Virus record (IMG/VR): IMGVR_UViG_3300023442_000016 | Location: 1 to 29,538 of that record | DNA length: 29,538 nucleotides | Source: a virus | Strand: one strand, 5' to 3' | Part shown: positions 1-29,538 of the stretch, piece by piece | Position numbering within the stretch: position 1 is the stretch's first letter | Layout of the letters: every line of letters starts with the position of its first letter | Notes under the pieces: generated by a model | What the model was told of the DNA's origin: nothing | What the model saw: only the letters and a program-made list of their open reading frames with translations | Databases searched by the model: none | Position numbers and translations under genes: made by a program

Positions 1-1
1 A

Positions 2-118
2 AAACCAAAACCGCTTGATTTGGAAGGGATAATATATGAATTAGATAAAATAAAGTCGGTAGAAATGTTTTGTTTATTATACAATGTTTTCTTTGATGAT
101 ACAATGAAGGCAGGTTAG
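2..118 (+). CDS. C-terminal fragment of an unknown protein (cut by window edge)
   Basis: An open frame enters from the left edge and stops at TAG 116-118, giving 38 residues (ending FFDDTMKAG). No start lies in the window, so this is the tail of a gene beginning further left. The fragment has an acidic helix-like stretch (DLEGIIYELDKIKS) followed by a hydrophobic segment (CLLYNVFF). It sits 10 nt before the next small plus-strand gene, fitting an operon of small proteins. I do not recognise the family. Confidence 0.5.
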   Translation, partial: KPKPLDLEGIIYELDKIKSVEMFCLLYNVFFDDTMKAG

Positions 119-128
119 GCGATGAGTA

Positions 129-317
129 ATGAGCGACTATCTGATAATCGCAGTAGATGACAAGATAATAGCGAGAGGTATAACCGAAGCCACTCTTGCA
201 ATACATTTAGACAGGCATGTTTACTGTGTTATTACATGTTCTGAAAAAAATCTTGAATACGAAATTAATGAACTGAAAAAAAGATATAATATTGATAAAG
301 TTGACATAAAATATTAA
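129..317 (+). CDS. Small hypothetical protein, 62 aa
   Basis: The frame starts at ATG 129. An overlapping ATG at 122 gives only a 13-codon frame and was not chosen. The N-terminal half reads as a beta-alpha pattern (YLIIAVDDKIIARG), the C-terminal half is a charged helix (EINELKKRYNIDKV). There are two cysteines (CVITC) but no full metal site. It is the first complete gene of a plus-strand cluster of very short genes with small gaps or 4-nt overlaps, probably a viral accessory operon. I do not recognise the family. Confidence 0.55.
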   Translation: MSDYLIIAVDDKIIARGITEATLAIHLDRHVYCVITCSEKNLEYEINELKKRYNIDKVDIKY

Positions 318-328
318 TGGTGGTGTAA

Positions 329-502
329 ATGGATGAAGAAACAATAATAAGATTGATGAAGGAGCAGGCAAGCAAATTAGTAGGCAAGATTTCAGCATAT
401 GACAACTATAAAGACAAGTCTGAATTTGCAATGGAGGCGAACATAATACTGATAACTCTTCAGGAGTTGATGGAAGAGCTGGGAAAGAATAGGAAGAGGT
501 GA
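329..502 (+). CDS. Small helical hypothetical protein, 57 aa
   Basis: ATG 329 follows a GGTGGTG ribosome-binding site and the frame runs to TGA 500-502. The product (MDEETIIRLMKEQ... ending ELGKNRKR) is predicted to be almost entirely helical and charged, with a basic end. The stop overlaps the GTG start of the next gene (GTGA), which argues that both are real and translationally coupled. The short length and helical character suggest a regulatory or structural adaptor, but no family is recognised. Confidence 0.6.
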   Translation: MDEETIIRLMKEQASKLVGKISAYDNYKDKSEFAMEANIILITLQELMEELGKNRKR

Positions 503-627
503 TTAGCCTGACATACCCATACAGGATTTGTCCTGCATGCGGAGGGACAGGAGTTCAGACAAACCAAGAAGGATTGAAAGTGCTGTGTCCTGCGTGTGTA
601 GAGCCGAGGAGACTAATCCGTTGGTAG
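499..627 (+). CDS. Mini zinc-finger protein (DnaJ-like CxxCxGxG), 42 aa
   Basis: GTG 499 overlaps the previous stop by 4 nt, and the frame ends at TAG 625-627. The product holds two paired-cysteine knuckles, CPACGGTG near residues 11-18 and CPAC near residues 30-33, the spacing of a DnaJ-type zinc-binding module, followed by a basic end (EPRRLIRW). Such a protein would bind one zinc ion and probably contacts nucleic acid or a partner protein. Its partner cannot be told from the sequence. The next gene begins 8 nt downstream. Confidence 0.65.
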   Translation: MISLTYPYRICPACGGTGVQTNQEGLKVLCPACVEPRRLIRW

Positions 628-635
628 GTGATTGT

Positions 636-932
636 ATGAACAGAAGACGCATGCTCTCGTTCGCATGCATATTGCCGTTGCTGGCGTCTATATCTATGTT
701 CTTTGCGGGTTTCCATAATGTCGACCTTGCAATAAACAGATTTTACCTCGCATATTACAACAACAGATATTTGGGACTTCAGGATACTGTTGAGGGCTTC
801 TGCGACGAAACAATCTTCAACGGCAGGTGCTACGACTACGGAGAAGTTTACTTGAACGGGGTTCGAATGCTGATATTATCGTTCTTCGTCACTACAATTA
901 TAGCCACGGTGCTGGTCGTGAAGCTCGTCTAA
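636..932 (+). CDS. Two-helix membrane protein, 98 aa
   Basis: ATG 636 is chosen because AGGTGAT lies 4-10 nt upstream; the frame itself extends further upstream, but that part encodes the zinc-finger gene in another frame. The product begins MNRRRM, then a membrane segment (about residues 7-26), a loop with two cysteines and many Tyr and Asp residues, and a second membrane segment at the C-terminus (about 78-98). The basic N-terminus predicts a cytoplasmic N-terminus and an external loop. A holin-like or superinfection-exclusion role is possible but unproven. Its last 57 nt overlap the convergent gene on the other strand. Confidence 0.6.
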   Translation: MNRRRMLSFACILPLLASISMFFAGFHNVDLAINRFYLAYYNNRYLGLQDTVEGFCDETIFNGRCYDYGEVYLNGVRMLILSFFVTTIIATVLVVKLV

Positions 933-1157
933 CGTGCTCATCCACCTATCGTATTCGCGTTCCAGCCTCTCGATGCACGCCAGCCTTGACTCTCGGTCAA
1001 GCTGTTGAACCAGCTGGTGCCCGACCTCCCTATATTTCTTGAGCTTGTCGGAGGCGAAGCAGTAATCGATTATGCCGGACGCGTAGTCTAAGTAAATCTG
1101 CTTGAACAGAAATGATGCAATCGTATCTATCCTTCTCTCCACATCTACCTCGACCAC
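876..1157 (-). CDS. Hypothetical helical protein, 93 aa
   Basis: The chosen start is GTG 1157, 5 nt after GGTGAG; an ATG just before it is out of frame. The product is helical and charged (many Arg, Glu and Asp) with no membrane segment. The C-terminal half (LERLEREYDRW, DELHDQHRG) looks like a short coiled coil. It is the last gene of the long minus-strand run, 42 nt after the membrane protein gene, and its end overlaps the plus-strand gene at 636-932. I do not recognise the family. Confidence 0.55.
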   Translation of the reverse strand: MVEVDVERRIDTIASFLFKQIYLDYASGIIDYCFASDKLKKYREVGHQLVQQLDRESRLACIERLEREYDRWMSTLDELHDQHRGYNCSDEER

Positions 1158-1199
1158 GCATACTCACCTAAAAAGAAATTAAAAACAAAAACTGGGTCC

Positions 1200-1469
1200 C
1201 TACTTCTTCTTTGTCTTGGCAAACTTCGTTATGCCTATGTCCGTCACCAACGCCCCGGCGGACGGTATTCCGAATGCGGCAAGTCCGATAGTCTGCGGCA
1301 ACATTCTGAACATTGTTTCGAAGAACTTGCTCCATTCGAAGGCTTCCCTCGAGTTCTTGACCCTGTTTTCGAGATACCCGAGGACAACCCTAACAACCGT
1401 TAGCTCGAAGGCAACTGCGACGGGATTTTCTGCCAGCGGTTTTAGGAAGCTCAGCAATACCTCGAACAT
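1200..1469 (-). CDS. Small membrane protein, holin-like by shape, 89 aa
   Basis: ATG 1469 has no ribosome-binding site but lies 22 nt after a TTTATAAA box, so the message is probably leaderless. The protein has two hydrophobic stretches (about residues 14-33 and 58-78), a central polar loop (NRVKNSREAFEWSKF) and a very basic tail (KFAKTKKK). Small size, two membrane spans and a basic end resemble holins, but many small viral membrane proteins share that shape and no endolysin lies beside it. It is called a membrane protein with confidence and a holin only as a guess. Confidence 0.6.
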   Translation of the reverse strand: MFEVLLSFLKPLAENPVAVAFELTVVRVVLGYLENRVKNSREAFEWSKFFETMFRMLPQTIGLAAFGIPSAGALVTDIGITKFAKTKKK

Positions 1470-1499
1470 ATTAATAATTATGATATGCTGCTTTATAAA
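1470..1499 (-). promoter_or_regulatory. TATA promoter for a leaderless message (gene at 1200-1469)
   Basis: TTTATAAA at 1492-1499 read on the minus strand is followed after 22 nt by the ATG. The stretch just before ATG reads CATAATTATTAAT, closely like the pre-ATG stretch of the promoter at 27281-27302 (CATAATTAAATT). Box position and the missing Shine-Dalgarno sequence match archaeal leaderless promoters. Confidence 0.6.
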
Positions 1500-1526
1500 T
1501 TTAACGAGGGTTAGTCAATCAACGAA

Positions 1527-2288
1527 TCACAACAACTTGACCAGCTCCAGTTTCATCTTGAGCGACTTGCCCGTGACTTTGTATTCAATTATCCACCCAG
1601 ATATGTCTGTTCCGACCTGCTGCCTTATTATGAAGTCATTGGCGTATTCGAACCCGCCGTTCATTATACCCTCCACTCCATATACATTAGCGAATACATG
1701 TTTGTGGAAGTGACCGAAGTTTAAAATATCTGGGTAGAATTTCGGGTCTGTCTGTCTAAGGTATTTCTGTAACGAGTAGCCAACCGTGTAATGGCTTCCG
1801 CCCTTCGGATGAACCACATCCATCACTATCTCGCCGTCGAGTTTGAACCTCGAATACAGGTGACCGCAGTATTTCATATCTTTTCTCTCCATCAGCTTCC
1901 CGGAGCTTATTCCGACCATCTTGTCAGCCTTGTCCTCGTGGTTGCCCGTTATGAAATACTTCTTCGTCCCGTCCTTTGGCACGAACTCCTTGAAGTAGTC
2001 TGCCTGACCTTCGAGGGTTGCAATCTTCAGGTCGTTGTACTGTCCCTTATACACGCCAACACCGTCTATCAAGTCGCCCGCAAGAATGTGGTGCTTCACT
2101 CCTCTATCCTTGCAGTAGTCGTAGAAATCGAGAATTTCGTCCTCAGCTGCGAATTTAGAGCCGATGTGGTAATCAGAACTGAGAGCCATTATCCCGTCAG
2201 GGTGAATCTCGGTTACCTCGTAGATACTAAGGAGCTTCTGCTTCTGTTCCTTTTCGAGCCATTTCTCGAATCTGGTCTTCCTTCCCAC
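1527..2288 (-). CDS. Calcineurin-like metallophosphoesterase, 253 aa
   Basis: All five signature blocks of the calcineurin-like metallophosphoesterase fold are visible: D39-x-H41 (SDYHIGS), GDLIDG 71-76, GNHE 115-118, a lone His at 160 (VVHP) and GHFH 192-195. These coordinate two metals and hydrolyse phosphomono- or diester bonds; the substrate is unknown. The N-terminal 25 residues are a charged helix. The start is GTG 2288 after a GGTTGTGAT-like site. It lies downstream of the tail hub gene with its own promoter, so it may be an accessory nuclease or phosphatase rather than a tail part. A role in DNA processing or in removing a host signalling nucleotide is possible. Family confidence is high, function low. 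Confidence 0.85.
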   Translation of the reverse strand: MGRKTRFEKWLEKEQKQKLLSIYEVTEIHPDGIMALSSDYHIGSKFAAEDEILDFYDYCKDRGVKHHILAGDLIDGVGVYKGQYNDLKIATLEGQADYFKEFVPKDGTKKYFITGNHEDKADKMVGISSGKLMERKDMKYCGHLYSRFKLDGEIVMDVVHPKGGSHYTVGYSLQKYLRQTDPKFYPDILNFGHFHKHVFANVYGVEGIMNGGFEYANDFIIRQQVGTDISGWIIEYKVTGKSLKMKLELVKLL

Positions 2289-2366
2289 GAAATCACAACC
2301 ATATACCAGTTGTGGGAACGCAAAATGACCCGATTTATTAAATTTTAGCTACCGCAGTATATAAAA
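2289..2366 (-). promoter_or_regulatory. Leader with TATA box and a hairpin over the ribosome-binding site
   Basis: Between the hub gene and the phosphoesterase lies a TATA-like stretch (2358-2366; TTTTATATA on the minus strand). Nearer the start is an inverted repeat, CACAAC/GTTGTG, with a 9-nt loop at 2294-2314. The start-proximal arm (GTTGTG) is part of the best Shine-Dalgarno-like sequence, so a folded leader could hide the site. Alternatively the repeat is a protein operator. Unlike other promoters here this one would give a leadered message. Confidence 0.35.
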
Positions 2367-2374
2367 TTATGCAG

Positions 2375-3820
2375 CTACTTTACGTATACTCCGAAGCTGT
2401 CTATTTTAGGTGACGGACTTGACGATGTCGAGTTAAGTTCTATTTTTATTGCTATCTTGCTGCCAGACGCTGAAATCAGAGCATTAAACGATGTTATCTC
2501 GTTCCAGTCGCCATCATCTACCTTATAATAAAATCTTGAATCGTCAAGGTCTTCTCCTTTTTTCCTGAATTCAAGATACGAGAACTGCCTTGAGAATGTC
2601 TTAGGAGACGATATTATGATTCCGTTAGAATATCCTGGCTCAATCTTTGCCACGCTTTCCTCTATAATTACGGAACTCATGCTGTCTATATTCGAGCTGT
2701 CCATGAAGCTGAGCACATACGAATCCTTCATGTCGTGAGGATTTATGATATTCCCTGATTCTGACTCGGCGTCGAGCCTCTCCTTGAGGAAGTTCTGCAT
2801 GGTGTCAGTCTTCTTGACGAACTCTATTGCGGATAACCATATACCATCCTCGCCGATTGAATGCTCTATATTAATTACCTTGTACCTCGAAGATATGTTC
2901 ATGAACGGTATGTTTATGTACAGCATGTCTCCCGGGAGCACATTTTCAACACCCAGTACCTTCACCTTTCCGACATCCTTTGTTTCGTCGACATAGGAAG
3001 ACGCATACTCCTCAGCCTGTGTAGATGTCTTAACGTTCGTAGATTTTATCACCTTCTCCCTGCCAGAGCTGCCGTGGGTGCTTATTATCATCATGCCAGA
3101 GTCGTCTTCGCCGATAACCGTGGTTATGCCGACATTGTCCCTCGTGTCCTCGCCGAACTTAGGCACTTCAACAACATTCCCGTATTTCGAGAACACGGCA
3201 GCGTCGCTGCTCTGTATTATGCTTCCCGACTGAAAGTAATGTATGTCGAGGTTGTCGTCGACATACGCGTCAAATCCCGCCTTTTTGCACAGATACGATA
3301 TGGCTTCCGATATGTTCTTGTAAGACCAGCTGACGCTGACGGACACCGACGACGCATTTACGTTATTGGACGTAAAGTTGGTAAGCTTTCCGCCTATAAT
3401 AATATTTTTGATTACATTCGACGTCTCAACGTTCTCCACCTCGGCAGTTATATTTTTCTCAACTATATCTTTCCCGATGTGGACGCCCTCTATCTCAATC
3501 ACATTACCGTAATTGTCCTTGAACACACCAACAACGCTTTTTATCACTCCGTAAAACTGCTGCGTGGTAGCGTCGGAGTGGTCGAGATAAATTTTCACTT
3601 TATCGCCAGAACTGTATCTGCCCGTATAATATTCGTCGTTGTTCAGTATCGTTATCTTGAACTTTCCAACACCGTAGTAATTTATTAGCGGCTTGTTGAA
3701 TTTTAGCGTTACCACCCTGCCCGTTACATCGTCCGTGCCGCTATCAGTTATGACCTCTACCTTCTTGTGCGGGTTATACGGTTTCGGTATGTATATGAAT
3801 ATGCTTCCGCTGTAATCCAA
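2375..3820 (-). CDS. Tail hub / baseplate hub protein (gp27/Gp37-like), 481 aa
   Basis: This resembles the hub proteins that cap the tail tube of siphoviruses and related machines. The N-terminal part (about 1-110) has beta-rich segments ending in YGVIKSVVGVF and an IEIEG strand typical of the hub barrel. A middle helical part (VIKNII, ISEAISYLCKKAGF) is followed by a second barrel around residues 190-340. The last 120 residues form a separate Ser-rich beta region (SYLEFRKKGED, YYKVDDGDWNEI) that may be a carbohydrate-facing domain. It follows the tape measure, tail-tip and surface protein genes, where the hub normally sits. The call is by pattern and position. Confidence 0.65.
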   Translation of the reverse strand: MDYSGSIFIYIPKPYNPHKKVEVITDSGTDDVTGRVVTLKFNKPLINYYGVGKFKITILNNDEYYTGRYSSGDKVKIYLDHSDATTQQFYGVIKSVVGVFKDNYGNVIEIEGVHIGKDIVEKNITAEVENVETSNVIKNIIIGGKLTNFTSNNVNASSVSVSVSWSYKNISEAISYLCKKAGFDAYVDDNLDIHYFQSGSIIQSSDAAVFSKYGNVVEVPKFGEDTRDNVGITTVIGEDDSGMMIISTHGSSGREKVIKSTNVKTSTQAEEYASSYVDETKDVGKVKVLGVENVLPGDMLYINIPFMNISSRYKVINIEHSIGEDGIWLSAIEFVKKTDTMQNFLKERLDAESESGNIINPHDMKDSYVLSFMDSSNIDSMSSVIIEESVAKIEPGYSNGIIISSPKTFSRQFSYLEFRKKGEDLDDSRFYYKVDDGDWNEITSFNALISASGSKIAIKIELNSTSSSPSPKIDSFGVYVK

Positions 3821-3825
3821 TCAAA

Positions 3826-4008
3826 TCACCTGCTCCTGCTGTTTACGAACTCAACAAATTCCTTCCTCGACACAACTATGTCCTTGTTTACCTCGCAAAA
3901 TAACTCGTACAGGTTCACGAAGCCTTTTGACGGGTCTATGCTAACGAGAGCCCTCTTCAACCTCTCCTCCTTTTCTTCGTCGCTCAATGAACTGAATCTT
4001 ATGCTCAT
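3826..4008 (-). CDS. Small hypothetical protein, 60 aa
   Basis: The open frame extends up to 4059, but ATG 4008 is preferred: it follows AGGTGGT at 4 nt and overlaps the stop of the previous gene as ATGA, a coupling arrangement. The protein is charged and helical (SDEEKEERLKRAL, VSRKEFVEFVNSRSR) with one Cys. The helix-turn-helix-like spacing (LYELFCEVNKDIVVSRKEF) suggests a small DNA-binding or adaptor fold. It lies between a membrane protein and the hub gene in the tail operon. I do not recognise the family. Confidence 0.6.
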   Translation of the reverse strand: MSIRFSSLSDEEKEERLKRALVSIDPSKGFVNLYELFCEVNKDIVVSRKEFVEFVNSRSR

Positions 4009-4316
4009 AGGACCACCTGACTCATTATTACCGCAAACACGAAACTTCCCGTCAGGCAAGCTGCTATGTCTATCGGATTTATAAGCACCTGGACATACCT
4101 CTCAAGTAACACAAATCTTATTTTTTCTGCCGTTGGCAATTCCATAAAATGCCTGAACGTTATAGTCCCTGTGTATGCGTCTTTGCCCGTGACTTTTCTT
4201 ATGAAGTCGTTAATCGGCTTCGGTATGGGGTACTTGAATATCCAAAACAAGTTGTCAACAGCCATCAAGTTCAGCTGCCCCACAAACAATATTAACCACA
4301 GTTGCACGAAGTCCAT
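4005..4316 (-). CDS. Small membrane protein in the tail operon, 103 aa
   Basis: ATG 4316 follows AGGAGG, one of the strongest ribosome-binding sites in the window. Hydrophobic segments lie at about residues 5-27 and 80-103, with a polar centre (KPINDFIRKVTGKDAYTG...) between them, so both ends are predicted in the membrane. It starts 17 nt after the giant surface protein gene and overlaps the next gene by 4 nt. A membrane protein here could help host entry, anchor the surface protein, or act as a holin. I do not recognise the family. Confidence 0.6.
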   Translation of the reverse strand: MDFVQLWLILFVGQLNLMAVDNLFWIFKYPIPKPINDFIRKVTGKDAYTGTITFRHFMELPTAEKIRFVLLERYVQVLINPIDIAACLTGSFVFAVIMSQVVL

Positions 4317-4332
4317 ACCACCAGCCTCCTAA

Positions 4333-7300
4333 TCACTCGTACACAACGCACTCGTTGCAGTATGTTCTGAGCGTGTAGTTCGGGATATATAATCCGTATG
4401 GGCAATTATTCAGGTCCAGCCACCACCAAATACCAACTGACTGACTCGGCTGGACATTGCTCACAACAAACGAAAACGATGTGGTGAGATTGGTTGCGTT
4501 CCCGGGATAGCTGATGTTATTTACCTTAAGGTTTATGCAGCTATCTGGTTCTTCGTTTAGTTTTATCCCTATCTTGAACGGGTCGGTTATCGTGCTGTCA
4601 GCGGTTATGTTCCAAATAGGCGTAGTGTCGCTTTGACCGTACGGCGGAACGTTTGTGTCATTGTTAGTTCTTATGTCCCAGCCTCCAACTTCCGTGAACG
4701 ATGTCGGGTATGTTAGATTAAACTTGCTGTATCTGACCATTATGGTTTTTGTTATGTTTAGCGTTTTGTCTCCTATTGGAAAAGCGGTTACCGTAAGATT
4801 GTAGTCTTTTGGGTAAGTGAACGCCAAATCTTTGACCTCCAGCGTTCCTGACGACATTCCAAAACTTATGTTAATTAAATCGTTATTTGCGAGATAGTCG
4901 TTTATCAGGCTTCTGTTTGTTCGGGTTAGGTCTATGTCGCGTAAGGTTATCGATAGATTAACATCTGTGTAGTTCATTCTACCCTGGCTCCCGGCAACGA
5001 ACTTCACAGGGACCAAGCATGTTGTGTCGTCGTTACAGCCGATCGATGTGATGCAGTTTAGTATCGAAGAGCTCGGTATTGACACATCAAATGGAGAGTT
5101 CTCGGGGCTTACCGCCGTCGTGTTAACATACTCGTATGTGCCATCATTACATATGTCAATTGACACATTTGACGATGTTCCGTTCGATACAATTATCTTA
5201 ACAGAGTCTATATACAGCTCCGTTCCGTCTGTTATCATCGAAGCCTTCCAGCTTATGTTAGTCCCATAGTTCGTAAAGGTATGCGTCGTGTCTGGTATAA
5301 CCTCCTCCCAATCAACACCATTAGGCGATAAATACCATGTTATGTTGGCTTTCGTTTCGTCTGGCGTGTAATACGAAGCATTGAAGTAAGCTGATACGAC
5401 CTGCCCTCCAAACTCGTGAAGGACTGTGCTAACTATTTCGGCATTGGTGAAGTTATTCATCGCACCCGTATAAACGGGATTTACGCCGCTTGTGTTAATC
5501 TCGTATATTCTGCCCGTAGCACTTCCGCCACCAGAGCAGTAACAGTTATTTCCAGTATTGGTATTATCGTCTATTTGACCCGTCGCCGCCGTATACACTG
5601 CTATTGCGTATTTGTGCGACGGATTTATAGTCGTTGATGCATAATACACGCCATCGTCGTAACTTTTCATCGTATTCCCGGTAAGATTGAACGTCCAAAT
5701 GCTTGTGTCACTATCCGATCGGCCGCAGCTATTTCCGTAGGCAGCGGCACACCAAACGCTGTATGTCGGTGTCATCTGCGTATACGAACCTGTTGTTATG
5801 TCGTAAATTCCTGCATGTGCCGTGGCTGAGCCATAACCCGTGCAACTTACGCCGCTCGCACCAGCAGACACATACAAGTATAACTTAACCTTCCACTGCT
5901 GGTTGTCAATCATATTTATGTCCTTAAACCAGAATTTACCGTTTCCAGAGTTCGAAGATACGCCGCTATTGTCACAGTAGTCATTAACCATCGACTTACT
6001 ACCAGACATCTGTATCCATCTGTTAACGCTGTCAACTTCGTAGCTGTTCCAGTTGCTATAACTTGAGTCCCATCTACCAGATACCTCGCCCATGCTAAAA
6101 TCGTCGTACACCCTAAATGGATATGTAGCATTACCGCTCGATATGTATTCAGAACTGCCGAAACCATCTTCAAACGAATAGTATTCTGGGTTTGCGGGCT
6201 TGCCCCATATTTTGAGCGTGAAATTGTGCATAGTTGATGAGTCGAAATCAAATACGCTCGTGTTTATATACCTTATCTTGCTCGATTGTGAAGTAAATAC
6301 CATACTTTCAGACGAAAGCCCATTTGAGAATTTGTCCACGGTTAGGAGATTGCCGCTTAAATTTCCGATTCCAACTACATCGGGTATCCCGTCATTTAGG
6401 GCATCTACGAACCAATCAACTACCGAATATCCAGTTACGTTTATCTTCGCATTTGTCAGGTTTCTGCCTCGCATCAGGCTCAAAGTCAGATACTGACCGT
6501 TTGTGAAGTTCTTGTCTGTTTCATTATACTGTATAGGCGATTCTCCATTAAAACTGAAGTTCTTTTCCCAGTAAGGAGCTACTGTATAATTGTATTCAAA
6601 TGGAGATGCTCCGCAGCTTATATTTTCTTCTCCGTAAGCATCTGTTCCTATGCAATATGTTGAACCAGTTGTTCCTACAACAGTTATGTTTGCTTTTGTA
6701 TTATATTCGTATTTCCTATCGATTTCTAATCCATTTAGGTATAAATTTGACGGTGGTTGGTTTGCTGTTTCTTCTGCTCCGATTGAGTAGGTGGGTTCTG
6801 GGGAGGTGTATTTTGTAACCCAAATAGTGTCTAAATATGTTTTGTCCGTTCCGATGTTATAACATTGTTGTTGAATTTCAATATAATAATCAGTCGATGA
6901 AGGGACTTGTGTTACTGTTGCTATATTTGAGTTATTTCTATATAAATTGTTGTTATTTAAAAATTCTATTATATAATTACTTGGAAAGTTTGAGGTTTCT
7001 ACCCAAGATGAACTTTCATACCAAGTGCCTGATGTTGCTGTGAGTTCAGACCAGTGTGCATCGTTGGGTCTTTTCATAAACCCCAATGCTTCGCTTCCTC
7101 CAGCTCCAGTTCCTTGTGTGTCTGTGAATGATATAGACGCAACTGTCCAAATGTTTGATGTTTCTTCACCTAATTTAAGTCCGTTTACATATATCCTTAA
7201 ACCTCCCCAAGAAGGTTTAGAAACTTTTATTTTAGATGATATATAAAATTGATTTTGAATAGATGATAGAACGTCTATATGTAAATATGAGTCCTCTACT

Positions 7301-8901
7301 CTTGGCGTGCCACAGTTACTACTATCTATTTCATTCCATTTATTTGTGTCTAAAGTCGTCCCGTCAAAATCATCAAAAATATCAAATGTATCATTACCAT
7401 TACTCTCACTACTCACAACCGTAGTATTTCCATAATAAACATAAACAGTTTCCGTTCCGCTTGCCGTAATACTCGGCACTTTTACCCAGACATAAGCCCA
7501 ACTGCTATCTACTTTGCTTTCAATCCAGTAAGGAATTTCTGTTTCCGTAGCATCAGTTGAATTATACCAAGTAAATCTCAAGTCTGAAAAATCGCTGACC
7601 ATGTCAGCATCGTAAGTTATATTTATTGGAACTTGATAATCCGTCAGTGTGTTTCCTGAATTTTCAGTTATAGTAATCGGTTTCCTGTAACTCCAACTGC
7701 TGTTCCACCAAGCCATTCTGTAAAGCGTTCTACCTGCTAATTTAGCGGTTACATCGGACGCCACGAACCCGAGTTTCGGCTTCCTGATACCGACCAAATC
7801 GGCGTAGTACCACTCGCCTGACTCTATCCTCACCCCTTTTCTAAATGGCATCCACACCTTTTCCCTGATTACTTTGGTCCTGTTTTCAACTCTTTCAGTC
7901 CATGTATAGTTGTATTCTTCTATTTTTTCTTCGCCTGTAACATTGTCTATTATAGTTCTATTGATTATCTTCCATCTTTCTACATCTACATAGTTAGGAA
8001 CTTCTTTTTCAACTTCTTTTAGAATATCTACCCTTAACTCTTTCCATTCGTCCTTTCCTATCATCTTCTGTATGAAAACAGGTATGTTCTTATAAGGAGT
8101 GTAGTTCCTATTAATCCTGAACCTGAAAGGAACGTGGCATTCCGAAAGACACGAGGGAGTGTATCTTATCCCTTCTACTTCATCCACTTGCTCGTAGTCT
8201 ATTATGTAATAGCCAACTTTTATTGTTGGGTCTATTTCCTGATACCCTTTACTGCTCTTGAATGTCAGTACAACCTTGCCATTATTGTACATATATCCTG
8301 TCGAGAACTTATCGGAAGCGTCTTCCCAGCTTATCTGAAGTTTCTGCAGGTCGAGCTTCGTGTAGTTGCGTAAGCTCTTTCTCTGGTTGTAGAAATCCGT
8401 TTCGTGTATGAACCTGAGATTGAATTTCGTCGAGTTATCGGCTGGATACCACCTGATACTCTCTTTATTGGTATCCGGATAGATTTCGACTGTTCTAACC
8501 AGTCTGCCAACATATTTTCTGTGCAAGGAGTCGTTGTAATAGTCTGAAGTCATAGTTACCCACGCCTTCTCCTTAGTGTAGCTCAGCTGGGTCGGATAAC
8601 TCGTTTTATATCTAATCAGGTGAGCTCCGTGATACACACGCCAATACGATTTGTCTACCAAGTCCGAACCGCAGTAGCTCTTCACCACGCTTTTGCCGTA
8701 AGACCACCTGTAAAACTCGCAGAACTCATCGTAGCTCCTCCCAAGAAGCTCGACTTTATCGGAAATATTGGTCAGCAGTATCAGGTCGTAATCAGGATGC
8801 TCGGTCAGCAGATATCTATACTGCCACATGTAAAGCCTATCGACACCTATCAGAGAAAGTATCAGCAGAGTTCCTATCGCAAATATTACCTTGTATTTCA
8901 T
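4333..8901 (-). CDS. Giant surface/adhesin-like protein with DUF2341 and LamG-like domains, 1522 aa
   Basis: Domain order: a signal peptide or signal anchor (MKYK then hydrophobic 5-20); a 370-residue region I cannot assign; a DUF2341-type module at about 397-490 (begins WWNSSWSYRKPITI, with YWIES and VYVYYGN); a LamG/concanavalin-like module at about 507-708 (IFDDFDGTTLDTNKW); a second LamG-like part near 930-1110 (FRVYDDFS...RWDSS); then beta-rich repeats with paired cysteines to the end. N-x-S/T sequons are dense throughout, fitting archaeal surface glycosylation. It overlaps the previous gene as ATGA and sits between tail-tip and hub genes, where receptor-binding proteins occur. It should display sugar-binding domains for host attachment. 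A host-derived surface protein is the alternative. The segment encoding the DUF2341-LamG part is more A+T-rich than its flanks, hinting at module exchange. Confidence 0.75.
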   Translation of the reverse strand: MKYKVIFAIGTLLILSLIGVDRLYMWQYRYLLTEHPDYDLILLTNISDKVELLGRSYDEFCEFYRWSYGKSVVKSYCGSDLVDKSYWRVYHGAHLIRYKTSYPTQLSYTKEKAWVTMTSDYYNDSLHRKYVGRLVRTVEIYPDTNKESIRWYPADNSTKFNLRFIHETDFYNQRKSLRNYTKLDLQKLQISWEDASDKFSTGYMYNNGKVVLTFKSSKGYQEIDPTIKVGYYIIDYEQVDEVEGIRYTPSCLSECHVPFRFRINRNYTPYKNIPVFIQKMIGKDEWKELRVDILKEVEKEVPNYVDVERWKIINRTIIDNVTGEEKIEEYNYTWTERVENRTKVIREKVWMPFRKGVRIESGEWYYADLVGIRKPKLGFVASDVTAKLAGRTLYRMAWWNSSWSYRKPITITENSGNTLTDYQVPINITYDADMVSDFSDLRFTWYNSTDATETEIPYWIESKVDSSWAYVWVKVPSITASGTETVYVYYGNTTVVSSESNGNDTFDIFDDFDGTTLDTNKWNEIDSSNCGTPRVEDSYLHIDVLSSIQNQFYISSKIKVSKPSWGGLRIYVNGLKLGEETSNIWTVASISFTDTQGTGAGGSEALGFMKRPNDAHWSELTATSGTWYESSSWVETSNFPSNYIIEFLNNNNLYRNNSNIATVTQVPSSTDYYIEIQQQCYNIGTDKTYLDTIWVTKYTSPEPTYSIGAEETANQPPSNLYLNGLEIDRKYEYNTKANITVVGTTGSTYCIGTDAYGEENISCGASPFEYNYTVAPYWEKNFSFNGESPIQYNETDKNFTNGQYLTLSLMRGRNLTNAKINVTGYSVVDWFVDALNDGIPDVVGIGNLSGNLLTVDKFSNGLSSESMVFTSQSSKIRYINTSVFDFDSSTMHNFTLKIWGKPANPEYYSFEDGFGSSEYISSGNATYPFRVYDDFSMGEVSGRWDSSYSNWNSYEVDSVNRWIQMSGSKSMVNDYCDNSGVSSNSGNGKFWFKDINMIDNQQWKVKLYLYVSAGASGVSCTGYGSATAHAGIYDITTGSYTQMTPTYSVWCAAAYGNSCGRSDSDTSIWTFNLTGNTMKSYDDGVYYASTTINPSHKYAIAVYTAATGQIDDNTNTGNNCYCSGGGSATGRIYEINTSGVNPVYTGAMNNFTNAEIVSTVLHEFGGQVVSAYFNASYYTPDETKANITWYLSPNGVDWEEVIPDTTHTFTNYGTNISWKASMITDGTELYIDSVKIIVSNGTSSNVSIDICNDGTYEYVNTTAVSPENSPFDVSIPSSSILNCITSIGCNDDTTCLVPVKFVAGSQGRMNYTDVNLSITLRDIDLTRTNRSLINDYLANNDLINISFGMSSGTLEVKDLAFTYPKDYNLTVTAFPIGDKTLNITKTIMVRYSKFNLTYPTSFTEVGGWDIRTNNDTNVPPYGQSDTTPIWNITADSTITDPFKIGIKLNEEPDSCINLKVNNISYPGNATNLTTSFSFVVSNVQPSQSVGIWWWLDLNNCPYGLYIPNYTLRTYCNECVVYE

Positions 8902-9215
8902 GAGCCAACCGCCCTCTCTATGTTCTCTATCCTCGCTTTTATATCCTCAAAATACGGGTTGATGTTCTGCGTCACATACTTAGCTTCGATTTTCCAAACA
9001 CCCTTTTTCTCGTCAATATACCCTAAAATATATAATACAGCGATGAGTATTAAAGTTAACGGGAACGCCCACACTATTGGTATGTTAAGTATCTTGAGCG
9101 ATACGACGATGCCGACAATGTATTTCAGGTCGCCTACCCAACTCATTCCTCTTCTGTATCTAATCCTGAACTTCATAATTTTTTCGACCAAACGCTTGCC
9201 GCACATGTCAATCAC
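8898..9215 (-). CDS. Small membrane protein, 105 aa
   Basis: GTG 9215 overlaps the stop of the previous gene (GTGA) and its own stop overlaps the ATG of the giant protein gene (ATGA). The N-terminus is basic (KFRIRYRRG). One long or two short membrane segments span about residues 31-66 (YIVGIVVSLKIL, FPLTLILIAVLYILGYI), and the C-terminus is a soluble helix (FEDIKARIENIERAV). Tight coupling to the surface protein suggests a joint role, for example membrane insertion or tail-tip contact with the cell membrane. No family is recognised. Confidence 0.6.
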   Translation of the reverse strand: MIDMCGKRLVEKIMKFRIRYRRGMSWVGDLKYIVGIVVSLKILNIPIVWAFPLTLILIAVLYILGYIDEKKGVWKIEAKYVTQNINPYFEDIKARIENIERAVGS

Positions 9216-9679
9216 GTTATCGATTGACCCCTCATAAGCATAATAACGACCTTGAGTCTTAAATTCTCTATCTGCTGTGCAACATCCGGAGTTTCGCGTA
9301 TCATAAGTTTCTTAAAGTAGCAGTCGGTATGAATTACCTGAACGGAATTGTTGTTGTATACGAGAGTCACGGGCTGTCCCATTATGCTGCCTGTCTGAGT
9401 AAGGGTTGCGAGCGTCTTCAGGTTGTCTCTTTTCGTGAGTGCTGTGTCAGTCGGGCTGTCATACGTCAGCTCCCCGTTTATCGTGTAAGTCTCTTCGGGT
9501 CTGTTCAGGTCGACCATCAACGAAGTTCCCTCGCCGGGCTTAATCAGCTTGAGCTCCTTGTCTATGTTGTTCTCGATGCTGCCGCTAACCCTTATTTTAA
9601 CCGTGATTCCTCCCGTTATCGTGTTACCGACAACATCGCCGCTCGTGATGTAAACATATCCTTCCTTTATCTCGACCAT
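9212..9679 (-). CDS. Tail-tip protein, possible distal tail protein, 155 aa
   Basis: The protein is beta-rich without membrane segments. Features include VYITSGDVVGNTITGGITVKI at the N-terminus (first 30 residues) and a conserved-looking core (YTINGELTYDS, LATLTQTGSIMGQPVTLVYN). It lies directly after the tape measure and upstream of the surface and hub genes. In siphovirus tail modules this slot usually holds the distal tail protein that links tube and hub. The size is at the small end for that family, so a baseplate-wedge-like or LysM-type tail protein is an alternative. Its stop overlaps the next start by 4 nt. Confidence 0.5.
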   Translation of the reverse strand: MVEIKEGYVYITSGDVVGNTITGGITVKIRVSGSIENNIDKELKLIKPGEGTSLMVDLNRPEETYTINGELTYDSPTDTALTKRDNLKTLATLTQTGSIMGQPVTLVYNNNSVQVIHTDCYFKKLMIRETPDVAQQIENLRLKVVIMLMRGQSIT

Positions 9680-9685
9680 GTGTTA

Positions 9686-11140
9686 TCACCTCTGAATCTG
9701 GCTTTCAACCGACTTGACGACTTCGTCTCCTATTCTTTTTGCGAGCTCGTCGATGTCTATGTCGCTTGCCACCTTAGCTTCGACATTAATGTAATTGTTT
9801 ATGGTATTTCCTAATGCTGGCGGAGTTTCCTTGAATCCTACAATAGTGTCTCTCGGACTTATTGATACAGGCGGATGCCCGGGTCTGTATATAAAGTCGC
9901 CAAAACTGGTCCCTATAATCCCGCCCACAAGTCCAGCAGCACCGCCAAGTATTCCGCCGACAGCTGTTCCCAAACCAGGAACTACAGAGCCTATAGCCGC
10001 ACCAATGGCAGCACCAGCACCGACGCCAGCAAGAATCCCGCCAAGCTTACCGCCAATCATAACCCCGCTTATAACAAGGGTTATGGGTATCGCATAAGGA
10101 GTTGGTAAAGCTGCAGCAGCTATTATACCAAGCGGCAGCAATGCTTTTTTTATTTCTTCACCAACCCCTTCCCCTCGCATAGCAGACATAAACAATACGG
10201 CAGCAGATACCCCGACAAGGTAACTCTTTTCCTTACCAATACCAGCTGCACTGGTTATTAATGCAGCACCAACCGCAGCTTGCAAAGCAACGACAATATC
10301 GTCAACAAGCGTTCCCGTAGCTGAAGCCCCGCTGAATTCGACCATCGCATTGAATACGAGATAGCCTCCAATAATGCCTTTGAACGCCCTCCCAACAACC
10401 GAGAGTGCAGAACTTATTTTATCGCTCAGCCCTTCTGACGCCTTAACACCCGTTATCTCAAGCATACCCTTAACAGTTTTTACAGTCTCTACCGCACCGG
10501 CAGCGGAAACAGCAAGTGCAGCAGCCTGAAACGCGGACTTGAACTTCTCTAAACCTGGTATTGTCTCGAGCAAAGGCACGATACCCTCGTTTAGAAGAAC
10601 ACCAACAGCAACTGCAGCAGGACCAGCTGCACCTGGGAACGCCATTGCTAATCCGCTAAGGCCCAGAATAATACTGCCAAATGTTTGCATCAGGATTCCG
10701 CCTATTTGACCGAATAGCATAAGTTGACCGATGGTTTCCTTCGTAGCAGGCGGCAACTCGAGTATACCTCTAATAGCACCATAGATAGAATCAGTAAACG
10801 GCAGTAACCCCTGTAGTGCTATCAGGTTTAGCGATGTTCGGAACAGCTCGCCTATACCCAACCACTCGATAGCACCTCCTGTCATATACCCAAAAGTTCT
10901 TGTTATCGCCATTCCAAAGAACATCACAGAGAGCATTTCCATTCTAAAAGCTCTCATATTTAGAATCTGACGCCTCTGAACAGTTACCCATTTGTCACCA
11001 ACCCGCCTCTGAATTTCTATTGTCTTGTTATACCCTGTCAGTGTACGTTCCACTTTCTGAACCTGCCGCATAACAGGTTCAAGTTTGTCGGTTGCTTTAT
11101 CTTTCGCCTCAAGTATTATTTCGACAATCCCTCCTATCAT
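9686..11140 (-). CDS. Tail tape measure protein, 484 aa
   Basis: The N-terminal helix (LEAKDKATDKLEPVM) and the C-terminal signature (GDFIYRPGHPPVSISP then DTIVGFKE, about residues 415-440, followed by INNYINVEAKV) are typical tape measure features. Between them are long Ala/Gly-rich hydrophobic helices (about 65-415) that line the tail tube and may cross the host membrane at ejection. It lies right after the paired chaperone genes, the classic order. ATG 11140 follows GGTG. By the usual relation of about 0.15 nm per residue, 484 residues predict a tail near 70 nm, short for a siphovirus. Confidence 0.88.
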   Translation of the reverse strand: MIGGIVEIILEAKDKATDKLEPVMRQVQKVERTLTGYNKTIEIQRRVGDKWVTVQRRQILNMRAFRMEMLSVMFFGMAITRTFGYMTGGAIEWLGIGELFRTSLNLIALQGLLPFTDSIYGAIRGILELPPATKETIGQLMLFGQIGGILMQTFGSIILGLSGLAMAFPGAAGPAAVAVGVLLNEGIVPLLETIPGLEKFKSAFQAAALAVSAAGAVETVKTVKGMLEITGVKASEGLSDKISSALSVVGRAFKGIIGGYLVFNAMVEFSGASATGTLVDDIVVALQAAVGAALITSAAGIGKEKSYLVGVSAAVLFMSAMRGEGVGEEIKKALLPLGIIAAAALPTPYAIPITLVISGVMIGGKLGGILAGVGAGAAIGAAIGSVVPGLGTAVGGILGGAAGLVGGIIGTSFGDFIYRPGHPPVSISPRDTIVGFKETPPALGNTINNYINVEAKVASDIDIDELAKRIGDEVVKSVESQIQR

Positions 11141-11188
11141 CGCCCAGCACCGATTAACTCTTCCATCTTTTTATCACATTCCAGATTT

Positions 11189-11431
11189 TTACCTTCCTAT
11201 ATAATGTATTCTTCCACCTGCATGTCTGTTCATCTCTTCGTAAATTTTAGCCAGTTGTCTTGATACCTGCCTGAATTTCCAGACTTCCATATTCATAACG
11301 TATTCAACAGTCCATCCAAACTCCCTGCAAACTATCACAACTTCCATCGCCATAGCATCCGATATGCTGTCGAAGTCAGCCTGCTGTGCCAATCTACGCC
11401 TCAACATCTCTATCTTTTCTTCCTTGGTCAT
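11189..11431 (-). CDS. Tail assembly chaperone, T part reached by frameshift, 80 aa
   Basis: This frame overlaps the end of the previous gene by 4 nt in the -1 frame and lies just before the tape measure. It has a helical, basic-acidic sequence (EEKIEMLRRRLAQQ, FGWTVEYVMNMEVWKFRQVSRQ). The WTVEYVMNMEVWKF stretch resembles the conserved core of lambda gpT-type chaperone domains. It has an ATG at 11431 but no good ribosome-binding site there. The frame stays open back to the A-run in the upstream gene, so expression as a C-terminal extension of about 194 residues total is the likelier mode. It should bind the tape measure during tail assembly. Confidence 0.7.
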   Translation of the reverse strand: MTKEEKIEMLRRRLAQQADFDSISDAMAMEVVIVCREFGWTVEYVMNMEVWKFRQVSRQLAKIYEEMNRHAGGRIHYIGR

Positions 11432-11772
11432 CGGCTTGCTTCTTTTTTTTCCTCTTCCAGATACTTCCTCTTGGCTTCCTCAAGCTGCTCCTTTGTAAGT
11501 TCCGGATTGCACAGCAGCAATGTCTGTTCAAACAGAGGCAGGAAGTTATAGGCTACGATAGCATCTACATCGTCCTCCGTCATCTGCGGATTGGCTCTCT
11601 TAATCATAGACTTCATTACATCTGTTATCCTGTCCGCATCCTCGGCTGTCATCGACCTCCTCATACAGAGGTTTATCCTGCCAGCTTCCTTTGCCAAGAG
11701 CCTGACCTTTATCTCTTTATCGCCAACCTTAACAGTTCGGAACTTGTCCACCAAGTCGTCATATTCACCCAT
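11428..11772 (-). CDS. Tail assembly chaperone, G part, 114 aa
   Basis: ATG 11772 is chosen because GGAGGCGAG lies about 8 nt upstream; a TTG at 11787 is in the ribosome-binding site itself. The product starts MGEYDDLVDKF, has a beta segment (VKVGDKEIKVRLLAKEAG) and then helices (AEDADRITDVMKSMIKRA) ending in a charged tail (EEEKKEASR). It overlaps the upstream gene by 8 nt. By size, place and the frameshift site near its end it matches the gpG-type chaperone that coats the tape measure and recruits tube subunits. Sequence similarity to known families is not evident by eye. Confidence 0.7.
   Translation of the reverse strand: MGEYDDLVDKFRTVKVGDKEIKVRLLAKEAGRINLCMRRSMTAEDADRITDVMKSMIKRANPQMTEDDVDAIVAYNFLPLFEQTLLLCNPELTKEQLEEAKRKYLEEEKKEASR
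11443..11449 (-). promoter_or_regulatory. -1 programmed frameshift site, A_AAA_AAA
   Basis: In the G-type chaperone frame the codons read GAG GAA AAA AAA GAA. The heptamer A AAA AAA is a canonical X_XXY_YYZ slippery site. A one-base backward slip continues as AGA AGC AAG CCG ATG straight into the downstream frame with no stop between. The 0 frame ends 15 nt after the A-run (GAA GCA AGC CGA then TGA). This matches the G/GT frameshift conserved in tailed phages. Confidence 0.75.
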
Positions 11773-12076
11773 TAATCTCGCCTCCAATCACTTTTATCGT
11801 CTCATCTTTATCGCTTGATTGCTCCTTTTGTTCTTGCTCCTCTTCGGGCTCTTCGCCTTCATCTGGAGCTATATTTACCTGCGAGAGGAACTTTGCCAAC
11901 GCCTCGAACTGCCTTGCAAGCATATGGTCGAACCACATCTTCATCCATCTACAGTTGTTAAACCGTGCCTTGCAGTCCTGCTCCCACTCCTTGAAGAGCT
12001 GGAACGGGAACGAACTGCAGGTCACGGTAAGCGTTATATTGCCATCGCTACTCTGCTTCTTCTTCTCGTCAGCCAA
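11765..12076 (-). CDS. Hypothetical tail-module protein, 103 aa
   Basis: The frame starts at TTG 12076 after GGTGAT. The N-terminal part has a strand-like segment (NITLTVTCSSFPFQLF) and an aromatic helix with cysteines (EWEQDCKARFNNCRWMKMWF). The C-terminal third is extremely acidic and glutamine-rich (about residues 72-95), probably disordered. It sits between the tail tube gene and the chaperone pair. An acidic flexible tail fits an assembly factor, but no family is recognised. Confidence 0.6.
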   Translation of the reverse strand: MADEKKKQSSDGNITLTVTCSSFPFQLFKEWEQDCKARFNNCRWMKMWFDHMLARQFEALAKFLSQVNIAPDEGEEPEEEQEQKEQSSDKDETIKVIGGEING

Positions 12077-12089
12077 CTAATCACCATTT

Positions 12090-12626
12090 TTAGTCGTAAT
12101 ACTCCATGTAAAAGTCTCTTGGCAGGCAAGTTGCTTCAAAATCCTGTTCTACATGCCCATCGCCTGCCGACTTCGCATCACCAAGTTTTAATACAGCATT
12201 GTCCATAGCAAACGCTACTGCGTCAGGACCATCTTTCAGTATTACCAAAATCGCCACATCCTGCTCGGACCCGTCGCCTATCTGATACCTCGTAGCGGCA
12301 ACAGGCGAGGATATTGCGGTAGATGACGAGAACAGCTTAGCCTCCAGAACTTCATCTGCATCTAATACGAGCGTTCCAGTAACTTTACCGACGCCCACAG
12401 GCTTTTTCTCTAACTCAGCATTCTGGAAGTTGTTTGCGTCAACGCCTATCAAATCAACCTTGTCAACGGTAATCTCCGGTGGCGTTATTGTTATGTTTTT
12501 TGCATTGCTAACCGTAAGTGCGGTTGCTCCGAAAAAGCTTTCGAGTGTTTGACTCGAATCTATACTAACATTAGATGCTGTATCAAGCTTTATTGTTCCG
12601 TGTCTTGCTCTCCATATCTTCGTCAC
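12090..12626 (-). CDS. Major tail tube protein, 178 aa
   Basis: The start is GTG 12626, 5 nt after GGTGAT. The sequence is beta-rich with strong strands (ALTVSNAKNITITPPEITVDKVDLIG, split here as residues about 36-61) and a second half with VTGTLVLDADEVLEAKLF and QDVAILVILKDG. The order ITPPEITVDKVDLIG followed by NFQNAELEKKPVGVGKVTGTL is typical of tail tube folds, where VDLIG and the KVTGTL strand pair in the hexamer ring. It lies between connector/terminator genes and the chaperone-tape measure block. No sheath gene accompanies it, indicating a non-contractile tail. Confidence 0.78.
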   Translation of the reverse strand: MTKIWRARHGTIKLDTASNVSIDSSQTLESFFGATALTVSNAKNITITPPEITVDKVDLIGVDANNFQNAELEKKPVGVGKVTGTLVLDADEVLEAKLFSSSTAISSPVAATRYQIGDGSEQDVAILVILKDGPDAVAFAMDNAVLKLGDAKSAGDGHVEQDFEATCLPRDFYMEYYD

Positions 12627-12816
12627 TATTAATCACCTTCCTTTTTGGTTTTTTGTCGGGTGCAACCACTTCAACCGCTTCGAACTTATTCGTAGGTATC
12701 TTCCCAAGGTCGACAACATCGATAGCAATTTCGTCGCCAACATGATACACAACGCCTTTATACCTGAATGTCGGATGGTCTGAATCTCCTTTATATATCA
12801 TGTGAATTACAGCCAT
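12583..12816 (-). CDS. Small structural-module protein, 77 aa
   Basis: ATG 12816 follows GGTGAT. The N-terminal two thirds read as a small beta barrel (MIYKGDSDHPTFRYKGVVYHVG at residues 6-27, then EIAIDVVDLGKI), and the C-terminus is basic and acidic by turns (PDKKPKRKVINSDEDME). It overlaps the tail tube gene by 44 nt in another frame, so the two are probably coupled. Similar short beta proteins occur beside tail tube genes in tailed viruses, but the role is unknown. Confidence 0.6.
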   Translation of the reverse strand: MAVIHMIYKGDSDHPTFRYKGVVYHVGDEIAIDVVDLGKIPTNKFEAVEVVAPDKKPKRKVINSDEDMESKTRNNKA

Positions 12817-12830
12817 TTATTTATCACCTC

Positions 12831-13220
12831 TTACGCCATCTCCCGCCCTTTATCATCGTAGTCATCCTTATATTTCCCAAGCAGGAGCAGTTTGCACCAT
12901 CTTCCAGGTCTGCTGAACCTGTCCTCGTGTGCCTCGTATTTATCGAGGTCTATTAGCTCGAGTTTTGGATAAAACTTGAGCAGCAGCTTGAGCCACTTAC
13001 TCGTGTTTACGAACTCTTCGTCTGACAGGAACGGTTTCAGGTCCGATATGAATTCGTCGACTATCTCCTCCTTCATGCTGATGTCGTAAATCCTGATTTC
13101 ACGAACTATCGGAAACTGCGTTCCTCCATTTGGCAGTCTGTGATTAAGGCTTCGCAGATAGTTAGCCCACTCGTCGTCCTGCCTTGCCCTCGTTTGGACA
13201 ACCATAATCAAGTGAACCAT
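12831..13220 (-). CDS. Hypothetical neck/tail-module protein, 129 aa
   Basis: ATG 13220 directly abuts the stop of the previous gene, and GAGGT sits just before it. The protein is mixed alpha/beta and rich in Leu and Lys (YPKLELIDLDKYEAHEDRF, WCKLLLLGKYKDDYDDKG) with no membrane segment. It lies between the HK97 gp10-like gene and the tail tube gene, a zone that usually holds tail completion proteins. I see no motif that names the family. Confidence 0.6.
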   Translation of the reverse strand: MVHLIMVVQTRARQDDEWANYLRSLNHRLPNGGTQFPIVREIRIYDISMKEEIVDEFISDLKPFLSDEEFVNTSKWLKLLLKFYPKLELIDLDKYEAHEDRFSRPGRWCKLLLLGKYKDDYDDKGREMA

Positions 13221-13685
13221 TTACCTCAACTCCCTGCCAATTATTGGTGCGATTATGTTCTTCATGTTTTTTCTCGCCGCCTCGACGGCTGGTCTCATAA
13301 ACGGCTTGTAGGTTCTCACGATTGCGTATCCTTTCCTCCTCGGTATCGCTCCCGGCTTCCTGATTACAGCTCCTCTGGTTCTCCTTTTATACATCACGAG
13401 CTTTATCGGAACGAGCTTCGGAAGACCGACGCCAAGCTCCATCGCAGCTGCATATGGAACATCAGCGACAACATCGACTCGGTTGTACTTCCTTCTCACG
13501 AGCCGTATAGACTGCCTGAGCCTGCCAGTCTTGACAGGAGCTCTGAGCTTTGCCGACTTCTGTATCCACCTTCCGACAGCGTCTGTCATTCTTGCTGACG
13601 TTCTTCCTCTCAAACCAGTTGTCAGCTTCCTGAGTCTCCAATAAAGCCTGTCTTCGCCTTCCATCTTTAGCGTTATGTGTATCAT
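13221..13685 (-). CDS. HK97 gp10-like neck/tail completion protein, 154 aa
   Basis: The pattern KSAKLRAPVKTGRLRQSI (about residues 43-60), then YAAAMELGVG (about 77-86) and finally PFMRPAVEAARK near the C-terminus is the signature of the HK97 gp10-like family. The protein is strongly basic. Members of this family act at the head-tail junction or in tail completion. Its ATG overlaps the stop of the tail terminator gene (ATGA). The order connector, closure protein, terminator, gp10-like is slightly permuted from HK97, where gp10 usually precedes the terminator-type protein, but the set is complete. Confidence 0.82.
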   Translation of the reverse strand: MIHITLKMEGEDRLYWRLRKLTTGLRGRTSARMTDAVGRWIQKSAKLRAPVKTGRLRQSIRLVRRKYNRVDVVADVPYAAAMELGVGLPKLVPIKLVMYKRRTRGAVIRKPGAIPRRKGYAIVRTYKPFMRPAVEAARKNMKNIIAPIIGRELR

Positions 13686-14134
13686 ACCGCATCAAACTCG
13701 AATTCGTATACCAGCGACCTGTGGTGAATCTTGATTGCTTCACGCTCTATTGCTTCATACGACGAAGATGCGAGTCTCATGTTGTTAAGCTTGTTTGAAA
13801 ACAGCGTTGAGCTGTTGGAGTCCATCGCGTTAACTATGCTGTCGCATATCGTGTCGAGTTCGCTGGACTTAGTCGAGTAAACATCAATCGCTATCGACAG
13901 CACTATCGTCTTAGCGTTGTAGCTCATCGTGAGTATATCGAAGCCAGAACTCGTGACATTTTCTATAACTATCAGAGGGTACGCGTCGGAGTTATCAATC
14001 TTGCTGTATGGAAATCCAGCATAAATCCACTTAGTTCCTCTCGACGCTGGGTCGGTTACATTGGCATTTATCAAGTCAAATACGTTCTGCCAAGTGTTGC
14101 TGAATAAAGCTGCCAGTGTCACGGCGTCAGCCAT
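13682..14134 (-). CDS. Tail terminator-like protein (gpU/HK97-type), 150 aa
   Basis: ATG 14134 follows GGTGG. The core reads AYPLIVIENVTSS then ILTMSYNAKTIVLSIAIDVYS (about residues 50-88), a beta hairpin pair typical of tail terminator proteins, followed by a helix (LDTICDSIVNAMDSN) and a final strand (RSLVYEFEFDAV). These proteins form a hexameric ring that stops tube growth and joins the tail to the head. Position in the neck block agrees. Assignment is by pattern and place. Confidence 0.65.
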   Translation of the reverse strand: MADAVTLAALFSNTWQNVFDLINANVTDPASRGTKWIYAGFPYSKIDNSDAYPLIVIENVTSSGFDILTMSYNAKTIVLSIAIDVYSTKSSELDTICDSIVNAMDSNSSTLFSNKLNNMRLASSSYEAIEREAIKIHHRSLVYEFEFDAV

Positions 14135-14147
14135 TCAAAACCACCAT

Positions 14148-14163
14148 CGGTGCGTCAGCACCG
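14148..14163 (-). other. Small hairpin before the tail terminator gene
   Basis: CGGTGC-GTCA-GCACCG forms a perfect 6-bp stem with a 4-nt loop in the 31-nt gap between two neck genes, about 5 nt before the GGTGG ribosome-binding site on the minus strand. No T-run follows, so it is not a clear terminator. It might be a message-processing or translation-tuning element. Confidence 0.3.
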
Positions 14164-14165
14164 TC

Positions 14166-14507
14166 TCAAATTTTCTTGCAGTGAACTTCGTAGTGTCCCT
14201 CGTTCTTGATAACATTAACTATCCTGTAATTTTCAGAGTTCCAAGTTACCCTGTTTCCTCTCTCGACCACACTAATATTTTGGTCTGTCGAACTAATAAA
14301 GATTACTATGTCTCCTCCTTCGAGGTAGCCTTCCTTCACCATATCCTCGCTTCCGTCCAGAACCTGAACGATTGCGGTAATTTGATACTGTGTCGAACCC
14401 TCGGTTATGTCGCCTCTATCGTTGTATGTCGCTCCCGTGTAAGTGTCTGTAACCGTTATCGTCTCACCGACCTCGTCGAGCAACCTGTCAATGTCAAGCC
14501 TGAGCAT
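14166..14507 (-). CDS. Head closure / stopper-like connector, 113 aa
   Basis: ATG 14507 lies just after the previous stop and a GGTG. The protein is small and beta-rich. Segments ETITVTDTYTGATYND, QYQITAIVQVLDGSED, GYLEGGDIVIFIS and the final WNSENYRIVNVIKNEGHYEVHCKKI (about 89-113) match the compact barrel of head closure or head-tail joining proteins. It sits between the adaptor-like and terminator-like genes, the expected order for neck proteins. Confidence 0.65.
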   Translation of the reverse strand: MLRLDIDRLLDEVGETITVTDTYTGATYNDRGDITEGSTQYQITAIVQVLDGSEDMVKEGYLEGGDIVIFISSTDQNISVVERGNRVTWNSENYRIVNVIKNEGHYEVHCKKI

Positions 14508-14509
14508 AA

Positions 14510-15172
14510 TTACACCTTGAGGTCTCTAACATCAACTATTTTGTTAGCATCCCTTAACTTAAGCGGAAATTTCTTGATTGTGTTTATGGTCCTCCGATAC
14601 TGGTTGTAAAACTCTACGAATCCCTGCGACGGTTTTGTCACTCTGATTTTCCCGACAGACCAGCTCTGAACCTTTTTAACATCTAATTTCGTAAATGCCA
14701 ATGCAGCTGCAAGCTGCGAACAAGCGAGTTTTACAAGAGCATGCGGCGTGCTCATATCGGCGTGCGAAGCACAGTATGTTATGTAAACCTCTGTTCCAGA
14801 GCTCGGAGCTGATGCCAGTGTGATTTTGCCAGCTTCGTGGTCAACCGCACTGACAGTAGCTGTCGTCTCTGTTCCGTCGCCGGCAACGAGATAGACTATA
14901 ACATCGGAAGTGTCGACATCGCCGTCGTCGTCCAAATCGCCTATGTAATACTCCTTCCAGCTCTTCACATAGAATACATTGTTCGAGCCATTTATGTAAT
15001 TGGTTCTCGTCTCGTCAATATACTCTACCTTCTCCCTGACTATCTTGACTTGTATGTCTCGATTCAGCTGAGCAGTTGCATATGTGATAAGCGTAGTTAG
15101 GTCAGCGTCGGAAATCTCCGAAGCTGTAAGCCCAGACACGCTCCTTACTTCTGTCGCTGTGCAGTATGGCAA
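14510..15172 (-). CDS. Head-tail adaptor (HK97 gp6/SPP1 gp15-like) with an inserted EF-hand-like loop, 220 aa
   Basis: The start is TTG 15172 after GGTGG. The N-terminus (YCTATEVRSVSGLTASEISD, then DLTTLITYATAQLNRDI) is the typical opening of gp6/YqbG-like adaptors that bind the portal. The C-terminus (ALVKLACSQLAAALAF...) holds the matching helices. In the middle, residues 79-90 read DLDDDGDVDTSD, a near-perfect calcium loop as in EF-hands and dockerins, followed by a beta segment with AVDHEAGKITLASAPSSG. That insertion is unusual for the family. It precedes the closure protein gene in the neck block. Confidence 0.72.
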   Translation of the reverse strand: MPYCTATEVRSVSGLTASEISDADLTTLITYATAQLNRDIQVKIVREKVEYIDETRTNYINGSNNVFYVKSWKEYYIGDLDDDGDVDTSDVIVYLVAGDGTETTATVSAVDHEAGKITLASAPSSGTEVYITYCASHADMSTPHALVKLACSQLAAALAFTKLDVKKVQSWSVGKIRVTKPSQGFVEFYNQYRRTINTIKKFPLKLRDANKIVDVRDLKV

Positions 15173-15188
15173 TTTACCACCTTAATTC

Positions 15189-15341
15189 CTAAGTTCGGGC
15201 GACAATCGCGATATAATTCGTCCCATCGTGAAATACTGATAATATTGATGATTTTGGTTTTCCTGCCAGCTCCGACATAACATCAGCCAGCGTCCCGCTT
15301 ATCGCTATTATATTACCCGCATCGGTAATCGTAGCAGCCAT
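15189..15341 (-). CDS. Small structural-cluster protein, 50 aa
   Basis: ATG 15341 follows AGGTGAT and the frame ends at TAG 15189-15191. The product begins MAATITDAGNIIAISG and ends VFHDGTNYIAIVART, a pattern of short beta strands around a helix (ADVMSELAGK). Short proteins with a closing DGTNYIAIV-like strand occur in viral head gene clusters, probably as decoration or stabilising pieces. Tight packing between the adaptor gene and a coiled-coil gene supports it being real. Confidence 0.6.
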   Translation of the reverse strand: MAATITDAGNIIAISGTLADVMSELAGKPKSSILSVFHDGTNYIAIVART

Positions 15342-15358
15342 CGATAATCACCTTCTTT

Positions 15359-15628
15359 TCAAGGAACGAACAACTTTATTCCAACCAATCCTCCGATTAT
15401 TACGATTAGAGGAAAGATGACATACTTAAACATATACTCCTTATTCTCGGACAATACCTCGAATATCTGCTTGTGCTCCTGGGAAGTGACAGCGGAATGT
15501 TTTATTGCGAACTCCTTAAGAGCTTCCGTGTTCTTCGCGATTGTGTCAGAATGATGATTTATTGCTCTTACGGACCTCGCAATCGCCTTCTGCTGCTCGA
15601 TGATTTTTTCCTCGAGCGAACTTACCAT
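15359..15628 (-). CDS. Coiled-coil protein with C-terminal membrane anchor, 89 aa
   Basis: ATG 15628 is chosen over TTG 15634 because GGAAGTGAT then stands at a normal distance. Residues 1-65 form a polar helical region with heptad-like spacing (LEEKIIEQQKAIARSVRAI, EHKQIFEVLSENKEY). The last 22 residues are a membrane segment (YVIFPLIVIIGGLVGIKLFV). This one-span, tail-anchored form resembles spanin- or holin-related and phage XhlA-type proteins, but it lies among head genes, so the role is open. Confidence 0.6.
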   Translation of the reverse strand: MVSSLEEKIIEQQKAIARSVRAINHHSDTIAKNTEALKEFAIKHSAVTSQEHKQIFEVLSENKEYMFKYVIFPLIVIIGGLVGIKLFVP

Positions 15629-15630
15629 AC

Positions 15631-15936
15631 TCAATCACTTCCTTGCAACTCAAGTATCAGTTTTACCCTGTCTTTTTCGTATCTGGGTATCTTCGCCGTC
15701 CCGCCAGACAGCTTCTTTATGAGCCTTACCTGTTCCTCCCTGTTCAACTTAAAGAGCTCCGCTTCCGTATATTTTCTGGAAACCTCAGCCTTGCTCACAG
15801 GCTCGATGACGATGCCCTTGGGCATCTTTGTAGACTTGAAGTTGTCTGCCTGAAAAGGAAGCTTGATGTGCTTCGCAATCTCGGTCGGTATGGGTTTTCC
15901 AGGTTTTATCTCTATAGGTCCTTTAATCGTAGGCAT
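15631..15936 (-). CDS. Small head-module protein, 101 aa
   Basis: Two starts are possible, GTG 15939 and ATG 15936, both after AAAGGTGAT; ATG is preferred and overlaps the previous stop by one base (TGATG). The first half is proline- and lysine-rich and likely extended (KGPIEIKPGKPIPTEIA). The second half forms a compact helical unit (YTEAELFKLNREEQVRLIKKL then IPRYEKDRVKLILEL), a pattern I associate with small domains at the end of head or connector proteins. Its function is unknown. Confidence 0.6.
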   Translation of the reverse strand: MPTIKGPIEIKPGKPIPTEIAKHIKLPFQADNFKSTKMPKGIVIEPVSKAEVSRKYTEAELFKLNREEQVRLIKKLSGGTAKIPRYEKDRVKLILELQGSD

Positions 15937-16073
15937 CACAAATCACCTTTCAGTTTTTTTAACAGCCTCCTGAATATCTCGCACGCTTCCAGCGGAGTCA
16001 CATCAAATTTGGCAACATTTATGCTGTCGCCGTCAGTTTGTATGACTATCTCCTTTATCTTGCCCTTACACAT
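15936..16073 (-). CDS. Very small head-module protein, 45 aa
   Basis: ATG 16073 follows GGTGAG, and the stop TGA 15936-15938 overlaps the next start. The product runs MCKGKIKEIVIQTDGDSINV to a helix ending RRLLKKLKGDL: a beta hairpin (EIVIQTDGDSINVAKF) and one helix (PLEACEIFRRLLKKL). Compact coupling on both sides argues for a real gene. I do not recognise the family. Confidence 0.55.
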   Translation of the reverse strand: MCKGKIKEIVIQTDGDSINVAKFDVTPLEACEIFRRLLKKLKGDL

Positions 16074-16087
16074 TAGCTCACCGTTCC

Positions 16088-16408
16088 TTAGGCGGATGCA
16101 TAGTATGGAACGACGTATGTGGTAGCACCTATCTTTATCTTCAGGTATCCCGTTGGATTAGTTGGTAAAGCAGATGCAGAACCAGCCGCACCGACCGTTG
16201 TCTGCGTCATGTTGGAATTGAAAACTATGGTCTTTCCCGCAGCAATTGTAATGTCCTGATTGAATGTGGTCGCTCCATTCACGGTGAGCGTGTCAACACT
16301 CGCGTCTCCGAATGTAAGGTTGCCTTTTACGTTTATTCCGCCTTCAAAAGTGCTCGTTTTGTCTGCCCTCGTGCACTTTATATACGATGTCCTAATAGCC
16401 ACAGCCAT
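16088..16408 (-). CDS. Capsid decoration / head fibre-like protein, 106 aa
   Basis: The frame starts at ATG 16408, or at GTG two codons later, which would give better spacing from the strong GGAGGTG site. The middle (GGINVKGNLTFGDASVDTLT, residues about 23-42, then VNGATTFNQDITIAAGKTI) is a beta-solenoid-like run with Thr, Gly and Asn. The C-terminus (GYLKIKIGATTYVVPYY) is a small strand module often seen at the ends of viral decoration and fibre proteins. It lies directly after the capsid gene, separated by a hairpin. It probably coats the capsid. Confidence 0.65.
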   Translation of the reverse strand: MAVAIRTSYIKCTRADKTSTFEGGINVKGNLTFGDASVDTLTVNGATTFNQDITIAAGKTIVFNSNMTQTTVGAAGSASALPTNPTGYLKIKIGATTYVVPYYASA

Positions 16409-16434
16409 ACACCTCCGAAAAAATTATTGTTGTG

Positions 16435-16454
16435 CCTTCCCAGTTACGGGAAGG
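16435..16454 (-). terminator. Hairpin after the major capsid gene (partial terminator or message stabiliser)
   Basis: CCTTCCC and GGGAAGG form a perfect 7-bp stem with a 6-nt loop in the 68-nt gap after the capsid stop. On the minus strand a T-run (TTTTTT) follows about 12 nt later, just before the decoration gene's ribosome-binding site. Archaeal termination depends mainly on T-runs, so this may cut down readthrough after the capsid gene or protect its message from decay. Confidence 0.45.
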
Positions 16455-16476
16455 ACTGTTGTCATCGCCGTTAAGC

Positions 16477-17640
16477 TCATTCGTCGGCAACTACGAGCCT
16501 GACAGCCGCGTCGTCGTGTATTGTGCCAACTCCATAGTCGAAGCTCAACTTCATTCTGACTTGGTCTGCATTCGGCCAGTCAAATGTCTTGAGCTCCGCC
16601 TTTCTTCCCCATACCAATGCGGCTATCTTACCCGCCTTTGTCATGAGGCACATGTGTGCGTCAGTATCGAACGCCTGAGTGCCTCCCTGCATAGAAATGT
16701 AGTCCCCGCTCGCTATGGCAGGCACTTTGGTTGTCTCAATCAACTTTACTCCCATGTATTGTGCTATTTCTCCGTTCAGTATCGGGTCTCTTGCCCCGAA
16801 TTCTGCTGCGTTGCTGAACTGAGGGTCTTGCAGAAGTGTTGCCATCTGTTCTGGAGCAAGGAACAACACTATCGGCTCTCCTTTGTCAGAGCTCCACGGA
16901 TTCTTGGGCGTTGCGGACTTCGTAAATGTGTTTAAAGCCCAGTAGTATCCGATTGTTGATTGCAGGAGTCTCCTTGCCTTTATTATCATATCAGTCGTTA
17001 TCACGTCTCCTGCGTCCAGCGAGTTGTCCGCGTCAGTTGCATCTCCACCGTATATCGTCTGCATGCCGTTTACAGTATTGCTCATTGCAGTTGCACCAGC
17101 CGTAACCTGTGCAGCCGAGCTGTCTACCGTTCCGAGTATTGCGTCTCTTATTGCGGAGTCTATTACATCCTCGAAATGATACGAAAGCTCGGTCTGGCAG
17201 TATCGCAACAGGTTAAGTGCATTGGTCCTCAGGTTCTTGTTGGAGAGTGCAACCCCGTAGTTGTATGTCTGCGGAGAAATCTGAACTGCGTCGTTTGTAT
17301 TTATTGCAGTCCAGCTTATCTCGCTCCCAGCCGAATATTCAGCCGTGGAACTTTCCCAGCTACCAGATGCCAGGTATTTGGTTCTGTATGGTATTGAAAT
17401 CTGTGCCACTCCTTCAGGCAGCTGGTATTGGGAAACTACCTGCATGAACATCATTCGCTCTTTTGCAGCGTCAATTGCGTCTTTTAGATACTGAACAGGC
17501 TGAGAGCCATATGCGGTAAACGAAGAGCCTCTCGATACGCTCGTGGTTGTAACAGTGGATGCGAGCTCAAATGTCTTCCACTCTCCGACACCGCCAGTAT
17601 ACTTTGCAGGTCTTATGTCAAGAGTTAGCGTCTTTTCCAT
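16477..17640 (-). CDS. Major capsid protein, HK97 fold, 387 aa
   Basis: ATG 17640 has a strong GGGGTGAT site. The sequence follows the HK97-type layout: an N-terminal arm (first 60 residues), a segment with AIDAAKERMMFMQVVSQYQL, an E-loop-like region, a spine-helix region (NLLRYCQTELSYHFEDVIDS), a P-domain/A-domain with PIVLFLAPEQMATLLQDPQF and GEIAQYMGVKLIETTKVP, and a closing region (AALVWGRKAELKTFDWP). The PEQMATL... and MGVKLIET motifs are typical of phage capsid A-domains. It directly follows the protease-scaffold gene by 7 nt. This is the shell protein, made in hundreds of copies. Confidence 0.85.
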   Translation of the reverse strand: MEKTLTLDIRPAKYTGGVGEWKTFELASTVTTTSVSRGSSFTAYGSQPVQYLKDAIDAAKERMMFMQVVSQYQLPEGVAQISIPYRTKYLASGSWESSTAEYSAGSEISWTAINTNDAVQISPQTYNYGVALSNKNLRTNALNLLRYCQTELSYHFEDVIDSAIRDAILGTVDSSAAQVTAGATAMSNTVNGMQTIYGGDATDADNSLDAGDVITTDMIIKARRLLQSTIGYYWALNTFTKSATPKNPWSSDKGEPIVLFLAPEQMATLLQDPQFSNAAEFGARDPILNGEIAQYMGVKLIETTKVPAIASGDYISMQGGTQAFDTDAHMCLMTKAGKIAALVWGRKAELKTFDWPNADQVRMKLSFDYGVGTIHDDAAVRLVVADE

Positions 17641-17647
17641 ATGCTTA

Positions 17648-18637
17648 TCACCCCTCTAAAAATTCTTTTTGTATGTAATCTGCCATTCCCTCAACTGAGT
17701 CCGAATACTTCTGCGTAACGCCTCCTTCTCCCTTTACGCTCAGTTTGTCGGGAACTGACAGCTGTTCTTTTAATCTTGCTATTTCCTGATGTGCAATCTC
17801 GAGTTTTTTCTTCAGCTCGGACAGTTCGTCATTGTCTGACATCTTTCCAGAAGCGACAGCCTTAGCAGCCTCAGGGAGCTTAACTCCAGGGTGATTCTTC
17901 ATGTAATCCTTTACCTTCTGTGCAAACGACTTGAGCTCCTCGTCGAGCTCTTCCGCAGGATACGGATATTCTTTCTTTTTCTTCTTCATTTCCTCCTCTT
18001 CTGGGTACGGATACTTCTTTTTCTTCTTTAACATCTCTCTTATGGCAGCTATCTCGTCTGCGGAGAGAGACTCTACCTGAGGTTGAGTATCAGGCTGACC
18101 TTCGCTCGGTTGCTCGCCGTTCGGCTGCCCATCGCTTGGCTGTTCCTCAGGCTCTGTTTCTTCTTGCAACTTTTTCTCTTCCTCCAACCTTATCACCTCT
18201 CGATTATTTATATAAGCAGTTTTTACCGCAGGGTTTATAACTATGCTGCAGTTCTCAATCATGCCGTCCAGTATTTGGTTGCCAGCTGTTCTTGCTTTGA
18301 TTCTCGGAGATATGCCGAATTTAGGCTTGCCAAACTTCATTTTCAGGGCTGTGTTAAGGTCATAGATGTAAAGGTCCCCGAAAATCTTGCCGTCTTTGTA
18401 ATACACGTTCTTAACGTAACCAACCCACTCGGAAGTTCTGTCATCCTCGTGGTCGAGAAATAAGTATGTGTTTTCAACCACGCTCCAGTCCGTATTCTTG
18501 TATAATTTTTCGATAACCTGCGGCGAGTAGTAATTACCGTTCCAGATGCCAGAGTCCATAAGCTCCTGATTTCTGATTATATACGGTATCTTTATTCCCA
18601 AGCATATAGTCCCGTCGCTTCTTACATTATGCTCCAT
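17648..18637 (-). CDS. Prohead protease fused to a scaffold domain, 329 aa
   Basis: The N-terminal 150 residues match prohead serine proteases of the S78/XkdF type: YLFLDHED with His63, WVGYVKNVYYKDGKIFGDL, then FGISPRIKA with Ser110, and NCSIVINPAVKTAYI. A Pro/Gln-rich linker with QPSxGQP repeats (about 166-187) joins a scaffold part. The scaffold includes two copies of a Lys-run followed by YPYP (about 203-213 and 218-227) and a coiled coil (about 270-294). The fused scaffold would shape the procapsid and then be degraded. ATG 18637 has no ribosome-binding site and is preceded by a TATA promoter, so the head-tail operon starts here. Confidence 0.8.
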   Translation of the reverse strand: MEHNVRSDGTICLGIKIPYIIRNQELMDSGIWNGNYYSPQVIEKLYKNTDWSVVENTYLFLDHEDDRTSEWVGYVKNVYYKDGKIFGDLYIYDLNTALKMKFGKPKFGISPRIKARTAGNQILDGMIENCSIVINPAVKTAYINNREVIRLEEEKKLQEETEPEEQPSDGQPNGEQPSEGQPDTQPQVESLSADEIAAIREMLKKKKKYPYPEEEEMKKKKKEYPYPAEELDEELKSFAQKVKDYMKNHPGVKLPEAAKAVASGKMSDNDELSELKKKLEIAHQEIARLKEQLSVPDKLSVKGEGGVTQKYSDSVEGMADYIQKEFLEG

Positions 18638-18669
18638 ATAGTATTATTACGCTTATCGAACTTATAAAG
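18638..18669 (-). promoter_or_regulatory. Head-tail operon promoter (leaderless)
   Basis: CTTTATAAG at 18661-18669 lies 23 nt before ATG 18637. The bases just before ATG read TAATAATACTAT, nearly the same as before the gene at 26541-26879 (AATAATACTAAT). The shared AATAATACTA block at the expected transcription start defines a second promoter class, distinct from the one at 1470 and 27281. The box lies just beyond the stop of the helix-turn-helix gene. Confidence 0.6.
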
Positions 18670-18674
18670 ATTTG

Positions 18675-18827
18675 CTATAATAGTTTGTTTTTCTTCTGAT
18701 AAAGATACACTGTGCTTTTGCTCGCACCGATAGCTTCCGCTATCTGCCTTCTCGTGTAACCTTGCATCGTTAATGTGATTATTGTCTGCTCCAGCTGTTC
18801 ATTTATTTTTCTCGTCGGTTTTCCCAT
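18675..18827 (-). CDS. Helix-turn-helix protein, 50 aa
   Basis: ATG 18827 follows AAAAGGTG, and the frame ends at TAG 18675-18677. Most of the protein is one HTH unit: a leading helix (NEQLEQTIITLTMQ) then GYTRRQIAEAIGASKSTVYLYQ (split residues about 23-44), where IAEAIGAS-KSTVYLY is a textbook turn and recognition helix of the Hin/homeodomain-like type. A basic N-terminus (GKPTRK) could grip the minor groove. It overlaps the end of the 1400-aa gene by 29 nt and ends beside the head-tail promoter, so it could control that promoter. A role as a small terminase-like DNA binder is less likely because a better candidate exists. Confidence 0.7.
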   Translation of the reverse strand: MGKPTRKINEQLEQTIITLTMQGYTRRQIAEAIGASKSTVYLYQKKNKLL

Positions 18828-21800
18828 CGGGACACCTTTTCAGCCTGTCAAACAAAATTATGTGATGGTCTCCTATGTGTGCTATGTGATATTCAAAGCA
18901 ACCGCTCAATTGCTTAAGCTCGTTTGGTTCGTCTCTTACTGGCAGTCCCATCGTCACAGCTTTCTTGAGGAACTTCTTGTTGATTCTTCCTTTCCTGGTC
19001 CTAAACTCTATTATGAACCTATGGTCATCAACGGCAACGACCCTGTATTCGCCTTTAGCAACAATTGTGAATATGCCGGGATAGTTCTTCGTGCTGCCAG
19101 GCAAGGGTGGTTCGAATATGCCTTCGACATACAGCCAGCTCTTCGGTTCGGGAAGCTTCATTTCGCACCTTATCCCTTTCGCATCGTTATTCACTTTGTC
19201 AGGTATGTCCATATCGACAGATGCAGGAGAGTTCAGCGTTATTCCTTCAAGGTAGCCATCGATGTATCTCGCATTCTCGTATTTGATTGTCGAACCGTCT
19301 TTGAAATTGTCGAACTTCAGCGGAACGAAGAACCTTGAGTCGGTATGAACGGACCTGCCCCTGAGGTGGTGTTGCATAACAAACGGAAGCCACATCTTCT
19401 TTTCCATAGCTTTTCTCATAACGCTCTGAAACCTCTTCGGAAAATCCTTAACTTCGTGCTCTTCTCCTTCTTCCTGCAGTTCGATATTCTCGACAACTTC
19501 CTCGCCTATGCTCGTAACCACGTTCTCGAGGTCGCTTATTGTGGATGTTTCCTTCAAGTCTGGTCTCGCCTGCCTGAATCTCGGTTTGTGAATTGAGTAT
19601 CGCAATACGTTCTGCTTTGTGTATGTGTGTCTCCAGACATCTTCAACCATAATGTCTATTATGCTGCCAACAGTGACGTTTTCTTTGGTATTGAATGTTT
19701 TTCCGAGAACAAGCACCTTCCTGCCGTTAACGGCTGTTACATACTTCGGATGCATTCTTTTTGCCTGCTCGTCCGAGATGTAGATTCCGACGAGATAGTT
19801 GAATGTCCCTGCGACCTTCGTTTCTATCTTGTCTATGACAACAGTATGCAAATCAACGAGATGCCTGAACTTCAGCCAAGTTCTTTTCCTTTCTCCGAAT
19901 GTGTAAGGAGCGTCAGCGTCCTTTATTACCGCACCTTCAGAGCCAGAAAGGTTCGCAGCCCATTCCACAGCTTTCTTAACGTTGTCGATGCCTTTCACGA
20001 GTTTGTACGGAGTGTTCGTGACACGCCCGTCAAAGTGCAGCTGCTCGAGAATTTTCTTCCTTTCTCTCAACGGCAGGGAAGTTATGTCCTTTCCGTAGTA
20101 TGTTATGTCCCATATGTGGACTTTTATGTCGGAGTCGTCAACTTTCTTTCCAGACTTGACAGCCCCAACATACTTCATCAACGGGTCTCTTCCCATAGCC
20201 TTGTCTCCTTTATACGGCACGAGCTCGCCATCTACTATGAAGTCTTTTTCGCTGAGCTTCCTTATATGATTAACCAGAGTCGGAAACGGAGAGGTTATGT
20301 CTTTTTTCTGCTCCGAGAATATTTTCACTTCGTCGCCTGACTTGTGGATGCTCACATGAAAGCCATTAAACTTCTTTTCAACATAATATTCTTTGTTATT
20401 ATCGAGCTCGCTTAACAAGTCTTCGATATTATAGAACGCAGAGCCATACGGTTTTTGAGGAAGATATGGATGCATCAGCTTCAGTTCTGACAGCCGAAGG
20501 TTAATATCCTTCCTGACGAGGACTAAGTCGTAAAGGCTGAGGAATTCGCCGTGTGGTCCCATAGGCTCGCAGAAGACGTGTATGTCCTTATCCACGCCAA
20601 CGCTGTCCGCAATTTTCTGCAACTGCGAATATATCGCACGCTTGAAGTATTCGACAGCCTCGTGCGTATCGAGCCTGATTAAGATGTCAATATCGTTTCC
20701 GTCTCCGTGCTCGGCTGTTGAACCGACTAAGGAAACGAAATCAGTAACGATTGTCATACGCTCCGGGATACTCGACAGGAAGTTATTGATTGTCGCCTCG
20801 GACAGCTTCTTTGTATCGAAGTTCGTAATCAGATACTCATACTCCGGCTTATCGTCTTTTGCGAGTGTCCTTGGAACAAGTATCTTCCGCATACTGAAAC
20901 TTTTGAACATATCGGTTATCCACGGCAGTATGTTTGTGCTGAGTACGAACTTTCCTTTGATATTAGATAGTATACTTTTCATCTGCTCGTAATCCTCTTT
21001 TGTAAACGCACCAGATTTGTCGCCCCATCTATCGTCCCACTCTTCAGGATACGGCGGGTCAAGGTAAAATAAGGTGCCTTCAGAATCAAATTCTCTTATA
21101 ACATCTGCATAATCCTTGTTGTAAATCTTAACGTTCCTAAGCCGCTCCTTGAGCCCGATAAGCCTATCGAAGTATCGCTGGCTCGGTTTAGGCACAGACT
21201 TCCAACCAAACGAACTTCTGCTATGTCCATAACTATGCATAGTTAAGTATATGAACCTGTAGAATCTCTCCAAGTCGTTCTTTGGTTTGAACTCGTCCTT
21301 CAGATACATAAAATGCTCCTTCGACGGATTCCAGTTCATGCCTTTCAATTTCTCTATTTTTTCGGGAGTTATGCTCTGTATGAACCTGTATGCAAATGCG
21401 ATTTCCGGGTCTTTATCATTCAGGACTTCAACTTCAGACGGCTCTTTTTCCCAGAAGACAGCCGCCCCTCCAGCAAACGGTTCAACATAAACCTTATGCT
21501 CTGGCAACATTCTAACGATTTTCTTTGCTATGCGGGATTTTCCACCGGGGCTTCCGAATGCTTGCTTAGCGAGAATCAGAGTTGAATCTTCCTCGAGGCT
21601 CATTATTTTCTGGGATTCGATACGCTTCATAATCTTCTCGTAAACTTCTCTCGAATGCGGAGTCATCTCCTCCGGATGGAACTTCATACCACGCCTAATC
21701 ATTTCCTCCGTTATCAACTGAATTAAGTTTTCTATCTCTTCCATCGAATACTTTATTTTACCGCCTCTTGACTTTGTAGCATGCCAAGCCATAGCGATTC

Positions 21801-23001
21801 TGAAGTCGTCACGCAGAATGTCATCAGGGACTTTGGCTGGGTCGTAGGACGCTACATCCTCTATCAGCTTTCTTTCAGACAGGAACTCGACATCCTTTAT
21901 GAACGTCTGAACGCCCTGCGGAAGTTTCACGTCCCTCGGCATCTCGAATCTCTCAACGACCTCGAATTCGTATGCGAAAAGAACATGTTTGTCTGGCCAC
22001 CACTCCTTCCTTTCCTCGTCGCTTATCTTGTGCTTGTCTTTAAGCTCCTCGAATTGCTTGAGGTTTATCGGATAAATTTTCGTAATCTTTATTACGCCGT
22101 AACACTTGTTGCCTTCTATCAAGTAGAGCATCTTGCCCTCTATGTCAAATCTTTTTGACTTAACAATCAGCTTCTTCGAGCCAGTCCAAATCATGTGACC
22201 GTGCGGTCTGACGAGGTAAATGCCTTCCATCTCCTTCACCATCTTCACGACGTTCGTATCGAGCTTCATGCCGTCATACGAAAGTATGACTTTAGTATGC
22301 TTGTTCCCGATTTCCTTCCACGCATCCCTGATTTTTTTCACAGCCTCGTTGTAGCTCGGGTATGTGTGACCAGCTTGTATGAGCACGCCAATCGACGGCT
22401 TATATTTTGCAAGAAGCTTCAAAGCGTCTTCGGTATTGAGATGGCCTTTTATCTGCCTGCCGAACCACATAGCAGCGTCGATAATTATTATGCTGGCATC
22501 TTTGAAGTACTTCTCCGACTCCTTCGGTATCTCGCCAACATCTTCAGCGTATACTATGTCGTTCAGCCTGTAGCCTACCGTCGGGAATCCAGCCTGAATT
22601 GAATGTATCAACCTGAACGGAGTTATCTTGTATTTTCCGATTTCAAACTGTTTTCCGACATAAATAGGGATGTAATTAAGTATGGATAAGCTTGCGAACT
22701 TGCTCCTGATTTTAGACCAAGTCTCCGGCTCTGCGTATATGTCAACGGACTGTATGTTAGCGTCCGCAAGGTATCTGACGAGCTGCGGTATGCCGCCGAC
22801 AGCGTCATTGTGAGCGTGAGTTACGAGAACGTGCCTTATTTCTTTTATTCCGCTCCTCTTAATCTGCTCGTCGAAGTTGGGAGTAACGTCAATCAAAATT
22901 TTCTCGTTGTGAAGATAGACAGAGCTGTTCAAACGTCTGTTCTTCCCGCGACCTTCAACGGGTTTCGCCGGTCCAGTTCCGAGAAATTCAATCATCATCA
23001 A
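18799..23001 (-). CDS. Multidomain DNA-processing protein: MBL fold, PUA-like, Dam, nucleotidyltransferase, ligase, 3'-phosphoesterase, 1400 aa
   Basis: One uninterrupted frame with these parts. (1) Residues 3-250: metallo-beta-lactamase/PhnP-like fold, H62-x-H64-x-D66, H133, D154, H212; the usual His after D66 is Ala. (2) 262-375: PUA/ASCH-like segment (RPHGHMIWTG, ISDEERKEWW). (3) 376-465: helical linker. (4) 475-730: Dam-type adenine methyltransferase with GSPGGKS 483-489, PFAGG 508-512, NDKDPE 528-533 and DPPY 648-651. (5) 745-850: nucleotidyltransferase, GS 760-761 and D770-x-D772. (6) 855-1150: ATP-dependent ligase with K877-F-N-G, DGE 924-926, EGAVIK 1022-1027, WLKFR 1042-1046 and an OB-fold. 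(7) 1186-1390: LigD-like 3'-phosphoesterase with HHLRGRSVHTDSRF and H1379/H1380. It overlaps the portal gene by 14 nt. Three ATG codons open the frame. It may protect and mend viral DNA ends; physical location, in the cell or in the capsid, is unknown. Confidence 0.85.
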   Translation of the reverse strand: MMMIEFLGTGPAKPVEGRGKNRRLNSSVYLHNEKILIDVTPNFDEQIKRSGIKEIRHVLVTHAHNDAVGGIPQLVRYLADANIQSVDIYAEPETWSKIRSKFASLSILNYIPIYVGKQFEIGKYKITPFRLIHSIQAGFPTVGYRLNDIVYAEDVGEIPKESEKYFKDASIIIIDAAMWFGRQIKGHLNTEDALKLLAKYKPSIGVLIQAGHTYPSYNEAVKKIRDAWKEIGNKHTKVILSYDGMKLDTNVVKMVKEMEGIYLVRPHGHMIWTGSKKLIVKSKRFDIEGKMLYLIEGNKCYGVIKITKIYPINLKQFEELKDKHKISDEERKEWWPDKHVLFAYEFEVVERFEMPRDVKLPQGVQTFIKDVEFLSERKLIEDVASYDPAKVPDDILRDDFRIAMAWHATKSRGGKIKYSMEEIENLIQLITEEMIRRGMKFHPEEMTPHSREVYEKIMKRIESQKIMSLEEDSTLILAKQAFGSPGGKSRIAKKIVRMLPEHKVYVEPFAGGAAVFWEKEPSEVEVLNDKDPEIAFAYRFIQSITPEKIEKLKGMNWNPSKEHFMYLKDEFKPKNDLERFYRFIYLTMHSYGHSRSSFGWKSVPKPSQRYFDRLIGLKERLRNVKIYNKDYADVIREFDSEGTLFYLDPPYPEEWDDRWGDKSGAFTKEDYEQMKSILSNIKGKFVLSTNILPWITDMFKSFSMRKILVPRTLAKDDKPEYEYLITNFDTKKLSEATINNFLSSIPERMTIVTDFVSLVGSTAEHGDGNDIDILIRLDTHEAVEYFKRAIYSQLQKIADSVGVDKDIHVFCEPMGPHGEFLSLYDLVLVRKDINLRLSELKLMHPYLPQKPYGSAFYNIEDLLSELDNNKEYYVEKKFNGFHVSIHKSGDEVKIFSEQKKDITSPFPTLVNHIRKLSEKDFIVDGELVPYKGDKAMGRDPLMKYVGAVKSGKKVDDSDIKVHIWDITYYGKDITSLPLRERKKILEQLHFDGRVTNTPYKLVKGIDNVKKAVEWAANLSGSEGAVIKDADAPYTFGERKRTWLKFRHLVDLHTVVIDKIETKVAGTFNYLVGIYISDEQAKRMHPKYVTAVNGRKVLVLGKTFNTKENVTVGSIIDIMVEDVWRHTYTKQNVLRYSIHKPRFRQARPDLKETSTISDLENVVTSIGEEVVENIELQEEGEEHEVKDFPKRFQSVMRKAMEKKMWLPFVMQHHLRGRSVHTDSRFFVPLKFDNFKDGSTIKYENARYIDGYLEGITLNSPASVDMDIPDKVNNDAKGIRCEMKLPEPKSWLYVEGIFEPPLPGSTKNYPGIFTIVAKGEYRVVAVDDHRFIIEFRTRKGRINKKFLKKAVTMGLPVRDEPNELKQLSGCFEYHIAHIGDHHIILFDRLKRCPDGKTDEKNK

Positions 23002-24217
23002 TCTTTTCTATCTTTCTTATGTATCTCTCGAGTTTTTCGTCTGGCTTGAGAGCTCCCGTCTTTACGTACTTGGATAATCTGTTGGCTTTCGAGTCAAGCT
23101 CGCCTATCGATATCTCGTTCCACACGATTCTTACGGGAGAGATTCTCTCAAGCTCGCAGAACTCTCCTAATATCTTCCTGTTAATCAGGCTGACCGTTTT
23201 GTCTATAAACTGTTTCAACGACACAAGAAATATGTATTCCTGGCGTATTGTCGTGGCTCTGTTTGCTTCTCCTGAGACCAGAGACGACGGAACGCCGAGA
23301 CCGATTAGCTGTTGCTCTATGAAATACTCGAGTGCCTCTCTTGGAACTCCGTTTGACCTCGACTCGAGAATGTCAAGCTTGTTATAGTACGGCGTAGCGA
23401 GAACAGACGACTCGCTGACGTTTTTCGCTATTTCCGCTGCGTCCTCGAGTTGCTCTTCCGTCGGCGGGTGCATTTGGTCTCCGACATACATAACCTTTAT
23501 CGGAAAGCCTGCTCGCTTTAGGCTGTTTGAGTATCCAACTTCAGCTTCTTTCTTCTGAACTACCAAGTCATATATCGCTTCGACGAGTCCCTTTCCGAAG
23601 TAGCCATTACCAACGCTCGAATACCTGAAGTGAACGATTTTGTCCGCTGGTATGAATATTTGGTTTCCAGTAAGAACCACATCGGGCGGCGGCTCTATCT
23701 TGTTCTCGATGGCAGACGCAAACTGCGATGGCAGTGTCTCGACATAGCCCAACGGGTTTCCGTAGTCGTCAACCGCTACCGTGCCCTGCCTGGTGTACGC
23801 GTAATCCATCTGCTTCGGGTCCACGAAGTCAAGGTCTATCAACTTCCTTCCGTTTCCGCTGTAAATTTTTTCTATGTAGCAACTTCCGTATATCATCTGG
23901 TATTTGAATATTATCTCGAGAATTTCCGACCACGTAACAGTCCCGCCTATGCTACCTATGTTCGACAGAAATTCGTTTACGACAGACACGCTGTTTTCGT
24001 CACCCTCGAGATGCCAGCCTGCGTGAAGAACGAGTTCGGTCTTGAGGTCAATAGCCGCTCTGACGAGAGGGTCTTGGACATACGCTGCCTCGAGTTTTTC
24101 CCTGTCGAACTGAGTTCCAGCCTCGCCAATCCTGATAGCGGACGGCTTGCCAGCCTTCCTCACTTTCAACGTCAGCACTTTATTTGGCAGGTTGCTCCAA
24201 AACCTGAAGTTTACCAT
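22988..24217 (-). CDS. Portal protein, 409 aa
   Basis: The sequence has the portal family's course: DPLVRAAIDLKTELVLHAGW near 48-67, EILEIIFKYQMIYGSCYIEKI near 99-119, FVDPKQMDYAY, then IFIPADKIVHFRYSSVGNGYFGKGLVEAI (split about 187-215) and the C-terminal IEQQLIGLGVPSSLVSG. The portal forms the twelve-part ring at one capsid vertex through which DNA enters and leaves. It overlaps the large terminase gene by 38 nt and the 1400-aa gene by 14 nt. ATG 24217 has only a weak ribosome-binding site, consistent with coupled translation. Confidence 0.85.
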   Translation of the reverse strand: MVNFRFWSNLPNKVLTLKVRKAGKPSAIRIGEAGTQFDREKLEAAYVQDPLVRAAIDLKTELVLHAGWHLEGDENSVSVVNEFLSNIGSIGGTVTWSEILEIIFKYQMIYGSCYIEKIYSGNGRKLIDLDFVDPKQMDYAYTRQGTVAVDDYGNPLGYVETLPSQFASAIENKIEPPPDVVLTGNQIFIPADKIVHFRYSSVGNGYFGKGLVEAIYDLVVQKKEAEVGYSNSLKRAGFPIKVMYVGDQMHPPTEEQLEDAAEIAKNVSESSVLATPYYNKLDILESRSNGVPREALEYFIEQQLIGLGVPSSLVSGEANRATTIRQEYIFLVSLKQFIDKTVSLINRKILGEFCELERISPVRIVWNEISIGELDSKANRLSKYVKTGALKPDEKLERYIRKIEKIDDD

Positions 24218-25724
24218 ACAATCTATTATTAACGCTGATATTATTTAAAGTTTTTAACACGCCGACTTTTATCGGCTTGTAGGAAGTTGCGTGTGCATCG
24301 CTGCATGCGAGTGCGAGGCTCATCACGGTGTCGTCGTGCTTTCCCGTGCTCACGAAACCCGAACTCTCCTTGTCTGGAAGCTTTATAGTTTTCAGCTCGC
24401 CGATAAGTATGTTCGAGTTGTGGAGGCTCGGGTCCGGAGAGTCCTTAGCGGGTATGACCAATCTTTCAGACTCTATCAGCGAGCCGAGATTGACGAGCAA
24501 CGAGTTTCTTGACTGTGCATCGAATTTCTGCGATATGACTGGCAAACCCCTGTTAATCATCTCGTCAACAAAAGCCTTCCCGTAGCCAGATTCGTCCGCG
24601 TAAATTCTGTTAACGCCAAACGTCGAGACGATATACTGGATTGCGTCGACCTGGCTGCTCAGAGGCTTGTTCTTAAATCTTGTTATGTGCCTCACTATGA
24701 CAGGGTTTTTGACCTCCGCCTCTCGCTTTCCGTTATTTTTCACGTGCCTGTCCTTCATCTGAACGACCGTAAACACCGAATAGTCCGCGTATTCGCTCTC
24801 ACCCCACGAGAAGTCGCACCCGAGAAACACCCTTCCGTCGAGCTTTTGCGGCTTGAATTCGAGACCGTAGTCGAGGCAGTTGTAGATGTGCTCTTCCTTA
24901 ACAAAACACTTGCCAGCCGCAATCGGGTTGCACATAAACTCCCTCTGGAATGCGAATTCGCCCATCCTTCTCCTTTCCTTTCTCCAGTATTCGAGGTCTG
25001 TTCTTTCGCTCCAGAGAGGCTTGACCCAGTTGCCGTTGCTGTCCGTTATAACCGCCTGGTATCTCTTCCACGCAAAGCCCCATTCGGGTTTTTTAAGCTC
25101 GTGAAAAAGCAGGTCGCCTATGTTTTTCGGAGTCCCTATAACCTTGAGCTGGGAGTATTTCATGGGCGAATTGCAGGTCGGATAAACGCAGGTTTTGAAT
25201 ATTTCTATGACCTGCTGGTGCGTCAGCTCGGATTCGAGGAGTATGTCATCGAGTATCATCAGGTCTGGGTGTATTCCGACCACCCTGTCTGAATACGGCT
25301 CAACGAATATCTTCGAACCATTTTTCAGCTCGATTTCGCTCTTGGTCGAAGTCTCCTCCCTGTTTGGTCTGTAAGGCTTGAAAAAGTCGTTGTTCATCAC
25401 GATGTCCCTTATCTGCTTTATATTTTCCTGAGACTTTTGCAGCTTGTGGGATATGAGGCAGACTTCCATCTTGTCACGCAGGCTGAACCAGAGCGGATAG
25501 TCTATCGAAAATATGGAAGTTTTCAGGTGCCCTCTCGGACTGAGCAGGCACGCGAACCTGTTGTTTATTATGAATTCCGCTTGCTCGTAGTGAAACTTAC
25601 CCCACTCCCTCCCTACTATCTTCGTTGAAAAGAAAGGGAAGTCAACGAGAGCTCTCGTTCTCATTTCCGCCTCGCTCATCCCCAGTTCCTTTTTCAGCTC
25701 CACCATCAGTTTTCGTCCAAACAT
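24180..25724 (-). CDS. terL: Terminase large subunit, 514 aa
   Basis: ATG 25724 is chosen because GGTGAG precedes it; GTG 25733 is an alternative. The ATPase half has a Walker-A variant SPRGHLKTS (about 62-70), Walker B LMILDD (about 155-160) and the coupling motif VIGTPKN (about 195-201). The RNase H-like nuclease half has acidic residues in LGCDFSWG (Asp about 304), YADESGYG (about 377) and KHDDTVMSL (about 464-465). It translocates DNA into the procapsid and cuts it to length. It overlaps the small subunit gene by 83 nt and the portal by 38 nt, a tight packaging operon. Confidence 0.92.
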   Translation of the reverse strand: MFGRKLMVELKKELGMSEAEMRTRALVDFPFFSTKIVGREWGKFHYEQAEFIINNRFACLLSPRGHLKTSIFSIDYPLWFSLRDKMEVCLISHKLQKSQENIKQIRDIVMNNDFFKPYRPNREETSTKSEIELKNGSKIFVEPYSDRVVGIHPDLMILDDILLESELTHQQVIEIFKTCVYPTCNSPMKYSQLKVIGTPKNIGDLLFHELKKPEWGFAWKRYQAVITDSNGNWVKPLWSERTDLEYWRKERRRMGEFAFQREFMCNPIAAGKCFVKEEHIYNCLDYGLEFKPQKLDGRVFLGCDFSWGESEYADYSVFTVVQMKDRHVKNNGKREAEVKNPVIVRHITRFKNKPLSSQVDAIQYIVSTFGVNRIYADESGYGKAFVDEMINRGLPVISQKFDAQSRNSLLVNLGSLIESERLVIPAKDSPDPSLHNSNILIGELKTIKLPDKESSGFVSTGKHDDTVMSLALACSDAHATSYKPIKVGVLKTLNNISVNNRLYGKLQVLEQPAK

Positions 25725-26289
25725 CAATCTCACCGAGCTGAGGAAGTATGTTCTTCAGCGAAGGGTCGAGAATTTTTATTTTGTTTTTCTTCGCAAGCTG
25801 CACTATAAACTCCGTCGTGTGTTTGTTGAGCTGGAGCACATTGTAGGTAACCTGCTGCTTCTCGTATTTCGACAGAAGCTTTGTTTTCAGCTTCAGGTAC
25901 CTGTCAAACTCTATCTGAAACATCTTTACCAGCTGGTCTACCATGGCTATGTAGTATTTCAGGGAATTCGCTATCTTGCCTTCGTCGAATCCTTCCCTGA
26001 CCATTTCGGAGAGCTTGTTCTTGAATTCGGAAACCTCGTTGTAAACGCTTTCAAATCTTTTCAACACTTCCTCGAAGTGCTTGTCTTCCCTCTCCTCCAG
26101 CTTCTTATACAGCTCCCTATCCTTCAGCGAGTAGATGTCTCCGTACATTCTGATTTGCGAGATGAGGGATTTGGAGGCTGACATTCCATTGCTTGCGAGA
26201 GTTCTGAGTATCTCGTCGTCGCTTTTGCCCTCCTCGAGCATCTCCGCAATCATCTTCCTCTCAATGGTTTTCGCGAGACCTGTCACCAT
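25642..26289 (-). CDS. terS: Terminase small subunit candidate, 215 aa
   Basis: ATG 26289 follows GGAGGG. The N-terminus is a helix-turn-helix-like unit (MIAEMLEEGKSDDEILRTLA then SKSLISQIRMYG), followed by a long helical and coiled-coil region (about 60-165) and a disordered end rich in Gly, Glu and Lys (about 195-215). DNA-binding head, coiled-coil oligomerisation and position directly before the large subunit fit a small terminase that recognises the packaging site. Sequence conservation in this family is weak, so position carries much of the call. Confidence 0.75.
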   Translation of the reverse strand: MVTGLAKTIERKMIAEMLEEGKSDDEILRTLASNGMSASKSLISQIRMYGDIYSLKDRELYKKLEEREDKHFEEVLKRFESVYNEVSEFKNKLSEMVREGFDEGKIANSLKYYIAMVDQLVKMFQIEFDRYLKLKTKLLSKYEKQQVTYNVLQLNKHTTEFIVQLAKKNKIKILDPSLKNILPQLGEIDVWTKTDGGAEKGTGDERGGNENESSR

Positions 26290-26540
26290 ATTTTTACCCT
26301 CCTTACCTTTCTGTTGCGTTCCCTGTTTACCCTGTAAATGACCGTTCCTCTGAGCTTCTTAACCTTGTCCACGCACCTTCCGCACAGAAAGTGAGTTTTC
26401 CCTGCCACGTAGACAGGTCTGCACATAGCGTACAGCGGCTTGCACTTCAGGAACGGTATTGTGCTGCCCTGGCAGTACATAACCCTACTCGACGTGAGTA
26501 TGTCCTTCCACTTGATGCCAGAGTTGCGTTTCAGAAGCAT
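26283..26540 (-). CDS. Cys-rich basic protein, 85 aa
   Basis: ATG 26540 directly follows the previous stop. Five or six cysteines are spread through the middle (MYCQG, LKCKP, AMCRP, FLCGRC) and the ends are very basic (KLRGTVIYRVNRERNRKVRRVKIW, residues about 62-85). This fits a small zinc-binding, nucleic-acid-binding protein. It overlaps the small terminase gene by 7 nt, and may join packaging or regulation. I do not recognise the family. Confidence 0.6.
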   Translation of the reverse strand: MLLKRNSGIKWKDILTSSRVMYCQGSTIPFLKCKPLYAMCRPVYVAGKTHFLCGRCVDKVKKLRGTVIYRVNRERNRKVRRVKIW

Positions 26541-26879
26541 CTATAACAACCTCACCACGAACTCCCTCGGACCGACCATTTCCACCTCCATGCCGTTGAA
26601 GTTTTTCATGAATATTCGCCTCCACCCTCTCGGAAGCACCATGCACACCGATTCTCCCTTCCACCTTATGGTTTTCGGGAATTTAGATAAGATGAACAAG
26701 GGGTTTACGCCGAGCTCTTCCCCGGTCTCCTTCACAGCCTGTTTGTAGTCAATTCCTTTCCCGATTTTTTCCATCAGCCTTTCTCCGATAGCCATGTAGA
26801 AATCGTCCGTGCACTGAGGGCAGGAGTAGGTAGAACACGGCTTTCCGCAGACGAAACACTTGCCCTTAAGGTATAACAT
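26541..26879 (-). CDS. Zinc-ribbon protein, 112 aa
   Basis: ATG 26879 lies 22 nt after a TATA box with no ribosome-binding site. The N-terminus has CFVCGKPC...CPQC (residues 8-23), a four-cysteine zinc ribbon. The rest is mixed alpha/beta with a helix (AIGERLMEKIGKGIDYKQAVK) and strands (ESVCMVLPRGWRRIF, EVEMVGPREFVVRLL). It heads the packaging operon with its own promoter. A role as an early-to-late regulator is plausible because zinc ribbons often bind transcription factors or DNA, but this is inference. Confidence 0.65.
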   Translation of the reverse strand: MLYLKGKCFVCGKPCSTYSCPQCTDDFYMAIGERLMEKIGKGIDYKQAVKETGEELGVNPLFILSKFPKTIRWKGESVCMVLPRGWRRIFMKNFNGMEVEMVGPREFVVRLL

Positions 26880-26909
26880 ATTAGTATTATTGCGGTGATA
26901 GTTTATAAG
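26880..26909 (-). promoter_or_regulatory. Packaging operon promoter (leaderless)
   Basis: CTTATAAA at 26902-26909 on the minus strand is followed after 22 nt by ATG 26879. The bases just before the start, AATAATACTAAT, match the head-tail operon promoter at 18638-18669. Two operons sharing this initiator suggests common timing. Confidence 0.6.
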
Positions 26910-26911
26910 CT

Positions 26912-27280
26912 TTATCTAATTGGTATAATCTTATACTTTCTTCCCTCTTTATCTGTCGCATAACCGTCAGAAAACTTCAGCTTGAACTCCGACACTATCT
27001 CGTACTTTATGCCTCTCTGCTCGAGGAAATACAGGAAATACTTCTCTATCTCGTCCGGGAGCTGCAGCAACATCGTTACTGCTTGAGACAGCGTTCCGAG
27101 TTCTCCGAAGCTCATTTCTTTGATGTCCGCTTCCCTTATCGCCTCCAACTCAGCCTTCAAATCTTCGTCCGCGAGAAACTTCTCGATTGCACTGCCCTCG
27201 AATCCCAGCTCTTCGACATACCTGCTTATCTCTATAGCAACTCCGAATCCAGGTATCAATATGTAATTCGACCATCCCAT
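26912..27280 (-). CDS. Hypothetical acidic protein, 122 aa
   Basis: ATG 27280 lies 22 nt after a symmetric TATA box, so its message is probably leaderless. The protein opens with a hydrophobic stretch (NYILIPGFGVAIEIS), then acidic helices (EDLKAELEAIREADIKEM, FGELGTLSQAVTMLLQLPDE), ending in a small beta segment (KLKFSDGYATDKEGRKYKI). The helical centre resembles tail-assembly or regulatory adaptors, but no family is recognised. It is divergently paired with the RNase H operon, and so may be expressed early together with it. Confidence 0.6.
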   Translation of the reverse strand: MGWSNYILIPGFGVAIEISRYVEELGFEGSAIEKFLADEDLKAELEAIREADIKEMSFGELGTLSQAVTMLLQLPDEIEKYFLYFLEQRGIKYEIVSEFKLKFSDGYATDKEGRKYKIIPIR

Positions 27281-27332
27281 AATTTAATTATGCACATTAA
27301 AGTTTATATAAATTGTTAGATAATTAAGGATT
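27281..27332. promoter_or_regulatory. Divergent promoter with a perfectly symmetric TATA box
   Basis: TTTATATAAA at 27303-27312 is its own reverse complement. ATG 27280 (minus) lies 22 nt to one side and ATG 27333 (plus) 20 nt to the other. Both sides carry ATAATTAA about 5 nt before the start codon. The layout implies a single binding site for TATA-binding protein serving both directions, with leaderless messages either way. No second TATA-like box lies in the 52-nt gap. Confidence 0.65.
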
Positions 27333-27473
27333 ATGAGTGATTCTGCTGAAAGCGTTTATTACCGAATGTATTGTCGAAAGTGCGGAGAGGAATGCGAGAT
27401 AAGGGAGATTATGCGAAGGTGTATGAGGGAAACTGGAAGGGAGAGCATAATAGCGAGGGAGCATAGGGTATGA
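27333..27473 (+). CDS. Small Cys-rich basic protein, 46 aa
   Basis: ATG 27333 follows the divergent promoter at 20 nt, and the stop TGA overlaps the RNase H-like start (ATGA). The product has CRKCGEEC near residues 14-21 and a further Cys at 30, followed by a strongly basic helix (RRCMRETGRESIIAREHRV). It may hold a zinc ion and bind nucleic acid. Coupled to the RNase H-like gene, it probably acts with it. I do not recognise the family. Confidence 0.6.
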   Translation: MSDSAESVYYRMYCRKCGEECEIREIMRRCMRETGRESIIAREHRV

Positions 27474-27808
27474 AAATCTACATAGACGGTTCTGGCTGGA
27501 ACGGAAAGGAAAGCAAGTTGTGCATAGCAAAAGAAGATGGAGCGGTGGTAAGGAAGGTGTTTAAGGAGAAGAGAACGAACAACGAAATGGAATACGAGGC
27601 TCTGCTCTTGGCGTTGCAGTTGGCGGAAAAAGGCGACAGGATATACACGGACAGTCAGTTAATCTTGGGACATTTGTGCTACGGCTGGAGGATTAAGGCA
27701 AGGCATCTATTCCCGCTGATAATGAGGGCAAAGAAACTCAAGGAGGAAAAGAAGGTTAGGATATATTGGATACCGAGGAAGAAGAACGTTGCGGGTCATC
27801 TGATATAG
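27470..27808 (+). CDS. RNase H-like protein, 112 aa
   Basis: The RNase HI fold is readable: D6 in IYIDGSG, E41 in NNEMEYEALLLAL, D61 in YTDSQL, and a final WIPRKKNVAGHLI where the fourth catalytic position is H110 instead of Asp. At 112 residues it is a minimal member. The usual role is to cleave RNA in RNA-DNA hybrids, for example primers or transcripts at an origin. Being in a divergent, promoter-led operon suggests early expression and a part in replication. The basic protein start is ATG 27470, overlapping the previous gene. Confidence 0.82.
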   Translation: MKIYIDGSGWNGKESKLCIAKEDGAVVRKVFKEKRTNNEMEYEALLLALQLAEKGDRIYTDSQLILGHLCYGWRIKARHLFPLIMRAKKLKEEKKVRIYWIPRKKNVAGHLI

Positions 27809-27818
27809 AGGCGAGGGC

Positions 27819-28169
27819 ATGGCAAGAAAGGTGAGAAGAGGCAGTTATGTCAGCATCCGTGCTGTGACAAGAAAAGCCGACCTCACCTATACGGCAGGTT
27901 TCGAGATACTGAAGGTGCTCAAAAAGAACGGAGTAGTTGTTGTTGATAAGCCAAAAGCAACAATATCTGATATAAAACTTACTGAAACAGGCAAGGAATA
28001 TTCAGAAATTGCTTTCAAAATAAAAAGGTTGGTAGATAGGCTGAAGAGACAGGGATGCAGGTTTCGCATAGATTCTGTCGTTAAGATACTGTCGGCTCTT
28101 TACGAGATTAGGCAGGATAGTTTGTGTGGAATGCGAATACGCAGAATCCGAAGTTCTTGTGGAATGTGA
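27819..28169 (+). CDS. Possible winged-helix regulator, 116 aa, with doubtful C-terminus
   Basis: ATG 27819 follows GAGGCGAGGG. The N-terminal 80 residues look like a winged helix: a basic start (MARKVRRGSYVSIRAVTRKA), a recognition-helix region (TAGFEILKVLKKNGVVVV) and a wing strand (KATISDIKLTETGKEYSEI). The last 16 residues (LCGMRIRRIRSSCGM) are unlike a normal end; another frame reads VCVECEYAESEVLVECDW over the same DNA. A frameshift mutation, or two overlapping genes, is possible. It lies after the RNase H-like gene and before the methyltransferase remnant. Confidence 0.55.
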   Translation: MARKVRRGSYVSIRAVTRKADLTYTAGFEILKVLKKNGVVVVDKPKATISDIKLTETGKEYSEIAFKIKRLVDRLKRQGCRFRIDSVVKILSALYEIRQDSLCGMRIRRIRSSCGM

Positions 28170-28198
28170 CTGGTTAACATGGTTATTAGGTGGGGCAA

Positions 28199-28291
28199 GT
28201 GATTGAATTGAGGGTTTTGTGCGGAGATGCACTTGCAGTCTTGCCGTCCTTGCCAGATAACTCAATTATTAGGAAGATTTTGGGGTATTAG
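28199..28291 (+). pseudogene. Decapitated start of a DNA methyltransferase (about 23 native residues)
   Basis: GTG 28199 follows AGGTGGGG. The translation begins VIELRVLCGDALAVLPSLPD then NSI, the usual opening of N4/N6 DNA methyltransferases of the DPPY class, in which DNSID...DPPY normally follows. Here it turns into IRKILGY and a stop at 28289-28291, right at the start of the ATTAGG-type repeats. The catalytic part is missing from the window. The gene was probably cut by a rearrangement or repeat growth. The alternative, that the assembly joins wrongly at this point, cannot be excluded. Confidence 0.65.
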
Positions 28292-28318
28292 GGAGAGAGA
28301 CATTAGGAAGAATATCAA

Positions 28319-28340
28319 ATGTCTCAAAATTTTGATACAT
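28319..28340. repeat. Near-perfect 22-bp palindrome
   Basis: ATGTCTCAAAATTTTGATACAT pairs with its own reverse complement except for one pair; the core TCAAAATTTTGA is perfect. Each half carries the ATGTATCAAA-like word that recurs as three direct repeats 185 nt downstream. It could be an initiator or regulator binding site in a repeat-rich control region. Confidence 0.55.
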
Positions 28341-28345
28341 TAGGC

Positions 28346-28446
28346 ATTAGGATATTAGGTATTAGGGTATTAGGACATTAGGACATTAGGTATTAAGATA
28401 TTAAGGTATTAAGGTATTAGGGTATTAATGTATTAAGGTATTAGGG
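28346..28446 (+). repeat. 8-bp tandem array, ATTARGGT-type, about 13 copies
   Basis: The run is made of ATTAGG or ATTAAG blocks, each with one or two spacer bases (ATTAGGAC, ATTAAGGT, ATTAGGGT), in 7- or 8-bp steps. Looser copies begin near 28285. It has no open frame. The G-rich plus strand resembles telomere-like or iteron-like arrays. Unlike CRISPR arrays there are no spacers. It occupies most of the gap between the methyltransferase remnant and the A+T-rich end. Confidence 0.8.
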
Positions 28447-28465
28447 AGGGGTCAAATCCCGCCCT
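28443..28465. other. GC-rich hairpin at the composition boundary
   Basis: AGGGAGGGGT and ATCCCGCCCT form a 10-position stem with one mismatch and one G-T pair around a CAA loop. The GGGGTCAAATCCC part looks like the T-arm of a tRNA missing one base of the usual TTCAAAT loop. It stands exactly where the repeat array ends and the A+T-rich DNA begins. No tRNA body lies upstream, so it could be an attachment-site remnant, or simply a terminator-like hairpin. Confidence 0.35.
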
Positions 28466-28523
28466 TCAACATTCGCCGTATCTGAATAATAATTCTTTTT
28501 TCACTTCGGAGTAAAAACATTTC

Positions 28524-28550
28524 GTATCAAATGTATCAAATGTATCAAAA
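28524..28550 (+). repeat. Three direct 9-bp repeats, GTATCAAAT
   Basis: GTATCAAAT, GTATCAAAT and GTATCAAAA follow each other without gaps, then comes a run rich in A. The same word is found inverted in the palindrome at 28319-28340. Iterated short sites beside A+T-rich DNA are typical of replication origins and of operator clusters. The rest of 28466-28607 holds no credible gene; it is A-rich with poly-A runs. Confidence 0.55.
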
Positions 28551-28607
28551 ATAAAAAAACAAATAGAAAATAAAAAAAGAATGGAAATAAAAAAAGAATA
28601 AGAAAAA

Positions 28608-29192
28608 TCAAAAAATGCGGTCTATTTTTCTAATCAAATCTTCTGTTTTCTTGGTGTCATACTGTCTATTCTGTCTCCTATTCATTTTGTAACACAGATA
28701 AAATAGACACAATCTTCTAATATTCTTTTCTATTCTTTTTGCAAATCTTGTATTCTCTTCTTCTTCTTTTCGTATTTGCTCTGCCAATCTCCACAAGAAA
28801 CCTAACGGGTTGTTACATTTACATTTGCGGTGTTTATATTTGTGCGGTTTTCTTGGAAACATATAATTCTCGATATATGGATATATGTCACAGAATATGG
28901 ACTTCGGATATAGTTGTTTGTGAACTTCTGTGAATTCTGTGCTTACGATTTTTCTTATCTTTTTCTGCAAATTTTTGTAGTTATATAGTGTATATGTATA
29001 TTCTCTCTCAACAAACTTTGCTAATGTTGTTTCTATACTCTCTCTCACGAGAGAATACAAATATTTGTATGTTGTTATTGTGTTGTGTTCACTTATTAAC
29101 TCTCTTATATTCTTGTTTATTATTGTTTTAGCATATCTGCTTCTATTGTTTATGTTGTTTGTTATGTTTTGCTCGTGCTGGCATACATACAT
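28608..29192 (-). CDS. Unknown protein from A+T-rich DNA, 194 aa
   Basis: ATG 29192 has a strong GGAGGTG site 8 nt upstream, which makes the frame credible. The protein is rich in Asn, Tyr, Lys, Ile and Arg, basic and helical. A cluster KPHKYKHRKCKCN (about residues 114-126) with two cysteines and three histidines may bind metal. The C-terminus (RRQNRQYDTKKTEDLIRKI) is again basic. Codon use is far more A+T-biased than in the virus operons, so this gene may come from another source or be subject to different selection. I do not recognise the family. Confidence 0.6.
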   Translation of the reverse strand: MYVCQHEQNITNNINNRSRYAKTIINKNIRELISEHNTITTYKYLYSLVRESIETTLAKFVEREYTYTLYNYKNLQKKIRKIVSTEFTEVHKQLYPKSIFCDIYPYIENYMFPRKPHKYKHRKCKCNNPLGFLWRLAEQIRKEEEENTRFAKRIEKNIRRLCLFYLCYKMNRRQNRQYDTKKTEDLIRKIDRIF

Positions 29193-29313
29193 TTTATTAC
29201 ACCTCCATAGTTTTTTTTACTCTTTGTTTCATTTTCTATATATTTATATTTTCTATTCGTTTATTGCCGAATTGTTTTCACAATATAACGTTGTTATATT
29301 TTTTTACTCTTTT

Positions 29314-29351
29314 ATGTTCGTATTATTGAGAAATGTTCGTATTATTGAGAA
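29314..29351. repeat. Perfect 19-bp tandem duplication
   Basis: ATGTTCGTATTATTGAGAA occurs twice in a row with no gap. It lies upstream of the short plus-strand frame and of the minus-strand 194-aa gene. The surrounding 29193-29373 is extremely A+T-rich and holds no other convincing gene. It may be a regulator site or a slippage duplication. Confidence 0.75.
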
Positions 29352-29373
29352 ATAAAAAAAATTGGTGTTTGAT

Positions 29374-29484
29374 ATGATTTGTGAAATTGAAAATTTTATT
29401 ATGAAAATAGAAAAGAGACATACAGAAATAGAAAAAGAAAAACAGAAATTCAGAGAAAAAATGAAAATAGATTTTATTTTTTGA
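29374..29484 (+). CDS. Possible tiny coiled-coil protein, 36 aa
   Basis: ATG 29374 has GGTG 6 nt upstream, and the frame ends at TGA 29482-29484. The product is almost all Lys, Glu and Ile (begins MICEIENFIMKIEK and ends KMKIDFIF) and would be a single charged helix. Composition of this kind also arises by chance in A-rich DNA, so it is kept only as a candidate. The last 54 nt of the window after it are T-rich with no gene. Confidence 0.25.
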   Translation: MICEIENFIMKIEKRHTEIEKEKQKFREKMKIDFIF

Positions 29485-29538
29485 TTTTTTATTTTCATTT
29501 TCATTATTTCATTATTTTTTTTACTCTTTTATTTCCTA

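Follow-up and report, generated by a model that had tools for sequence, protein, structure and literature searches.

What might a virus do with a single large protein that joins a metallo-beta-lactamase fold, a PUA-like domain, an adenine methyltransferase, a nucleotidyltransferase, a ligase and a phosphoesterase homologue? The question is raised by a gene in the virus record IMGVR_UViG_3300023442_000016, the whole 29,538 bases of which are referred to here as the window. A preliminary description had placed a single 1400-codon frame at positions 18799-23001 without giving its strand. The coordinates are exact and the frame is intact; the gene is on the minus strand, and a plus-strand reading of the same interval is ruled out by many stops in the same register. 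The listed start codon is TTG; the next two triplets are ATG codons and lie inside the end of the portal gene. Since the start lies within the end of the portal gene, the two genes are probably translationally coupled.

The gene is part of a series of virion genes on one strand, in the order terminase, portal, multi-domain gene, protease/scaffold and major capsid protein (MCP), followed by connector and tail-type genes. Directly upstream is the portal protein (22988-24217, minus strand; Pfam Portal_Mu, 9.7e-15; phrog_9232, 2.9e-15), and before it the terminase large subunit (24180-25733, minus strand; phrog_38, 4.2e-40). Directly downstream is the head maturation protease or scaffold (17648-18637, minus strand), assigned from a weak match to phrog_976 (0.0018) and from orthologues at the same place in relatives, and then the MCP (16477-17640, minus strand; phrog_1357, 3.9e-10). 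Elsewhere in the window, positions 4333-8901 (minus strand) encode a 1522-residue protein with a DUF2341 domain (Pfam), possibly a receptor-binding or surface protein, and positions 27470-27808 (plus strand, opposite to the head operon) a protein with an RNase H domain (Pfam).

The protein begins with a PhnP-like metallo-beta-lactamase (MBL) domain, residues 1-255 (22237-23001, minus strand), which is matched by Pfam Lactamase_B_2 over residues 34-207 (7.2e-22) and whose structure model finds the PhnP family in Foldseek (3qh8, 3md7 and 6b9v). The motif HAHND is at residues 62-66, and the window protein displays HAHNDA where PhnP-like hydrolases have HxHxDH. Wherever the MBL motif is readable in the family, the last His has given way to Ala, Cys, Val or a different residue, and the chemistry of the domain may have changed. 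An ASCH (PUA-like) domain follows at residues ~258-385 (21847-22230, minus strand) and is conserved in relatives. Pfam ASCH aligns with residues 271-353 at 2.9e-4 in the full protein and at 1.2e-5 for the domain alone, the latter with 26.4 bits, above the curated cut-off of 21.2; a comparison of the ASCH profile with PDB gave nothing useful. Residues ~386-476 (21574-21846, minus strand) form a conserved helical domain that has no name, seen as helices in the model and recurring in L001, L002, L009, L012, L071 and others (L numbers designate contigs). The model of the first 480 residues, MBL-ASCH-helical, has a mean pLDDT of 85.

The next module is a D12-class Dam adenine methyltransferase, residues ~477-735 (20797-21573, minus strand), detected with Pfam MethyltransfD12 at residues 485-704 (5.9e-26) and with phrog_56 (4.4e-53). 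Its motifs are intact and in the D12 order, FAGGAA at 509-514 and DPPY at 648-651, and by these motifs the methylase looks active. Dam is an optional insert that is found at three chain positions among the relatives. The window protein has it at one place and those of L001 and L013 at another, with Dam sequences 52-56% identical, and in L016 it is placed after the phosphoesterase homologue. A different DPPY methylase is present in L008 (3379-5802, residues ~250-560), at the place that Dam takes in L001, between the MBL and ASCH domains. The comparison of L008 with L001 suggests that methylases have replaced one another at this single MBL/ASCH junction.

A Pol-beta-type nucleotidyltransferase (NT) occupies residues ~739-845 (20467-20787, minus strand). 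The Pfam NTP_transf_2 match in the window protein, at residues 756-815, is weak, at 0.059 for the full protein and 0.0033 when the domain is taken by itself, and the same model matches 7 of the 12 family members, at best with 2e-4. The aligned motifs are conserved, with GS at 760-761, the D-x-D residues D770 and D772, and D825 as the third Asp. Against PDB the NT profile gives a weak match alone (9xbd, E 0.35), and the NT part of the model of residues 735-1400 (NT-LIG-OB-PE, mean pLDDT 77) is poorly modelled and not reliable.

The adenylation domain of an ATP-dependent DNA ligase (LIG) follows at residues ~846-1050 (19852-20466, minus strand). It is matched by Pfam DNA_ligase_A_M over residues 858-1045 (2.7e-28) and by 3gde (2.5e-22), and its model retrieves archaeal and human DNA ligases with Foldseek, DNA ligases accounting for all 50 of the matches listed; the best sequence matches are DNA ligases as well. 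An archaeal RNA ligase model is matched too, though weakly (2.1e-5). Motifs III (DGE, 924-926), IV (SEGAVIK, 1021-1027) and V (WLKFR, 1042-1046) are present. K877, which had been put forward as the adenylated lysine, is the lysine of motif I, but the motif is KFNG (877-880) and not the canonical KxDG. KxDG is found in L002, L016 and the virus ANMV-1, and KxNG in many other relatives. Residues ~1051-1150 (19552-19851, minus strand) are the OB-fold region of the ligase, supported by the model and conserved in relatives, and contain the segment PRFRQARPDLK, which we take to be motif VI-like. Judged from their conserved residues, both the ligase and the nucleotidyltransferase look active. The domain list and boundaries of the preliminary description are thus borne out, with two additions, the helical unit at ~386-476 and the OB fold after the ligase.

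The C-terminal module, residues ~1191-1400 (18802-19431, minus strand), is a homologue of the LigD-type 3'-phosphoesterase (PE). No Pfam match is found in this part of the window protein, and the assignment comes from profile comparison. With hhalign, the family PE alignment matches archaeal LigD_N domains at 98.1% (E 1.1e-13), the target consisting of four archaeal LigD_N domains and a second PE copy from L011; 20 column-shuffled control alignments reached at most 0.4%, and the five rows nearest the window alone gave 96.6%. Two crystal structures of archaeal PE, 3p43 (E 0.0023) and 3p4h (E 0.0038), are matched by the family PE profile as well. In LigD, PE has a metal triad of His42, His48 and Asp50, and His84 and Tyr88 are essential in the Pseudomonas aeruginosa enzyme (PMC8656161). 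The window PE keeps the triad as H1212, H1219 and D1221, together with R1223, and displays E1285 at the His84 position and W1289 at the Tyr88 position. Nearly all readable relatives have Glu, Gln or other residues at the His84 position; the His is retained in L016 alone, which nevertheless has Trp at the Tyr88 position. The chemistry of PE may therefore have changed as well. In the protein of L002 (10001-14821), the PE domain carries a 345-residue intein-like insertion at residues 1139-1483 (Pfam LAGLIDADG_3); its first residue is Cys, its last residues are HN, and the next residue is Ser.

The combination of ligase and PE had led to the proposal of a viral analogue of LigD without polymerase and without Ku. 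The ligase and PE parts of that proposal stand, and no primase-polymerase domain is matched by Pfam in the window protein, as had been stated. The overall likeness to LigD does not hold: a full LigD homologue is ruled out, as LIG and PE alone are common to both, there is no primase-polymerase domain (which is not in all LigD proteins) and E1285 and W1289 replace His84 and Tyr88. The NCBIfam LigD models align over the ligase part only, below their cut-offs. The statement on Ku holds for the 29.5-kb window, which has none, but of the 12 related virus records 2 do encode Ku, and the Ku-less records may be fragments. One Ku gene (L002, 1335-2078, minus strand; Pfam 1e-22) is paired with a second ATP-dependent ligase gene (L002, 251-1102, minus strand) in a contig of a virus that bears the module; the other (L057, 1468-2250) is in the contig of L010.

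Scans of viral contigs, genome contigs and phage records yielded more than 20 distinct relatives; two alignments, A4 and A5, proved too diverse to scan the collections with. The relatives include contigs of Methanophagales, Methanosarcinales and other euryarchaeal MAGs, one contig of Zixiibacteriota, and the virus ANMV-1, for which ANME archaea are the proposed hosts (PMC4372165). From these relatives, methane-oxidising archaea are the likely hosts of the window virus. L002, L062 and L071 have the core order MBL-ASCH-helical-NT-LIG-OB-PE, and so do L007 and L066, where the helical part is weakly matched or unmatched. L009 has the core without MBL, and in L011, L012 and L008 the modules are divided over two genes. 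A search of viral metagenomes for the domain order, as had been advised, thus finds the core recurring in independent viral contigs, and the arrangement, for which no described viral counterpart had been known, is unusual by the position of Dam alone. Comparison of L001 with L013 gives dN of 0.01-0.06 and dS of 0.26-0.67 in every module. This purifying selection argues against decay or an assembly artefact; an assembly fusion of separate genes, which the preliminary description had considered, is ruled out by it and by the recurrence of the core fusion in independent contigs.

The location of the gene, overlooked in the preliminary description, is the slot between portal and protease in the head operon. 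In 22 contigs no more than one small ORF separates the gene from the portal gene before it, and the protease and MCP genes usually follow (the window, L001, L002, L007, L008, L009, L011, L012, L013, L015, L016, L042, L043, L044, L045, L062, L066, L071, L072, L073, L074 and ANMV-1). L010 and L018 are exceptions, in which the upstream gene is no recognisable portal and resembles another virion gene. In five of the contigs, namely the window, L001, L007, L008 and L013, the start of the gene overlaps with the portal gene's end. In ANMV-1 the protein encoded before the ligase gene, AJP62005.1 (L004, 1913-3193), is annotated as a "MutT-like phage hydrolase" and matches portal proteins (phrog_146, 2e-30). 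Relatives are also fused to virion proteins: portal and an ASCH domain form one ORF in L044 (7690-9270), a Methanosarcinales MAG contig, and NT-LIG-PE-Dam and an XkdF head protease form one ORF in L016 (3072-6857; Peptidase_S78_2, 1.4e-17). Among the phage records listed, the LIG-PE-Dam-XkdF arrangement of L016 was not found in bacterial phages, with no record beyond ANMV-1 and the other listed matches being to Dam alone. A join of head protease/scaffold with MCP in one ORF is seen in L062 (11154-13523).

Within the 12 closer contigs, portal distances agree with those of MCP (r 0.77, 0/5000) but not with those of the ligase (r 0.12, 1020/5000). The window protein and that of L007 share 61% identity in the ligase core, and the two viruses share 27% in portal and MCP. 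Portal and MCP thus track each other and the ligase cores do not follow them, which points to cassettes that are exchanged between viruses yet kept in the slot. Co-inheritance of ligase and portal was considered and rejected, as the r of 0.78 over all 20 contigs comes from the deep split of the ANMV-1 group. The constraint on the slot is the strongest hint of a function linked to the head.

Published work on polyvalent proteins of phages takes a place among the late genes, and fusion with MuF, the portal or a head peptidase, as signs of packaging and injection (PMC5512222, PMC9503650). The same logic applied to the slot and fusions described here points to a head-associated protein that would repair, seal and sometimes methylate viral DNA, and places it with the injected or head-associated polyvalent proteins rather than with the cellular NHEJ enzymes. 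We give an even chance to this reading, in which tailed viruses of archaea would use a modular polyvalent protein to seal and protect their DNA, either while it is packaged or when it is delivered. The idea of one polypeptide serving both DNA ends and methylation is supported. The protein would be made alongside the head proteins, would associate with the prohead at its portal end and might enter the host with the DNA. Nicks or breaks in the viral DNA would be sealed by the ligase-OB core, 3' ends would be prepared by the PE homologue together with the nucleotidyltransferase, and Dam, where present, would protect against host restriction by methylating adenines. Nucleic-acid binding or docking could fall to ASCH and the helical domain, and the PhnP-like MBL might hydrolyse a nucleotide-type phosphodiester, on ends or as a counter-defence. 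Presence in the head or virion, delivery into the host, and the enzymatic activities with their substrates are all predictions from sequence. It should be noted that the MBL domain without its last His, PE without the equivalents of His84 and Tyr88, and the KxNG of the ligase indicate that some activities may be altered or lost, and that no MuF domain and no packaging signal are seen in the protein; the late-operon position, taken alone, shows co-expression only.

A more specific version of the head-associated reading is offered tentatively, at somewhat less than even probability: a capsid-carried DNA end-repair machine, in which ligase, PE and NT, with a methylase in some viruses, would be loaded via the portal-protease slot and injected together with the genome, to heal, seal and mark the DNA on arrival, ahead of any viral gene expression, with the virus's own Ku taking part in some cases. 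No virion-delivered ligase is described in the open-licence literature found. Delivery to the next host could also be dispensed with, nicks being sealed and ends cleaned at the portal during assembly only. The slot and the portal-ASCH fusion would fit such a role, as would the DNA-acting nature of ligase, PE homologue and Dam. Endonuclease VII of phage T4, which is linked to the portal, is a functional analogue. However MBL and the methylase have no obvious use in packaging and the polyvalent precedent favours delivery, and repair confined to packaging is considered fairly unlikely.

The slot may instead set no more than late expression, with the protein acting inside the cell as a LigD-like enzyme that, aided by Ku of the virus or the host, repairs the viral genome or closes it into a circle. 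LIG and a LigD-type PE in a single chain speak for it, as do the two related records with Ku, one of which has a second ligase gene; but 10 of the 12 records (possibly fragments) are without Ku, the primase-polymerase domain is lacking, His84 and Tyr88 are replaced, and circularisation is an early need while the gene is in the late head block. Intracellular end-joining is thus improbable. If the substrate were RNA, e.g., tRNA after attack by a host nuclease, PE would heal 3' ends, NT restore them and the ligase seal the RNA, with MBL and ASCH binding or processing it. An RNA substrate is in keeping with the ASCH/PUA and RNase Z-like folds, with KxNG in place of KxDG in motif I and with the weak archaeal RNA ligase match. 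Against this, the ligase is closest to DNA ligases, by structure and sequence, and has the motif VI-like segment, and Dam is a DNA enzyme, so that RNA repair is quite improbable. A largely structural protein, in which degenerate enzyme folds are reused as a head or scaffold part, is highly improbable: the altered MBL and PE residues and the fixed slot would be expected of it, but the ligase motifs, the G-S and D-x-D of NT and the DPPY of Dam are intact, and the family varies by whole modules, unlike a scaffold.

The head-associated reading, if correct, would bring tailed viruses of archaea, in which large examples are reported to be rare, under the polyvalent-protein idea, and would add DNA end repair and ligation to the functions of such proteins. 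It provides a candidate function for the "ATP-dependent DNA ligase" gene of ANMV-1 and for many uncultivated relatives, and describes modules that are swapped among viruses while one portal-protease slot is kept. Should the protein be carried in the capsid, it would be a direct answer to how the genome of such a virus is protected and sealed when it enters. In the open-licence papers nothing relevant was found on a LigD-type PE or an XkdF-linked ligase in phages, and earlier descriptions may exist.

Among known systems, bacterial and archaeal LigD shares the ATP-dependent adenylation-OB core and a PE homologue with the window protein, which differs in lacking the polymerase domain, in domain order, in its head-gene context and in the replaced His84 and Tyr88. 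Apyc1 and other PhnP-family MBL phosphodiesterases have the fold of the first domain; the window MBL differs in that the last His of HxHxDH is replaced and in being fused into a larger protein. The ANMV-1 protein AJP62006.1 (KP703175; PMC4372165, in whose main text the word "ligase" is absent) has the NT-LIG-PE core directly behind the portal gene and about 25% identity to the window protein over residues 755-1352; it has 866 aa and is without MBL, ASCH and Dam. The polyvalent proteins of phages, with P1 DarB as prototype (Iyer et al. 2017, PMC5512222), are like the window protein in being large chains of unrelated enzymatic domains, encoded next to late virion genes in portal-terminase viruses, and in having shuffled modules, an adenine methylase and relatives fused to virion proteins (portal-ASCH in L044, XkdF protease in L016). 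They differ in their domain set, that of the window being ligase, LigD-PE homologue, MBL, ASCH and D12 Dam. The main text of PMC5512222 does not contain "Lactamase" or "ASCH" and has "ligase" in a passage on RNA ligase only, and the DarB methylase is of EcoKI/TaqI type, whereas that of the window is D12 class. The hallmark polyvalent domains (MTase-SNF2 dyad, ArdC, zincin and MuF), typical yet not in every member, have no Pfam match in the window protein. The polyvalent examples over 1000 aa are almost all bacterial, with a paucity noted in archaea (PMC5512222), whereas the window protein is that of a probable archaeal virus.
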